The translations under genes were made by a program, and so were the position numbers. A DNA stretch of 64,000 bases from Kosakonia oryziphila (lineage in GTDB: Bacteria; Pseudomonadota; Gammaproteobacteria; Enterobacterales; Enterobacteriaceae). How positions within the stretch are numbered: the stretch's first letter is position 1; every line of letters begins with the position of its first letter. Positions 1 through 64,000 of this stretch are shown here, piece after piece. The stretch spans positions 62,001 to 126,000 of the forward strand of contig NZ_FMBC01000002.1 in the NCBI RefSeq assembly GCF_900094795.1, written 5' to 3'. Below the pieces are notes generated by a model that was not told the DNA's origin, searched no databases, and saw only the letters and a program-made list of their open reading frames with translations.

Positions 1-1
1 T

Positions 2-400
2 AATCGTCCTCTGGGTACGCTTGCCGATTGCCGAGCGGACTATGATGAAGCATCAGGAAAATCATTCTACTACGATGTATTTTATGTGCTGAATGCGATT
101 TTCACCCTCAAACCTGAAGTGCCAGTGGTTTTCAGCACTCCGCTGAAACGTGGAAATGTCGCAGGGCAAACGGTGGTGTATCCGGCGGCGAATGGTGCCG
201 GAGTTAAACTGGAGCAGTACGTTCAGGCCATCAAAGAGGTGTGTTCCGTGTTTTCCGTACCGGTCTGTGATCTGTTCAACGAAAGCGGGGTTAATCTGTA
301 TAACCTGTCACAGTTCACACTTGATAACTTACATCCGAATGACGCAGGCTCTGAGCGGATTGCACATAAGATGGTAGAGCGTTTTAATTCAATGCTGTAA
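2..400 (+). CDS. SGNH/GDSL-type hydrolase, C-terminal part (gene cut by window edge)
   Basis: The reading frame is open from base 2, so the 5' end lies outside the window; about 132 residues are visible. The C-terminus carries DNLHPNDAGSERIA, which matches the last conserved block of SGNH/GDSL hydrolases, where the Asp and His of the catalytic triad sit (D-x-x-H-P). The Ser-containing block I would lie upstream. Such domains occur in prophage tail-fibre and baseplate proteins that deacetylate surface polysaccharide, and the gene is the last one before what looks like an attachment site next to tRNA-Pro. A prophage or island gene is therefore likely, but this is inferred from position. A chromosomal esterase cannot be excluded. 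Confidence 0.6.
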   Translation, partial: NRPLGTLADCRADYDEASGKSFYYDVFYVLNAIFTLKPEVPVVFSTPLKRGNVAGQTVVYPAANGAGVKLEQYVQAIKEVCSVFSVPVCDLFNESGVNLYNLSQFTLDNLHPNDAGSERIAHKMVERFNSML

Positions 401-576
401 TCATTAACGAAATAAATATCCTCCGGCTATGCCGTAATGCTGCTCACTTAAGGAATCGAGACCTGAAATTCAGGTCTCAGATGAAAGGAAACGGGACGGT
501 AAACCTGATTTCTTCGTTATCCCTCTGAGCATTAATATGAATTTTTATTCATAAAATGCTTAAGTGACTGGCATTA
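401..576. other. non-coding right flank of the integrated element with inverted repeats
   Basis: No convincing gene is present. A 21-base perfect hairpin (GAGACCTGAA-A-TTCAGGTCTC, 458-478) follows the hydrolase gene and lacks a T-tract. A separate 9-base inverted repeat, TCACTTAAG at 444-452 and CTTAAGTGA at 559-567, brackets the segment. Paired sites of this kind near a tRNA attachment site could be recombination-directionality or integrase arm sites, but that is a guess. Confidence 0.4.
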
Positions 577-622
577 AACCTTACGGTTGGGCTTTTTTGA
601 ATTTGGTCGGTGCCAGAGGATT
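577..622. repeat. partial copy of proK 3' end and terminator (candidate att core)
   Basis: Bases 581-622 repeat 751-792 at an offset of exactly 170 bp with three differences. The copy covers the distal half of the proK terminator, the CCA end of the tRNA, and the 3' side of its T arm. Homology begins abruptly near 577, next to the hydrolase-bearing segment. Partial tRNA 3' ends are typical of attachment sites of integrated elements and also of tRNA-flanking repeats such as those of the E. coli tyrT locus. At the far end (from about 623) the tRNA similarity is interrupted by a GC-rich palindromic stretch (623-690) before GAACCTC resumes at 690. Confidence 0.55.
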
Positions 623-740
623 ACTCGCCACTATGTGGCTCGCCCTGCGGGCCGTTGCTGAAGCAACGTTCTCTCGCGTTGCTCGAGTCGAACCTCTTCC
701 CCCGGAGGTTCTCATCCTCTTTTTGAGGGCTGAAAGCAAA

Positions 741-770
741 AAACCCAACCTTGCGGTTGGGCTTTTTTGA
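741..770 (-). terminator. intrinsic terminator of proK
   Basis: The stem CCCAACC-TTGC-GGTTGGG is flanked by A-runs on the left and T-runs on the right, so it can work in both directions. Read on the minus strand it lies just after the tRNA 3' end and ends in a T-tract. Confidence 0.75.
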
Positions 771-773
771 ATT

Positions 774-850
<77 letters not shown>

Positions 851-941
851 AATGCGGGGCGCATCTTACTGCCGTGAAGCTACCCCGTCAATCCCCTAAT
901 GTAAAAAAGCATACTGACTGGCGATAAAGCCAGCAGAGCGC

Positions 942-2624
942 TTACTTCGCCGCCTGAGTCGGTAAATGGCACCAGTTATTGTTCTCGTTAATCCCGCCAT
1001 TTGGCGAGGTATAACCAAGGCAACCCATAATAGTGTCGTACAGTTCAACGTGACGACGCGGCGTTTTAAACGCTGCCTGCTGCTTAAGCCGGGCAAACAT
1101 CTGCGCCTTTTGCGGATCTTCAAGATACTTGTCGGACATCCACACCATCATCGGCACGCGGAACTGCTCCGGGGGTGCCATTTTGCGCGGCGTACCGTGC
1201 AAATGTTCCTTTTCATTGATCGACTCTCCGTGGTCAGCAGCATAGAAAATGATCGCTTTCCGGTCACGCATCTTATCAATCACGCTATCAATAAAGTGAT
1301 CCACATAGATGACGGAGTTATCGAAGGAGTTGATCATCTCTGCTTTGCTGCACTTGTCATCGACGCCGACGCACTCCGGCGTCCACTGCGCAAAGCTGCG
1401 CGGATAACGCTGGGTATAGTTAAAGTGTGAGCCTTTGGTATGCATAATAATCAAATGCTTACTTGCGGATTTATTGTCCAGCGAATTCTGCATTTCATTG
1501 ACAAGCAGCATATCGTCCACGCTTCTGCCACGGTTACGCGGCTCAGCGCCAATCTGCTCGCGATAAGCGATGTTGTCGGCCATGGTATTGCTGTAGAACC
1601 ACATCTCACTCTGCATGGCGTACAAATCACTGGCGAAACCCAGTTGTTTAAGCACGGCAAAGACATTTTGCTCTTTCAGTGTGCGCTGCGGGTTATCTTC
1701 CGCACCGCCTTCACGAACAAACATACAGCGCAGAGAGAGCCTGGTCGCGGTGTCGCATGAGTAACCACGAAACGCCACGAGGTTCTTCTCCTTCGCCAGC
1801 TTCGGCGTGGTATCGCGGGAGTAACCCAGCAGCCCCATATGATCCCAACGTGTGGTCTCACCAATAATGAATACCACCCAGGTATCATCAATATCTTTCG
1901 GCGCGACATAGGTAAACTTCGTCGCCGGGTTGATCAACGATTTATTGCCGGAGGATTCATCCACTTGTGCCCAGGCATACAGCCCCAGCGCAGAGAGCCA
2001 GTTTGACGGAAGATAGGAATTCGCCACTACCCCACCGTAGCTCGGCATATCAACCTTTGATGTCCGCTCAAACCGTTCCTGCTGCATATCCAGCAGGCGG
2101 ATTGGTCCCCAGACCAGCACCCCCGCCAACAGCACCAGACCCAGGCTGCGAATGCGCATCCCCGGCGTACGCAGTTCGTTCAGCAGCGTAAAGCGGCAAC
2201 GGTTGCCCCAAATCAACAGCAACGGCAGCGTGCTCACTGCCGCCATCCAGGCAATAAGCTGCCAGCCCACAACTTCTTTGGAGAGATCAATGTCCGTGGT
2301 CATCACCGAAGCAATGATGCCATAGCCAATCACCACGTTGAGAAACGTCATGTAATAGCTGGCAGCCGCGGAGCACAACACTACCAACGAAGCCAGCACG
2401 CGCCAGATACGGCGTCCCGTCAGCGACAACAGACGTAATAAAAAGAAAGTGACCAGCACCGTCCCAACGAGTTCGACAACTGCGGAGATACCTTTCAACG
2501 CAGTGAAGGATTGCGCATATCCATCAAACCGACGGAAAAAAACCGCGCTATTCATAAACAGACCGATATATAACGCGAGCAGGAAGCTCAGCTTCTGCTG
2601 CGTCATTGTTTTGATATAACTCAT
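942..2624 (-). CDS. eptB: Kdo2-lipid A phosphoethanolamine 7''-transferase
   Basis: This 560-residue inner-membrane enzyme transfers phosphoethanolamine from phosphatidylethanolamine to the outer Kdo sugar of LPS. About five hydrophobic segments fill residues 10-180, followed by a periplasmic alkaline-phosphatase-fold domain. That domain shows IIGETTRWDHMG, which contains the Thr that is phosphorylated during catalysis, and the metal-ligand motif AADHGES near residue 460. Length and sequence match E. coli EptB (563 aa) closely, and it sits beside proK as in E. coli. In E. coli the mRNA is repressed by the MgrR small RNA; I did not identify the pairing site here. Confidence 0.95.
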   Translation of the reverse strand: MSYIKTMTQQKLSFLLALYIGLFMNSAVFFRRFDGYAQSFTALKGISAVVELVGTVLVTFFLLRLLSLTGRRIWRVLASLVVLCSAAASYYMTFLNVVIGYGIIASVMTTDIDLSKEVVGWQLIAWMAAVSTLPLLLIWGNRCRFTLLNELRTPGMRIRSLGLVLLAGVLVWGPIRLLDMQQERFERTSKVDMPSYGGVVANSYLPSNWLSALGLYAWAQVDESSGNKSLINPATKFTYVAPKDIDDTWVVFIIGETTRWDHMGLLGYSRDTTPKLAKEKNLVAFRGYSCDTATRLSLRCMFVREGGAEDNPQRTLKEQNVFAVLKQLGFASDLYAMQSEMWFYSNTMADNIAYREQIGAEPRNRGRSVDDMLLVNEMQNSLDNKSASKHLIIMHTKGSHFNYTQRYPRSFAQWTPECVGVDDKCSKAEMINSFDNSVIYVDHFIDSVIDKMRDRKAIIFYAADHGESINEKEHLHGTPRKMAPPEQFRVPMMVWMSDKYLEDPQKAQMFARLKQQAAFKTPRRHVELYDTIMGCLGYTSPNGGINENNNWCHLPTQAAK

Positions 2625-2770
2625 GCAAGCAACTCGACAACTAAATAGCTAAAAGGAAAAAAACCTGACGCAGGCAGGCTATTAATTGGCAGCGGAAGTT
2701 AACAGTGGAAACTTCTGAAGCGTGGTAAGTAGACCATGACGGGGCGGGAAAGTGTCATGCGGAAAGCTTA

Positions 2771-2803
2771 ACCAGCCATATATTTTATAAATACATGGCT
2801 GGT
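2771..2803. terminator. hairpin between eptB and ohr
   Basis: A 9-base stem (ACCAGCCAT / ATGGCTGGT) with a 15-base AT-rich loop lies between two genes on the minus strand, just past the ohr stop codon. There is no strong T-tract, so a role as terminator of ohr is only possible. Confidence 0.35.
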
Positions 2804-2831
2804 GTTAGAAAATTAGCACTAAAAGGCGCTA

Positions 2832-3263
2832 TCACGAGGTAATAACATTAAGTTTTACGTCAATGTTGCCACGCGTTGCATTGGAGTAAGGACACACAAT
2901 ATGGGCTTTTTGCACCAGCGCTTCAGCTTCCTGATGATCCATGCCCGGCAGGTGAATATCCAGTTGTGCTTCAATACCAAAACCGGTCGGTAGTGGGCCA
3001 ATGCCAACTTGCCCTTCAATGTAAGCATCCTGCGGTACTTTCTTTTTCTCTACCGAGGCAACATGTTTCAGCGCTCCAAGGAAACAGGCTGAATAACCTG
3101 CGGCAAAAAGCTGCTCCGGGTTAGTAACTTCACCGCCAGCACCCCCCATCTCTTTGGGTACGCCAAGTTTTACATCCAGAACACCGTCAGAGGAAGTAGC
3201 ACGGCCATCACGGCCACCGGTTGCTTTTGCTTTCGCGCGATAAACTACTTTTTCTAAAGACAT
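2832..3263 (-). CDS. ohr: organic hydroperoxide resistance peroxidase (Ohr, OsmC fold)
   Basis: The 143-residue protein has the full Ohr signature: the two reactive cysteines C60 (in GYSACF) and C124 (in HIVCPYS), plus R18 and E50, which polarise the reactive thiol. Ohr reduces organic hydroperoxides, mainly fatty-acid peroxides, using lipoylated proteins as electron donors. E. coli K-12 has OsmC but no Ohr at this place, so this is an insertion between eptB and yhjX relative to K-12. No ohrR regulator is adjacent. The start is the only good ATG and is preceded by GAAGGAG at correct spacing on the minus strand. Confidence 0.9.
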
Positions 3264-3338
3264 CTATAGACTCCTTCAGTAGGGAAGAACCTGACCAATA
3301 AGGATAGACGCTCTGGAGAAGGTTGGTGGCAGAGACAG

Positions 3339-3363
3339 AAAAACCGTCAAAACGACGGCTTTT
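3339..3363 (-). terminator. terminator of yhjX
   Basis: On the minus strand AAAAGCCGTCG-TTTT-GACGGTTTTT forms a short GC stem followed by a T-tract, about 20 bases after the yhjX stop codon. Confidence 0.7.
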
Positions 3364-3383
3364 CATATTATTTGTCGGTTAGA

Positions 3384-4586
3384 TCAGGCGTGCGCTTGTT
3401 TATACACGCTACGCTGCGGCTGGCGAATGGTGGTGGAGAGCGCCAGCGAAAGAATCAGCAGTGCGAAGATAACGCAGAAGGTGACATAGAAACCGCCAAA
3501 CACCGACGCAATCAGCGAACCACAGATACTGCCGATACCGAAGCCCAGGTAAATCACGCCATAGTTTTTCGCCAGGTTGTTGAGGCCGAAGAATTCGCTA
3601 ACCAGCGACGGGAACACAGTGATCGTACCGCCGAAGTTAAAAGCGACACAAGCAATGGCTGCGAAGAACGTGGTCGCATTCAGCGGTGCAAACAGCAGAG
3701 CCGCCATACCGACCAGCGAAATCACCTGACCGATAGTAATCACACGGATACGGGAGATTTTGTCAGAGAGAATGCCGAGAACCAGGCGGCCGCTGAGGTT
3801 AGCAATAGAGATAATGGTAACCGCATTCGCCGCTGTTGCGATATCCAGATGAACCATGCCCTGGGCGATATCTTTCGCAACACCAATCATATACAGGCCG
3901 CTCATGCAGGCTGTGAGGAACATAACGGCCAGCATCCAGTATTGCGGTTTACGCATGGACTGCGCCAGGGTGAAGTCGTTTTCAACAACGCCATTCACGG
4001 TAGCGACTTTCTGCTGCGGCGCATCAGTCATCAGAGTTGCACCGAAGACAATCATCACCAGCGCAATCAGGCCCCAGATAACAAAGGTTTTTTCCAGACC
4101 AACACTTGCCAGCAACTGGCTGTCGATGAATTTAAAACCGAGGCTGCCGAGGCCGTAAGAACCAATAGAGAAGGCAGAAATCAGGCCTTTACGTTCCGGG
4201 AACCATTTCACGCAGTTCGAGAGCGTTAACAGATAACCCGCACCATCGGCCAGGCCCACCAGCACGCCTGCGCTCATCCACAACATCAACAGGTTGTTGG
4301 AGTGCGCGGTCAGGAAGAACCCCAGACCCAGCAGAATACCGGAAGCTATAGTGACGCGTTTCACGCCAAAGCGTTCCTGCAATTTCCCGGCAATAGAGGA
4401 TGAGAGCGCAAGGCCAAGGCTCAACAAACCGAAAGAGAACGCAATCTGACTGACGGGCTCGTTCAGTTTTTCCGCCAGCGAGCTGTTGAACAGGCTCCAG
4501 GTATAAACAGACCCTAACGCGAATTGCGTAATAATGGTACCGATCAGCGTCAGCCAGCGTGTGTGATTAGCAGTCGAAGTTTTCAT
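3384..4586 (-). CDS. yhjX: MFS transporter YhjX (oxalate/formate antiporter family)
   Basis: This is a 400-residue twelve-helix major facilitator nearly identical along its length to E. coli YhjX (402 aa); WLTLIGTIITQFALGSVYTW at the N-terminus is diagnostic. An in-frame ATG 22 codons further upstream exists, but the ATG at 4586 aligns with the E. coli start and has GCAGGA eight bases before it. In E. coli yhjX is the main target of the YpdA/YpdB two-component system, which responds to extracellular pyruvate, and the protein has been proposed as a pyruvate or related antiporter. A well-formed YpdB-type operator lies upstream. Confidence 0.93.
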   Translation of the reverse strand: MKTSTANHTRWLTLIGTIITQFALGSVYTWSLFNSSLAEKLNEPVSQIAFSFGLLSLGLALSSSIAGKLQERFGVKRVTIASGILLGLGFFLTAHSNNLLMLWMSAGVLVGLADGAGYLLTLSNCVKWFPERKGLISAFSIGSYGLGSLGFKFIDSQLLASVGLEKTFVIWGLIALVMIVFGATLMTDAPQQKVATVNGVVENDFTLAQSMRKPQYWMLAVMFLTACMSGLYMIGVAKDIAQGMVHLDIATAANAVTIISIANLSGRLVLGILSDKISRIRVITIGQVISLVGMAALLFAPLNATTFFAAIACVAFNFGGTITVFPSLVSEFFGLNNLAKNYGVIYLGFGIGSICGSLIASVFGGFYVTFCVIFALLILSLALSTTIRQPQRSVYKQAHA

Positions 4587-4643
4587 GGCAGTTGTCCTGC
4601 AGAAATAAAAGAGGAGTTTCACTGCCGACAACCATAACGAAGC

Positions 4644-4700
4644 GCATTTCATGCCAGGTGAAAAAAGGCATGAAATGCAGCCGGGGAGGAATGAAATGCA
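4644..4700 (-). promoter_or_regulatory. YpdB-type operator upstream of yhjX
   Basis: On the minus strand TGCATTTCAT occurs twice in direct orientation (4700-4691 and 4679-4670), separated by exactly 11 bases. This is the arrangement described for the YpdB site at E. coli yhjX (GGCATTTCAT-N11-GGCATTTCAT). A third, inverted half-site (GCATTTCATGCC on the plus strand, 4644-4655) forms a 12-base inverted repeat with 4667-4678, also with an 11-base spacer. The site lies about 85 bp upstream of the yhjX start. Confidence 0.8.
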
Positions 4701-4830
4701 TCTAAGCGGGAATGAATGACACAGTGAAAATTCAGGCCATCAATAAATCAATATAAGTTAGTACACACTATCAATAAGAAACGCGCCAGCCATTGTTTCT
4801 TAAGTGTAAAAAGTTTGTTTTAAGCATGCT

Positions 4831-5520
4831 TCAAAAACGAGCACTAACGCCCATGTTGTATAAATAATGTTGCCCCAGCGTAACGTTTTCCGACTGCGAT
4901 AACGACGCATAAGCGGCCAGGTGCGGGTTCAACAGCATATCGGCACCTAAGGTCACATCCATCCAGTTACCATACTGATTCGTCGCCGTTAAGCGATTAA
5001 TCCCGGACTGGCTTTTCCAGACATTATCACCGAGCTGCTGATTGAAACTGATTTGCGCCCACGGGCGAAAGCCACCAAAACGGCTGTCTACGCGCCATCC
5101 AAGCGAGCTGGTACTGGCGTGCCACAAGGGATCGCTGTACTGCATGGTGGTCGCACTGTCGCCAAATTCGTTATACATTGACGTGGTTGAGCCATCGTAA
5201 TGCCAGGCCGCCACCGGGCCGGTGGTAACGCTGCTGATCAGCGGAATATTCCAGCCAATACTCATGGTGGTGATCGGATCTAACGGTGTGTCATCCGGCA
5301 AATTCAGCGCTATACCCGCCGAATTTTGCGCAGAGCGGATGCGCTCCTCCAGAATATCGTTATAACGTGGTTGCCGTTCACTATCCCAGGTATAGCGTTC
5401 GGTCGCGGTACTTTGCGGGTCGTTAAAAGTATATTCTTGCTGCCATGCCGCCGCCGGCTGAGCAAAAAGCAGACACGCAGGAAGCAGCGCCAGCGAAAGG
5501 CCACTGTTTTTTATTTTCAT
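4831..5520 (-). CDS. yhjY: YhjY, putative outer-membrane autotransporter-like beta-barrel protein
   Basis: The 229-residue product begins with a signal peptide (MKIKNSGLSLALLPACLLFA, cleavage probably after QPAAA). It continues as a Trp/Tyr-rich sequence with alternating hydrophobic residues and ends in ...YLYNMGVSARF, a terminal Phe typical of outer-membrane barrels. It corresponds to E. coli YhjY, annotated as an autotransporter-beta-domain protein of unknown substrate. I chose the ATG at 5520 because it starts the signal peptide and has CTGGAG upstream; an ATG 16 codons earlier would bury the signal sequence. It is divergent from tag. Confidence 0.85.
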   Translation of the reverse strand: MKIKNSGLSLALLPACLLFAQPAAAWQQEYTFNDPQSTATERYTWDSERQPRYNDILEERIRSAQNSAGIALNLPDDTPLDPITTMSIGWNIPLISSVTTGPVAAWHYDGSTTSMYNEFGDSATTMQYSDPLWHASTSSLGWRVDSRFGGFRPWAQISFNQQLGDNVWKSQSGINRLTATNQYGNWMDVTLGADMLLNPHLAAYASLSQSENVTLGQHYLYNMGVSARF

Positions 5521-5665
5521 CAAGTTGCGACTCCAGAAAAGAGCCGAATCCGGCGTATTCGTTATCATAGTGTATGGGCTAACGCCCTTACTAAATATTG
5601 TCTTTCTGGTGTACGCGTCAAGGCAGGCGGACGTTTATTTTACCAGGCATAGATGGAGTAAGAAT

Positions 5666-6244
5666 ATGCAGCGTTGTGGTTGGGTTACTCAGGATCCTCT
5701 GTATCTCACGTACCATGATACCGAGTGGGGCGTCGCACAAAGGGACGGTAAAAAGCTGTTTGAAATGATCTGTCTGGAAGGGCAACAAGCCGGATTGTCG
5801 TGGATTACCGTATTGAAAAAACGGGAAAATTATCGCGCGGCTTTTCATCAATTCGAGCCAGAACGCGTGGCGGCAATGAGCGAAGAAGATGTGGAAATCC
5901 TGCTGCAAAATGCCGGCATCATTCGCCATCGCGGCAAGATAGAAGCCATTATTGGCAACGCCCGCGCATATCTGGCAATGGCGCAAAACGGCGAGTCATT
6001 TTCAGAATTTGTCTGGGGGTTTGTCGATAACTCGCCACAAATCACCCAAGCGGCGACGCTCGGCGAAATTCCAACCTCAACAGCAGCGTCAGATGCTTTA
6101 TCAAAAGCGCTGAAAAAGCGCGGCTTTAAATTCGTCGGCACCACCATTTGCTACTCGTTTATGCAGGCCTGCGGTCTGGTCAATGACCATATTACCGGCT
6201 GCTTTTGCCACCCCGGAGGCAAACATGATCCGCGCGTGGCATAG
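5666..6244 (+). CDS. tag: DNA-3-methyladenine glycosylase I
   Basis: This 192-residue base-excision repair enzyme removes 3-methyladenine from alkylated DNA. The family's zinc ligands are visible at the N-terminus (C4, H17) and in the C-terminal CFCHPGGKH segment. The base-pocket residues E38 and W46 (in MICLEGQQAGLSW) are in the expected positions. The ATG at 5666 is preceded by TGGAGTAAG and aligns with the E. coli start; the open frame upstream of it resembles nothing. The 3' end overlaps the start of yiaC by 20 bases, suggesting co-transcription and translational coupling. Confidence 0.95.
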   Translation: MQRCGWVTQDPLYLTYHDTEWGVAQRDGKKLFEMICLEGQQAGLSWITVLKKRENYRAAFHQFEPERVAAMSEEDVEILLQNAGIIRHRGKIEAIIGNARAYLAMAQNGESFSEFVWGFVDNSPQITQAATLGEIPTSTAASDALSKALKKRGFKFVGTTICYSFMQACGLVNDHITGCFCHPGGKHDPRVA

Positions 6245-6671
6245 CCGGGATCTCTCGCCGCTGCTGACGCTGTGGATGGAAAGTACCTGTTTTGCTCATC
6301 CGTTTATCGACACGCGTTACTGGCAGGAGAGCGAAGCGCTGGTGCGTAATGCCTATCTCCCGTCGGCGAAAACCTGGGTCTGGGAAGCGAATGGCGAACT
6401 GGAAGGGTTTATCAGCGTGATGGATGAACAATTTATCGGGGCACTGTTCGTGCGCCCTACCGCCATCGGCCAGGGAATTGGCAAAGCGCTGATGAATCAC
6501 GTCAAACAGCGCTTTCATTGGCTAAGCCTGGAGGTTTATCAGAAAAACGAACGGGCGGTGAAGTTCTACCATGCACAGGGCTTTCGTATTGAAGAGAGCG
6601 CCTGGCAGGAAGAGACCCGCCACCCGACGTGGATCATGAACTGGCAGGTGGATCAAAGGCCGTCAGCGTAA
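6225..6671 (+). CDS. yiaC: GNAT-family lysine N-acetyltransferase YiaC
   Basis: This is a 148-residue GNAT acetyltransferase. The acetyl-CoA loop lies in the segment [14 protein letters not shown] (Q/RxxGxG/A type) and the C-terminal strand contains [19 protein letters not shown]. It matches E. coli YiaC (146 aa), one of several enzymes reported to acetylate protein lysines. Translation probably starts inside the tag coding region at 6225, where CGGAGG lies six bases upstream. The 3' end overlaps the convergent bisC remnant by 38 bases. Confidence 0.93.
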
Positions 6672-8806
6672 GCGCCGGGCCGGTATATTTCTCGACCCAT
6701 GCCAGCGCCGTGTTTCCTGCACAACCATTGCCCAGCCGCGAGCTGGGCAGATCTTTGGTCAGCACATTCACGGCGCCGTTTTTACAGATGCCGCCCGCCG
6801 CAGGCTCCAGATCCGGCCAGGCGCCTTCGTGAATACAGATCACGCCAGGCTTGATACCCTCGGTCACTACCGCCCCTGCCAGGACCTGCCCACGCGCATT
6901 CCAGACGCGTACGACATCGCCCGCGACGATTCCGCGTGCCTGCGCATCGGCGGGATGCAAGGTAATGGGTTCGTGGCCTGCAACGGCGTACTGTTCACGT
7001 AAGCGGGTAAAGTTAAGCTGGCTGTGCAATCGATGCGCCGGATGGGCCGATAGCACCTGTAATTGATCCGGTTCGGCATTACCGTGCCATTCGTCCGGCT
7101 CCAGCCACATCGGATGCGGCGGACAATCAGCATAGCCAAAGCTGCGAATGCGCTCCGAGAAGATTTCGATTTTGCCGCTCGGTGTTTTCAGCGGGAAGTT
7201 TGCAGGGTCACGACGGAAATCGGCAAAGCGCACAAAACGGGCGTTCTGCTCACTTTCCGGCATCTCAATTAGCTGATTTGCTTCCCAGAATTCGGTAAAC
7301 GGCGGTAACGTCACCTGCTGGCTGGCACCACGTTCAGCGGCAATGTTGTAAAAAGTTTCCAGCCACTGAAGCTCGCTTTTGCCCTCGGTAAAACGCTCGC
7401 GGCCCCCCGTTTCCCAGCGTTCACTTAGCTCGGCAAACACCTCCCAGTCATCGCGCGCTTCATACTGCGGAGCGACCACGCGCTTCATCGGCACCAAATG
7501 CTGATTGCTGTAATCGCCGGTCATCGTCAGATCGTTACGTTCAAACGAGGTGGTGGCAGGCAGAACAATATCCGCATGCTTTGCTGCCGCCGTCCAGAAA
7601 CACTCCGAAATCACCACCAGCTCTGGCTTCTGCCAGGCGCGGATCAGGCGATTGGTATCCTGATGGTGGGTAAAGTTCGCGCCACCTGCCCACCAGACAA
7701 AACGGATCTGTGGGAAGTGCCTGTCCATACCATTGTGCTGATACGGCGCACCGGGGTTTTCCAGTGCTTCCACAATGCGGGCGACCGGGATTTTATCCAC
7801 CGCGTCAACGCCGTCCTGCACCGTGCCCTGCATCGACGCCAGTACAGCAGCGCGCCGCGTCGGGTTACCGCCGTTGGCAAAATGGTAAGAGAGTCCAAAA
7901 CCGCCGCCGGGCGTGCCAATCTGCCCATTCAGCCGTTTTCGCCGTGCCGTCCTGCTCGCCAGTCAGGTAGGCGGCAAACGTGGTGTAACCTTCTGTGCAG
8001 CGAGCCAGGAAGTCGTCATCCTGCCATCCGTTTTCCACCAGCGTATGGGCGATGCCCAGCATCAGGGCGACGTCGGTTCCCATATGCGGAGCAATCCACT
8101 CCATGCTGTCACCAAAGAAATCGACGGTCTCCGATCGCATCGGATCGATACAGATCACCCGTTTGCCGCTTTTACGCAGCGCATCAAAGTAAGGAATACC
8201 CTGTTCGTCGGTCGCATTCCAGGCAATTTTCAGGGTGTTGAGCGGGTTCGCACTCCACAGCACCACCACCTCACTATGCTCCAGAATCAACGGCCAACTA
8301 GTCTGCTGTTGATAGACTTCGTTGCTGCCGACGACGTGCGGCATGATTGCCTGCGCCGCGCCGGTGGAATAGTCACCCAAATGGCCCGTGTAACCGCCCG
8401 CCAGGCTCATATAACGTTGCAGTAGCGTCGCCGCTTTATGCAGCACACCGTTAGATCGCCAGCCGTAGGAGCCAGCAAAAATAGACGACGGGCCGTAGCT
8501 GTCGCGAATCCGCTTGTGCTGGGCGTGGATCAGCGCCAGCGCATCGTCCCAGCTCACGCGCACAAATTCGTCCTGCCCGCGGACACCCTGCGGATTTGAC
8601 GGCGAAGCGAGAAAGCCTTTGCGCACCATCGGGAAGCGCACGCGCGTCGGGCTGTGCACCTGATCCTGTACCACGGTTTGCAGTGAGTTAGGGTGGCGAG
8701 TCGGTAGCGCGCCGCGGGAAGCGAGCACGTTTTCACCGTCGGTATCGACCAGCATCGGCCCCCAGTGGGCCGCCGTAAGAACAGTTTTGATAGCAGAGTT
8801 TGCCAA
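6634..8806 (-). pseudogene. bisC: biotin sulfoxide reductase, broken by an internal out-of-frame deletion
   Basis: Intact BisC is a molybdopterin-guanine-dinucleotide enzyme of the DMSO-reductase family, about 740-780 residues, that reduces biotin sulfoxide and methionine sulfoxide. Here the N-terminal part (8806-7918) runs well to ...AKTAEWA and the C-terminal part (7917-6634) resumes at QIGTPGGGF in another frame. About 52 residues known from E. coli between these points are missing, so roughly 157 bp have been lost. The junction lies at GGGCAG, a motif expected on both sides of the lost segment. The first frame then terminates after 20 wrong residues. The start is probably TTG at 8806, preceded by CAGGAG; an ATG at 8845 is less likely. 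Both parts otherwise look little decayed, so the loss is recent. Confidence 0.88.
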
Positions 8807-8952
8807 AGCGCGCTCCTGAATAGCTTGCAGGTGATGTCGGCACAATGCCGTTCTGATGTTCTGTTTGCTCTATCATCCACAGCAGCAGTGTAATCGCAAA
8901 GAATTAAACGTCATTACGCGCTCACTCCAGGCGATATGCGTGTGTTAGTGCT

Positions 8953-8990
8953 TGATTGCCCGCGATTTCGCGCTAAGGTGTGGGCAATCA
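8953..8990. promoter_or_regulatory. inverted repeat in the leader of the LacI-type regulator
   Basis: TGATTGCCC (8953-8961) and GGGCAATCA (8982-8990) form a perfect 9-base inverted repeat with a 20-base spacer, 22 bp before the regulator start codon. It could be an autoregulatory operator or an mRNA hairpin; it does not resemble the PtxS-like palindrome at 10077. Confidence 0.45.
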
Positions 8991-9011
8991 TTTACGGTGA
9001 GGGAAGTAGCA

Positions 9012-10028
9012 ATGGCGAAAACAGCACGCCCAACCATCAGCGATGTGGCAAAAGCAGCGAAAACGGGGAAAACCAGCATTTCACGTTACCTTAACGGTGA
9101 AAGGCATCTGCTGTCGGCTGCCTTGTTGGCGCGTATTGAGCAGGCCATTGCCGATCTGGATTATCGCCCAAGCTTGATGGCGCGCGGTCTTAAACGCGGC
9201 CGAACCCGCCTTATCGGCCTGATCATCGCTGATATCACTAACCCCTATTCAGTGCATGTGTTAAGCGGCATCGAAGCTGCCTGCCGGGAAAAAGGGTTTA
9301 CGCCGCTGGTCTGTAATACCAATAACGAGCTGGATCAGGAGCTGCATTATCTTGACCTGCTACGCAGTTATCAGGTGGAAGGCATCGTAGTGAATGCGGT
9401 CGGTATGCGTGAAGAGGGGTTAAACCGGCTGCAACAATCCGCACTGCCAATGGTACTGATTGACCGAAAAATCCCTGATTTCGCCTGCGATGTGGTCGGG
9501 CTGGATAATATCCAGGCCGCCACCACGGCCACAGAGCATCTGATCGAGCAGGGTTTTGAAGCGTTGCTATTTCTCAGCGAACCGTTGGGAACAGTAAACA
9601 CGCGCCGCGAGCGGCTTAGTGCCTTTCGCGCTACCCTCGCCCGCTATCCGGGCGTGATGGCGGAAAACGCCGAAGTGCCGCTGCATGAAGCTGCTCTAAT
9701 AGACAATGCCCTGCGCCAGTTCCATGCCCGCCATCGTGGGATGCGCAAAGCGGTGATCTCCGCCAACGGCGCGCTGACATTACAGGTAGCGCGTGCACTC
9801 AAACGCATCGGCCTGAACTGGGGCAGCGACATTGGCCTGCTCGGTTTTGACGAGCTGGAATGGGCCGAGTTGGCGGGCATTGGCATTACCACTCTCAAAC
9901 AGCCAACCTGGCAAATCGGTTATGCCGCTGTAGAACAGGTGGTACGACGCATTGAAGGCCAGAGCGACACGGTGCGCGAGCAGGTATTTTCCGGCGAACT
10001 GATCGTCCGCGGCTCCACGTCTCGTTAA
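9012..10028 (+). CDS. LacI/GalR-family regulator of the 2-ketogluconate operon (PtxS-like)
   Basis: The 338-residue protein has an N-terminal helix-turn-helix (TISDVAKAAKTGKTSISRYL) and hinge, then a periplasmic-binding-protein-like effector domain (from about residue 60, TRLIGLIIADITNPYS). It precedes genes matching kguE, kguK, kguT and kguD, the arrangement seen for ptxS in pseudomonads, where PtxS represses kgu genes until 2-ketogluconate binds. A palindrome very close to the PtxS operator lies in the gap just downstream. The ATG at 9012 is chosen because it begins the HTH and has AGGGAAG upstream. Assignment as PtxS ortholog rests on context and operator, not on a search. Confidence 0.82.
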   Translation: MAKTARPTISDVAKAAKTGKTSISRYLNGERHLLSAALLARIEQAIADLDYRPSLMARGLKRGRTRLIGLIIADITNPYSVHVLSGIEAACREKGFTPLVCNTNNELDQELHYLDLLRSYQVEGIVVNAVGMREEGLNRLQQSALPMVLIDRKIPDFACDVVGLDNIQAATTATEHLIEQGFEALLFLSEPLGTVNTRRERLSAFRATLARYPGVMAENAEVPLHEAALIDNALRQFHARHRGMRKAVISANGALTLQVARALKRIGLNWGSDIGLLGFDELEWAELAGIGITTLKQPTWQIGYAAVEQVVRRIEGQSDTVREQVFSGELIVRGSTSR

Positions 10029-10076
10029 CGATACTGCGTGATAGCGATCATAAATTCAGCATACTGCGCTTTTCTT

Positions 10077-10090
10077 TGGAACCGGTTCCA
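10077..10090. promoter_or_regulatory. PtxS-like operator palindrome
   Basis: TGGAACCGGTTCCA is a perfect 14-base palindrome in the 113-bp gap between the regulator gene and kguE. The described Pseudomonas PtxS operator is TGAAACCGGTTTCA, which differs only by one symmetrical pair of bases. The central CG is also typical of LacI-family sites. A repressor bound here would block transcription of the kguEKTD-like genes. Confidence 0.78.
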
Positions 10091-10099
10091 TCTAGCGTT

Positions 10100-10125
10100 A
10101 AAGACAGAACTTATTTACTGTCTTT
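10100..10125 (+). other. leader hairpin before kguE
   Basis: AAAGACAG (10100-10107) pairs with CTGTCTTT (10118-10125), an 8-base stem immediately before the GGGGAG ribosome-binding site of the next gene. It may set mRNA stability or translation; there is no T-tract for termination. Confidence 0.35.
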
Positions 10126-10141
10126 GCCGGGGAGCCGGAGT

Positions 10142-10903
10142 ATGCCGAGAAAAATTATCGTTGTTACCGCCGCATACGGTCATGACACGATCCACGCAAT
10201 GGGCGGGCAGATGGCCCTGCTGCCCGTTATTGCCGCCGCCGGGGCTGACGGCGTAGAAATCCGCCGCGAGTTGCTGAGCAACGAGGAGATCGGCCGTTTA
10301 TCCTCGCTGGCGTTCGCTATTGAAATGCACAATCTGCAAGCCTGTTACTCCGCGCCGGAGCCACTGTGCCTGGCGGATGGCGCGCTCAATCCTCTTTTAC
10401 CTGCTTTGCTGCAAGAAGCCCACTCTCTGAAAGCCCGCTGGCTGAAAGTTTCGCTGGGCCATTTTACCGATCAGGCGGTACTGGCAACGCTGCGCGACTG
10501 GCTGCTGACCAGCCCGGTGCCGCTGGTGGTAGAAAATGACCAGACGGACTGCGGCAAACTTGAGCCGATGCTGCACTTTAAAACCGCCAGCCATACCCTC
10601 GGGCTGCCGGTGACACTGACATTCGATACCGGCAACTGGCTGTGGGTCGGTGATTCACCCGAAGAAGCCGCACGCCATCTGGCGCCTGCGGTCAGCTATA
10701 TCCACGTCAAAGCTGTTGTCGCTCGCGGGCATACTTTTCACGCTGTACCGCCGGATGAGGCCGATGCCCGCTGGCTGGTGCTGCTGGATAACCTGCCCGC
10801 CGATGCGCCGCGCGGTATTGAATTCCCCTTGCAGGGCGACGACCTGATTGCCATTACCCGTCATTACGTTGAACTGTTACGTAAGGAGTCACGCCATGCA
10901 TAA
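10142..10903 (+). CDS. kguE: sugar phosphate isomerase/epimerase, KguE-like
   Basis: The 253-residue protein belongs to the xylose-isomerase-like TIM-barrel family. Acidic and His residues at barrel strand ends are visible (VEIRRELL, VVENDQTD, FDTGNW, YIHVKAV, GIEFPL) and would bind a divalent metal. In Pseudomonas kguE is the first gene of the 2-ketogluconate operon and its exact step remains unclear. I place the start at 10142, with GGGGAG seven bases upstream; the frame is open 22 codons further but that stretch contains the operator. The end overlaps the next gene by 8 bases, consistent with an operon. Confidence 0.78.
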   Translation: MPRKIIVVTAAYGHDTIHAMGGQMALLPVIAAAGADGVEIRRELLSNEEIGRLSSLAFAIEMHNLQACYSAPEPLCLADGALNPLLPALLQEAHSLKARWLKVSLGHFTDQAVLATLRDWLLTSPVPLVVENDQTDCGKLEPMLHFKTASHTLGLPVTLTFDTGNWLWVGDSPEEAARHLAPAVSYIHVKAVVARGHTFHAVPPDEADARWLVLLDNLPADAPRGIEFPLQGDDLIAITRHYVELLRKESRHA

Positions 10904-11837
10904 CGCGCTGGATGTCATCACCATTGGCGAAGCGATGGCCATGTTTGTCGCTACCGAAACCGGCGACCTTGCCGATGCCGGACACTTTATTAAACGCGCG
11001 GCAGGCGCAGAACTGAATGTAGCGACGGGCCTGTCGCGGCTGGGGTTGAAAGTCAGTTGGGTTAGCCGCGTCGGCGATGACAGCTTCGGGCGTTTCATTC
11101 TCAATACGTTACGCCAGGAGGGAATTGATACCCGCTGTGTGACGCTCGATGGGCGCTTCGCTACCGGGTTTCAGCTTAAATCGAAAGCTGAAGATGGAAC
11201 CGATCCCATCGTGGAGTATTTCCGTAAAGGCTCAGCGGCCAGCCACCTGTCACCGGAGGATTTTAATGCCGATATCTTTAGCCAGGCGCGCCATTTGCAC
11301 GTTAGCGGTGTGGCGGCTGCGCTGTCGGCAACTTCATATTCTCTACTGGAACATGCCGTCGCGCGGATGAAAGCTCAAAACAAAACCATTTCGTTCGATC
11401 CTAATCTGCGCCCGGTATTGTGGAACAGCGAAGCCGAAATGGTAGAGAAACTTAACCGCCTCGCCTTTCAGTCCGACTGGGTTCTGCCGGGGCTAAAGGA
11501 GGGCGTCATTCTGACCGGCCAGCGCACGCCGGAAGGGATCGCCGATTTCTACCTGCAACGCGGCGTTAAGGCAGTAGTGATCAAAACTGGCGCAGATGGC
11601 GCATGGTTTAAAACCGCCAGCGGCGAGCAAGGTGCAGTGGCGCCGGTGAAAGTGGAAAATGTTGTCGATACGGTCGGCGCCGGGGATGGTTTCGCCGTGG
11701 GCGTACTGAGCGCTCTGCTGGAAGGTAAAACACTGCCTGAGGCGGTACGCCGGGGTAACGCCATCGGCGCGATGGCCATTCAGGTGCCGGGCGACAGCGA
11801 AGGATTGCCGACCCGCGCGCAGCTAGGCGCGTTGTAG
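10896..11837 (+). CDS. kguK: PfkB-family sugar kinase, probably 2-ketogluconate kinase
   Basis: This is a 313-residue ribokinase/PfkB-family kinase. The N-terminal substrate motif (AAGAELNVATGLSRLG) and the C-terminal ATP/anion-hole motif DTVGAGDGFAVG, with its catalytic Asp, are intact. In the kgu pathway the kinase makes 2-keto-6-phosphogluconate from imported 2-ketogluconate. The protein also resembles 2-dehydro-3-deoxygluconokinase, and sequence alone does not separate the two; the operon argues for the ketogluconate role. The ATG at 10896 overlaps the kguE stop and has AAGGAG at 10883. Confidence 0.78.
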   Translation: MHNALDVITIGEAMAMFVATETGDLADAGHFIKRAAGAELNVATGLSRLGLKVSWVSRVGDDSFGRFILNTLRQEGIDTRCVTLDGRFATGFQLKSKAEDGTDPIVEYFRKGSAASHLSPEDFNADIFSQARHLHVSGVAAALSATSYSLLEHAVARMKAQNKTISFDPNLRPVLWNSEAEMVEKLNRLAFQSDWVLPGLKEGVILTGQRTPEGIADFYLQRGVKAVVIKTGADGAWFKTASGEQGAVAPVKVENVVDTVGAGDGFAVGVLSALLEGKTLPEAVRRGNAIGAMAIQVPGDSEGLPTRAQLGAL

Positions 11838-11882
11838 TTGTAAAGCCTAAAGTTGTCAAGCCTAAAGTTGTAAGGCCTTAAG
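11838..11882. repeat. three tandem 15-bp repeats between kguK and kguT
   Basis: The unit TTGTAAAGCCTAAAG is repeated at 11853 (TTGTCAAGCCTAAAG) and 11868 (TTGTAAGGCCTTAAG), directly after the kguK stop codon. It is followed by about 75 bp without further structure before kguT. A slipped-strand expansion in the intercistronic spacer is the simplest explanation. Confidence 0.7.
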
Positions 11883-11958
11883 TTATTCAACCAAAAACAT
11901 CCGCCGCACTGTGCCCTACATACAGGCGGTAAGTAACCTCAACCATAGAGGCAATCTT

Positions 11959-13251
11959 ATGAGTAACGCGACAAATTCGGCCAAACGCTGGCTGTACATC
12001 ATGCCGATTGTATTTATCACCTACAGTCTGGCGTATCTCGACCGTGCGAACTTCAGTTTCGCCTCCGCTGCCGGTATCAACGACGACCTGGGTATCACCA
12101 AGGGCATCTCTTCACTGCTCGGCGCCCTCTTCTTTCTCGGCTACTTCTTTTTCCAGATCCCCGGCGCGATTTATGCAGAGCGCCGTAGCGTCCGCAAACT
12201 GATTTTTATCTGCCTGATTTTGTGGGGCGGTTGTGCGTCGTTAACCGGTATCGTCAGTAATATCCCGATGCTGGCCGCCATCCGCTTTATGCTCGGCGTG
12301 GTGGAAGCTGCGGTAATGCCCGCGATGCTTATCTACATTAGCAACTGGTTTACCAAGTCGGAACGCTCGCGCGCCAACACCTTCCTGATCCTCGGTAATC
12401 CGGTTACCGTATTGTGGATGTCGGTGGTTTCCGGCTATCTGATCCAATCCTTCGGCTGGCGCGAGATGTTCATTATTGAAGGCATTCCGGCTGTGATTTG
12501 GGCATTTTGCTGGTGGGTGCTGGTGAAAGACAAACCGGCGCAGGTAGCGTGGCTCTCAGGCGATGAGAAAGCGGCGTTGCAGGCCCAGCTGGAGAAAGAG
12601 CAGCAGGGCATCAAAGCCGTGCGTAATTACAGTGAAGCCTTCCGCTCACGTAATGTCGTTCTGCTGTGCCTGCAATATTTTGCCTGGAGCATTGGTGTAT
12701 ACGGTTTTGTACTGTGGCTGCCGTCAATCATTCGCAGCGGCGGCGAAAACCTGGGCATGGTTGAAGTGGGCTGGCTCTCTGCCGTTCCGTACCTTGCAGC
12801 AACGCTGGCAATGATACTGGCCTCCTGGGCCTCCGATAAGCTGCAAAACCGTAAACTGTTTGTCTGGCCGCTGCTGCTGATTGGCGCATTCGCCTTTATC
12901 GGTTCATGGGCGGTGGGTGCCAACCATTTCTGGATCTCTTATACCCTGCTGGTGATTGCCGGTGCAGCAATGTATGCCCCGTACGGGCCGTTCTTCGCCA
13001 TCATCCCGGAAATGCTGCCGCGCAACGTCGCCGGTGGCGCAATGGCGCTGATCAACAGCATGGGCGCGCTCGGCTCATTCTGCGGCTCGTGGGTGGTAGG
13101 TTACCTGAACGGCGCAACCGGCAGCCCGTCAGCCTCGTACATTTTCATGGGGGTAGCGCTTTTCGCCTCTGTGTGGCTTACTTTAATTGTTAAGCCTGCT
13201 AACAATAAGCACATTCCGGCAGGCGCACCATCACAAGGGAGAACCGCATGA
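11959..13251 (+). CDS. kguT: MFS anion:cation symporter, probable 2-ketogluconate transporter
   Basis: The 430-residue protein has about twelve hydrophobic segments and the start typical of the ACS family of sugar-acid/H+ symporters: a short cytoplasmic head, [20 protein letters not shown] in helix 1, and a loop with ERRSVRK after helix 2. Its position between a kguK-like kinase and a kguD-like reductase supports 2-ketogluconate as substrate; galactonate or hexuronate carriers are the main alternatives. ATG 11959 follows CATAGAGG; an upstream in-frame ATG lacks such a site. The stop overlaps the next start (ATGA). Confidence 0.82.
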
Positions 13252-14222
13252 AGCCGTCTATCATCCTGTACAAAGCCTTACCTGATGATCTGCAACAACG
13301 TCTGGCTGAGCATTTCACCGTGACCCAGGTTGCCAACCTGAAACCGGAAACGGTGCAACAGCACGCTGAGGCTTTCGCTACTGCGCAAGGGCTGCTGGGT
13401 TCCAGCGAGAAAGTCGATGCCGCGCTGCTGGAGAAAATGCCGCAGTTGCGCGCGACGTCAACGGTCTCGGTAGGCTATGACAATTTTGATGTGGACGCGC
13501 TGAACGCACGTAAGATTTTATTGATGCATACCCCGACCGTGCTGACAGAAACGGTCGCCGATACCATTATGGCGCTGGTGCTGAGCAGCGCCCGCCGCGT
13601 GGTGGAGGTCGCCGGGCGGATAAAATCGGGTGAATGGACATCCGGTATTGGCGCTGACTGGTTTGGCACCGATGTGCATCACAAGACAATGGGCATCATC
13701 GGGATGGGCCGTATCGGGCTGGCGCTGGCGCAACGCGCGCACTTCGGTTTCGGTATGCCGATTCTCTATAACGCGCGTCGCCATCATGCTGAAGCGGAAG
13801 CGCGCTTCGAGGCGCGTTATTGCGATCTCGATAGCCTATTGAAAGAGTCCGATTTTGTGTGCCTGGTGCTGCCACTGACGGAAGAGACGCATCATCTGAT
13901 TGGTAAAGCGCAGTTTGCAATGATGAAAAAATCGGCGATCTTTATTAACGCCGGACGCGGCCCGGTGGTAGATGAAAATGCGCTGGTGGAAGCCCTGCAA
14001 AACGGCGAGATCCATGCGGCCGGGCTGGACGTCTTCGAGAAAGAGCCGTTGCCCGTTGATTCGCCGCTGCTGTCGCTGCCCAACGTCGTGGCGCTGCCGC
14101 ACATCGGCTCCGCAACGCACGAGACACGCTACAACATGGCGGCCTGCGCAGTGGATAACCTGATTGACGCCCTCAATGGCAAGGTGGAGAAAAACTGTGT
14201 CAATCCGCAGGTGGTGAGCTGA
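13248..14222 (+). CDS. ghrB: 2-ketoacid reductase GhrB, here as KguD-like 2-keto-6-phosphogluconate reductase
   Basis: The 324-residue D-isomer-specific 2-hydroxyacid dehydrogenase is a clear ortholog of E. coli GhrB/TkrA, which reduces glyoxylate, hydroxypyruvate and 2-keto-D-gluconate with NADPH. The Rossmann motif [10 protein letters not shown] lies near residue 155. The catalytic Arg (NAGRGP), Glu (LDVFEKEP) and His ([12 protein letters not shown]) are present. It is the last gene of the kgu-like operon, with its ATG overlapping the kguT stop. In this context it probably reduces 2-keto-6-phosphogluconate to 6-phosphogluconate. Its placement before yiaF matches E. coli, where the other kgu genes are absent. 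Confidence 0.92.
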
Positions 14223-14243
14223 CGGTTTGCCCTGCTGCGGACA

Positions 14244-14282
14244 TAAAAAAAGAGGCGATTAATCGCCTCTTCGCCTCTTTTT
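14244..14282. terminator. bidirectional terminator between ghrB and yiaF
   Basis: The perfect palindrome AGAGGCGATTAATCGCCTCT (14251-14270) has seven A's on its left and TCGCCTCTTTTT on its right. It serves convergent ghrB (plus) and yiaF (minus). Confidence 0.8.
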
Positions 14283-14294
14283 GCCTACGCTCGC

Positions 14295-15008
14295 TTACTG
14301 CTGCGTGGCGCTAACGGTCGCGGTCCAGGCCTGATTGAACGCCTGATGCTGCGCCGCCAGCGGAGCAATCAGCGCGTTATACTGGCTGGCCTGCTGAGAC
14401 GTCGGGAACTGGATGCCATTGGCAACAAAGCTCACCTGCGTATTCTGCTGGGCAATAAAGTCACCAACCTGCACCAGTTGCTGCGTGAAGACCTGCGCCG
14501 CCGGGATCAGCGGTTGCAGCGCGTTGGCCGGATTGGTGACCACTTTGGTATAGATCTGGTCAAATACCGGCTTGAGATCGTCCGCCTGCTTTAACGCCGC
14601 ATGGGAAGCATCCGCCTGCATTTTCGCATTCTGTAACTGCTGGCTGAGTACGCCGAGCGAGCCATTGGCCTGACGAAGCGGTTCACGCTGGGTCATATAG
14701 TCCTGCGGTACGCGAATAGCGTTAACGCTATCCACTACCGGACGCAGACCGGAGTCCATCGCCTGGTTCACCTGCTGGGAATAGCCATAGATCACAGCAT
14801 AATCAGAGACAAACGGGCCGAACTGTTTTTTCTGATCTGCCGTCAAAGCGGGCAGACGTTCGCTGCTACGCATCGCCGTATTTTGCAGGAAGTCGATAAA
14901 CGCCTTGCGCTGATCGCCTTCTTTATCGAAACACCCACTCAGGCTAACTACCATTAATAACGCCGCAAGAGGCGCAAACCAGCGAGAGCAGGACTTTCCT
15001 GTCGCCAT
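14295..15008 (-). CDS. yiaF: DUF3053-family lipoprotein YiaF
   Basis: This 237-residue lipoprotein has a lipobox (SLSGC, lipidated C26) after a basic and hydrophobic leader, then a helical domain of unknown function. It matches E. coli YiaF in length and sequence (FDKEGDQRKAFIDFLQNT). The ATG at 15008 aligns with E. coli and has AAGGAG upstream; a start 13 codons earlier would place charged residues before the signal peptide. The lipid anchor places it in the envelope; its role is not known. Confidence 0.9.
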   Translation of the reverse strand: MATGKSCSRWFAPLAALLMVVSLSGCFDKEGDQRKAFIDFLQNTAMRSSERLPALTADQKKQFGPFVSDYAVIYGYSQQVNQAMDSGLRPVVDSVNAIRVPQDYMTQREPLRQANGSLGVLSQQLQNAKMQADASHAALKQADDLKPVFDQIYTKVVTNPANALQPLIPAAQVFTQQLVQVGDFIAQQNTQVSFVANGIQFPTSQQASQYNALIAPLAAQHQAFNQAWTATVSATQQ

Positions 15009-15399
15009 TTTCTTACTCCTTTCACCCATAAAAGCGCACACCGGCACACGCGTGCCTGACGGCTTACAAGGATAGTCCAGGTCCGCCTCGCAAGATACCC
15101 TTTCCTTACATTCTTAATACGATGAATTCGACCTGGCATGAAAATTTCCCGCAAGGTGTGCAGATAAGCCTTAATCCAGATTAAAAAAAAGGTTTTACAT
15201 AAAAATACTGAGCGTCGGGAGATGTATATTAATCAAAGCATTAAGCGGCAGAAAATCCACTTAAGTTGCATCAGAAGTACATGAAAAGTCATTTACCGTA
15301 CAATTAATTACAGCCAAAACCACACACCAGAAATTTTCACGACTATTCTTAATAAGCTGTATCACGATCCCGCTGTGTGAATTTTACGAGGAGTTCTCA
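15009..15399. other. divergent intergenic region yiaF / yiaG
   Basis: This 391-bp AT-rich gap holds the promoters of both genes. An ACGAGGAG ribosome-binding site precedes yiaG. I see no open frame with a credible start, no RNA gene and no clear operator. Confidence 0.5.
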
Positions 15400-15693
15400 A
15401 TGGAATATAAAGATCCTATGTTTGAACTGCTGAGCAGTCTGGAACAGATTGTTTTGAAAAATGAAGTAACGCAGCCGGTAACTCTGAGCAAAAAGACGAA
15501 TTCTTTTAGTGACTTTGAACAATTGCGACGCGGAACCGGGCTTAAAATTGATGACTTCGCTCGTGTAATGGGAGTCTCAGTATCGATGGTGCATGAGTGG
15601 GAATCACAACGAATAACACCCACCGCTACCGAAATGAAACTGATGCGTCTGATTCATGCCAACCCGACGCTCAGCAAGCAACTTATAGATTGA
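15400..15693 (+). CDS. yiaG: HTH-type transcriptional regulator YiaG
   Basis: The 97-residue protein carries a C-terminal Xre/HigA-type helix-turn-helix (LRRGTGLKIDDFARVMGVSV then SMVHEWESQR, residues 44-75). It matches E. coli YiaG (96 aa) throughout. Its target genes are unknown. No toxin gene is adjacent, so an antitoxin role is not supported here. A GAGGAG site lies at correct spacing before the ATG. Confidence 0.92.
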   Translation: MEYKDPMFELLSSLEQIVLKNEVTQPVTLSKKTNSFSDFEQLRRGTGLKIDDFARVMGVSVSMVHEWESQRITPTATEMKLMRLIHANPTLSKQLID

Positions 15694-15708
15694 ACGTTTT
15701 ACCCCCAG

Positions 15709-15740
15709 AACCCCCGCTGAACCGGGGGTTTGTTATTTCT
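15709..15740 (+). terminator. terminator of yiaG
   Basis: AACCCCCG-CTGAAC-CGGGGGTT followed by TGTTATTTCT, 16 bases after the yiaG stop codon. Confidence 0.75.
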
Positions 15741-16106
15741 GCTTTAACCGAAGGTTCCCAAAGCGCACAGGAGCCATGGCGAAAATTCATTCACTTTCAC
15801 TGATAATCCCCGTATCCGCTACTAAATCCCCCAACAGCAGGCCTTCTCTCTGCGCTTCAGGACTAAATTTCACGCAAGGTTGTTATTCAGCGCTAATTTT
15901 TTGCGCGCAATTGCCGATGAATATGATGACTTAACTAAAAGCTGCAGGCCGGGCGTGTAATCCAGGTAGCCATTTCACACAGGAAACGACTAAAAGGCGT
16001 AGCGCAAAACGCAACTCCGCGGTAAGGCAAGCAATAAACAGGGAAGGCAGTTCCATAGAGAAGCTTTGTTCTGGTGTTACGGCAACAAACCATTAAAAGA
16101 GAATGA
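15741..16106. other. intergenic region before the receiver-CheC-cyclase operon
   Basis: This 366-bp stretch probably holds the promoter of the signalling operon. A 40-codon open frame on the minus strand (16056-15935) has no ribosome-binding site and resembles nothing I recognise. In E. coli K-12 cspA and hokA occupy the corresponding interval; neither is visible here. Confidence 0.4.
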
Positions 16107-16478
16107 ATGATGTCCAGATATATTCTGATTGTTGACGACAGTCGCCTGTCGCGCATGATTTCACGGCAGTTTGTCACAAATCTGCATAACGACTGGAAAA
16201 TTGACGAGGCCAGCACGGGCGAAGAGGCGATCGCTCTGGTCGCGATAACGGCGCCGTATCTGATCTTGCTGGATGTTAATATGCCGGGCATTGGTGGGCT
16301 GGAGACAGCCTCGCGCATCCGTAAAAGCCACCCGCAAACCCATATTGTTCTGCTCACTGCCAATGTGCAGAATTCCGTGCAAACCGCCGCCGAAGAACTT
16401 GGCCTTGGCTTCCTGCCGAAACCGCTGAAAGAACCGCAGCTCCATGCATTGCTGAATAGCCTGGAGACAAGTCTATGA
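16107..16478 (+). CDS. single-domain response regulator (CheY-like receiver)
   Basis: The 123-residue protein is a stand-alone receiver domain. Residues expected for phosphorylation are in place: acidic D10 and D11, phospho-acceptor D56 (LLDVNMPG), the Thr of LLTA, and the Lys of LPKPL. There is no output domain, so it must signal by protein contact. It overlaps the next gene, a CheC-type phosphatase, by four bases (ATGA), so the two probably form a phosphorylation/dephosphorylation pair. No histidine kinase gene is adjacent. Either of two consecutive ATG codons may be the start. Confidence 0.85.
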   Translation: MMSRYILIVDDSRLSRMISRQFVTNLHNDWKIDEASTGEEAIALVAITAPYLILLDVNMPGIGGLETASRIRKSHPQTHIVLLTANVQNSVQTAAEELGLGFLPKPLKEPQLHALLNSLETSL

Positions 16479-17113
16479 ACGCGCTGTCGGATATCAGCGA
16501 TATCGAAGCCGACAGCCTGCTGGAGATCTTCAACATTGGCGTCGGCCATGCGGCCGCAGCGATGAGTAATATCGTCAATGAAGAAGTACACATGTCGGTA
16601 CCGTCCATCCGCTTTACCACCCGCTCGGAAGCCGCCGAAGAACTGGGAGTAGGCATCTCGCTGTTTAGTATCAGCCAGCATTATAAGGGCGCGTATGCCA
16701 CAGAAGCGATTCTGATGTTTCCGGAAGCCACCAGTTTTGAAATCGTACGCATGATGGTTGGCGATCTGATCCCTGCCCACGAACTGGGAGAGATGGAACG
16801 CGAAGCGATGAGCGAAATCGGTAATATCGTGCTCAATGCCTGTGTTGGTACGCTGGCGAATATGTTCCAGAAAGAGCTACAGGGATCGCTGCCCGAGGTT
16901 CGCGTCGGCACCAGTAATCAGATCCTCAATCCGTACAAAGATGAAAACGATCCGATAGTGATGATGCTGCGCATCGATTTTGCGCTGGAACGCCAGCAAA
17001 TTCAGGGGTATCTCGCGTTTATCCTGGATATGTCGGCGCTGCAAGACTTACGTGAGCAAATCCGGCTCTATATCAGCCGCCTTGAGTCCGGTTGTGTTCC
17101 CGACGGAATGTAA
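16475..17113 (+). CDS. CheC-type aspartyl-phosphate phosphatase
   Basis: The 212-residue protein has two copies of the CheC active-site signature: SLLEIFNIGVGHAA (E17, N20) and AMSEIGNIVLNACVG (E114, N117). CheC/CheX/FliY phosphatases use this Glu and Asn to remove the phosphoryl group from a CheY-like receiver. Its gene lies between a receiver and a GGDEF cyclase, with ATGA overlap upstream and two bases to the next start, so all three should be made together. Classical enteric chemotaxis uses CheZ rather than CheC, so this belongs to a separate circuit. Function is predicted from the motifs. Confidence 0.85.
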   Translation: MNALSDISDIEADSLLEIFNIGVGHAAAAMSNIVNEEVHMSVPSIRFTTRSEAAEELGVGISLFSISQHYKGAYATEAILMFPEATSFEIVRMMVGDLIPAHELGEMEREAMSEIGNIVLNACVGTLANMFQKELQGSLPEVRVGTSNQILNPYKDENDPIVMMLRIDFALERQQIQGYLAFILDMSALQDLREQIRLYISRLESGCVPDGM

Positions 17114-17115
17114 TC

Positions 17116-18087
17116 ATGAAAGATAAGTTGTTACTGGATGCATTCTCTGCGCTCAGCCTCGGCGTGATCATCGTTGATGCGCAATACCGCATTACGTTGT
17201 GGAACACCTGGCTGGAAGCCCATACCGGTCTTACCGCCAGCGAAACGTTGGGGGCGGATTTTTTTACTGTCTTTCCTGACTTGCAGCATCACCGCGTGGG
17301 CGATGCAATCCATCAGGCAATTGACCACAATTTATCTGCCCTGCTGTCGCAGTCGCTGCACCGCTCCCCATTTCCGCTTTATGCCGAACCGGCACGGTCT
17401 GCCACCCGGCTGAGCCAGGCCGTAACCATTGTTCCGCTGGGTGATACTGAACGGTTTTGCCTGATCCAGATTGTGGACGTTACAGCCGCAGTCCGCCGTG
17501 AATCCCTGCTGCGCGACCAGGCGCATGAATTGTTATCACAATCGCTATCGGATGGTCTTACCGGTGTAGGCAACCGGCGTTACTTCGATCTCTGCATTGA
17601 CCGCGAATGGCGCGCCAGCAAGCGCAACAACAAATCTCTGTCGCTGCTGCTTATCGATGTCGATCACTTCAAACGCTATAACGATTGCTACGGCCACCAG
17701 CGCGGAGATGAATGCCTGCAACAGATCGCGACCGCTATGCGTAATGCACTGGATCGCCCAACCGACATTCTGTTTCGCTATGGTGGCGAAGAGTTCTGTG
17801 CGCTGCTACCGGAAACGCACTCCGCCGAGGCGGTGGAAATCGCCGAACGGTTGCGCGTCAGTGTTCAACGGCTGGGTTTACCCCATGCCAACTCACCCGA
17901 ACGCATCGTCAGCGTAAGCATTGGTGTTGCCAGCACCAACCAGCAACAGCACACAGAATACGGCCAGCTTATTCAGAGCGCTGATGACCTGCTGTATGTA
18001 GCCAAACGCGCTGGCCGCAATACGGTACGCGTAACATACCCCACCAGAGAACCGCGACCAGTTAATACTGATGGTGTAGGGCCATAG
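17116..18087 (+). CDS. PAS-GGDEF diguanylate cyclase
   Basis: The 323-residue protein has an N-terminal PAS domain (residues 8-125, with VDAQYRITLWNTWLEAHTG), a short helical linker, and a GGDEF domain (145-310). The active-site loop is GGEEF (223-227), catalytically competent, and the inhibitory I-site RPTD (214-217) lies five residues before it, so product feedback by cyclic di-GMP is expected. There are no membrane segments, so it is probably cytosolic. It follows the CheC gene directly and may be the output of the receiver/CheC pair. Confidence 0.9.
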   Translation: MKDKLLLDAFSALSLGVIIVDAQYRITLWNTWLEAHTGLTASETLGADFFTVFPDLQHHRVGDAIHQAIDHNLSALLSQSLHRSPFPLYAEPARSATRLSQAVTIVPLGDTERFCLIQIVDVTAAVRRESLLRDQAHELLSQSLSDGLTGVGNRRYFDLCIDREWRASKRNNKSLSLLLIDVDHFKRYNDCYGHQRGDECLQQIATAMRNALDRPTDILFRYGGEEFCALLPETHSAEAVEIAERLRVSVQRLGLPHANSPERIVSVSIGVASTNQQQHTEYGQLIQSADDLLYVAKRAGRNTVRVTYPTREPRPVNTDGVGP

Positions 18088-18112
18088 AAAAACCCGCCGG
18101 AGCGGGTTTTTT
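18088..18112. terminator. bidirectional terminator between the cyclase gene and glyS
   Basis: AAAAACCCGC-CGGA-GCGGGTTTTTT lies immediately after the cyclase stop codon and serves the convergent glyS as well. Confidence 0.85.
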
Positions 18113-18125
18113 CGTTGCGGCTGAC

Positions 18126-20195
18126 TTATTGCAGCAGAGAGATATCCGCCACCTGCAGGAACAATTCACGCAGTTTCGACAGCAGCGTCAGTCGATTGAT
18201 ACGCACATCTTTGTCGTCGGCGTTTACCATTACCGTCTCGAAGAACTCATCAACCGGCTCACGCAGTTGCGCCAGTTCGATCAGCGCTTCCTGATAGCGA
18301 CCTTGTGCAAAGAATGGCTCCAGCTTATCGCGCAGCACCACCAGATTACCGGCTAGTTTGATTTCGGCCGCTTCTTTCAACACCGAGGCGTGAACGATAT
18401 TGTTCAGCGTTTCATCAGACTTCGCCAGAATGTTGGAGACACGCTTGTTGGCCGCCGCCAGCGCCGCCGCTTCGTCCAGAGTACGGAAGTGCGAAACCGC
18501 CTTCATACGCGCATCGAAGTCCGCCGGTTTGGTCGGGCGGCGCGCCAGTACGGCCTGAATGGTGTCAACACTGAAACCTTCATCCTGATACCAGGCGCGG
18601 AAGCGACCCAGCATAAAGTCGATCACATCATCAACCACGTTAGCGTTGGTCAGCTTGTCGCCGTACAGACGCACCGCTTCTTCAGTCAGCGTTTGCAGAT
18701 CCAGCGCCAGGTTCTTCTCAACGATAATACGCAACACACCCAGCGCGGCGCGGCGCAGCGCGAACGGGTCTTTATCGCCTTTTGGATGCTGGCCGATACC
18801 AAAGATACCCGCTAGTGTGTCCATCTTGTCAGCAATCGCCAGCGCGCAGGCAATTGGGTTCGACGGCAGTTCATCACCGGCGAAACGCGGCTGATACTGC
18901 TCGTTCAGCGCAACGGCAACATCTTCCGCTTCACCGTCGTAACGCGCATAGTGCATTCCCATCACACCCTGGGTGTCGGTAAATTCAAACACCATGTTGG
19001 TCATCAGGTCACACTTGGAGAGCAAACCAGCGCGGGTAGCATGATTGACATCAGCGCCAATCTGCCCGGCGATCCAGCCTGCCAGCGCCTGAATGCGGTC
19101 GGTCTTGTCGCGTAGCGTACCCAGTTGCTGCTGGAACAGCACGGTTTGCAGGCGCGGCAGATGATCCTCAAGGCGTTTTTTGCGGTCAGTATTGAAGAAG
19201 AACTCAGCATCCGCCAGACGCGGGCGCACCACTTTCTCGTTACCGGAGATAATCTGCTGCGGATCTTTCGATTCGATGTTGGCAACGAAGATAAAGTTCG
19301 GCAGCAGTTTGCCGTCGTTACCGTAAACCGGGAAGTACTTCTGGTCGCCTTTCATGGTGTAGACCAGCGCTTCCGCCGGGACAGCGAGGAATTTCTCTTC
19401 GAATTTCGCCGTCAGAACCACCGGCCATTCCACCAGCGAGGTGACTTCTTCCAGCAGGCTGTCGCTCAGATCGGCATTACCGCCAATTTTGCGCGCCGCA
19501 TCGATGGCATCCGCTTTGATTTTGGCTTTACGCGCATCGTAATCGGCGATCACTTTACCGCGCTCAAGCAGAATTTGTGGATACTGATCGGCATTATCGA
19601 CGGTGAATTCCGGCTCGCCCATAAAGCGATGGCCACGGATCACGCGATCGGAATGAATGCCCAGAATTGTCGCCGGAACAACGCTGTCGCCCAGCAGCAG
19701 CGTAACGGTGTGCACCGGACGCACAAACGTCACTTCCGATGCGCCCCAGCGCATCAGTTTCGGGATCGGCAGCTTAGCAAGCGAAGTGGCAACCATATTC
19801 GGCAGCAGCGTTTCGACACTTTCGCCTTTTACATGGGCGCGATAGAGCAGCCACTCGCCTTTGTCGGTAGTCAGACGCTCGGCCTGATCGACAGTAATAC
19901 CGCAACCACGCGCCCAGCCTTCAGCGGCTTTGCTTGGTTTGCCTTCGGCATCAAATGCCTGCGCAATTGCCGGGCCGCGTTTTTCAACTTCACGATCCGC
20001 TTGCGATGCGGCAAGTTTTGCCACTTTCAGCGCCAGACGGCGCGGCGCGGCAAACCACTGTATGTCGCCATGGGCAAGGCCCGCAGCATCAAGTTCAGCG
20101 GTAAAGTTGGCAGCGAAGGACTCGGCCAGGCTGCGCAGTGCTTTTGGTGGCAGCTCTTCGGTGCCGATTTCCACCAGGAATGTTCTCTCAGACAT
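18126..20195 (-). CDS. glyS: glycine--tRNA ligase beta subunit
   Basis: This is the 689-residue beta chain of the heterotetrameric (alpha2beta2) bacterial glycyl-tRNA synthetase, which binds the tRNA. The N-terminus [18 protein letters not shown] is characteristic, and the length equals that of E. coli GlyS. A C-terminal anticodon-binding-like domain is present. It follows glyQ by nine bases in the same operon. A long open frame on the opposite strand of this gene is a shadow. Confidence 0.97.
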
Positions 20196-20204
20196 GGCCG
20201 CCTC

Positions 20205-21116
20205 TTATTTATTTCTGTTGCACATCGGGAAACCAAGGGCTTCACGGGAAGCATAATACGCTTCAGCGACTGCTTTAGTCAGCGTGCGAATACGCAGGAT
20301 ATAGCGCTGACGTTCCGTTACGGAGATGGCTTTACGCGCATCCAACAGGTTGAAGCTATGGGCGGCTTTCAGAATGCGTTCGTACGCAGGCAGCGGCAAC
20401 GGGTTTTCCAGCGCCAGCAGCTTCTGCGCTTCTTTTTCATACTGTTCGAAGCAACTGAACAGGAAGTCGACATCTGCGTATTCAAAGTTGTAAGTGGATT
20501 GCTCCACTTCGTTCTGATGGAAGACGTCGCCGTAAGTGGTTTTACCCAGCGGGCCGTCGCTCCAGACCAGGTCGTAAACGCTGTCTACGCCCTGAATGTA
20601 CATGGCCAGACGTTCCAGACCATAAGTGATCTCACCCGTAACCGGTTTGCACTCCAGACCACCCACCTGCTGGAAGTAAGTGAACTGCGTCACTTCCATA
20701 CCGTTCAGCCACACTTCCCAGCCCAGGCCCCAGGCGCCCAGCGTCGGGTTCTCCCAGTTATCTTCCACGAAACGAATATCGTGAATCGTCGGATCCATAC
20801 CCAGCTCTTTCAGTGACCCGAGGTACAGCTCCTGAATGTTATCCGGGGAAGGTTTAATCACCACCTGGAACTGATAATAGTGCTGTAAGCGGTTCGGGTT
20901 TTCGCCATAACGGCCATCGGTCGGGCGGCGGGATGGCTGGACATAGGCAGTCGCCATCGGTTCTGGCCCCAGCGCGCGCAGACTGGTCATCGGGTGGGAG
21001 GTACCGGCGCCAACTTCCATGTCCAGAGGTTGAACGATGGTGCAGCCCTGACGGGCCCAATAATCCTGTAAGGTCAGGATCAGACCCTGAAAGGTCCTGG
21101 TATCAAACTTTTGCAT
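20205..21116 (-). CDS. glyQ: glycine--tRNA ligase alpha subunit
   Basis: The 303-residue alpha chain holds the class II active site that forms glycyl-adenylate. Start [17 protein letters not shown] and the segment [20 protein letters not shown] (both after the initiating MQKFDTRT) identify it. It is the first gene of glyQS; the promoter lies in the 136-bp gap to ysaB. Confidence 0.97.
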
Positions 21117-21252
21117 ATTCTTTCGTGCTGGATACGTGTGGATTTAAAGGAAGCGACAAGTATACCCGCTGACTGCAAGATATACAGTATGAAACGGAGG
21201 TGTTTAAGGAAAATTGGGAAAATCATACGGCCGCTGGCCGTGTTCTGGACGC

Positions 21253-21552
21253 TTAGCGCATCGAAAGATGTAGAAAATGGCCTTCTGCGTCAAAAGCGCA
21301 GACAAACGCCTCACTACGGGGTGTCATACCGCGCATTTCGTAACTGCCGCGAAATTGTTCAAAACCGGTAACGGAAATTTTTTGCGCTGCGGTATTGTAG
21401 CGATGCGCGGCGCTTTGCCGGCATAACTGCTCCATATCAAGGGAGTGAACGGGGTCCGGTCTGGCGTTTTGCGCGCGCTGTACGGGCGAGCCCGGAGTGG
21501 CGCTGCATCCTGCCACTAACAGTAGCAACATCGGTACAAGAGATTTCATCAT
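21253..21552 (-). CDS. ysaB: small lipoprotein YsaB
   Basis: A 99-residue lipoprotein with lipobox LVAGC (C16) and a conserved C-terminus FVCAFDAEGHFLHLSMR, matching E. coli YsaB, which is also 99 residues. A GTG three codons upstream could also start it, but the ATG at 21552 gives the family length. Its function is unknown; as in E. coli it lies between glyQ and wecH. Confidence 0.85.
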   Translation of the reverse strand: MMKSLVPMLLLLVAGCSATPGSPVQRAQNARPDPVHSLDMEQLCRQSAAHRYNTAAQKISVTGFEQFRGSYEMRGMTPRSEAFVCAFDAEGHFLHLSMR

Positions 21553-21721
21553 TTTTATCACTGCCCCGTTCGCTGGCTGTTATTTTTAAAGAGTAACAAC
21601 AATAGTTTTGCAAAACTGTGGAAAACTGCACAAGCGGATGCAGGAAAACTCAGAATTATCCAGAGCGTTAGGTGGATAAATGGCAGGTCAGAGGATATTT
21701 AACATTAAAACAGAGGAACTG

Positions 21722-22717
21722 ATGCAGTCTAAAATTTACTGGATAGATAATCTGCGAGGGATAGCCTGTTTGATGGTGGTGATGATTCATACCACCACCT
21801 GGTACATCACCAACCCGGCCAGCATTACCACTTTCGACTGGAATATCGCAAATCTGCTGAATTCCGCCTCCCGCGTTAGCGTGCCGCTGTTCTTTATGAT
21901 TTCGGGTTATCTCTTTTTTGGCGAACGCAGCGCGCAGCCGCGCCATTTCCTGCGCATCGCACTGTGTCTGGTGTTTTACAGCGTTATCGCCCTGCTCTAT
22001 ATCGTGCTGTTTACCTCGATTAACAGCGAGTTATCTCTGCGTAACCTGCTGCAAAAACCGGTGTTCTACCATCTGTGGTTTTTCTTCGCGATTATCGTTA
22101 TCTACCTGGTTTCGCCGTTGATTCAGGTGAAAGCGCTCAGCGGCAAAATGCTGCTGGCGTTGGTTGTGGTCACAGGTATTGTAGCCAACCCGAATACAGT
22201 GTCGCAGAAGATCGGCCATTTTGAATGGTTACCCATCAACCTCTACATCAATGGCGACACGTTTTACTACATCCTTTACGGCATGCTGGGACGGGCGATT
22301 GGCATGATGGAGACGCAAAGACGGCAGTTGACGCTTTTCAGCGCGGCGATCTTTTTGCTGGCAATCTGGGGTATTTCGCGCGGTACACTGCACGAACTGA
22401 GGTGGCGCGGCAACTTTGCCGACACCTGGTATCTCTATTGCGGCCCACTAGTGTTCCTTTGCGCCATTGCACTGTTCACACTGGTTAAAAATACACTAAA
22501 CGATCGCACGCTGCCGGGCCTGGCACTGATTTCACGTCACTCGCTGGGGATTTACGGTTTCCATGCGCTAATCATCCATGCACTACGCACTCGCGGCGTG
22601 GAGCTGCGCAACTGGCCGCTACTCGATATCGTGTGGATTTTTGTCGCCACGCTGCTGGCAAGCCTGGCGCTGTCAATGCTGGTTCAGCGCCTCGACCGAC
22701 GGCGTTTCGTTAGCTAG
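21722..22717 (+). CDS. wecH: O-acetyltransferase WecH
   Basis: The 331-residue membrane protein belongs to acyltransferase family 3, with about ten hydrophobic segments and the N-terminal motif [20 protein letters not shown], whose His is catalytic in the family. WecH O-acetylates GlcNAc residues of enterobacterial common antigen. Length and sequence match E. coli WecH (331 aa). I start at 21722 because it aligns with E. coli; an in-frame ATG 14 codons upstream is also possible. The 3' end overlaps the convergent regulator gene by eight bases. Confidence 0.93.
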
Positions 22718-23630
22718 CCATTCGCGCCCGCGCCCGGTGCAACTGACGCGGCGAAGAGAATCCGGCAGCCAGCGCCGCCTGCTCCGCACCGTGCCCCTGC
22801 AACAAACTCTGTTCAGCAATCACCAGGCGTAACTGTTCAAGGTAGTCGCGCACACTGATGCCCAGATGTTGCTGGAACAGGCGCGTCAAATGGCGCGGGC
22901 TGACGTGCGCGCATTCAGCGATATCCGCCAGTTGCCATGCTTTTTGCGGCTCGGCGGTGAGCGCATCCTGGGCCCGATGCACTGCCGGGTGAAGATGATT
23001 GCGGTAACGCAGCCACGGCGAAATCTGCGGGTCGTCGCCGGAACGGCGGAACCAGACCACCATTTCACGCGCCACCGCCAGCGCCGTTTCCGGGCCCCGC
23101 AGGCGGTTGATCAGATGTAAGGCCAGATCGATGCCGGAAGTGATACCCGCGCTGGTCCAGATGCCGCGATCTTCAATAAAGATACGGTTCTCTTTCACCT
23201 GCGCGGTCGGCGCTGCCGCTTTTAAACGCGCAATCACGTCATGATGCGTGGTGCACTGCACGCCACTCAACAATCCGGCTTTCGCCGCCAGCACCGCGCC
23301 CGAGCAGACGCACATCAGGGTAATGCTCTGATTGTGGATCTGCGGTTGCAGGCGCATCAGCCAGTGAAGTACGAGACTGGCTTGCGGCGTGTTGAAAAAA
23401 TTCGCCGAATCGCTGACACCGGGCAACACCAGCAAACTGCCTGCCGGCAGTGTTTCCGGCAGCGGCGAGATGTTGCCCATATTCAGGCCAATCGACGTAG
23501 GTACTTCGGCGTCCGGCCCGATGTAATGCAGGCGAAAAGCATCCTGCGCCAGCACAAATGTTTCCGCCGGGCCGGTCATATCCAGCGCCAGCACTCCTGG
23601 CAACATCACAAACCAGACATCTGTTGTCAT
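22710..23630 (-). CDS. GlxA-type transcriptional regulator (DJ-1/PfpI domain plus AraC HTH)
   Basis: The 306-residue protein has an N-terminal DJ-1/PfpI-like domain (residues 4-170) with the nucleophile-elbow Cys in [18 protein letters not shown], followed by an AraC-type DNA-binding domain (210-305, with [20 protein letters not shown] and AGFSSPRQL). Such regulators sense small metabolites, but the ligand is unknown here. Its start overlaps the stop of the upstream cysteine hydrolase gene by four bases, so the two form an operon. E. coli K-12 has no such pair between wecH and xylB. Confidence 0.85.
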
Positions 23631-24166
23631 TCGCGTTCCAGAATCTCGTGGACGGTTTTAATCGTGGCGAAGCGGCCTTCCAGCACCGTTTCAGTGCGAT
23701 GGCGCAACGCATCACAATCCAGCGTAATCCCTTTATGCGTCATCGGAAAGGTCAGCGTAGCTTCGCTGGCAAACGTCACACGATACCCCAAATCCGCCGC
23801 CACACGCGCTGTGGTTTCGCAGCACTGTTCAGTGCGGATACCGCAGATAATCAAATGGTTGATATCACGCACGCGCAACCAGCGATCAAGCCCGGTATCG
23901 GTAAAAGCATTGTGCACATGCTTGTAGAAGGTAACGGCCGGTTGATGTGTCAGAAAAGGCATCGGCGAGACAAAGCCACTTTCCAGCGAGAAAGGGCCGC
24001 TGTCAGCAACGTGAAAGATATCGACAACCGGAACGCCGCGCGCTTCACAGCCAGAAATCAGAGCGGAAATGGCCTGTTGGAAGGCAGGAAAATCCTTCTC
24101 CTGCCAGTATTCACGATGAAAGAAAGATTGTTGTGTGTCGATATTGATAAGGGCGGTACGTGACAT
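23627..24166 (-). CDS. isochorismatase-family cysteine hydrolase
   Basis: The 179-residue protein has the family's catalytic triad: D10 (NIDTQQSFF), K82 (YKHVHNAF) and C115 (in GIRTEQCCETTARVA). Members hydrolyse amides such as nicotinamide, ureidoacrylate or N-carbamoyl compounds; the substrate here cannot be told. The gene is the first of a two-gene operon with a GlxA-type regulator. A second Cys directly follows the predicted nucleophile in place of the usual Val. Confidence 0.85.
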   Translation of the reverse strand: MSRTALINIDTQQSFFHREYWQEKDFPAFQQAISALISGCEARGVPVVDIFHVADSGPFSLESGFVSPMPFLTHQPAVTFYKHVHNAFTDTGLDRWLRVRDINHLIICGIRTEQCCETTARVAADLGYRVTFASEATLTFPMTHKGITLDCDALRHRTETVLEGRFATIKTVHEILERE

Positions 24167-24287
24167 TTCAGGACTCCTTGCTCAGTGGGGATAACGCTAT
24201 TCTGGCAAGGAGTGTTATGCCTGCTAATACCCAAAAAGGACAACCTCAGGATGATTCCGGCCCACTGAAGAAAGTGAGCCGGAACGG

Positions 24288-25742
24288 TCAGGACATCAGC
24301 GGTAACAACTGCTGATAGATGCGCCGGAACGTCTCGCGACGCGAAGCGTACATCTCATGATGTTCGGCGTTCGGCAGGTGTTGTTGTTCAATGGGAAGCT
24401 GCGGTAACAGCGTTGCCAGCGGGACATCCGGGTTCATTGCGACCTGCGCCAACCGCGCCGCGCCTAGCGCCGGACCAACATCACCGCCGGTACGGTAATC
24501 GAGTTGCAGGCCGCTAATATCCGCCAGCATTTGCCGCCACCAGGCGCTACGCGCACCGCCGCCAATAAGCGTAATACTCTTTGGCGTCACGCCGCAGGCA
24601 TGCACCACATCCATGCCATCCGCCAGCGCATAGCCCACGCCTTCCAGCACCGCACGCGCCAGCTCACCCTGCCCGTGCTGATGCGTCAGGCCAAAGAAAA
24701 CCCCCTTCGCCTGCGGGTTATTGTGTGGTGTGCGTTCGCCGGAAAGATAGGGCAGAAACCAGAGATCACCCGCTTTGTCGTCCGCCTGCTCCGCCGCGTG
24801 GATCAGGGCGGGCACCGATTCCAGCCCTGTCAGCCGTGCTGCCCAGTCCAGGCAGGAGGCGGCGCTAAGCATCACCGACATCAGATGCCAGCGCCCCGGC
24901 AGTGCGTGGCAAAAGCTGTGTACTGCACTCTCCGGCTTGCTCAGAAACCCTTCGCTGACCGCGAAATAAACGCCAGATGTCCCCAACGAGAGCATCGCCT
25001 GACCGGCATCGGCCATGCCCACGCCCACGGCGCCTGCCGCATTATCACCGCCGCCCGCCACCACAGGAACAACGGGCATTGACCAGCGCCGGGCAACCTC
25101 CGGCAGCAGTTCGCCGGTTATTTCGCTGCCTTCAAACAGCGCAGGCATATGTGCGCGGGTGAGCGAGCAGGCCGCCAGCATCTCATCGCTCCAGTCGCGC
25201 TTCGCGACATCCAGCCACATCGTGCCCGCAGCATCCGACATATCGCTGGCAAAAACGCCGGACATTTTCAGACGCAGATAATCTTTGGGTAGCAATACCT
25301 TCGCGACTCTGGCGAAGATGTCCGGCTCGTGGCGCTGAACCCACAGCAGCTTCGGCGCGGTAAAACCGGGCATCATCAGATTGCCGGTTATAGCGCGGGA
25401 ATTTTTCACCTGCGCTTCCAGCAGCTTGCACTCTTCGCCACAGCGACCGTCATTCCACAAAATAGCCGGACGTAGCACGCGGTTTTCGTTATCCAACAGC
25501 GTGGCGCCGTGCATCTGCCCGGCAAGTCCGATAGCCTTCACCTGCTGTAACGAATGCGCGGCGGCCAGCGCCTGAATTGCACGATCCGTCGCCTGCCACC
25601 ACTGTTCAGGATCCTGCTCGGACCATAATGGCTGCGGGCGCGATACGCTGAGTTTTTCCGTATGAGAGGTCAGCACATCCCCCTGCTCACCGAGCAGAAT
25701 AGCTTTCACGCCTGAGGTGCCGAGATCGATCCCGATATACAT
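24288..25742 (-). CDS. xylB: xylulokinase
   Basis: The 484-residue FGGY-family kinase phosphorylates D-xylulose to xylulose 5-phosphate. The N-terminal phosphate-binding motif YIGIDLGTSGVKA, the substrate loop GQMHGATLLD, and the ATP-site motif LIGGGARSAWWRQMLAD are intact. Length equals E. coli XylB. The ATG at 25742 has CAGGAG upstream; a GTG three codons earlier is not needed. It lies 50 bases downstream of xylA in the same operon. Confidence 0.97.
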   Translation of the reverse strand: MYIGIDLGTSGVKAILLGEQGDVLTSHTEKLSVSRPQPLWSEQDPEQWWQATDRAIQALAAAHSLQQVKAIGLAGQMHGATLLDNENRVLRPAILWNDGRCGEECKLLEAQVKNSRAITGNLMMPGFTAPKLLWVQRHEPDIFARVAKVLLPKDYLRLKMSGVFASDMSDAAGTMWLDVAKRDWSDEMLAACSLTRAHMPALFEGSEITGELLPEVARRWSMPVVPVVAGGGDNAAGAVGVGMADAGQAMLSLGTSGVYFAVSEGFLSKPESAVHSFCHALPGRWHLMSVMLSAASCLDWAARLTGLESVPALIHAAEQADDKAGDLWFLPYLSGERTPHNNPQAKGVFFGLTHQHGQGELARAVLEGVGYALADGMDVVHACGVTPKSITLIGGGARSAWWRQMLADISGLQLDYRTGGDVGPALGAARLAQVAMNPDVPLATLLPQLPIEQQHLPNAEHHEMYASRRETFRRIYQQLLPLMS

Positions 25743-25792
25743 AGTGACCACTCCTGTTGATGTGCGCCGCGTTACCCGCGGCGCTGCACCGG

Positions 25793-27115
<1,323 letters not shown>

Positions 27116-27464
27116 AATGAGCTCCATTGGCGAGTGAACAATTCTGAAGTAATACTGGATTCTCTCTCCGGCTTGCTCAATTACGTTATTTCACACCGCC
27201 ATTAAGAGAATACGCAAACGTGCGCTGGCTCGCAAAATAACGTCGACTATTGTTGCGTGTAGCCTTCCTCTTTTTTATGCAAAATCTATTTTTCTTTTTT
27301 TAAAATAAGATCGCGGTCATAAATCAGGAAATAAACCAAAAAACGTAATGCGTGGATAAAAATCAGTAATTGCCAACTTAACGTTCCGTGTTAAAAATTT
27401 GCTCGTCCAAAGCAGTGCATGTTTCTTTTATCTCGCTCATCACCCTACGAAAGGTATTACTATT
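27116..27464. promoter_or_regulatory. divergent xylA/xylF control region
   Basis: The 349-bp gap holds the xylAB and xylFGH promoters. On the minus strand GTTATTTTGCGAGCCAGCGC (27241-27222) and the GTGTGAAATAACGTAATTGAGC block (27202-27181 area) closely resemble the XylR-bound I-A region of E. coli xylA. The xylF side is very AT-rich, with runs of T and A at 27280-27345. I could not place the CRP site with certainty. Confidence 0.65.
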
Positions 27465-28457
27465 ATGAAGATAAAGAACCTTTGCCTTACACTCTGCGCC
27501 TCCCTGCTCCTTGCCAGCGCCGTTGGCCACGCCAAAGAAGTGAAGATTGGCATGGCGATTGACGATCTGCGCCTTGAACGTTGGCAAAAAGATCGCGATA
27601 TTTTTGTTAAAAAAGCCGAATCACTCGGCGCTAATGTGTTTGTTCAATCCGCCAATGGCAATGAAGAAACACAAATGTCGCAAATTGAAAATATGATAAA
27701 TCGTGGCGTTGATGTCCTGGTTATTATTCCCTACAACGGTCAGGTATTAAGTAACGTAATAAAAGAAGCCAAACAGGAAGGTATTAAAGTTCTGGCTTAC
27801 GATCGCATGATTAATAATGCAGATATCGACTTCTATATTTCCTTCGACAATGAAAAAGTCGGGGAATTACAGGCGCAAAGCCTGGTCAATAAAGTGCCGC
27901 AAGGGAATTACTTTTTAATGGGCGGCTCACCGGTAGATAATAACGCTAAGCTGTTCCGTGCCGGGCAGATGAAAGTTTTAAAACCGTATATCGATAGCGG
28001 AAAAATCAAAATTGTCGGCGATCAGTGGGTCGATGGCTGGCTGCCGGAAAATGCGCTGAAAATAATGGAAAACGCGCTCACCGCTAACAATAACAAAATC
28101 GATGCTGTCGTCGCCTCAAATGATGCCACCGCAGGCGGTGCAATCCAGGCGCTTAGCGCCCAGGGGCTGGCAGGGAAAGTCGCCATCTCCGGCCAGGATG
28201 CGGATCTCGCCGGGGTAAAACGGCTGATTAACGGCAGCCAGACAATGACCGTCTACAAGCCGATTACACAGCTTGCCAACACGGCGGCGGAAATTGCCGT
28301 CGAGCTGGGCAACGGCCAGCAGCCGAAAGCAGATACCACGCTCAACAACGGTCTGAAGGATGTCCCGTCCCGCTTGCTGACGCCTATCGAGGTGACGAAA
28401 GACAATATCGACGCCACCGTCATCAAAGATGGTTTCCATCAGAAAAACCAGCTCTAG
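27465..28457 (+). CDS. xylF: D-xylose-binding periplasmic protein
   Basis: The 330-residue substrate-binding protein of the xylose ABC transporter begins with a signal peptide (MKIKNLCLTLCASLLLASA, cleavage after GHA), followed by a ribose-binding-like two-lobe fold starting KEVKIGMAIDDLRLERW. Length equals E. coli XylF. The ATG at 27465 begins the signal peptide, with GAAAGG upstream. Confidence 0.97.
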   Translation: MKIKNLCLTLCASLLLASAVGHAKEVKIGMAIDDLRLERWQKDRDIFVKKAESLGANVFVQSANGNEETQMSQIENMINRGVDVLVIIPYNGQVLSNVIKEAKQEGIKVLAYDRMINNADIDFYISFDNEKVGELQAQSLVNKVPQGNYFLMGGSPVDNNAKLFRAGQMKVLKPYIDSGKIKIVGDQWVDGWLPENALKIMENALTANNNKIDAVVASNDATAGGAIQALSAQGLAGKVAISGQDADLAGVKRLINGSQTMTVYKPITQLANTAAEIAVELGNGQQPKADTTLNNGLKDVPSRLLTPIEVTKDNIDATVIKDGFHQKNQL

Positions 28458-28464
28458 CACGTTC

Positions 28465-28491
28465 GGCGCGCCTCTCCATTGCGGGCGCGCC
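28465..28491 (+). other. intercistronic hairpin between xylF and xylG
   Basis: GGCGCGCC (28465-28472) pairs with GGCGCGCC (28484-28491), shortly after the xylF stop codon. There is no T-tract; such stems usually protect the binding-protein mRNA and raise its level over that of the transporter genes. Confidence 0.55.
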
Positions 28492-28543
28492 CTCCGCCTC
28501 CTCTTTCAGGCGTTGTCAGACCAGCAAATGACGTGGAGCAGCT

Positions 28544-30085
28544 ATGCCTTATTTACTCGAAATGAAAAACATCACCAAAGCCTTTGGTGCTGTGAAAGCC
28601 ATTGATAACGTCAGCCTGCGATTGAATGCTGGCGAAGTGTTATCACTGTGCGGCGAGAATGGTTCCGGTAAATCAACACTGATGAAAGTCCTGTGCGGGA
28701 TCTACCCGGCTGGCAGTTACGACGGGGAGATAGTGTTTGCCGGCGAAACCTTGCAGGCCAGCCATATCCGCGACACCGAACGTAAAGGTATCGCTATCAT
28801 TCACCAGGAACTGGCATTGGTGAAACACCTGACGGTGCTGGAAAATATCTTCCTCGGCGCGGAAATCACCCGTAATGGCGTGATGGATTACGACCTGATG
28901 ACGCTGCGTTGCGAAAAACTCCTTAACCAGGTGAAGCTGGCCATTTCACCGGACACCCGGGTAGGCGATTTAGGACTGGGACAGCAACAACTGGTGGAAA
29001 TTGCCAAAGCGCTGAATAAGCAGGTGCGGCTGCTTATTCTGGATGAACCGACAGCCTCGCTCACCGAACAGGAAACCTCGGTGCTGCTGGATATCATCCG
29101 CGACCTGCGCAACCATGATATCGCCTGTATCTATATCTCCCATAAACTCAATGAAGTCAAAGCGATATCTGACGTGATTTGCGTCATTCGCGATGGCAAA
29201 CATATCGGCACCCGCGATGCAATGGGCATGAGCGAAGATGACATCATCACCATGATGGTTGGTCGCGAGCTTACGGCGCTTTATCCCAACGAGCCACATA
29301 CTACCGGCTCGGAGATCCTGCGCGTTGAACACCTGACTGCCTGGCACCCGGTTAATCGCCATATTAAACGCGTCAATGACGTCTCTTTCAGCCTGAAACG
29401 TGGCGAAATCCTCGGTATCGCCGGGTTAGTCGGCGCAGGCAGAACCGAAGCCGTGCAGTGTCTGTTTGGCGTGTGGCCCGGACGCTGGGAGGGTGCGATT
29501 TACCTTGATGGCAAGCAGGTGGAGATCCACAACTGCCAGCAGGCCATTGCGCACGGCATTGCGATGGTGCCGGAAGATCGCAAAAAAGATGGCATCGTGC
29601 CGGTTATGGCAGTGGGAAAAAATATTACTCTTGCGGCGCTGGATCAGTTTACCGGCACACTCAGCAGCCTGGACGATGCGGCAGAGCAGGCCTGCATTTT
29701 ACAGTCTCTACAACGGTTAAAAGTAAAAACCTCATCGCCAGCACTTGCCATTGGCCGCCTAAGTGGCGGCAATCAGCAAAAAGCGATTCTGGCCCGCTGC
29801 CTGCTGCTCAACCCGCGCATTTTAATCCTCGACGAACCGACGCGCGGTATTGATATCGGCGCGAAATATGAAATCTACAAACTCATTAACCAACTGGTGC
29901 AGCAAGGGATTGCCGTCATCGTTATCTCATCCGAACTGCCCGAAGTGCTGGGTTTAAGCGACCGGGTGCTGGTGATGCATGAAGGCAAGCTGAAAGCCGA
30001 TCTTATCAATCGTAATCTGACCCAGGAGCAGGTCATGGAAGCGGCACTGAGGAGCGAACATCATGTCGAAAAGCAACCCGTCTGA
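28544..30085 (+). CDS. xylG: xylose ABC transporter ATP-binding protein
   Basis: The 513-residue protein has two fused ABC ATPase domains. The first has Walker [10 protein letters not shown], signature [15 protein letters not shown] and Walker B LLILDEPT. The second has a degenerate Walker A (GLVGAGRTE) and signature [14 protein letters not shown]. The length is identical to E. coli XylG. The end overlaps xylH by 23 bases. Confidence 0.97.
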
Positions 30086-31244
30086 AATGAAGCTATCCAC
30101 GGTCTCACCGGGCGTATTTTCCGGTCTGAAATCCCTCAACTTACAGGTCTTTGTCATGATTGCTGCCATCGTAGTGATCATGCTGTTTTTTACCGGTATG
30201 ACCGATGGCGCTTACCTGAGCGCACGCAATATCTCTAACCTGCTACGCCAGACCGCCATCACCGGTATTCTGGCGGTCGGTATGGTGTTCGTCATTATTT
30301 CCGCAGAAATTGACCTCTCCGTTGGCTCAATGATGGGCCTGCTCGGCGGCGCAGCGGCAATTTTTGATGTCTGGCTCGGTTGGCCACTGCCACTCACCGT
30401 GGCAGTAACGCTGGTGCTCGGCCTGCTGCTGGGCGCATGGAATGGCTGGTGGGTGGCCTATCGCAAAGTGCCGTCATTCATCGTCACCCTGGCCGGTATG
30501 CTGGCGTTTCGCGGCGTGTTAATCGGCATCACCAACGGCACCACGGTTTCTCCCACCAGTGTGGCGATGTCGCAAATCGGCCAAAGCTACCTGCCAGACG
30601 GTGTTGGTTTCGGCGTCGGCGTTCTGGGCATGGTGGTGTTTGTGCTCTGGCAATGGCGCGGGCGGTTGCGCCGCCAGTCGCTCGGCCTCACGACACCAGC
30701 CTCCACCAGCGCGATTGGCCGTCAGGCGCTTATCGCAGTGATTGTGCTGGGTGCTATCTGGCTGCTCAATGATTATCGTGGCGTTCCCACGCCAGTGCTG
30801 CTGCTGGCGTTTCTTCTGCTGGCCGGGATGTTTATGGCCACGCGAACCGCGTTTGGCCGCCGGATTTACGCCATCGGCGGTAACCTGGAAGCCGCCCGGC
30901 TTTCCGGTATCAACGTTGAACGTACCAAACTAGCGGTATTTGCCATCAACGGTTTGATGGTGGCAATTGCCGGGTTAATCCTCAGTTCACGCCTCGGCGC
31001 GGGTTCGCCTTCGGCCGGGAATATCGCCGAGCTGGACGCCATTGCCGCCTGTGTCATTGGCGGCACCAGCCTCGCAGGCGGGATTGGTAGCGTTGCGGGT
31101 GCCGTAATGGGGGCGTTTATTATGGCCTCGCTGGATAACGGTATGAGCATGATGGATGTGCCCACCTTCTGGCAATACATCGTCAAAGGCGCGATTTTAC
31201 TGTTGGCGGTGTGGATGGATTCCGCGACCAAACGCCGGGCCTGA
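30063..31244 (+). CDS. xylH: xylose ABC transporter permease
   Basis: The 393-residue inner-membrane permease has about ten hydrophobic helices and the family motif [15 protein letters not shown]. It matches E. coli XylH (393 aa). The start lies within the xylG 3' end, and the pair should be translationally coupled. Confidence 0.96.
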
Positions 31245-31271
31245 AAGGAGTGATGAATACAGGCGTGATCA

Positions 31272-31300
31272 CACTGCCGGATCTTTTTTATCCGGCAGTG
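31272..31300. other. hairpin between xylH and xylR
   Basis: CACTGCCGGAT pairs with ATCCGGCAGTG (11-base perfect stem, 7-base loop). It is not followed by a T-run, so it may act as a weak terminator or stability element separating xylFGH from xylR. Confidence 0.5.
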
Positions 31301-31349
31301 GGCTGGATATGATAATCAGAATAGGTGGAAAGCCAGGAATCCCAGAGAC

Positions 31350-32528
31350 ATGTTTGAAAAACGCCATCGCATCACGTTGCTATTTAATGCTAATAAAGCC
31401 TATGACCGCCAGGTTGTCGAGGGCGTAGGCGAGTATTTGCAGGCGTCGCAATCCGAGTGGGATATCTTTATCGAGGAAGATTTCCGTGCGCGCATTGAGA
31501 ATATTAAAGAGTGGGTCGGCGATGGTATTATTGCCGATTATGACGACCCGGAAATAGAACAGGTACTGGCCGATATTGACGTCCCAATCGTCGGTGTTGG
31601 CGGCTCCTATCACACGCCGGAAAGCTACCCTGCGGTCCATTACATCGCCACCGACAATCACGCGCTGGTTGAGAGCGCGTTCCTGCATTTGAAAGAGAAA
31701 GGCGTACACCGTTTTGCCTTTTACGGCCTGCCCGCTTCCAGTGGTAAGCGCTGGGCTGCTGAACGTGAATATGCTTTTTGCCGGCTTGTCGCGCAGGAGA
31801 AATACCGTGGCGTGGTCTACCAGGGACTGACCACCGCGCCGGAAAACTGGCAGCACGCGCAGAACCGGCTTGCCGACTGGCTACAAACGCTACCGCCGCA
31901 AACCGGCATCATTGCCGTGACCGACGCCCGCGCTCGCCACGTTCTGCAGGTGTGCGACCATCTGCATATTCCGGTACCGGAAAAGTTGTGTGTGATTGGC
32001 ATCGATAATGAAGAGCTGACCCGTTATCTCTCCCGCGTCGCGCTCTCTTCCGTAGCGCAGGGCACGCGGCAGATGGGCTATCAGGCGGCGAAATTACTGC
32101 ATCGTCTGTTGGATAGCGAAACCCTACCGCTTCAGCGGCTGCTGGTACCGCCGATGCGGGTGGTGGAACGACGTTCGACTGATTACCGGTCGCTGAACGA
32201 TCCGGCTGTCATTCAGGCGATGCACTACATCCGCAATCATGCCTGTAAGGGGATCAAAGTCGATCAGGTACTGGATGCTGTCGGTATTTCGCGTTCCAAT
32301 CTGGAGAAGCGCTTTAAAGAGGAAGTGGGGGAAACCATACATGCGGTGATCCACGCAGAGAAACTGGAAAAAGCGCGTAGCCTGCTGATTTCAACGTCAC
32401 TCTCGATCAACGAGATTTCACAGATGTGCGGCTATCCGTCGCTGCAATATTTCTATTCCGTCTTCCGCAAAGAGTACGACAGCACACCAAAAGACTACCG
32501 CGACCGCTACAGCGAAGTGCTGATATAA
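31350..32528 (+). CDS. xylR: xylose operon activator XylR
   Basis: The 392-residue protein combines an N-terminal LacI-like ligand-binding domain (residues 5-280) with a C-terminal AraC-type double HTH (285-390: KVDQVLDAVGISRSNLEKRF and INEISQMCGYPSLQYFYSVF). This matches E. coli XylR, which binds xylose and activates xylA and xylF. It lies 105 bp after xylH. Confidence 0.97.
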   Translation: MFEKRHRITLLFNANKAYDRQVVEGVGEYLQASQSEWDIFIEEDFRARIENIKEWVGDGIIADYDDPEIEQVLADIDVPIVGVGGSYHTPESYPAVHYIATDNHALVESAFLHLKEKGVHRFAFYGLPASSGKRWAAEREYAFCRLVAQEKYRGVVYQGLTTAPENWQHAQNRLADWLQTLPPQTGIIAVTDARARHVLQVCDHLHIPVPEKLCVIGIDNEELTRYLSRVALSSVAQGTRQMGYQAAKLLHRLLDSETLPLQRLLVPPMRVVERRSTDYRSLNDPAVIQAMHYIRNHACKGIKVDQVLDAVGISRSNLEKRFKEEVGETIHAVIHAEKLEKARSLLISTSLSINEISQMCGYPSLQYFYSVFRKEYDSTPKDYRDRYSEVLI

Positions 32529-32537
32529 CGTACAAAG

Positions 32538-32567
32538 AAAAACGCCTTCCACAGGGAAGGTGTTTTA
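32538..32567. terminator. terminator between xylR and bax
   Basis: ACGCCTTCC-ACA-GGGAAGGTGTTTT, just after the xylR stop, with A-rich sequence on the other side; the convergent bax gene can use it too. Confidence 0.7.
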
Positions 32568-32580
32568 TCACTGAAAACAG

Positions 32581-33408
32581 TCACATGTGAGCAGCGATTA
32601 ACTGCTGATTGTCCTGATACATGGCAAACAGGTAGTTGTTGTAACTCGCACCGCGGGTCGAGTAACCCTTCAGCTTATGAATCATGTTTGAAGCTGTCAC
32701 TTCCTGATCGGCCTTACGTAACTGTGCGCGGGATTTACGGAACGACGCATAAGCCGCGTGCGTATTCAGATTAGTGACGTAGGCCTCAACCGACTCCTGC
32801 AGAGATTCAAAGTGGGAATAGCCTTTCACCTTACCCGGGCCATTTTTACAGGCACCCTTGGCACACTTCATACCAAACAGATTGTTGTTGGTACGTGCAA
32901 GCTTAGAGGTACCCCAGCCGCTTTCTGCCGCCGCCATGGTAGCGACCATGCTGTCAGGAATAATATCCACACGCTCCAGCAACGTGTTCCAGGGGATATG
33001 GCGCGTATTCCCGGACCAGCTCACTTTGTAGCGGTTGGCAATATCCTTCAGGCGCGCGCGTTCGGCAGGCGACCATTGGCTGTCGTACTGTTTCTTTTGC
33101 AGCCAGTTACGCTCGGCGGCAATCGCTGAGTTTTTACTGGTGATGTAAGGCATTACTGTCCGGAGAAACGCTTTTTTCCTTGGGGTTCCGGAAGGGTATT
33201 TTCGCAAATCAGGAAGTGAGCTGCTATTTACACTATTGCGAGAATACTCTTTTTTACTGCTTGCCTGCTTTTTTACGTTTGCCTTAGTGACGTGGGCTTT
33301 GTGACTCGCTGTTTCTGTGTGCGTCTTTGCCAGCACTCCACCCGAAAATATAAGGGTGAAAAACATGAGTATCGTCGCCCCAGGTCGTCGCATGGGTATC
33401 GATATCAT
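32581..33408 (-). CDS. bax: Bax, glucosaminidase-domain envelope protein
   Basis: The 275-residue protein has an N-terminal hydrophobic signal/anchor (GATILMFFTLIFSGGVLA), a basic linker, and a mannosyl-glycoprotein endo-beta-N-acetylglucosaminidase-like domain (about residues 125-275). The likely catalytic Glu lies in MAAAESGWGTSKLARTNNNL. It matches E. coli Bax, whose physiological role is not settled. The ATG at 33408 has ACCAGGAGACC upstream; an open frame reaching 33540 would hide the signal sequence and is rejected. Confidence 0.88.
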   Translation of the reverse strand: MISIPMRRPGATILMFFTLIFSGGVLAKTHTETASHKAHVTKANVKKQASSKKEYSRNSVNSSSLPDLRKYPSGTPRKKAFLRTVMPYITSKNSAIAAERNWLQKKQYDSQWSPAERARLKDIANRYKVSWSGNTRHIPWNTLLERVDIIPDSMVATMAAAESGWGTSKLARTNNNLFGMKCAKGACKNGPGKVKGYSHFESLQESVEAYVTNLNTHAAYASFRKSRAQLRKADQEVTASNMIHKLKGYSTRGASYNNYLFAMYQDNQQLIAAHM

Positions 33409-33632
33409 TAGGTCTCCTGGTCGGATATGAACATTCCAACACCTTCTTTTTGCATAAATTTGAGGGCTGAACCTCGAATCATACCAAAAATAGCGTACAA
33501 GAGCACGTACAGAAATAATCCAATTCCGAAACCATGTCACCAGGAAATTGTGTAGAAAATGGACAGAGAGTGATAAATGTGGTGGTTATCGCAAATCTAT
33601 GACGTTCTGTGTGGCTTATCACTCACCCGTTG

Positions 33633-33666
33633 TTCTCCTCCCTGGCGATAACGCGCACAGGATGAG
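33633..33666 (+). promoter_or_regulatory. possible MalT boxes upstream of malS
   Basis: Two matches to the GGA(T/G)GA core of MalT boxes lie about 60-90 bp before malS: GGATGA at 33660-33665 and GGAGGA on the minus strand (TCCTCC, 33636-33641). E. coli malS is MalT-activated. The short motif makes this tentative. Confidence 0.4.
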
Positions 33667-33722
33667 TCGGCCCTGTTTTCAGCGTGGCAAACTAAAAGAA
33701 ACCGCCGTTAACGGGACATCAG

Positions 33723-35759
33723 ATGAAACACGCTGCGCTTTCACTGCTTTTTATACCCTGCTTCGCCTTCGCCGATTGGTCCACCAGCCGTTTTCCCGCC
33801 TTAACCAACGATGGCACAGGTCTGTGGCACAGTCAGGCGACGCTGAAAAAAGGGGCTAATCCGCTCACATTGCAGGAGGGCCAGCAATGCTGGCAACCTG
33901 CTGAAGAGGTGAAGCTCAACCAGATGTTGTCCCTGGTTCCTTGCACAGACAGCGCGCCACAGTGGCGCATTTTCCGCGACGGCGATTACCAGTTGCAGCT
34001 CGATACCCGTTCCGGCACACCCACTCTGTTACTGAGCGTGAAAAGCGAGAACGCCGACGCTCGTGCAAACGTGGCGCGCCAGTGTCCGGTGCGCAGTGAT
34101 AAGCCGCTAACGATAGAGGTCGGTGCAACGTTCCCGGAAGGCAGCCAGGTGCGCGATTTCTACAGCCAGCAAACCGCCACCGTCCGCAACGGTAAAATCA
34201 CCCTTAAACCTGCGGCAGAAAGCGACGGACTGCTGCTGTTAGAAAGAGCCGAAACCAATGGCCCGGCGCCCTTCCAGTGGCATAACGCCACCGTCTATTT
34301 TGTTTTAACCGACCGTTATGTGAATGGCGACCCGTCAAATGACAATAGCTACGGACGGCACAAAGATGGCATGCAGGAGATCGGCACCTTCCACGGCGGC
34401 GATCTGAAAGGCCTAACCAGTAAACTCGATTATTTGCAGCAACTGGGCGTGAACGCATTATGGATAAGCTCGCCGCTGGAGCAGATCCACGGCTGGGTAG
34501 GCGGCGGCACGAAAGGCGATTTTCCCCATTACGCCTATCACGGTTACTACACGCAAGACTGGACGCGCCTGGATGCCAATATGGGCCGCGAAGAGGATTT
34601 ACGCACGCTGGTAGATGAAGCGCACCGACGCGGCATCCGCGTGTTGTTTGACGTGGTGATGAACCACACCGGCTACGCCACACTTGCAGATATGCAGACA
34701 TATCAGTTTGGCGCTCTTTATCTGAAAGAGGATGAACGGCGCAAAATCCTCGGCGAACACTGGACAGACTGGAAGCCCGCCACTGGCCAGACGTGGCACA
34801 GCTTCAATGATTACATCAACTTCAGCGATAAAACAGCGTGGCAAAACTGGTGGGGCAAAAACTGGATCCGCACCGATATCGGCGATTATGACAACCCCGG
34901 TTTTGACGATCTGACCATGTCGCTGGCATTCTTGCCAGATCTGAAAACAGAATCGACCACACCATCCGGTTTGCCCGTCTTCTACCAACATAAACCGGAC
35001 ACGCACGCACGGGAGATTGCCGGTTACACGCCACGAGATTATCTGACCCACTGGCTCAGCCAGTGGGTGCGAGATTATGGTATCGACGGTTTTCGCGTTG
35101 ATACCGCCAAACACGTTGAGCTGGCAGCCTGGCAACAACTCAAAACCCAGGCGACAGAGGCGCTGGCTGAGTGGAAAAAAGCCAACCCGCAGAAGAAAAT
35201 CGATGATGCGCCATTCTGGATGACCGGCGAATCCTGGGGCCACGGCGTCATGCACAGCGCCTACTACGACCACGGTTTCGACGCAATGATCAATTTTGAT
35301 TATCAGGAGCAGGCCGCCAGCGCTGTGCCGTGCCTGGCAAATATGGATACTGTCTGGCAGCAAATGGCGGACAAGCTACAAAGCTTTAACACCCTGAGTT
35401 ATCTCTCCTCGCACGATACCCGCCTGTTCCGCGAAGGCGGCCAGCAATCGGCAGAGCTGTTATTGCTTGCGCCAGGCGCGGTGCAGATCTTCTATGGTGA
35501 TGAATCCGCACGTCCGTTTGGCCCCACAGGCTCCGATCCGCTGCAAGGCACACGTTCAGACATGAACTGGCAGGATGTTGACGGCAAAGCGGCGCAAAGC
35601 CTGCGCCACTGGCAAACGCTGGGACAGTTCCGCGCGCGCCATCCGGCACTCGGCGCGGGAAAACAAACCACACTGACATTGCCACAAGGATATGGGTTCG
35701 TTCGCGAGCAAGGAGAAGACAAAGTAATGGTTGTCTGGGCAGGTGCGACCCCACGCTGA
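33723..35759 (+). CDS. malS: periplasmic alpha-amylase
   Basis: This 678-residue GH13 alpha-amylase hydrolyses maltodextrins in the periplasm. A signal peptide (MKHAALSLLFIPCFAFA) is followed by an N-terminal accessory domain and the catalytic barrel from about residue 185. The catalytic residues are D460 (GFRVDTAKH), E503 (GESWGHG) and D565 (SSHDTRLF). Length and numbering agree with E. coli MalS. It is monocistronic, between divergent bax and avtA. Confidence 0.97.
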   Translation: MKHAALSLLFIPCFAFADWSTSRFPALTNDGTGLWHSQATLKKGANPLTLQEGQQCWQPAEEVKLNQMLSLVPCTDSAPQWRIFRDGDYQLQLDTRSGTPTLLLSVKSENADARANVARQCPVRSDKPLTIEVGATFPEGSQVRDFYSQQTATVRNGKITLKPAAESDGLLLLERAETNGPAPFQWHNATVYFVLTDRYVNGDPSNDNSYGRHKDGMQEIGTFHGGDLKGLTSKLDYLQQLGVNALWISSPLEQIHGWVGGGTKGDFPHYAYHGYYTQDWTRLDANMGREEDLRTLVDEAHRRGIRVLFDVVMNHTGYATLADMQTYQFGALYLKEDERRKILGEHWTDWKPATGQTWHSFNDYINFSDKTAWQNWWGKNWIRTDIGDYDNPGFDDLTMSLAFLPDLKTESTTPSGLPVFYQHKPDTHAREIAGYTPRDYLTHWLSQWVRDYGIDGFRVDTAKHVELAAWQQLKTQATEALAEWKKANPQKKIDDAPFWMTGESWGHGVMHSAYYDHGFDAMINFDYQEQAASAVPCLANMDTVWQQMADKLQSFNTLSYLSSHDTRLFREGGQQSAELLLLAPGAVQIFYGDESARPFGPTGSDPLQGTRSDMNWQDVDGKAAQSLRHWQTLGQFRARHPALGAGKQTTLTLPQGYGFVREQGEDKVMVVWAGATPR

Positions 35760-35908
35760 GTCATAAGGCAAATATCAGCATATTATTCCAACAATAAATA
35801 TGGAGTTAGTATAGAAAGCTAAAATCGTCACGGCGCGGCAATTTGCACACTGCTCTGCGGAGCGTTATGGTTAGCCACTTTGAACAGTAGCCCGACAGAG
35901 CAGTAGCG

Positions 35909-37165
35909 ATGACATTTTCACTTTTCGGCGACAAATTTACCCGCCATGCAGGCATTACACGCCTGATGGAGGATCTCAATGACGGTTTACGTACCCCTGG
36001 CGCTATCATGCTTGGCGGCGGTAACCCGGCACAAATCCCGGCCATGACCGATTACTTCCATAACCTACTTGCCGGGATGGTAGAAAACGGCAAAGCGATT
36101 GATGCGCTGTGCAATTATGACGGTCCGCAAGGCAAAACCGAGCTGCTGGCAGCGCTGGCGGGGATGCTGCGCGAAGAGTTAGGTTGGGATATTGAACCGC
36201 AGAATATTGCACTAACAAATGGCAGTCAGAGCGCGTTTTTCTACTTATTCAATCTTTTTGCAGGCCGTCGTGCCGATGGAAGCACCAGGAAAGTATTATT
36301 TCCGCTGGCGCCGGAGTACATAGGCTACGCGGATTCCGGGCTGGAAGAGGACTTATTTGTCTCGGCGCGACCCAATATTGAACTGCTGCCCGATGGCCAG
36401 TTTAAATACCATGTCGATTTCGAACATCTGCATATTGGCGAAGAGACCGGGATGATTTGCGTCTCGCGGCCGACCAACCCAACAGGCAACGTGATCACTG
36501 ATGAAGAGTTAATGAAACTCGATGTGCTGGCAAATCAGCACAACATTCCGCTGGTGATCGATAACGCTTACGGCGTGCCTTTTCCGGGCATCATCTTTAG
36601 CGAAGCGCGTCCGCTGTGGAACCCGAATATCATCTTGTGCATGAGCCTGTCGAAGCTGGGTCTGCCGGGCAGCCGCTGCGGTATTATCATCGCCAACGAT
36701 AAAATCATCTCCGCCATTCGCAATATGAACGGCATCATCAGTCTTGCGCCAGGCGGTATCGGCCCGGCAATGATGTGCGAGATGATTAAGCGCAAAGACC
36801 TGCTTCGCCTCTCCAAAGATGTGATCAAACCGTTTTATTACCAGCGGGTGCAGGAGACCATCGCCGTTCTGCGCCGTTACCTGCCGGAAGAACGGTGTCT
36901 GATCCATAAACCGGAAGGAGCGATTTTCCTCTGGCTGTGGTTCAAGGATCTGCCCATCAGCACCGAATTACTTTATCAGCGCCTGAAAAAACGCGGCGTG
37001 CTAATGGTGCCGGGCGATTACTTCTTCCCGGGGCTGGATAAACCCTGGCCGCACACGCATCAATGCATGCGCATGAACTATGTGCCGGAACCCGCGCTTA
37101 TCGAAGCTGGGGTGAAAATTCTTGCCGAAGAGGTTGAAAAAGCCTGGCAAGAAAACGAAGCCTGA
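35909..37165 (+). CDS. avtA: valine--pyruvate aminotransferase
   Basis: The 418-residue class I/II PLP aminotransferase (transaminase C) interconverts alanine and 2-oxoisovalerate with pyruvate and valine. The PLP-binding Lys lies in MSLSKLGLPGSRCG and the Asp/Asn contacts in VSRPTNPTGNVITDEE and VIDNAYG. It matches E. coli AvtA (417 aa) nearly throughout. It is preceded by a 149-bp gap with no other gene. Confidence 0.96.
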   Translation: MTFSLFGDKFTRHAGITRLMEDLNDGLRTPGAIMLGGGNPAQIPAMTDYFHNLLAGMVENGKAIDALCNYDGPQGKTELLAALAGMLREELGWDIEPQNIALTNGSQSAFFYLFNLFAGRRADGSTRKVLFPLAPEYIGYADSGLEEDLFVSARPNIELLPDGQFKYHVDFEHLHIGEETGMICVSRPTNPTGNVITDEELMKLDVLANQHNIPLVIDNAYGVPFPGIIFSEARPLWNPNIILCMSLSKLGLPGSRCGIIIANDKIISAIRNMNGIISLAPGGIGPAMMCEMIKRKDLLRLSKDVIKPFYYQRVQETIAVLRRYLPEERCLIHKPEGAIFLWLWFKDLPISTELLYQRLKKRGVLMVPGDYFFPGLDKPWPHTHQCMRMNYVPEPALIEAGVKILAEEVEKAWQENEA

Positions 37166-37220
37166 AAAGCGTTTAAAATAGCCATACGCGTAGCTGGCGC
37201 TGACGTAGAACGTTAACGAC

Positions 37221-37694
37221 TTATGCTAGCTGGCTTCGCAGACGACGCTCACGCAGTTGCGACGGGTTCACACAACTGAGGGCGCTGGTCGGGCAGGCTT
37301 CCACGCAGGCGGGTCCGGTTTCGCGATGCTGGCACAGATCGCACTTCAGCGCCTGTACTCGCGCATCAACCCGCGTCACCTGCATCGCGCCAAATGGGCA
37401 GGCGATCATGCAGCTTTTACAGCCGATACAGCGGGATTGTTCCACCTGGATCGTACCATCGGCGCGATAAATCGCGCCAACCGGGCAAACATTCGCACAG
37501 GGCGCATCTTCACAGTGATGGCAGGTCACTGCCGTGGAAAATGTCCCGGTTTTCACCACCCGAATGCGGGCAGAAAAGGTGGAAGCCGAGAGGGTTGAGC
37601 AGTCCTGATCATCCTGATGCGACACCGCGCAGGCCACTTCGCAGGTGCGACAGCCAATGCATTTTGCCGAATCGGCGATAATAAAACAGTTCAT
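37221..37694 (-). CDS. ysaA: ferredoxin-like 4Fe-4S protein YsaA
   Basis: The 157-residue protein has four CxxCxxCxxxC-type cysteine clusters (CIGCRTCEVAC, CHHCEDAPCANVC, CIGCKSCMIAC, CDLCQHRETGPACVEAC), so it can hold up to four 4Fe-4S clusters like HydN and other electron-transfer subunits. It corresponds to E. coli YsaA. It lies beside selBA, which serve the selenoenzyme formate dehydrogenases, so a redox role in formate metabolism is a reasonable but unproven inference. Confidence 0.88.
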   Translation of the reverse strand: MNCFIIADSAKCIGCRTCEVACAVSHQDDQDCSTLSASTFSARIRVVKTGTFSTAVTCHHCEDAPCANVCPVGAIYRADGTIQVEQSRCIGCKSCMIACPFGAMQVTRVDARVQALKCDLCQHRETGPACVEACPTSALSCVNPSQLRERRLRSQLA

Positions 37695-37820
37695 TCTCCA
37701 CTCCAGCAGGCGTTAAAAAAGCCAAGAGTGCCGAAAGCGTCGCTGCCGCGCTTTGATCGCAGAGGGGAAAAACGCCAGATTTGTCATTTGCATGAACATT
37801 TCTGGCGCTCTGCCTGGGGC

Positions 37821-39665
37821 TTACTCCTTCAGAAAAAGGGCTTTGTCGCGCAGGATATGGTCATTGCCGCGTCGACGGGTAAAACCAATGCGGTCAAAAT
37901 ATTCCAGGATCTGAATCGCCAGTTTGCGTCCCACGTTCAGCGTATCGCGGAAATCGGCGGCGCTGGTGGAACCTCTCGCCTGATCCAGATCGCGGATCAT
38001 ACTGGCGAAGGTGACGATCCGATCATTACGGTAATAACGATCTTTGACGATCGCCGTAATGAGCCCCTGCTGAGCAGCCTGTCGCAGCACACCGCGCATC
38101 GTCTGTTCATCGCTTGCTGTTTCACACGCCAGATCTCGCACCCACCACGGTTCGTCACCAAACAGCGGTGCCACCTTTTGCCAAAGATGCGCCTGCTCAT
38201 CGCTGAAGCCGGTTTTGTGATCCGGCAGATGCAGCCAGCCATGATGGCTGTGAATGTCGCCTGCCTCGCGCATCCGTTCGATAAGCGTGAGCACCAGCGC
38301 TTCATCTTCCATCGGCAACGCCATGCGCCGCAGCCGCTCGCGACCAGGGCCTGGCTCTTCGCGATGCTGCTCATGGTAGATTGCCAGTGTCTCCAGTAGC
38401 TTACGCTGCCAGCGTGCCGCCACCGGCGCATTCAAAAGATTATCGCCGGCACGAATAAAACCAGGATTATCCAGCAACGCTTCCAGCCCACGCGCGCTGA
38501 GCTGTCGCGCCCAGCCAAACGCCGTCAGATCGACGGCACCGCGCGATAAATGCACCAGCAGCGCCTGCGCATCATCGTCCGCCTGCGCCAGTTGCGTTAT
38601 CCATTGCAGATACTCAGTTTTACGTTTGCCACGGCGCGGTGAGTTGAGTGTTACCACCCGCGCCCCGGCCAGCGTACTGCGCGCAGAGATATCGCGTAGT
38701 ACCAGCCGATCGTTATCGGCCAGCCACAGCGGCGTATCCAGCACCAGTTCGGCGAGACCATTTTCCAGCAGCGAAACGCGGCCGGTAACATGGCTGGCGG
38801 CATGGTGGATATGCACCGGTTGCCACTGGGTCAGCGGCGTGTGCGCTTGCAGCGCGACAATTACCCGCTCCGTTGCTTCCGGCGGTTGCTGTGACAGCAA
38901 CCAGTCACCGCGACTAAGCGCCTCTTTTTCCGCGTCACCGGCAATATTGAGCGCAATACGCTGCCCGGCGTGAGCATGATCGACTGGCTGGTTCTGCGCA
39001 TGCAGACCGCGCACGCGCATCGGTTTATTCACCCCGCTCAACCACAACGTATCGCCCACGCGCACATCGCCAGAGAGTGCCGTACCGGTCACCACCAACC
39101 CGGCACCTTTGACGGTAAATGCGCGATCCAGCGCCAGGCGAAAACGTTGGTTTTCCGGGTGCGCGCGCTCCGGCAACTGCAACAGGTGCGCACGTAATTC
39201 AGCGATGCCATGCATCTCTGTTGCGGCGGTGATAAACATTGTCGCCTGCGGATAACCAAAGGTTTTCAGCGTTTCTTGTACTTCTGCGCGCACCTGTTCA
39301 ATTCGCGCGTCATCCACGCGATCGGCCTTCGTTAGCGCTACGGTCAGCGCCGGGTTACCGGTGAGCTGCAAAATGGCCAGATGCTCGCGGGTCTGCGCCA
39401 TCACGCCATCATCGCAGGCGACCACCAGCAGCGCATGATCGATGCCGCCGACGCCCGCCAGCATATTCGAGAGGAATTTTTCGTGTCCCGGCACATCAAT
39501 AAACCCCGGTACGCGCCCGTCCGGCTGCGGCCAGTAGGCGTAGCCCAGATCGATAGTCATGCCGCGTTTTTTCTCTTCCGGCAAACGATCGGCATTCACG
39601 CCGGTCAGCGCCTCAATCAAGGTCGTTTTACCGTGGTCAACATGCCCGGCAGTGGCAATAATCAT
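37821..39665 (-). CDS. selB: selenocysteine-specific elongation factor SelB
   Basis: The 614-residue GTPase delivers Sec-tRNA to UGA codons by binding the SECIS hairpin. It has G-domain motifs GHVDHGKTT (residues 7-15), DVPGHEKF and [10 protein letters not shown]-Tu-like domains 2 and 3, and four winged-helix domains at the C-terminus that bind SECIS RNA. The length equals E. coli SelB. Its start overlaps the selA stop (ATGA). Confidence 0.97.
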
Positions 39666-41038
39666 TTCAGCAATATCTCCAGCAAGCGGGATTCATCATC
39701 AAGACAGCGGCAGTCCAGCCACAGACGACCATCGTAAATGCGGCCAATCACCGGCTGTGGCAACGCCCGCCACTGCGCCGCCAGCGCTTCCAGCCGACGC
39801 CCGCTGCCGTCGCGCGGTGTAAAGGTCACGGCCGCGCCAGGCAGGCGATCGACCGGCAAAGAGCCGCTGCCAATCTGTGACAGACAGGTTTCGACACGCA
39901 GGTCGAACTCGCTATATCGGGCATTCAGCGCCGCGCACAGCCGCCCTGCCTGCTCGCGGATCTCCGGCTCCGGGCGCTTCAGATAACGCAGCGTCGGCAA
40001 GCGCTGAGGTAGCATTTCCGGATGCAGATAGAGACGCAGCGTAGCTTCCAGTGCCGCCAGCGTCATTTTGTCCGCCCGTAGCGCCCGTTTCAGCGGGTGC
40101 TGTTGCAACTGCGCAATCAGCGCTTTTTTACCGACGATAATGCCCGCCTGTGGGCCGCCGAGCAGCTTATCACCGGAGAAGCTCACCAGGCTGACGCCTG
40201 CGGCAATAAGCGTCTGCGGCATCGGCTCTTTTGGCAGGCCGTAGCGGCTCAAATCCACCAGCGAACCGCTACCCAAATCAACAATCACCGGCAAACTGGC
40301 CGCTTCGGCAAGCGTCACCAGCTCCGCTTCGTCCACCGCAGCAGTAAAACCGTCAATATGATAATTGCTGGTATGCACCTTCATCAGCAGCGCCGTGTTG
40401 TCGTTGATCGCCTGGCGGTAATCTTTGACATGTGTGCGGTTAGTGGTTCCCACTTCATGTAGCTCGCAACCCGCCTGGCGCATCACGTCCGGAATGCGGA
40501 ATGCGCCCCCAATCTCCACCAGCTCGCCGCGCGATACCACTACTTCACGTCCCGCTGCCGTGGCTGCCAGCATCAGCAACACGGCGGCAGCGTTGTTATT
40601 GACGATACAGGCGTCTTCCGCGCCGGTTAGCTGGCAGAGTAAATCAGCCAGCGCGCGATCGCGGTGACCACGTCCGGCGCCGTCGAGATCGTATTCCAGC
40701 GTCACCGCAGAACCCATCACCGCCGCGACGGCATCAACCGCTGCCTGCGGCTGAACCGCGCGGCCTAAGTTGGTATGCAGTACGGTGCCGCTCAGGTTAA
40801 ACACCGGGCGCAGCGCGCTGGCGCTGCTCTGTTCCAGCCGCGTTTGCGTCTCGTGGGCCCAGTCATCGCACCAGTCGGGTAGTGTCTGTTGTTGACGGAT
40901 TTGCTCACGCGCTTCGTCCTGTAGCTGATGCAGCATCTGCGTTACGCGGCTGTGACCGAACAGCGTTAATAAAGTGGCGAACGCCTCGTCACGTAACAGG
41001 CGATCGGTGGATGGGATCTGGCTGTAAAGAGTTGTCAT
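39662..41038 (-). CDS. selA: L-seryl-tRNA(Sec) selenium transferase SelA
   Basis: The 458-residue PLP enzyme converts Ser-tRNA(Sec) to Sec-tRNA(Sec) using selenophosphate. The PLP lysine is in [15 protein letters not shown] and other family motifs ([20 protein letters not shown]) are intact. It is a few residues shorter than E. coli SelA (463). It is first in the selAB operon. Confidence 0.97.
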
Positions 41039-41130
41039 GAAAAGGCCTGGCTATGAGTTGCCCCCTCCCGTCAGGGGGATTGACGTGAGGGGATTGTACA
41101 GCGACTTTGCCCAGGCCGACACCATGCTTA

Positions 41131-41739
41131 TCAGGCCTTTGGCGGCTCCGTACGGGCGAAACTTTCACGCTGGAAGAGGTTCTCAACCAGCTTCACCAGC
41201 AGCGGGCGATTCACGCACCAGCCCGGCGAGACGTGGCGGAAGTTGAGATAGCCAACCGCGCAGGCAATCGCAATGGTCGCCAGGTTCAGCGTATCCACGC
41301 TGAGCGTTCCCTCTTGCAGATAGCGTTCCAGCGTATCCAGGCCCCGCGAAACTTTCTCCCGCTGGCGCAGCAGCTCACTTTCCGATTGCTGTTCAACCGG
41401 GCGCGCCAGTTCACGCACCGAGACCAGCGCAGCATCCATAATGCCGTCGGCCAGGGCTTCCAGTTGGCGGATTTTCAGCGCAGCTACAGGCTCCGTTGGT
41501 AATAATGCCGGTGCGATAGCCAGTAACTCAATGTATTGCGCGATGATCGGCGAGTCGAACCAGACTTCACCCTCATCGGTAATCAGCGTGGGAACCTTAC
41601 CGAGCGGGTTGTAATGCGCCACTCCGTTGATCGCGTTGTAGGGCTGCTCGTTGATAAATTCAAAGGTGATCCCCTTTTCCAGCAGCATCACGGAGATTTT
41701 GCGGACAAAAGGGCTGGTGTAGCTGCCGATAAGTTTCAT
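41131..41739 (-). CDS. yibF: glutathione S-transferase-like protein YibF
   Basis: The 202-residue protein has the thioredoxin-fold N-terminal GST domain ([20 protein letters not shown]; the cis-Pro in GKVPTLI and the glutathione-contact [10 protein letters not shown]) and an all-helical C-terminal domain. It matches E. coli YibF, an uncharacterised GST homolog. ATG 41739 aligns with the family start and has AAAGGA upstream; an upstream in-frame ATG is rejected. Confidence 0.93.
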
Positions 41740-41769
41740 TTTGGGATCCTTTTTTGCCAACAAAAAGTT

Positions 41770-41910
41770 AATTATACCCGTCATACTTCAAGTTGCATGT
41801 GCGTTGGCTTTTTTATTCGGCTCATCCCTGAGCCTTACCCCTTCGGGGCCGCTGCTTACAGCGTTCAAATCTGCTCCCGGCAGATTTCTCGCTCACCCCA
41901 ACGTGAAAAC
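41770..41910. repeat. dispersed intergenic repeat with nested palindromes
   Basis: The segment starts ATACCCGTCATACTTCAAG and contains several small stems in a row: GGCTC/GAGCC, CCCCTTCGGGG, GCTGCTTACAGC and AATCTG/CAGATT. I recognise the ACCCGTCATACTTCAAGTTG opening as a recurrent intergenic sequence of enteric genomes, but I cannot name the family with certainty. Confidence 0.5.
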
Positions 41911-42027
41911 TTCCAATACTAAATTAAGCCTCGCCATACTACCTGAAAGGAAGTTACAGGTTGTCCTGATGGTAAAAAATAGAGTTTGCTGGCGATCACA
42001 CCAGGAAAATGCCCGGCACAAATATCT

Positions 42028-42204
42028 TGTGATTTAGATCACAAATAAATAACAAAGTAGCCCCAATTAATTGTGAGCGTAATCACAATTAACCCCCACA
42101 AGCGTTCACTTTTCATCCATTGTTCTTTTTTTACACTGATTTTTTGTGATGTAAATCACGATAAATAACGGGGTATCCCCCACATTAGTGTGATTAGTAT
42201 CACG
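42028..42204 (+). promoter_or_regulatory. four CRP sites in the mtlA promoter region
   Basis: Four TGTGA-N6-TCAC(A/G) palindromes lie at 42028-42043, 42072-42087, 42145-42160 and 42189-42204; the first two are perfect. A weaker half-site (GATCACA) lies at 41994. E. coli mtlA is known for five CRP sites, so the arrangement is conserved. The mtlA start follows 146 bp after the last site, leaving room for the MtlR-controlled leader. Confidence 0.85.
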
Positions 42205-42350
42205 TTAAAGGTCATCGTCTGGACAGTTACGCAATTCAGTGCGAGATTTCGCCTCACAGATAACCCAGGTCCGGCTACCTCTGCCGCCACGTTAACAACA
42301 AACCTCGGGCTTCCGGCCTGTGTGATAGTAAACATAAGAAGGGGTGTTTT

Positions 42351-44261
42351 ATGTCATCCGATATCAAGATCAAGGTGCAAAGCTTTGGTCGTTTTCTCAG
42401 CAATATGGTGATGCCCAACATCGGCGCGTTTATCGCGTGGGGTATCATTACCGCATTGTTTATTCCTACAGGGTGGTTACCAAACGAGACGCTGGCGAAA
42501 CTCGTCGGCCCCATGATTACGTATTTGCTGCCGCTGCTCATCGGTTTCACCGGTGGTCGTCTGGTTGGTGGCGATCGTGGCGGCGTGGTGGGTGCTATCA
42601 CCACAATGGGGGTTATCGTCGGTGCGGATATGCCGATGTTCCTCGGTGCGATGATTGTCGGCCCGCTTGGCGGCTACTGCATCAAGAAATTTGACGCCTC
42701 TGTAGACGGCAAGATCAAATCCGGTTTTGAAATGCTGGTGAATAACTTCTCCGCTGGCATCATCGGTATGATCCTTGCCATTCTGGCGTTCCTTGGCATC
42801 GGCCCGGCCGTTGAAGTGCTGTCCAAAGCGTTGGCTGCGGGCGTTAACTTCATGGTTGTTCATGACATGCTGCCGCTGGCGTCCATCTTTGTTGAACCAG
42901 CAAAAATCCTGTTCCTCAACAACGCTATCAACCACGGTATCTTCTCGCCGCTGGGTATTCAGCAGTCTCATGAGCTCGGCAAATCCATCTTCTTCCTGAT
43001 CGAAGCAAACCCGGGTCCAGGTATGGGCGTGCTGATGGCGTATATGTTCTTCGGTCGCGGCAGCGCGAAACAGTCGGCAGGCGGCGCGGCAATCATCCAC
43101 TTCCTGGGTGGTATCCACGAAATTTACTTCCCGTATGTGCTGATGAACCCGCGTCTGCTGCTGGCGGTGATCCTCGGTGGTATGACTGGCGTGTTCACCC
43201 TGAGCGTGCTGAACGGTGGTCTGGTTTCTCCGGCTTCTCCGGGTTCCATCCTGGCAGTGCTGGCGATGACACCGAAAGGCTCTTACTTCGCTAACATCAC
43301 GGCGATTCTGGCTGCACTGGCCGTCTCCTTCGTTATCTCTTCTATCCTGCTGAAAACCAGCAAAGTGAAAGAAGACGATGAAGACATCGAAGCCGCTACC
43401 CGTCGCGTACAGGACATGAAAGCCGAGTCCAAAGGCGCAACTCCGCTGTCGGCTGGCGATGTAACCAACGACCTGAGCCATGTCCGTAAAATCATCGTGG
43501 CTTGTGATGCCGGTATGGGTTCCAGCGCCATGGGGGCAGGCGTACTGCGTAAGAAAGTGCAGGATGCTGGCCTAACCAACATCTCGGTGACCAACAGTGC
43601 AATTAATAGCCTGCCGCCGGATGTCGACCTGGTGATCACGCACCGCGATCTGACCGAACGTGCAATGCGTCAGGTACCGCAGGCGCAGCATATTTCGCTG
43701 ACTAACTTCCTGGACAGCGGCCTGTACACCAGCCTGACTGAACGTCTGGTTGCAGCGCAGCGTCACACGGACAACGAATCAAAGGTGACGACCAGCCTGA
43801 AAGACAGCTTTGATGAGGCCAATAGTAATCTGTTCAAACTGGGCGCAGAGAACATCTTCCTTGGTCGCAGCGCGAACACCAAAGAAGAAGCGATTCGCTT
43901 TGCCGGAGAGCAACTGGTGAAAGGCGGCTATGTTGAGCCGGAGTATGTGCAAGCGATGCTGGATCGTGAAAAACTGACCCCGACTTATCTGGGTGAGTCG
44001 ATCGCCGTTCCGCACGGTACGGTGGAAGCCAAAGACCGCGTACTCAAAACCGGTGTGGTGTTCTGCCAATATCCGCAAGGTGTACGTTTCGGCGAAGAAG
44101 AAGATGACATAGCCCGCCTGGTCATCGGTATCGCTGCACGTAACAACGAGCATATTCAGGTTATCACCAGCCTGACCAACGCACTGGATGATGAGACGGT
44201 CATTGAACGTCTGGCTCAGACGTCCAGCGTTGAGGAAGTGCTGTCGTTGCTGAACAAGTAA
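42351..44261 (+). CDS. mtlA: mannitol-specific PTS enzyme IICBA
   Basis: The 636-residue permease imports D-mannitol and phosphorylates it to mannitol 1-phosphate. The IIC membrane domain occupies residues 1-335, IIB about 375-465 with phospho-Cys C385 (ACDAGMGSSAMG), and IIA about 490-636 with phospho-His H555 (AVPHGTVEAKD). The architecture and length match E. coli MtlA (637 aa). It heads the mtlADR operon. Confidence 0.97.
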   Translation: MSSDIKIKVQSFGRFLSNMVMPNIGAFIAWGIITALFIPTGWLPNETLAKLVGPMITYLLPLLIGFTGGRLVGGDRGGVVGAITTMGVIVGADMPMFLGAMIVGPLGGYCIKKFDASVDGKIKSGFEMLVNNFSAGIIGMILAILAFLGIGPAVEVLSKALAAGVNFMVVHDMLPLASIFVEPAKILFLNNAINHGIFSPLGIQQSHELGKSIFFLIEANPGPGMGVLMAYMFFGRGSAKQSAGGAAIIHFLGGIHEIYFPYVLMNPRLLLAVILGGMTGVFTLSVLNGGLVSPASPGSILAVLAMTPKGSYFANITAILAALAVSFVISSILLKTSKVKEDDEDIEAATRRVQDMKAESKGATPLSAGDVTNDLSHVRKIIVACDAGMGSSAMGAGVLRKKVQDAGLTNISVTNSAINSLPPDVDLVITHRDLTERAMRQVPQAQHISLTNFLDSGLYTSLTERLVAAQRHTDNESKVTTSLKDSFDEANSNLFKLGAENIFLGRSANTKEEAIRFAGEQLVKGGYVEPEYVQAMLDREKLTPTYLGESIAVPHGTVEAKDRVLKTGVVFCQYPQGVRFGEEEDDIARLVIGIAARNNEHIQVITSLTNALDDETVIERLAQTSSVEEVLSLLNK

Positions 44262-44266
44262 TCCAC

Positions 44267-44302
44267 AAAGCCCGGTGGCAAATGCTTACCGGGCTTTTGT
44301 TC
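44267..44302 (+). terminator. terminator or attenuator between mtlA and mtlD
   Basis: AAAGCCCGGT pairs with ACCGGGCTTTT, followed by GTTCTC, five bases after the mtlA stop codon. In an operon it probably lowers read-through into mtlD. Confidence 0.65.
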
Positions 44303-44334
44303 TCTCCCTTCGGGGAGAGGGTCAGGGTGAGGAG
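44302..44334. repeat. REP-like extragenic palindrome
   Basis: CTCTCCC-TTCG-GGGAGAG followed by GGTCAGGGTGAGG is a common dispersed palindromic sequence of Enterobacter/Klebsiella-type genomes, here in the mtlA-mtlD spacer. Confidence 0.55.
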
Positions 44335-44393
44335 AACGGTATGTGTTCTTCACCCAGGCCCTCTCGGGTAAAACATTTATGAAGGTTAATTTT

Positions 44394-45542
44394 ATGAAAG
44401 CATTACATTTTGGCGCAGGTAATATCGGACGTGGTTTCATCGGCAAACTGCTTGCCGACGCGGGGATTGAACTGACATTCGCCGATGTAAATCAGGTGGT
44501 GCTTGATGCCCTGAATGCCCGTCATAGTTATCAGGTTCACGTTGTGGGAGAAAAACAGCAGATTGATACCGTTTCCGGCGTTAACGCTGTCAGCAGCATC
44601 GGTGATGAAGTGATTGACCTGATAGCACACGTTGACCTTGTGACCACTGCCGTGGGACCGGTTGTTCTGGAGCGCATCGCTCCGGCGATTGCCAAAGGTC
44701 TGGCGAAGCGCAAAGCGCAGGGCATCAACGCGCCGCTGAACATCATTGCCTGTGAAAACATGGTACGCGGCACCACCCAATTGAAAGGCCATGTTATCGC
44801 CGCACTGGCCGATGCCGATAAAGCGTGGGTGGAAGAGCATGTCGGCTTTGTTGACTCAGCCGTTGACCGCATCGTTCCGCCGGCAGAATCCGCGACTAAC
44901 GATCCGCTGGAGGTAACCGTGGAAACCTTCAGCGAGTGGATTGTTGATAAAACGCAGTTCAAAGGTGACCTGCCAGCCATTCCAGGAATGGAGTTAACTG
45001 ATAACCTGATGGCATTTGTTGAGCGCAAGCTCTTCACGCTGAATACCGGGCATGCTATAACCGCGTACCTTGGAAAACAGACCGGCCATCAGACCATTCG
45101 TGATGCCATCCTCGACGACGCTATCCGCGCCGTAGTGAAGGGCGCGATGGAAGAGAGTGGCGCGGTACTGATCAAGCGTTATGGCTTTGATCCCGAAAAG
45201 CATGCTGCGTACATTCAGAAAATCCTCGGCCGTTTTGAAAACCCGTGGCTGAAAGACGATGTGGAACGCGTTGGGCGTCAACCGCTGCGTAAACTGAGCG
45301 CCGGTGACCGTCTGATTAAACCGCTGCTCGGCACGCTGGAGTACAACCTGCCACATGCTAACCTGGTGAAAGGCATCGCCGCCGCGATGCACTACCGCAG
45401 CGAGCAGGATCCACAGGCGCAGGAACTGGCCCAGCTTATCGAAGAGAAAGGCCCGCAGGCAGCGCTGGCGCAAATTTCCGGCCTGGATGCCAACAGCCCG
45501 GTAGTTATCGAAGCCATCGACGCATATAACGCAAAGGCATGA
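44394..45542 (+). CDS. mtlD: mannitol-1-phosphate 5-dehydrogenase
   Basis: The 382-residue NAD-dependent enzyme oxidises mannitol 1-phosphate to fructose 6-phosphate. The N-terminal nucleotide site [11 protein letters not shown] and the active-site Lys region ([10 protein letters not shown]) are intact, and length equals E. coli MtlD. Two ATGs lie close together; the one at 44394 aligns with E. coli and has GAAGG nine bases upstream. The stop overlaps the mtlR start. Confidence 0.97.
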
Positions 45543-46129
45543 TGCCGGTTTTGGCGCGGGGAATCCCGCGCCAGTTAACGAAATTGTCAGATATGCAGGC
45601 AATAATGGAACAAACGCAGGCTTTCGAAAACCGTGTACTCGAGCGTCTGAATGCGGGCAAAACCGTACGAAGCTTTTTGATTGCTGCCGTTGAACTGCTC
45701 AATGAAGCCATCAATATTCTGGTGTTGCAGGTATTCCGCAAAGATGACTACGCGGTGAAATATGCTGTAGAGCCGCTGCTTGACGGAGATGGACCGCTGG
45801 GCAATTTATCTGTGCGGCTGAAGTTGATTTACGGCCTGGGCGTGATTTCCCGGGCGGAGTATGAAGACGCGGAGCTCCTGATGGCACTACGTGAAGAGCT
45901 GAATCACGACGGCACGGAATACGCCTTTACCGACGATGAAATTCTCGGGCCGTTTGGCGAACTGCATTGCGTGGTAGCCCTGCCACCAACCCCGCAATTT
46001 GATACCAGCGACGCCAATCTGTTCGCCATGCAAAAACAGCGCTACCAGCAAGTGGTGCGTTCCACCATGGTGCTTTCATTGACTGAACTGATCTCCCGCA
46101 TCAGCTTAAAAAAAGCATTCCATAAGTAA
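45539..46129 (+). CDS. mtlR: mannitol operon repressor MtlR
   Basis: The 196-residue protein matches E. coli MtlR (195 aa) from [20 protein letters not shown] to the end SLKKAFHK. MtlR reduces mtl expression but lacks an obvious DNA-binding domain; it interacts with HPr in E. coli. The first 15 residues differ from E. coli. ATG overlaps the mtlD stop (ATGA). Confidence 0.93.
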
Positions 46130-46181
46130 GCGCCGCCGCAAATGTTGTATCCTTGCATTTTCCCCAACAAAACTGAGCACC

Positions 46182-46544
46182 ATGAAAGACGTTGAAAAGA
46201 ATGAAATCAAGCGCCTGAGCGACCGCCTCGATGCGATTCACCACCAGCAGGCTGACCTCTCTTTAGTCGATGCGGCAGAAAAATACGCCGAACTGGAAAA
46301 AGAGAAAACCACGCTGGAGACGGAAATTGCCCGCCTGCGCGAGCAGCACAGTCAGAAACTGAGCAAAGAAGCGCAAAAACTGCTGAAGATGCCGTTCAGT
46401 CGCGCCATTAGCAAAAAAGAACAGGCCGATCTCGGTAAGCTGAAAAAAAGCGTTCGTGGGCTGGTGGTAGTGCATCCGATGACGGCACTGGGCCGCGAAA
46501 TGGCTCTCGACGTGATGACTGGCTTTGCCAAAAGCGAATTCTAA
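46182..46544 (+). CDS. yibL: YibL, ribosome-associated protein of unknown function
   Basis: A 120-residue basic protein with a strong coiled coil over residues 1-65 (heptads in [20 protein letters not shown] onward) and a conserved tail [19 protein letters not shown]. Length and sequence equal E. coli YibL, found with ribosomal subunits in proteomic work. Its role is not known. Confidence 0.92.
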
Positions 46545-46549
46545 ACAGT

Positions 46550-46583
46550 ATCGCCCTCGTCACGTGCTGAGCACGAGGGCGAT
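46550..46583 (+). terminator. hairpin after yibL
   Basis: ATCGCCCTCGT (46550-46560) pairs with ACGAGGGCGAT (46573-46583), with a loop that can itself pair. No T-tract follows, so it may be a Rho-dependent end or stability stem. Confidence 0.5.
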
Positions 46584-46586
46584 CTG

Positions 46587-46728
46587 AATTGGCCCTACCA
46601 ATTCCACTTTGATTTTCTCCCTGCTTCACAGATCCATTAAATCCCGTCACATAGTCATTGCTCAAATGCAACATCTGGATAACCATTCGTTATCACCAAC
46701 CCTACACTATCACATTGGCAGGACCACT
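46587..46728 (+). promoter_or_regulatory. two LldR-type operators flanking the lldP promoter
   Basis: AATTGGCCCTACCAATT (46587-46603) is a near-perfect palindrome of the GntR/FadR-subfamily type, and ATTGGCAGGACCACT (46714-46728) is a second, weaker copy with the same TTGG-N4-ACCA core. In E. coli LldR binds two operators on either side of the lldP start of transcription, in agreement with this spacing of about 120 bp. Confidence 0.72.
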
Positions 46729-46806
46729 TTTACAAAACTTGTGACGCAGAGTTAAGCTCAGACTTACCGCGTACCGGCTTTGTTGTGGTTCTCTGGAGAC
46801 ACCTGC

Positions 46807-48462
46807 ATGAGCCTCTGGCAACAGAATTACGACCCCGCCGGGAACCTCTGGCTATCGAGTCTGATCGCATCACTACCGATCCTGTTTTTCTTTTTTGCTC
46901 TGATAAAACTCAAGCTCAAAGGCTATGTGGCCGCGAGCTGGACGGTCGTCATCGCCCTTGCGGTGGCGCTGCTGTTTTACCATATGCCAGTGGATCACGC
47001 CCTTGCTTCGGTGGTTTACGGCTTCTTCTATGGCCTGTGGCCCATTGCATGGATCATTGTGGCGGCGGTATTTGTCTACAAGATCTCGGTGAAAACCGGG
47101 CAGTTCGACATTATCCGCTCATCAATCCTCTCGATTACGCACGACCAGCGCCTGCAAATGTTGATTGTTGGCTTCTCGTTTGGCGCATTCCTCGAAGGGG
47201 CGGCCGGGTTCGGCGCGCCGGTGGCCATCACCGCCGCGTTGCTGGTCGGCCTGGGCTTTAATCCACTGTATGCTGCTGGCTTATGCCTGATTGTGAATAC
47301 TGCCCCCGTGGCGTTTGGTGCGATGGGTATTCCGATTCTGGTCGCAGGCCAGGTCACCGGGCTGGAGAGCTTTGAGATTGGCCAGATGGTAGGCCGCCAG
47401 TTGCCGTTCCTGACCATTATCGTGCTGTTCTGGATCATGGCGATTATGGATGGCTGGCGCGGCGTGAAAGAGACCTGGCCTGCGGTGCTGGTGGCCGGTG
47501 GTTCGTTTGCGGTTACCCAATATCTGAGCTCCAATTTTATCGGCCCGGAACTGCCGGATATCATTTCGTCGTTGGTTTCACTGGTGTGTCTGACGCTGTT
47601 CCTGAAACGCTGGCAGCCGGTGCGCATCTTCCGCTTTGGCGATATGGGCGCGTCGCAGGTCGCTCTCGATTTAAAACGCACGCACTACAGTGCCGGGCAG
47701 GTTCTGCGCGCCTGGTCACCGTTCCTGTTCCTGACGGCGACCGTCACGCTGTGGAGCGTACCGCCGTTCAAAGCGTTGTTTGCATCAGGCGGTGCGCTGC
47801 ATGACTGGGTCTTCAATATTTCCGTGCCGCATCTCGACAAACTTGTTGCTCGCATGCCGCCGGTTGTCAGTGCCGCCACGCCGTATGCTGCGGTGTATAA
47901 ATTCGACTGGTTCTCCGCCACTGGCACCGCCATTTTGTTCGCGGCGCTCCTGTCGATTGTCTGGCTGCGCATGAAGCCAAAAGAAGCAGTCAGCACCTTC
48001 GTCAGTACGCTGAAAGATCTGGCACTGCCGATTTACTCGATCGGTATGGTGCTGGCCTTCGCCTTTATCTCTAACTATTCCGGGCTGTCGTCGACACTGG
48101 CGCTCGCGCTGGCACATACCGGTAGTGCCTTCACCTTCTTCTCGCCGTTCCTCGGCTGGCTGGGGGTATTTCTCACCGGTTCCGACACGTCATCGAATGC
48201 GCTATTTGCCGCGCTACAGGCGACCGCTGCTCAGCAGATCGGCGTCTCGGATGTGCTGATGGTGGCCGCCAACACCACTGGCGGCGTCACTGGCAAAATG
48301 ATCTCGCCACAGTCGATCGCCATTGCCTGCGCAGCGGTCGGACTGGTAGGTAAAGAGTCGGACCTGTTTCGGTTTACCGTTAAACACAGCCTGATTTTCA
48401 CCTGCCTGGTGGGTGTGATCACCACACTTCAGGCTTATGTATTAACCTGGATGATCCCATGA
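46807..48462 (+). CDS. lldP: L-lactate permease
   Basis: The 551-residue protein has about twelve to fourteen hydrophobic segments and the family motif [20 protein letters not shown]. It imports L-lactate (also D-lactate and glycolate) with protons and equals E. coli LldP in length. The ATG at 46807 aligns with E. coli; an ATG nine codons earlier lacks similarity. Stop overlaps lldR (ATGA). Confidence 0.96.
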
Positions 48463-49235
48463 CAGTTTTACCCCGACGCCTGGCTGACGAGGTTGCAGAC
48501 CGCGTTCGGGCGCTGATTGCTGAACAACAACTGGAAGCGGGCATGAAACTGCCCGCCGAGCGCCAACTGGCCATACAACTTGGGATTTCGCGCAATTCGT
48601 TGCGTGAAGCCCTTGCGAAACTGGTCAGCGAAGGCGTGCTGCTGAGCCGTCGCGGCGGCGGTACTTTTGTACGCTGGCAGCACGAAACCTGGTCAGAACA
48701 GAATATTGTTCAGCCACTGAAAACGCTGCTCAACGACGACCCCGATTACAGCTTTGATATCCTCGAAGCCCGTCACGCCATTGAAGCCAGCACTGCCTGG
48801 CATGCCGCCATGCGCGCCACCGAAGCGGATAAGGAGAAGATTGCTCTGTGCTTTGACGCCTCGCAGTCAGATGACCCTGATCTCGCGTCACAGGCGGATG
48901 TGCGTTTCCATCTCGCCATTGCGGAAGCCTCGCATAACGTAGTGCTGCTACAAACCATGCGCGGCTTCTTCGACCTGCTGCAATCCTCGGTAAAGCAGAG
49001 CCGCCAGCGCATGTATCTCGTGCCGCCCGTTTTTGCCCGTCTGACCGAACAGCACCGCGCGGTGATGGACGCCATTTTCATGGGTGATGCTGATGGCGCG
49101 CGTCAGGCGATGATGGCGCACCTCGGTTTTGTACATACCACTATTCGACAATTTGATGAAGATCAGGCCCGCCAGGCGCGCATCACCCGCCTGCCCGACG
49201 AGCAGCATTCGCATTCAAGGGAGAAAAAAGCATGA
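48459..49235 (+). CDS. lldR: L-lactate-responsive regulator LldR
   Basis: This 258-residue GntR/FadR-subfamily regulator has an N-terminal winged HTH ([20 protein letters not shown] then [13 protein letters not shown]) and an all-helical FCD effector domain (about residues 90-235). LldR represses or activates lldPRD depending on L-lactate. It overlaps both neighbours by four bases. Confidence 0.96.
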
Positions 49236-50419
49236 TTATTTCCGCAGCCAGCGACTATCGCGCAGCGGCAAAACGCATTTTGCCGCCATTCCTGTTTCAC
49301 TATATCGACGGTGGCGCGTATGCCGAATATACCCTGCGCCGCAACGTGGAGGATTTATCACAGGTGGCGCTACGTCAGCGGGTATTGAAGGATATGTCCA
49401 CACTCAGCCTCGATACCACACTGTTCAATGAGAAACTCAGTATGCCGGTGGCGCTGGGGCCGGTCGGGCTGTGCGGTATGTATGCCCGTCGTGGCGAAGT
49501 GCAAGCCGCAGGCGCTGCCGATGCGAAAGGCATTCCATTTACGCTCTCCACCGTTTCGGTGTGTCCGATTGAAGAAGTGGCGCCAACCATCAAACGCCCG
49601 ATGTGGTTCCAACTTTATGTGCTGCGCGATCGCGGCTTTATGCGTAACGCGCTGGAGCGGGCAAAAGCCGCAGGCTGCTCGACGCTGGTCTTCACTGTGG
49701 ATATGCCGACGCCCGGCGCGCGCTACCGCGATGCCCATTCCGGAATGAGTGGCCCCAATGCTGCCCTGCGCCGCTATGTGCAATCGGTATTACATCCACA
49801 ATGGGCGTGGGATGTGGGGGTGAATGGCCGTCCGCATGATTTGGGTAATATTTCCGCCTATCTCGGTAAACCAACCGGGCTGGAAGACTATATCGGCTGG
49901 CTGGCGAAGAACTTTGATCCCTCTATTTCCTGGAAAGACCTGGAGTGGATCCGCGAATTCTGGGACGGCCCGATGGTGATCAAAGGGATCCTCGATCCGC
50001 AAGATGCCCGCGATGCGGTGCGTTTCGGCGCGGATGGTATTGTGGTTTCCAACCACGGTGGCCGCCAGTTAGATGGTGTGCTCTCTTCCGCCCGCGCATT
50101 ACCGGCTATTGCCGATGCGGTAAAAGGCGATATCACCATTCTGGCTGACAGCGGCATTCGCAACGGTCTTGATGTGGTGCGTATGATTGCGCTCGGTGCT
50201 GATTCCGTGCTGCTGGGCCGTGCGTATCTGTATGCGCTGGCAACGCATGGCCGCAAGGGTGTGGCGAACTTGCTGGATCTGATCGAGAAAGAGATGAAAG
50301 TGGCAATGACGCTGACTGGCGCGAAATCGATTCGCGAAATCAGCAAAGAATCTCTGGTGCAGACGCTCCAACAGCTACCTGCTGCGCTGGCGCCGCTGAC
50401 GCGTGGCGATGCGGCTTAG
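49232..50419 (+). CDS. lldD: FMN-dependent L-lactate dehydrogenase
   Basis: The 395-residue membrane-associated enzyme oxidises L-lactate to pyruvate and passes electrons to quinone. It belongs to the flavocytochrome b2/glycolate oxidase family: the catalytic His and Arg lie in [15 protein letters not shown] contacts in [12 protein letters not shown]. It is one residue shorter than E. coli LldD (396). Confidence 0.97.
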
Positions 50420-50455
50420 AGAGTGCTATCCTGCCCCCGCTATTAAGGGGGCAGT

Positions 50456-50929
50456 ATGTTAAACATCGTATTATTTGAACCAGAAATCCCACCCAATACC
50501 GGGAACATTATTCGCCTGTGCGCCAATACCGGTTTCAGCCTGCACATTATCGAACCGATGGGGTTTACCTGGGACGATAAACGCCTGCGCCGCGCAGGGC
50601 TCGATTACCATGAGTTCGCTGCCGTGAAGCGCCACGCGGATTATGCTGCGTTTTTTGAAGCTCAGCAGCCACAACGCCTGTTTGCGCTCACCACTAAAGG
50701 CACCCCCGCACACAGCGCGGTCAGTTTTCAGGACGGGGATTATCTGATGTTTGGCCCGGAAACGCGCGGCCTGCCCGCCACGATCCTTGATGCGCTGCCG
50801 CCACAGCAAAAAATCCGTATTCCGATGATGCCGGACAGCCGCAGCATGAACCTGTCGAATGCTGTATCCGTGGTGGTGTATGAAGCCTGGCGCCAGTTGG
50901 GCTATCCCGGCGCGGTGCTACGTAGTTAA
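50456..50929 (+). CDS. trmL: tRNA (cytidine/uridine-34 2'-O)-methyltransferase TrmL
   Basis: The 157-residue SPOUT-class methyltransferase modifies the wobble ribose of tRNA-Leu isoacceptors. The trefoil-knot AdoMet motifs FGPETRGLP and [20 protein letters not shown] are present, and the N-terminus [19 protein letters not shown] is diagnostic. Length equals E. coli TrmL (YibK). GGGGGCAG lies before the ATG. Confidence 0.96.
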
Positions 50930-51029
50930 CGGATTGTCGGACAGCGCGGAAAAACCGGAACGTACAGAAAGTACGTGAGGATTTTGAGCACTGCCCTGGT
51001 CCAAGCTGGCGAGTAAAATAGCCAGAAAG

Positions 51030-51851
51030 TTAGATGCCGTCGCCGTACTCGAACCCGTGGTTGATGCCATTAAAATGCTGATCCATATCCATCGACGGTT
51101 TATCACTTTCGGGTTTGCCCACGATGCGCGCCGGGACACCAGCCGCAGTGGTGTGCGGCGGTACGGGTTGTAGTACCACCGAACCGGCGCCGATTTTCGC
51201 GCCGCGCCCGACTTCAATATTACCGAGGATTTTCGCTCCGGCACCAATCATCACCCCTTCGCGGATCTTCGGATGACGATCGCCGCTGGTTTTTCCGGTG
51301 CCGCCGAGGGTGACCGACTGGAGAATTGAGACGTCGTCTTCAATGATGGCGGTTTCACCAACCACAATGCCGGTGGCATGATCGAGCATAATGCCGCGGC
51401 CGATTTTCGCCGCCGGGTGGATATCAACCTGGAAGCTCACCGATACCTGATTTTGCAGGAAAATTGCCAGCGCCTGGCGGCCCTGCGACCACAGCCAGTG
51501 ACCAATGCGATAGGCCTGTAAGGCGTGAAAACCTTTCAGATAGAGCAATGGTGTGGAGTATTTATCCACCGCCGGGTCGCGAGTACGCACGGCCTGAATA
51601 TCGCAGGCTGCGGAGGCGATCATTTCCGGGTCAGCCGCGTAGGCTTCTTCCACCACTTCGCGAATGGCAATCGCTGGCATAATCGGCGACGCCAGTTTGT
51701 TCGCCAGCATATAACTCAGGGCGCTGCCCAGATTCTCGTGCTTGAGTAGCGTTGCATGATAAAAACTGGCCAGCATCGGCTCACACTCCGCCAGCGCCCG
51801 GGCTTCGGCTTTGATATTGTTCCAGACCAGATCCAGTTCTTCACACGGCAT
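51030..51851 (-). CDS. cysE: serine O-acetyltransferase
   Basis: The 273-residue enzyme makes O-acetylserine, the first step of cysteine synthesis. An N-terminal helical domain (1-140) is followed by a left-handed beta-helix of hexapeptide repeats (IGRGIMLDHATGIVVGETA, VTLGGTGKTSGDRHP). The C-terminal tail ending GFEYGDGI binds the sulfhydrylase CysK. Length matches E. coli CysE (273). Confidence 0.97.
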   Translation of the reverse strand: MPCEELDLVWNNIKAEARALAECEPMLASFYHATLLKHENLGSALSYMLANKLASPIMPAIAIREVVEEAYAADPEMIASAACDIQAVRTRDPAVDKYSTPLLYLKGFHALQAYRIGHWLWSQGRQALAIFLQNQVSVSFQVDIHPAAKIGRGIMLDHATGIVVGETAIIEDDVSILQSVTLGGTGKTSGDRHPKIREGVMIGAGAKILGNIEVGRGAKIGAGSVVLQPVPPHTTAAGVPARIVGKPESDKPSMDMDQHFNGINHGFEYGDGI

Positions 51852-51911
51852 TGCTTACTCCAGTAATATCTGCGTTTCCATAAACAAAAGTATTGATGCA
51901 TCTAAGCAGCA

Positions 51912-51955
51912 AGCCCGTGCACTCGTTGCTTGTATAAGCAACAGGTGCACGGGCT
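51912..51955 (-). terminator. stem-loop between gpsA and cysE
   Basis: AGCCCGTGCAC (51912-51922) pairs with GTGCACGGGCT (51945-51955), and the loop contains a second stem (GTTGCTTG-TATAAGCAAC, 51925-51942). It separates gpsA from cysE; there is no T-tract on the minus strand, so it is probably an attenuating or RNA-stability structure. Confidence 0.5.
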
Positions 51956-51988
51956 CAGCTAACAAAGAGGCAACAAGGAGAAGTATAT

Positions 51989-53008
51989 TTAGTGATTGCT
52001 GCGTTCGTCTTTGCGAGCACGACCCAATAGGGTCAATGCTGCCTCGCGCGCATTCTTTCCGCAATACAATACCTGATAAATTTCCTCGGTTATTGGCATT
52101 TCAACGCCAAACCGGTGCGCCAGCGCACGAACTTCTTTAGTATTGCGATAACCTTCCACCACCTGGCCAATTTTGTCCTGCGCGCTTTGCACATCCATTC
52201 CCTGGCCAAGCATCATGCCGAAGCGGCGGTTACGCGACTGGTTGTCGGTACAGGTCAGCACCAGATCGCCTAAACCCGCCATGCCCATAAAGGTGGAGGG
52301 ATCGGCCCCCAGAGCTGCACCAAGACGTGACATTTCCGTCAGACCGCGAGTGATCAGCGCCGTACGAGCATTCGCGCCGAAACCAATGCCATCAGACATC
52401 CCCGCGCCGATCGCAATCACGTTTTTCACCGCGCCGCCAAGCTGCACGCCGATGAAATCCGGGTTGCTGTAAACACGGAAGCTTTTGCCACAGTGGAGAA
52501 GCTGCTGAAGATCTTCAGAAAATTGCGGATCGGTAGAAGCCAGGGAGATAGCCGTCGGCAAACCTGCAGCCAGTTCTTTAGCAAATGTCGGACCGGAAAT
52601 CACCGCCAGCGGGATCGCCGAACCTAAAACTTCACGTGCCACGTCCTGTAGTAGCCGTCCGGTTTCCGCTTCCAGACCTTTCGTGGCCCACACAATACGT
52701 GCATCATCACGCATCAGCGGCTTTATCTGCGACAGCACATCGCCAAAAACATGGCTAGGTACGACCACCAGAATATTGCGGCTGGCAGCCAGCGCGCGCG
52801 CAAGGTCGCTTTCTAATTGCAGCGAATCAGGAAAAGGCACATCGGGAAGAAATGCGGCATTGCAACGATCGTGTTGCAGGGTCGCGATATGTTTCGGGTC
52901 ATGACCCCACAGCACAACCTGATGGCCATTTCTTGCCAGCGTGATGGCAAGAGCGGTGCCGTAAGAACCGGCACCGATCACAGTCATTGCAGCATTAAGT
53001 GCGTTCAT
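51989..53008 (-). CDS. gpsA: glycerol-3-phosphate dehydrogenase [NAD(P)+]
   Basis: The 339-residue cytosolic enzyme makes sn-glycerol 3-phosphate for phospholipids. NAD-binding [13 protein letters not shown] near the N-terminus and the catalytic-Lys motif [13 protein letters not shown] are intact. Length equals E. coli GpsA. Its ATG overlaps the secB stop by one base. Confidence 0.97.
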
Positions 53009-53475
53009 CAGGCATCCTGATGTTGTTCAGCACCTTCGCCAGTCTGCTGTTGCAGGTAGTTCATGAACAGCGCATCAAAGTTAACCGGCGCAAGGTTCAG
53101 TTGCGGGAATGTACCGCGGGATACCAAGCTGGTGATGCATTCGCGGGCATACGGGAACAGAATGTTCGGGCAGTATGCACCCAGGCAATGCGCCATCTGC
53201 GTTCCTTCGATACCGTCGATGGAGAAGATACCGCCCTGCTGCACTTCGCACAGGAAGCCGGTTTCTTCACCAAGAGAAGCCGTTACAGTAACGCGCAATA
53301 CGACTTCATAAACGCCTTCAGCCAGCTGTGTGGAGGCCGTATCGAGATCCAGTTTCACCTCCGGCTGCCACTCTTTCTGGAAGACGTGCGGCGCATTCGG
53401 CGCTTCGAAAGAGATATCTTTCGTATAAATACGCTGAATCTGGAAAGTCATTTCGGTGTTGTTTTGTTCAGACAT
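53008..53475 (-). CDS. secB: protein-export chaperone SecB
   Basis: The 155-residue tetrameric chaperone keeps preproteins unfolded and hands them to SecA. The sequence [19 protein letters not shown] and the C-terminal tail rich in Glu/Gln match E. coli SecB (155 aa). ATG 53475 has AAGGGTTATTC upstream; an in-frame ATG 13 codons earlier is rejected. Confidence 0.97.
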
Positions 53476-53513
53476 GAGTGAATAACCCTTAAATGTTGTA
53501 GTGCTTTTAAGCA

Positions 53514-53765
53514 TTAACGTAATAGCGGATCCAGTCCGCCGCGCGCATCCAGCGCATATAAATCGTCACAACCGCCAATGTGCTGTGCATCAATAAAAAT
53601 CTGCGGAACCGTTGTACGACCACTACGTTGAATCATCTCTTCACGTTTTACCATGTCGCCATCGATCGGCAACTCAGCAAAAGCGACGCCTTTGCTACTC
53701 AGCAGCGCTTTTGCGCGGTGGCAGAACGGGCAGGTTGCTTTCGTGTAGATCTCAATATTGGCCAT
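53514..53765 (-). CDS. grxC: glutaredoxin 3
   Basis: The 83-residue protein has the dithiol active site CPFC (C12, C15) and the glutathione-binding [17 protein letters not shown]. It equals E. coli GrxC in length. It lies between yibN and secB in the usual cluster and begins at 53765, with GAGACTAAAG upstream. Confidence 0.96.
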
Positions 53766-53813
53766 AACTTTAGTCTCCTGATGTCCTCTGCGAGCCGTAG
53801 CTCGCCCGGGCAC

Positions 53814-54245
53814 TTATTTACCACGAACCAGTGGCAGATTCTCACCGATCCAGCCAGAGATACCATCTTTAAGCACAAAGACTTTCTCGAAGCCCGCTTT
53901 CACCAGTTCATTTGCCGGCACCTGCGCCTGCATGCCAGTACCGTCAACTACGATAATTGGCGCGCTTTTGTGTTTCTCAAGCTCACCTACATTATTGGCT
54001 TTGATCTCGTTTGGCAGCAAATTAACTGAGCCTGCAATATGCCCTTTTCGGAAATCATCACGCTGACGCAAATCCACAACGACAGCCTCTTCTTTGTTGA
54101 TCAGGCGTGTGGTTTCGCCGCGAGAAATCACTTTTACTTTCGACGCCAGGCCTTTGAAAGTAGTGAATAATACAGCCCCGAATAACGCAATCCAGGCGAT
54201 ACACAGTATGGGGTTGCGGCTAATAAATTGCATAATTTCTTGCAT
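53814..54245 (-). CDS. yibN: membrane-anchored rhodanese-like protein YibN lacking the active-site Cys
   Basis: The 143-residue protein has an N-terminal membrane helix ([20 protein letters not shown]) and a rhodanese domain (about residues 40-140) ending NLPLVRGK, as in E. coli YibN. At the catalytic loop E. coli has GMQCQEP, as I recall it, while this protein reads GMQAQVP: the sulfur-carrying Cys is Ala, and the DNA codon is plainly GCG. If read correctly the protein cannot be an active sulfurtransferase; a role as adaptor is possible. Confidence 0.9.
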
Positions 54246-54495
54246 CTGGGGTAACAAGCTCCCGACTTAGTGATTAAAAAACCAGGAAAGAGTATACCTG
54301 CGCAGTGGGGCAAATACAGCCAGTGAGCATGATGGAATGCATTTTCTGCGGCGTGTTACAAAAAAAAATAAAGAAACGCCCGTAAATCAGCTGGCCAGGC
54401 AGCCGCTTTCTTTGATCTTCTGCGGCTATTTTATCGATTCAGCTGTAGTAAAATTACGCAAAATTTTTTTGTCTTCTGAGCAAGAGGGTGTCGCA

Positions 54496-56040
54496 ATGTC
54501 GGTTTCTAAAAAACCTATGGTACTGGTGATTCTGGATGGCTACGGCTATCGCGAAGACCAGCAGGATAACGCTATTTTCAACGCAAAGACCCCGGTAATG
54601 GACCAGCTGTGGGCAAAACGTCCGCACACCCTGATTGATGCGTCAGGCCTTGAAGTCGGTCTGCCGGATCGCCAGATGGGGAACTCCGAAGTCGGCCACG
54701 TCAACCTCGGCGCCGGTCGCATTGTTTACCAGGATCTGACTCGTCTGGATGTTGAAATTAAAGAACGTACCTTCTTCAGCAACCCGGTGTTGAGCGGCGC
54801 GGTGGATAAAGCCGTGGCAGCTGGCAAAGCTGTGCACATTATGGGTCTGCTTTCCGCAGGCGGCGTGCACAGCCACGAAGACCATATTATGGCGATGGTA
54901 GAACTGGCCGCAGAGCGCGGCGCTGACAAAATTTACCTGCATGCGTTTCTCGACGGTCGCGATACGCCACCGCGCAGCGCTGAATCTTCACTGAAAAAAT
55001 TCGAAGACAAATTCGCCGCGCTGGGCAAAGGCCGTGTCGCTTCGATCATTGGCCGTTACTACGCCATGGATCGCGACAATCGCTGGGATCGCGTAGAGCA
55101 GGCGTATGATCTGATGACACAAGCGAAAGGTGAGTTTACTGTCGACAGCGCTGTGGCTGGCCTGCAAGCGGCTTACGCTCGCGATGAAAACGATGAATTC
55201 GTCAAAGCAACCGTGATCCGCGCTGCGGGTCAGGCTGATGCCGCGATGCAGGATGGCGATGCGCTGATTTTCATGAACTTCCGTGCTGACCGCGCGCGTG
55301 AAATTACCCGCGCTTTCGTCAATGCGGATTTCGACGGCTTCGCGCGTAAGAAAGTAGTTAACGTGGATTTCGTGATGCTGACGGAATATGCCGCAGACAT
55401 CAAAACCGCCGTGGCTTACCCACCAGCTTCTCTCGCTAACACGCTTGGCGAGTGGATGGCGAAGCACAACAAAACGCAGTTGCGCATCTCTGAAACAGAA
55501 AAATATGCGCATGTGACCTTCTTCTTTAATGGCGGCGTTGAAGAGCCGTTCCCGGGCGAGGACCGTATTCTGATCAACTCGCCCAAAGTGGCGACTTACG
55601 ACTTGCAGCCGGAAATGAGCTCGGCCGAATTGACCGAAAAACTGGTTGCTGCAATCACCAGCGGCAAATACGACACCATCATCTGTAACTACCCGAACGG
55701 CGATATGGTCGGTCATACCGGCGTATTCGATGCTGCCGTTGCCGCGGTTGAAGCGCTGGATCACTGCGTGGCAGAAGTGACCAAAGCGGTTGAATCTGTG
55801 GGCGGTCAATTGTTGATCACCGCCGATCACGGTAACGCAGAACAGATGCGCGACCCGGCAACCGGCCAGGCACATACCGCGCATACCAACCTGCCAGTGC
55901 CGCTGATTTACGTTGGCGGTAAATCAGTGAAGGCGGTTGCAGGCGGAAAACTTTCCGATATCGCGCCGACCATGCTGACGCTGATGGGCATGGAAATCCC
56001 GCAAGAGATGACTGGTAAGCCGCTGTTCATCGTGGAATAA
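54496..56040 (+). CDS. gpmM: 2,3-bisphosphoglycerate-independent phosphoglycerate mutase
   Basis: This 514-residue Mn-dependent mutase of glycolysis belongs to the alkaline phosphatase superfamily. Nucleophile S64 is in [17 protein letters not shown] and metal ligands are in VILDGYG and TADHGNAE. The length equals E. coli GpmM. The start at 54496 follows CAAGAGGGTG; an open frame 53 codons further upstream shows no similarity. Confidence 0.97.
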
Positions 56041-56049
56041 TCGCTCCCC

Positions 56050-57315
56050 ATGAGGGGAAAGGCGATTTTTTCAATTACATGGGGCAGGTTTCGGCCCCTT
56101 CTTTGCGCCAGCGTACTCAGCGCTGGCGCATTGCTGTGCGCCATTTCCGCCCATGCGGATGACCGCGAGCAGCTCAAATCCATTCAGGCTGATATCGCCG
56201 AGAAAGAGCGCGCGGTACGCCAGCAACAGCAGCAACGTTCCGGCCTTCTTGCCCAGCTTAAAGCGCAGGAAGAGGCAATTTCCGCCGCTGCCCGCCAACT
56301 GCGGGAAACCCAGAACACACTTGCGCAGCTCAACCGCCAAATCGATGAGATGAATGCCTCTATCGCCAAACTGGAACGCCAGCGCGCGACGCAGGAACGC
56401 AATCTGGCTGCGCAACTTGATGCCGCGTTCCGCCAGGGGCCGCACACGGGCATTCAACTGATTTTCAGCGGTGAAGAGGGTCAGCGCGGCCAGCGTTTAC
56501 AGGCTTACTTCGGCTATCTCAACCAGGCACGCCAGGAAACGATCGCCCAGTTGAAGCAGACGCGTGAAGAAGTAGCGACGCAGAAAACTGAGCTGGAAGC
56601 GAAGCAGAGCCAGCAACAAACCCTGCTTTACGAGCAAAAAGCGCAGCAGGCCAAACTTGAACAAGCGCGTAATGAGCGGCAGAAAACCCTTTCCGGTCTG
56701 GAATCATCCATCCAGGAGGGGCAACAGCAGCTCAGCGAGATGCGCGCCAACGAATCCCGCTTGCGTGACCGTTTAGCCCGTGCGGAAGCGGCAGCCAAAG
56801 CGCGCGCCGATCGCGAAGCGCGTGAAGCGCAGGCCGTGCGCGATCGCCAGAAAGAAGCCAGTAGCAAAGGCACCACCTACAAACCAACCGAAAGTGAACG
56901 CTCGCTGATGTCCCGTACCGGCGGATTAGGCTCACCATCGGGCCAGGCAATCTGGCCAGTTCGCGGTCCGTTGCTACATCGTTATGGCGAACAGTTGCAG
57001 GGTGAGCTACGTTGGAAAGGGATTGTTATCGGTGCGTCTGAAGGCAGTGAAGTTAAAGCGATCGCCGATGGACGCGTGATCTTGGCCGACTGGCTACAGG
57101 GTTATGGCCTGGTGGTCGTGGTTGAGCACGGTAAAGGCGATATGAGCCTCTACGGTTATAACCAAAGCGCTCTGGTCAGTGTCGGCACGCAGGTGCGCGC
57201 AGGCCAACCGATAGCCCTTGTAGGCAGCAGTGGCGGTCAGGGCCGGCCTTCACTCTATTTCGAAATTCGCCGTCAGGGTCAGGCGGTCAATCCACAGCCG
57301 TGGTTGGGAAGATAA
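56050..57315 (+). CDS. envC: EnvC, activator of septal amidases
   Basis: The 421-residue periplasmic protein has a signal peptide ending SAHA, a long coiled coil (about residues 37-280, very rich in Gln, Arg and Glu), and a C-terminal LytM domain (about 300-421) that lacks the zinc ligands, as in E. coli, so it is non-enzymatic. EnvC is recruited by FtsEX and activates AmiA and AmiB at the septum. It follows gpmM by nine bases. Confidence 0.96.
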   Translation: MRGKAIFSITWGRFRPLLCASVLSAGALLCAISAHADDREQLKSIQADIAEKERAVRQQQQQRSGLLAQLKAQEEAISAAARQLRETQNTLAQLNRQIDEMNASIAKLERQRATQERNLAAQLDAAFRQGPHTGIQLIFSGEEGQRGQRLQAYFGYLNQARQETIAQLKQTREEVATQKTELEAKQSQQQTLLYEQKAQQAKLEQARNERQKTLSGLESSIQEGQQQLSEMRANESRLRDRLARAEAAAKARADREAREAQAVRDRQKEASSKGTTYKPTESERSLMSRTGGLGSPSGQAIWPVRGPLLHRYGEQLQGELRWKGIVIGASEGSEVKAIADGRVILADWLQGYGLVVVVEHGKGDMSLYGYNQSALVSVGTQVRAGQPIALVGSSGGQGRPSLYFEIRRQGQAVNPQPWLGR

Positions 57316-57318
57316 GTT

Positions 57319-58254
57319 TTGCTGCAGTTTCGTTATCTTGTGCTTTCTCTCGCCAGTGCGCTGATTTTCTCCGCGCCGGTTCTCGCCGGAAAACTGGCTA
57401 TCGTTATCGACGACTTTGGTTACCGTCCTCAGACTGAAAATCAGGTGCTGGCGATGCCGCAGGCGGTTTCCGTTGCGGTGTTGCCCAACGCCACATATGC
57501 ACGGGAAATGGCGACCAAAGCCCACAACAGCGGCCATGAGGTGCTAATTCACCTGCCGATGGCGCCGATCAGCAAGCAACCGCTGGAAAAAGATACTCTG
57601 CGTCCCGAAATGAGCAGCGCGGAGATTGAACGTATTATCAGCGATGCCGTCAGCAAAGTGCCCTACGCCGTGGGGCTGAATAACCACATGGGCAGCGCCA
57701 TGACTTCAAGCCTTTTCGGCATGCAAAAAGTGATGCAGGCGCTGGAGCGCTATAACCTCTACTTTCTCGACAGTATGACCATCGGCAACAGCCAGGCGAT
57801 ACGCGCATCAACGGGAACCGGCGTGAAGGTATTGAAGCGCAAAGTGTTTCTCGACGATACGCAAAATGAAGGAGATATTCGTCGCCAGTTTAACCGCGCC
57901 GTCGAGCTGGCTCGCCGTAACGGTTCCGCTATTGCTATCGGTCATCCGCATCCGACCACTGTTCGCGTTCTGCAACAGGCGCTGTCCAGCCTGCCTGCGG
58001 ATATCACGCTGGTGCGCCCGAGCAGCCTGCTGAATGAACCGCAGATCGATACTTCAACGCCAAACACCACAGCGCCTGGCAGCATCACGCCATCACCACG
58101 TAACCCATTCCGCGGTGTTAAGCAGTGTAAAACGAAGCAAAAACCGCAGCCGGTTTATGCCAGCCGCTTCTTTAGCGTGATAGGCGAAAGTATTGGTGAT
58201 AGTTCGCTAGTGCGTTATATGCAACATCAGTGGCAAGGCTGGGGCCTGAAATAA
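57319..58254 (+). CDS. yibQ: divergent polysaccharide deacetylase YibQ
   Basis: The 311-residue exported protein starts with TTG three bases after envC, with GGGAAG upstream, and has a signal sequence ending VLA. The deacetylase-fold motifs are KLAIVIDDFGYR, LIHLPMAP and AIGHPHPTT, with metal-binding Asp and His residues. It matches E. coli YibQ (319 aa) apart from a shorter, Pro/Thr-rich tail region. Its substrate is unknown; the operon suggests a link with peptidoglycan remodelling. It is the last backbone gene of the window. Confidence 0.92.
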   Translation: MLQFRYLVLSLASALIFSAPVLAGKLAIVIDDFGYRPQTENQVLAMPQAVSVAVLPNATYAREMATKAHNSGHEVLIHLPMAPISKQPLEKDTLRPEMSSAEIERIISDAVSKVPYAVGLNNHMGSAMTSSLFGMQKVMQALERYNLYFLDSMTIGNSQAIRASTGTGVKVLKRKVFLDDTQNEGDIRRQFNRAVELARRNGSAIAIGHPHPTTVRVLQQALSSLPADITLVRPSSLLNEPQIDTSTPNTTAPGSITPSPRNPFRGVKQCKTKQKPQPVYASRFFSVIGESIGDSSLVRYMQHQWQGWGLK

Positions 58255-58335
58255 TAATTTCCGCTGGTTAACGAAGATTCATCACCCAGCCTGTTCGTTT
58301 TAAGCGCCGCGTTGTACAAGCCAAAAGGTGAGGAA

Positions 58336-58390
58336 ATGCCGCAACGACATAAAATTCTCGTGCTTGATACGGGTAAGAGTGGGGTGGTAT
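58336..58390 (+). pseudogene. 5' stub of a probable glycosyltransferase gene
   Basis: AGGTGAGGAA precedes an ATG that encodes [14 protein letters not shown], after which similarity is lost into an insertion-sequence remnant. Some enterobacterial LPS-core glycosyltransferases, as I recall, start ..[13 protein letters not shown]; here GAGTGGGGTGG, which could encode EWGG, follows in a shifted frame, as if one A were missing from AAA. This would mean that a waa-type gene was frameshifted and then cut by the insertion. The identification depends on a short match. Confidence 0.45.
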
Positions 58391-58495
58391 TACAATCGCT
58401 GGCGACGCCACAGCGCCTGTGGTGGTCTCAGCCCGGAACAATTTGAAAACGAAAACTTCGCTTAGGGCTGTGTTCACATTACGTGGGTAGGATCA
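58384..58495 (+). mobile_element. 3' remnant of an IS3-family element
   Basis: The plus strand encodes [20 protein letters not shown] to the stop at 58465, the C-terminus of an IS3-family OrfB transposase (usual form YNRRRRHS.LG..SPE.F). It is followed by GTGTTCACATTACGTGGGTA and GGATCA (58470-58495), which resembles an IS3-family right inverted repeat (TGATCCTACCCACGTAAT in reverse). Only about the last 110 bp of the element remain. Confidence 0.7.
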
Positions 58496-58554
58496 CTTTG
58501 GTTGGATGCTGGAGAGGTTTGGGAATGAAGCAGCACATAAGAAACAATGTGCTG

Positions 58555-59408
58555 GAGACTGTAATTAAAATTGTCTAATTGCCTGTTTTTGATATGTTCA
58601 CTCCAACAACGGAGACAGGCAAATTATGGACGAAAAGAAACTCAAAGCGCTCGCTGCTGAACTGACTAAAGGCCTTAAAACCGAAGCCAACCTCAATCAG
58701 TTTTCCCGTATGCTGACGAAATTAACCGTCGAAACGGCGCTCAATGCGGAGCTGACTGACCATCCCGGGTATGAGAAAAATGCGCCCAGAACAGGTTCAA
58801 ACACCCGTAATGGCTACTCGTCGAAAACCCTGCTTTGTGATGACGACGAGATTGAGCTGAACACGCCGCGCGATCGTGAAAATACCTTTTAACCTCAGCT
58901 AATTAAGAAAAACCAGACGCGTATCACGCAGATGGACAGCCAGATTTTATCCCTTTACGCCAAAGGCATGACCACACGTGAAATCGTCGCCACCGTCAAA
59001 GAGATGTACGACGCCGATGTGTCGCCCACGCTGATATCTAAGGTCACCGACACTGTAAAAGAGCAGGTCACTGAGTGGCAAAACCGGCAACTGGATGCGT
59101 TGTATCCCGTTGTTTATATGGACTGCATTGTTGTAAAAGTCCGCCAGAATGGCAGCGTAATAAACAAAGCCGTCTTCCTCGCACCGGGCATCAACACCGA
59201 AGGCCAGAAAGCGTTACCGGGTATGTGGCTGGCTGAAAATGAAGGCGCAAAGTTCTGGCTGAATGTGCTGACGGAGCTGAAAAATCGTGGTCTCCAGGAC
59301 ATCCTGATTGCCTGCGTGGACGGTCTGAAGGGCTTCCCGGATGCGAAACAGCGTTTACCCGCAGACCCATATCCAGCTGTGTATCATCCATATGGTACGC
59401 AACAGCCT
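58555..59408 (+). mobile_element. decayed IS256-family element with broken transposase
   Basis: From ATG 58626 the product begins MDEKKLKALAAELTKGLKTE, a mutator-type (IS256 family) transposase. It is broken three times: an in-frame TAA at 58890-58892 where the family has Glu (ENTF-E-PQL); a two-base loss near 59343 that shifts the frame after GFPDA; and loss of everything after about 59408, including the third catalytic residue. The DDE Asp (YMDCIVVKV) and FPDA region remain. Left-end sequence probably extends to about 58555. The element cannot transpose. Confidence 0.8.
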
Positions 59409-59437
59409 CGTGTCGCACCACAGAATTACTGACAGGC

Positions 59438-59902
59438 TCACTCGCGTTTGATTTTTATTATGTCACCGCTTTTATTTAATGAATATCTTCCCTCATAAGT
59501 AGCAAAAATAACATCATCATCGTGGTATTGTCTGACAGCAAAAACAGCATTCTTTTCAATGCAATTTTCTTTTGTTTTCATATTATCAAAACAACGTCTG
59601 TCATACTTTCCCTCTTCCTTGTAACCGTCACCAAAATCCCAAAATATAATAGTGAAATTCCCTGAGGATGATGGTTTGGGAATATCATATTTATCCCTCA
59701 GCATATCTTTATTTTTTAGCCACCAGTTTACTTTTCCCTTATCTGTCACAGGGAAAGCTTTGACTAAAACAGAAGCATGGTTACCATCCTCATGAACTGC
59801 GACGATTTCCACTGTACGCAGCGACAACCAAAGCCAGCAGCCAAGCAGCACACACCCCGCCACGACGAGCAACATTATGGTTTTCTTATTTTTTACTCTC
59901 AT
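59438..59902 (-). CDS. DUF943-family membrane-anchored protein, copy 1
   Basis: The 154-residue protein has a basic start (MRVKNKK), a hydrophobic helix at residues 8-28 containing VAGC, and a C-terminal domain predicted outside the cytoplasm. The core VNWWLKNKDMLRDKYDIPKP, FWDFGDGYKEEGKYDRRCF and a second Cys ten residues on (ENCIEKN) recur in all three copies here; the two Cys could form a disulfide. The VAGC could be a lipobox, but hydrophobic residues continue after it, favouring a transmembrane anchor. It overlaps the upstream DUF3289 gene by four bases. Its function is unknown; an immunity-like partner role is inference. Copy 1 differs from the others mainly after residue 110. Confidence 0.8.
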   Translation of the reverse strand: MRVKNKKTIMLLVVAGCVLLGCWLWLSLRTVEIVAVHEDGNHASVLVKAFPVTDKGKVNWWLKNKDMLRDKYDIPKPSSSGNFTIIFWDFGDGYKEEGKYDRRCFDNMKTKENCIEKNAVFAVRQYHDDDVIFATYEGRYSLNKSGDIIKIKRE

Positions 59903-60735
59903 TTGCGAGACCCTGTGATTTCAATGGTGGTTTCCATTATGGTAATAAAGGGCTTGAAATTAAACTGGCTGTAACGCTGGAGCACAAACCAGATACGGAA
60001 GAAATGGAACTGATTAAACTTAACATTTGCTATGTCGTCACTATCCAACCCAAAGTGATCCTGAACTTTGTAATGGACTACAGCACGGTAACGATCATTA
60101 TCAACCTGTAATGACTTAATTGTGATATGTGTCGCCCAGGTATCGTGTACGGTTATTCCCATGCCGTTGAAGTTATCCTGAAAGCGGTCAAATTTGGGAA
60201 GCTTGCCATCCATGATTGCCCCCTTTAGCTCATCTTTCTCTCTTACAGGATAATATTTATTTCCCCAATCAATATTTTTTCCGATAACTTCCTTTAATCG
60301 TGCAAGCGTGCTGTTCTCTGCCCTGTCATTAACAATATGTTCCCTCAATGCCCTGTCCAGCAGCATATGCCGGAATGGTGCGCCGTTGGCTTTCTGCATA
60401 TGAGTGATCATCTGTTTAATGAGTGGCTTGTAAGGGCCGTACAGGGAAAAGGTGCGGGATAAGTCCCGGAACTCGTCAAAGAGAATAGCGGCGCACTGCT
60501 GCCGGGTGATTTTCTCCCCTTCGCCGCGGGAGCCATGAAACACTGACTGTGGCTGAGTGAATGGAGTAATTTTCGTCAGGGTGTAAGGGTTGGCTCTGGT
60601 GGAAACATCCAGCAAATGAAAATGCGTTTTTAACTGTGATTCTGATAAATCGCTGCAGTGCATATCTTTAGCGCTGTAGTCGTCCATCCGGTTTTGCGTT
60701 TGAAAAATAGTACAGGGAAACTGTAAGGCGGTCAT
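59899..60735 (-). CDS. DUF3289-family protein, copy 1
   Basis: The 278-residue soluble protein has no signal peptide. It begins TALQFPCTIFQTQNRMDDYS, followed by a helical middle and a C-terminal block (about residues 178-278) that is nearly identical in the three copies: GMGITVHDTWATHI, VVHYKVQDHFGLDSDDI and FFRIWFVLQR. The His/Asp-rich motif DHFGLD could be catalytic, but no enzyme family is assigned. AAGGA lies 10 bases before the ATG. The gene is preceded by a 102-bp block shared with copy 2 and followed by its DUF943 partner. Family assignment is from memory of the conserved blocks. Confidence 0.8.
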   Translation of the reverse strand: MTALQFPCTIFQTQNRMDDYSAKDMHCSDLSESQLKTHFHLLDVSTRANPYTLTKITPFTQPQSVFHGSRGEGEKITRQQCAAILFDEFRDLSRTFSLYGPYKPLIKQMITHMQKANGAPFRHMLLDRALREHIVNDRAENSTLARLKEVIGKNIDWGNKYYPVREKDELKGAIMDGKLPKFDRFQDNFNGMGITVHDTWATHITIKSLQVDNDRYRAVVHYKVQDHFGLDSDDIANVKFNQFHFFRIWFVLQRYSQFNFKPFITIMETTIEITGSRK

Positions 60736-60760
60736 CTTGATACATTCCTTGTGTAATCGT

Positions 60761-60862
60761 CCGTTGAAGTCTTCACAGGGAATAATACGCGGCGACTGGC
60801 GGGAGTATAAATCATGCAGTAATCCTGCCCGTAATTTTTTACAGATTCCGGGCAGGGGGATA
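60761..60862. repeat. 102-bp block shared upstream of DUF3289 copies 1 and 2
   Basis: This segment matches 62207-62308 with few differences. On the minus strand it can encode IPLPGICKNYGQDYC then MIYTPASRRVLFPVKTS. In copy 2 this frame runs into the DUF3289 protein. In copy 1 the A-run after ATCTGT has six instead of five A's, which breaks the first part, and the MIYTP frame ends at the TGA overlapping the copy 1 ATG. It marks the boundary of the duplicated unit. Confidence 0.75.
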
Positions 60863-60898
60863 ACAATGAACCATGTTTCAAGGTGTTTGGCCTCGGTT

Positions 60899-61363
60899 CT
60901 AATCTGATTTGTTTTTTACCATCTTACCGCTGTCGTTTAGACGATATGTTCCGCTATCCAGAGAGAAATAAGTCCCGGTATTCTTACTGTTATTCACCAT
61001 TAAAAGAGAATTTTTATCGATGCAATTTATTGGTGGTTTCATATCAGTAAAACAGCGTCTATCATATTTACCTTCTTCCTTATATCCATCGCCAAAATCC
61101 CAAAATACTATTGAGAAAAAACCATCACTTGCAGGTTTCGGGATATTATATTTTTCTTTTAAGATCGCATTATTTTTGATCCACCAGTCTATTTTTCCTC
61201 GGTCAGTTAAAGGGAAGTTTCTTACCAGAATAGAGCTGAATTCTCCATCTTCATGCACTGCCACAACCTCTACAGGACGGAAAGAAAATAAGAGAAAGTA
61301 ACCCAGTAGGGCGCAACTAATCAGTAATGATGCCAAAAGAATTTTTTTATTTTTAGATTTCAT
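60899..61363 (-). CDS. DUF943-family membrane-anchored protein, copy 2
   Basis: The 154-residue protein starts MKSKNKKILLASLLISC, has one membrane helix (about 8-28), and the conserved core IDWWIKNNAILKEKYNIPKP, FWDFGDGYKEEGKYDRRCF and PINCIDKN. The C-terminal 40 residues diverge strongly from copies 1 and 3. I chose the ATG at 61363, equivalent to the MRVKNKK starts of the other copies; it overlaps the upstream DUF3289 gene by 11 bases. An ATG four codons earlier is possible. Confidence 0.8.
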   Translation of the reverse strand: MKSKNKKILLASLLISCALLGYFLLFSFRPVEVVAVHEDGEFSSILVRNFPLTDRGKIDWWIKNNAILKEKYNIPKPASDGFFSIVFWDFGDGYKEEGKYDRRCFTDMKPPINCIDKNSLLMVNNSKNTGTYFSLDSGTYRLNDSGKMVKNKSD

Positions 61364-62306
61364 TACGGGCCCCAATAATCTCTACAGTGGCTTCCATATT
61401 TGTCATGAATGGCTTGAAACCAAACTGGTTGTACCGCTGGAGAACAAACCAGATACGGAAAAAATGAAACTGATTGAATTTTGTTTTCGTTATATCGTCG
61501 CTGTCGAGGCCAAAGTGATCCTGTACCTTGTAATGCACCACTGCCCGGTATCGGTCATTTTCAATATGCAGTGATTTTATGGTGATATGCGTTGCCCAGG
61601 TATCATGAACGGTGATACCCATGCCGTTAAAATTATCCTGGAATCTGTCAAACTTAGGTAATCGTCCTTCAAGGATAGCTTTTCTCAATCTGTCTTGTTT
61701 TTCCGCTGGAAAATGCTTGCTTTCCCAGTCGATGCCTGTTTTTAAGGCTTTTGATAACAGAATGCGTGTACTGTTCTTCTCCGAAGAATCCCTAATAATC
61801 TGCTCTTTCAATGCCCTGTCCAGAGACATATCACGAAACGGCGTATCGTTGCCGTTCTGCATGTGAGTAATCATCTTTTCGATCAGGTGACTGTAAGGCC
61901 CATAAAGGGAAAATTTGCGGGATAATGAGCGGAATTCGTCAAACAGCATGGCGGCGCATTGCTGGCGGGTAATTTTCTCCCCGGCTCTACGCAAATTGCA
62001 GCAGAACATGGACTGAGGACGATCCATTGAGGAACGCCGGGTAAGCGTCCACGGATCAACCCGGTCAGAAATATAATCCAGCCGGTACCGGGATTTTAAC
62101 TGTGCTTCAGTCAGATCGCCGCAGCGCATATCACTGGCGCTGTAGTCGTCCATCCACTTTTGGGTTTTGAATATGGTGCTGGGAAACTGTAATGCAGCCA
62201 TCAGTTCCGTTGAAGTCTTCACAGGGAATAATACGCGGCGACTGGCGGGAGTGTAAATCATGCAGTAATCCTGCCCGTAATTTTTACAGATTCCGGGCAG
62301 GGGCAT
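61353..62306 (-). CDS. DUF3289-family protein, copy 2 (with N-terminal extension)
   Basis: The longest frame gives 317 residues. Residues 36-317 align with copy 1 from MAALQFPSTIFKTQKWMDDY on. The first 35 residues (PLPGICKNYGQDYCMIYTPA onward) are encoded by the 102-bp block that is out of frame in copy 1, so the real start may be the ATG at 62201 or 62261. The C-terminal ~100 residues are almost identical to copies 1 and 3. The middle (RALKEQIIRDSSEKNSTRIL and the next 25 residues) is variable. It ends GARNEI, three residues longer than its paralogs. Confidence 0.78.
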   Translation of the reverse strand: MPLPGICKNYGQDYCMIYTPASRRVLFPVKTSTELMAALQFPSTIFKTQKWMDDYSASDMRCGDLTEAQLKSRYRLDYISDRVDPWTLTRRSSMDRPQSMFCCNLRRAGEKITRQQCAAMLFDEFRSLSRKFSLYGPYSHLIEKMITHMQNGNDTPFRDMSLDRALKEQIIRDSSEKNSTRILLSKALKTGIDWESKHFPAEKQDRLRKAILEGRLPKFDRFQDNFNGMGITVHDTWATHITIKSLHIENDRYRAVVHYKVQDHFGLDSDDITKTKFNQFHFFRIWFVLQRYNQFGFKPFMTNMEATVEIIGARNEI

Positions 62307-62324
62307 AGTAGACGCTCTACGTTC

Positions 62325-62642
62325 TCAGTCCATCATCAAAATGACGCGCGGTAAGACCAGATCAGAACGCTGGGTGTCAAAATTGGCGAGATCAGCACGG
62401 TATTTTTTGCCTGTTTTCGTGTTCTCCAGGATAGCCGCGCCAATTTCCATAATATTCACCTGTTCCCACTCAATAAGGTTGGCAGGGTCAGGATACTGAT
62501 AGAGGGTGATCATCCCTGCATGAGCAAGTACAAGTAACTCTATTTCTTCACAGCCAAGATGTTTGGTTGCCAGCGGTAGGGGGTAATAATCAAATAGCAA
62601 ATAGCGCGATAAAATCACGTATTCGCTACGTTCGCCATCCAC
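62325..62642 (-). CDS. hypothetical 105-residue protein between array units
   Basis: The frame starts with GTG (AAGG seven bases upstream) and ends 18 bases before copy 2 of DUF3289. The product is acidic and looks like a folded beta-rich domain (IELLVLAHAGMITLYQYPDP, GAAILENTKTGKKYRADLAN). I do not recognise it. Stop codons lie directly upstream in this frame, while the other minus-strand frame is open there (see 62615-62791), so it could be the C-terminal part of a longer, frameshifted gene. Confidence 0.5.
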   Translation of the reverse strand: MDGERSEYVILSRYLLFDYYPLPLATKHLGCEEIELLVLAHAGMITLYQYPDPANLIEWEQVNIMEIGAAILENTKTGKKYRADLANFDTQRSDLVLPRVILMMD

Positions 62643-62791
62643 GCAATCGCCTTACTAAAAGGGTGTGAGGCCGGCGGTAAGGTGTTCTCTCCGTCGGGAT
62701 AGCCTCCTGAGCATTCTGCTACTTCCGCATGGCTGGTGCAAGCCGGGCAGGTGGCAATGGTTTTATTACTGTCTCTACGCGAGGGGAAAAC
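62615..62791 (-). pseudogene. start-less open frame with a CxxC motif, possible gene remnant
   Basis: Immediately after the stop of DUF943 copy 3, and in its frame, 58 codons are open. They encode RRDSNKTIATCPACTSHAEV then AECSGGYPDGENTLPP and end MANVANT. There is no ATG and no ribosome-binding site. The CPAC pair and composition look like coding sequence. It overlaps the start of the 105-residue gene in another frame, so the two may be halves of one gene split by a frameshift. Confidence 0.35.
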
Positions 62792-63262
62792 CTAATCGGA
62801 TGCGACTTTTATAATATCACCATTATGGTCTAAGCGATAATTATCACCATCGTATACGGTGAACATTACGCCCATATTTCTGCTTTTATCTACAGAAAAA
62901 ACAGCATCCTTTTCGATGCAATTTACTTTTGTCTTCATATCATCAAAACAAAGTCTGTCATATTTTTCCTCTTTTTTATATCCTTCCCCAAACAACCAGA
63001 AGGTGACATAAAAGTAGCCATCTGAATCAGGTTTGGGAATACCATATTTATCTTTTAACATATCCTTGTTTTTTAACCACCAGTTAATTTTTCCTTTATC
63101 AGTCGGCGGGAAACTAGTGACTAAAACATCACTGAAACCACTACTTCTGTGATGGATAGCGACAATCTCTACTGGACGCAGAGACAACCAAAGCCAGTAG
63201 CCAAGTAACACGCAGCCAGCCAGAAAGAGCGGAACAATAGTTTTCTTGTTTTTCACTCTCAT
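62792..63262 (-). CDS. DUF943-family membrane-anchored protein, copy 3
   Basis: The 156-residue protein has MRVKNKKTIVPLFLAGCVLL (helix about 8-28, with a lipobox-like LAGC) and the conserved core INWWLKNKDMLKDKYGIPKP, EEKYDRLCF and VNCIEKD. It carries FWLFGEGYKK in place of FWDFGDGYKE and a two-residue insertion after VAIH. The C-terminus is distinct. It overlaps DUF3289 copy 3 by four bases (ATGA). Confidence 0.8.
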   Translation of the reverse strand: MRVKNKKTIVPLFLAGCVLLGYWLWLSLRPVEIVAIHHRSSGFSDVLVTSFPPTDKGKINWWLKNKDMLKDKYGIPKPDSDGYFYVTFWLFGEGYKKEEKYDRLCFDDMKTKVNCIEKDAVFSVDKSRNMGVMFTVYDGDNYRLDHNGDIIKVASD

Positions 63263-64000
63263 TTTCGAGTTCCTGTAATTTCTATAGTGGCTTCCATATT
63301 GGTCATAAATGGCTTGAAACCAAACTGATTGTACCGCTGGAGAACAAACCAGATGCGGAAGAAATGAAACTGGCTGAATTTTGTTTTCAGAATATCATCG
63401 CTATCCAGACCAAAGTGATCCTGTACCTTGTAATGGACCACAGCCCGATAACGGTCATTATCAATATGCAGTGATTTTATGGTGATATGTGTTGCCCAGG
63501 TATCATGAACGGTGATACCCATACCGTTAAAGTTATCCTGGAAGCGGTCAAATTTGGGGAGTTTCCCACCGAGAATTATTTCTTTTAATTTATTCTTCTC
63601 GTTTGCTGGATAACATTTCTTATCCCAATCAATATTTTTTTCAATAAATTCGTATAGTCTCAGACGAGTACTGTTTTTTGTCATGTCATTAAGAATCTGC
63701 TCTTTCAATGCCCTGTCCAGCGCCATATCCCGGAAGGGTGTACCGTTACCATGCTGCATATGGGTGATCATCTTTTCGATCAGGTGGCTGTAAGGCCCAT
63801 AAAGGGAAAATTTGCGGGATAATGAGCGGAACTCGTCAAACAGCATTGCGGTACACTGCTGGCGGGTAATCTTTTCACCCTTGCCACGTAGATTACAGCA
63901 GAACATGGACTGGGGACGATCCATCGAGGAACGCCGGGTAAGCGTCCAGGGATCAACGCGGCCAGAAATATAGTCCAGCCGGTACTGGGATTTTAACTGT
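63259..64000 (-). CDS. DUF3289-family protein, copy 3 (5' end outside the window)
   Basis: The frame stays open to the window edge, giving about 246 visible residues; the visible part begins QLKSQYRLDYISGRVDPWTL, aligning with residue 70 of copy 2. The C-terminal block is nearly identical to copy 2, while the central stretch (DMTKNSTRLRLYEFIEKNID) is different. The gene shows that the array continues beyond the window. Its ATG overlaps nothing visible; its stop overlaps DUF943 copy 3. Confidence 0.8.
   Translation of the reverse strand, partial: QLKSQYRLDYISGRVDPWTLTRRSSMDRPQSMFCCNLRGKGEKITRQQCTAMLFDEFRSLSRKFSLYGPYSHLIEKMITHMQHGNGTPFRDMALDRALKEQILNDMTKNSTRLRLYEFIEKNIDWDKKCYPANEKNKLKEIILGGKLPKFDRFQDNFNGMGITVHDTWATHITIKSLHIDNDRYRAVVHYKVQDHFGLDSDDILKTKFSQFHFFRIWFVLQRYNQFGFKPFMTNMEATIEITGTRK

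What the first reader, a model, noticed from the sequence alone, without database searches (positions are those of the whole stretch)
59438..64000. Tandem array of DUF3289-DUF943 gene pairs at the LPS-locus boundary: candidate effector/immunity system
Seen: three minus-strand pairs, each a soluble ~280-residue DUF3289-type protein followed, with codon overlap, by a ~155-residue protein with one N-terminal membrane helix and an extracytoplasmic domain with two conserved Cys. The array is AT-richer than the flanking backbone, bordered by IS debris, and continues past the window. Known: multiplied pairs of a soluble protein and a small anchored partner are typical of antagonism cassettes whose toxin acts in the periplasm and whose anchored immunity protein neutralises it there. 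Inference: DUF3289 is the effector and DUF943 the cognate immunity protein. Against: no secretion gene (VgrG, PAAR, Hcp, Rhs, CdiB) lies in the window and DUF3289 has no visible export signal.
Basis: partly seen in the sequence, partly recalled or inferred. Interest (0 to 1): 0.8.

Follow-up and report, generated by a model that had tools for sequence, protein, structure and literature searches.

The report
Shuffled anti-bacterial toxin and immunity pairs
The array is a set of bacterial weapon-and-antidote gene pairs of a kind already reported in print, but this genome carries an unusually large, scattered stock of them, and one short stretch of the toxin appears to change together with its antidote while the rest of the toxin is reshuffled.

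Summary
In detail: three minus-strand DUF3289-DUF943 pairs, continuing past the window. Independent support: models of the two proteins separately hit the two chains of one crystallised T6SS effector-immunity complex (9jdi); colicin M-like bacteriocins follow, weakly, for the effector. The colicin M catalytic motif is absent (0 of 97).

What looks new: this genome holds 12 near-full-length effector and 15 full-length immunity genes on 10 contigs; 116 relatives have 0-5 DUF3289 matches each. Across 73 pairs, a 43-residue effector segment is the most variable region and tracks the partner immunity protein (nearest neighbours agree in 37 of 73; 43 more variable columns elsewhere: 18). In this genome's 11 full pairs only that segment correlates with immunity (r 0.50, p 0.0014), although the toxin's C-terminal part is encoded nearer the immunity gene. 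Flanks are mosaic.

Best reading: a cell-wall toxin with an exchangeable recognition segment and matching immunity gene, delivered as orphan T6SS cargo. Binding, substrate and delivery here are inferred.

The parts
59438..59902 (-). DUF943 immunity gene, pair 1 (154 aa)
   Evidence: E 8e-59
59899..60735 (-). DUF3289 effector gene, pair 1 (278 aa; NCBIfam YPO3983 family)
   Evidence: E 1.4e-113; TIGR03034, E 3.4e-118
60202..60330 (-). hypervariable segment of effector 1 (residues 136-178), the part that tracks the immunity protein
   Evidence: coordinates checked by translation
60736..60862 (-). conserved leader of pair 1
   Evidence: C41:122736-122862, 84% to the leader of copy 3
60899..61375 (-). 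DUF943 immunity gene, pair 2
   Evidence: E 4.6e-61
61353..62306 (-). DUF3289 effector gene, pair 2 (conserved start at 62201)
   Evidence: (E 1.2e-110)
61662..61793 (-). hypervariable segment of effector 2
62206..62325 (-). conserved leader of pair 2
   Evidence: C41:124206-124325
62325..62642 (-). 105-aa ORF of unknown family, repeated once more after pair 3; relation to the pairs unclear
   Evidence: no family; second copy in L059, relative in Pantoea septica L088
62643..62792 (-). conserved trailer after the DUF943 of pair 3, recurring after other DUF943 genes of the genome
   Evidence: 8 places, each next to a DUF943 gene
62792..63262 (-). DUF943 immunity gene, pair 3
   Evidence: E 2.7e-59
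63259..63999 (-). DUF3289 effector gene, pair 3 (5' end beyond the window, window-scale 64224)
63562..63690 (-). hypervariable segment of effector 3
58626..59432 (+). remnants of a Mutator-family transposase at the left border
   Evidence: PF00872, E 1.2e-9 and 1.4e-49

Best explanation
Each pair is an antibacterial effector (DUF3289) and its cognate immunity protein (DUF943). The effector is an orphan cargo protein loaded on a type VI secretion system encoded elsewhere in the genome and injected into neighbours, where it acts in the periplasm on the cell wall through a colicin M-like fold, probably on a lipid-linked precursor. DUF943 is anchored in the inner membrane, faces the periplasm and blocks the effector in the producer and its kin. 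One helical segment of the effector (residues about 120-178, core 136-178) varies most, and I infer that it carries immunity recognition. Segment and immunity gene change together, whereas flanking effector sequence is exchanged among copies by recombination. The genome thus stores a dozen different attack/defence specificities, plus three immunity genes whose effectors are gone. Shown here: pair anatomy, copy number, fold matches, segment-immunity covariation, mosaicism, retention of immunity genes. Shown by others for relatives: toxicity, neutralisation, T6SS secretion. Inferred: delivery by this genome's T6SS, a lipid II-like substrate, the segment as the binding site.
For: Effector model (pLDDT 89.9): best PDB match 9jdi_A, T6SS effector BtpeA of Bacteroides fragilis (Foldseek E 2.7e-11, probability 1.00; VIA Z 15.5, 231 residues, rmsd 3.4); VIA ranks 2-12 are all colicin M-like bacteriocins (Z 6.1-4.0, 132-175 residues, rmsd 4.7-9.4), unrelated rows start at Z 3.1. 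DUF943 model (pLDDT 91.6): best match 9jdi_C, the partner chain BtpiA of the same crystal (Foldseek E 1.8e-3, probability 0.98; Z 8.2, 109 residues, rmsd 3.7, against 4.0 for the next row). PAAR-DUF3289 fusion, and VgrG beside an M23-type DUF3289 gene, in same-genus genome G004. All 14 genomes of 117 with a DUF3289 match also have a TssC match; 60 of 117 do overall. 97 of 101 full-length effectors are followed by DUF943. Segment against immunity: nearest neighbours agree in 37 of 73 against 9, 14 and 18 for the other regions; Mantel in this genome's 11 pairs r 0.499, p 0.0014, other regions -0.04 to 0.05; 43 more variable columns elsewhere give 18 of 73 and r -0.007. Mosaic copies: C66 and window copy 1 have synonymous difference 0.00 over residues 1-60 but 0.62-0.83 in the rest of the effector.
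Against: The colicin M catalytic motif is absent (0 of 97), and Foldseek alone ranks colicin M-like chains only at E 0.03-0.5, probability 0.13-0.25, so the chemistry may differ. Z 8.2 for DUF943 is at the border of what unrelated models reach, by the tool's own note. No pair lies in the fetched 20-kb stretches around this genome's TssC genes, no VgrG, PAAR or TssC match lies on the window's contig, and no loading signal was found or looked for. One counterexample to covariation: two Erwinia rhapontici copies (L100) with nearly the same segment (0.05) but different immunity (0.45). Over all 73 pairs the C-terminal region keeps a weaker partial correlation (0.17, p 0.006) and residues 1-60 too (0.10, p 0.017). 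The closest cross-genus matches share the C-terminal region as well as segment and immunity. No complex was modelled. T6SS and DUF3289 presence are both clustered by genus (8 of the 14 are one genus) and three of the 14 (G010, G041, G042) hold only fragments or broken DUF3289. The segment was picked by its variability and four regions were tested; p values are not corrected.
Confidence: 0.75

Rival explanations
1. The pairs are effector and immunity, but the segment-immunity covariation reflects co-inheritance of linked DNA rather than recognition.
For: Segment and immunity gene lie about 0.3 kb apart, and the closest matches across genera share the whole 3' part (own C46 copy and Dryocola L126: C-terminal distance 0.00; C60 and Pantoea septica 0.04; C66 and Rosenbergiella 0.04).
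Against: Linkage predicts that the C-terminal region, encoded between segment and DUF943, tracks immunity best; it does worse (18 of 73 against 37; own genome r -0.04 against 0.50).
Confidence: 0.25
2. The effector keeps a colicin M-like fold but has other chemistry, or another envelope substrate, than colicin M.
For: The motif D-x-Y-D-x5-H-R is absent from 97 of 97 DUF3289 proteins; instead DHFGLD (93 of 97) and F-x-R-x-W-F-x-L-Q (80 of 97) are conserved; the fold match to colicin M-like proteins is only Z 4.0-6.1.
Against: All 11 entries ranked after 9jdi by VIA are colicin M-like; periplasmic expression of a relative rounds E. coli cells (PMC11148199, passages).
Confidence: 0.4
3. An intracellular toxin-antitoxin or housekeeping pair, not a secreted weapon.
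Against: Membrane-helix partner, PAAR fusion in a relative, T6SS secretion of an Aeromonas homologue (PMC12135965, passages), match to a T6SS effector-immunity complex.
Confidence: 0.04
4. Most extra copies are decaying, unexpressed passengers; only one or two pairs work.
For: Fragments and truncated copies are frequent (30 N-truncated and 26 C-truncated ORFs in the loci read); expression is unknown.
Against: In this genome 11 effectors are full length and intact, one lacks 35 or more N-terminal residues, and all 12 keep a full-length DUF943; outside the segment dN/dS in own copies is 0.06-0.20, with high synonymous divergence.
Confidence: 0.15

Closest known systems
DUF3289/DUF943 T6SS effector-immunity pair T6EC1/T6IC1 (PMC11148199, passages)
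   Same: Same two Pfam families, adjacent genes, one N-terminal membrane helix in the immunity protein, colicin M-like fold.
   Different: T6EC1 is a specialised PAAR effector inside a T6SS operon; here the effectors are PAAR-less, in many copies, away from the T6SS genes, with a variable segment that I did not see described in the passages read.
BtpeA-BtpiA of Bacteroides fragilis (PDB 9jdi; entry title only, no paper found)
   Same: Its two chains are the best structural matches of the two models.
   Different: Another phylum; longer effector; the DUF943 profile does not find the immunity protein by sequence.
Colicin M and Cmi (PMC8469651, passages)
   Same: Weak fold match to the effector; periplasmic action; membrane-anchored immunity protein with two conserved cysteines.
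   Different: Receptor-imported bacteriocin; catalytic motif absent here; Cys104/Cys114 lie ten residues apart, unlike Cys31/Cys107 of Cmi.
Orphan immunity gene arrays of Vibrio cholerae T6SS clusters (PMC5361080, abstract and one section)
   Same: Immunity genes kept after loss of the effector; mosaic recombination; sharing of modules across species.
   Different: There the arrays sit in T6SS clusters and successive modules replace effectors; here one effector family varies mostly in one segment, and modules are dispersed.

Membership tests
DUF3289 (PF11692) / YPO3983 family | profile score above the curated cut-off over the full length | tested here: met
   379.4 bits, cut-off 25, profile 1-272 of 272; TIGR03034 394 bits, cut-off 156
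DUF943 (PF06092) | profile score above the curated cut-off | tested here: met
   198-205 bits, cut-off 25
T6SS effector-immunity pair | immunity gene directly next to the effector gene | tested here: met
   97 of 101 full-length effectors; 12 of 12 near-full-length effectors of this genome
T6SS effector-immunity pair | T6SS in the same genome | tested here: met
   three intact TssC genes; VgrG-type matches; TssB, TssC, TssK, TssL, TssM and Hcp families in one cluster (L069)
T6SS effector-immunity pair | T6SS-dependent secretion and killing of a strain lacking immunity | not testable with these tools
   shown for an Aeromonas DUF3289 protein by PMC12135965 (passages), not for these copies
Colicin M family | conserved catalytic motif D226-x-Y-D-x5-H-R236 | tested here: not met
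   0 of 97; motif from PMC8469651
Colicin M family | fold of the catalytic domain | tested here: inconclusive
   ranks 2-12 all colicin M-like, Z 4.0-6.1, above unrelated rows (3.1 and less) but below Z 8; Foldseek E 0.03-0.5
Colicin M family | hydrolysis of lipid II | not testable with these tools
   biochemical assay needed
Cmi-type colicin M immunity | Cmi structure among matches of the DUF943 model | tested here: inconclusive
   best match is BtpiA (9jdi_C, Z 8.2); absence of a row does not exclude

The most novel reading that the evidence does not exclude
The pairs form a modular recognition code: a cell-wall toxin carries one exchangeable recognition segment of about 45-60 residues that, with its immunity gene, circulates among genera of Enterobacterales. 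Each genome assembles its own mostly non-redundant set of codes by recombination in the more conserved flanks, keeping retired codes as immunity-only genes. That would be a kin-recognition repertoire built from a single toxin family, read out in one stretch of about 43 residues.
Probability: 0.5. Interest if true: 0.65.

Novelty: new variant of a known kind. Interest (0 to 1): 0.45.

Why it matters
The effector/immunity role is known, but the large dispersed stock and the single most variable segment turn a question about T6SS pairs (what decides which immunity protein works, and how new specificities arise) into a small test on natural variants: one genome supplies 12 effectors and 15 immunity proteins. 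If it holds, the segment would be a simple sequence predictor of compatibility between strains. DUF3289 lacks the colicin M active-site motif, so its chemistry remains open.

Tried and rejected
Leader hairpin as a conserved RNA element: a 15-bp stem is strong in window copy 3 (z -3.2), but long stems at that place recur only in a subset of 93 leaders, and Rfam gave one chance-level hit inside the transposase remnant and nothing in the array (window 58000-64000); dropped. Positive selection on the segment: in own copies its synonymous sites are saturated, and where computable dN/dS is 0.17-0.33, so a ratio above 1 is not shown; recombination of old variants fits better. Phage or plasmid carriage: 12 plasmid-collection records (two Pantoea plasmids at 69-75% identity) and two 'phage' records that are large Salmonella contigs; no blastn match in E. 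coli genomes, although E. coli has distant homologues. YPO3983 by name: no paper. BtpeA/BtpiA by name: no relevant paper; PDB codes: only unrelated papers. TseP (PMC11893102, abstract and passages) was considered as the solved homologue; its structure is 8XCL and the term DUF does not occur in its main text, so I took it for another effector. CsrA control of translation is only a lead. Rows dropped: of 81 effectors of at least 270 aa and 400 bits, 8 without an adjacent DUF943 of at least 140 aa and 180 bits were left out of the 73 pairs (L033, L088, L093, L094, L097, L099, L103, L104), mostly for a short, divergent or cut DUF943; the N-truncated C89 copy also falls out by length. In 'truncated' is judged from ORFs, so frameshifted genes count as fragments. 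The scan of named genomes kept the best 80 of 89, so distant relatives are under-represented.
Full report
Observation. The window ends in three minus-strand DUF3289-DUF943 pairs, lower in GC than most of the window, with transposase remnants on the left. Beyond the window the third effector is completed, a second copy of a 105-aa ORF follows, then an orphan DUF943 gene with a C-terminal remnant of an effector before it, and then a dehydrogenase that I name tdh from its family and place. In the 15 genomes of the genus that were searched, the distance between the matches of the gene left of the array (a polysaccharide deacetylase, yibQ by recall) and of tdh, worked out by hand, is 55 to 3,241 bp in the 13 other genomes where both lie on one contig, and 7,113 bp here; in G007 they lie on different contigs. 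No DUF3289 match of those genomes lies in that gap. Among the genomes examined the array is thus particular to this one, at a junction of variable size.

The genome. DUF3289 matches 15 places and DUF943 17 places in 4.81 Mb. Read as genes there are 11 intact full-length effectors, one lacking 35 or more N-terminal residues (C89), one fragment of about 158 residues (C46), remnants at C75, C24 and C41, and 15 full-length DUF943 genes plus one broken copy (C75). The 12 effectors and 15 immunity genes lie on 10 contigs. All 12 effectors are followed by DUF943. Three DUF943 genes have lost their effector: at C41 and C24 only the last 26-27 codons of it remain, and at C83 the immunity gene is joined in frame to the first residues of an effector. 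Among 117 genomes (own plus relatives) DUF3289 has matches in 14, with 1-5 each in the other 13. A leader of about 145 bp and a trailer of about 150 bp recur in the genome only at these loci (13 places, one of them an inverted self-match; 8 places); not every copy has a detectable one. The duplicated unit is therefore leader, effector, immunity, trailer. No two of the 11 full own pairs are alike: the closest differ by 0.28 in both the segment defined below and the immunity protein.

Delivery. TssC is found three times intact and once broken in the genome, with VgrG-type matches on C123, C52, C90 and C23 and weaker ones elsewhere, PAAR matches, and TssB, TssC, TssK, TssL, TssM and Hcp families in one cluster. 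All 14 genomes with a DUF3289 match have a TssC match, 60 of 117 overall; 8 of the 14 are of one genus (own included) and three hold only fragments or broken DUF3289, so this is a weak, uncorrected association. In G004 the domain is fused behind a PAAR motif (E 2e-5, just under Pfam's cut-off) and, in another gene, behind a weak M23 match next to a VgrG gene. Literature agrees: DUF3289 as a PAAR-linked toxin of unknown activity (PMC8651086, one passage), in a table of RIX effectors (PMC10435454, one passage), beside VgrG in Enterobacter (PMC10763514, passage), linked with DUF943 in Klebsiella (PMC12469244, passage), tested in E. coli (PMC11148199, passages) and secreted by the Aeromonas T6SS (PMC12135965, passages). 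In the last case the partner is a different small membrane protein.

Structure. The effector model (pLDDT 89.9) matches 9jdi_A, the T6SS effector BtpeA of Bacteroides fragilis, also visible by sequence (E 7e-18, residues 180-275). The next 11 VIA rows are colicin M-like bacteriocins at Z 4.0-6.1 with rmsd 4.7-9.4; unrelated entries begin at 3.1; Foldseek alone gives them only E 0.03-0.5. The DUF943 model (pLDDT 91.6) matches 9jdi_C, the immunity chain of the same crystal (probability 0.98; Z 8.2 against 4.0 for the next row), although its profile finds nothing by sequence at E below 0.7. Taken alone Z 8.2 would be borderline; that two separate searches land on the two halves of one solved effector-immunity complex is what persuades me. 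The colicin M motif, from PMC8469651 (passages), is absent from 97 of 97 sequences, so the substrate chemistry is an inference from the fold and from rounding of cells reported for a relative.

Arrays elsewhere. A scan of named genomes gave 70 loci: 119 stretches matched, 89 encoded a relative, the best 80 were kept. They come mainly from Erwinia, Tatumella, Pantoea, Rosenbergiella, Dryocola and Serratia. With the own and relative stretches, 100 of 101 loci examined have matches. They hold 101 full-length non-edge effectors, 97 of them with DUF943 next. Of 191 non-edge DUF943 genes 97 follow a full effector, 40 follow another DUF943, 34 follow an effector ORF without its N-terminus, and 20 fall in none of these classes. 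So immunity genes often stand without an intact effector, whereas intact effectors without immunity are hardly seen.

The variable segment. In 73 pairs the most variable stretch of the effector is residues 136-178: mean entropy 1.77 bits, against 0.96 (1-60), 0.97 (61-135) and 0.63 (179-278). Distances in that segment follow distances between immunity proteins: partial Mantel 0.29 (p 0.001) against 0.17 (C-terminal, p 0.006), 0.10 (1-60, p 0.017) and 0.00 (61-135). In the 11 own pairs r is 0.50 (p 0.0014) for the segment and -0.04 to 0.05 elsewhere. The nearest neighbour by segment is the nearest by immunity in 37 of 73 pairs, 35 of 73 if only other genomes are allowed; other regions give 9-18 and 13-19. 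The 43 most variable single columns outside the segment are more divergent than it (0.69 against 0.55) but give 18 of 73 and r -0.007; contiguous windows clear of residues 130-180 reach at most 19 of 73 and r 0.18. The scan peaks over residues 119-178, so the boundary chosen by eye is not critical. Simple linkage would favour the C-terminal region, which is encoded between segment and immunity gene.

Sharing and mosaicism. Segment-immunity types are shared across genera: an own C46 copy with Dryocola (segment 0.05, immunity 0.02, C-terminal 0.00), C60 with Pantoea septica (0.05, 0.04, 0.04), C66 with Rosenbergiella (0.05, 0.05, 0.04), each with 0.10-0.15 difference in residues 1-60. The shared unit in these cases is thus the 3' part of the effector plus the immunity gene. 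Within the genome flanks are exchanged: C66 and window copy 1 have synonymous difference 0.00 over residues 1-60 and 0.62-0.83 in the rest of the effector; window copy 3 and C26 have 0.03, then 0.30, 0.75 (segment) and 0.50. An exception to covariation is L100.

Conclusion. The system is a T6SS-type effector/immunity family whose role is published. I read abstracts, passages or single sections, not whole papers, so an earlier description cannot be excluded.

Noticed in passing
upstream of the DUF3289 starts, e.g. window 60736-60790 (minus strand): The ribosome-binding region carries two GGA motifs, the second in ACA(A/G)GG(A/G), in 66 of 93 effector leaders (0.3% of mononucleotide shuffles). 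It resembles a CsrA/RsmA site (consensus recalled, not from a call) and could link translation to T6SS control; shared ancestry may explain the conservation.
   Followed up: partly
L037 (7143-9364) and L042 (10398-12255): One long DUF3289 gene (PAAR motif found in the L037 protein) followed by five and four tandem DUF943 genes in two same-genus genomes.
   Followed up: no
L039 6237-11112; L040 7862-10355; L043 9355-11947: DUF3289 proteins of 666-700 aa (weak M23 matches in L039 and L040; VgrG beside L039) are followed by a 161-165 aa protein that is not found by my DUF943 profile in L039 and L040 and only at 21 bits in L043.
   Followed up: no
window 62325-62642 and L059 8243-8560: A 105-aa ORF is duplicated in the array; the window copy has no Pfam or NCBIfam match; a relative lies in Pantoea septica L088.
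   Followed up: partly
window 58251 to window-scale 65364 (deacetylase-tdh junction): The junction varies from 55 to 3,241 bp in 13 relatives and is 7,113 bp here, so it looks like an insertion hotspot (distances by hand).
   Followed up: partly
NZ_CP143412.1 and NZ_OW970316.1: Close DUF3289 homologues (75% and 69%) on 0.47 and 0.53 Mb Pantoea agglomerans plasmids, a possible route of spread.
   Followed up: no
L100 (5393-6301 and 6903-7766): Two Erwinia rhapontici effectors have nearly the same segment but different DUF943 partners, the clearest exception to covariation.
   Followed up: no
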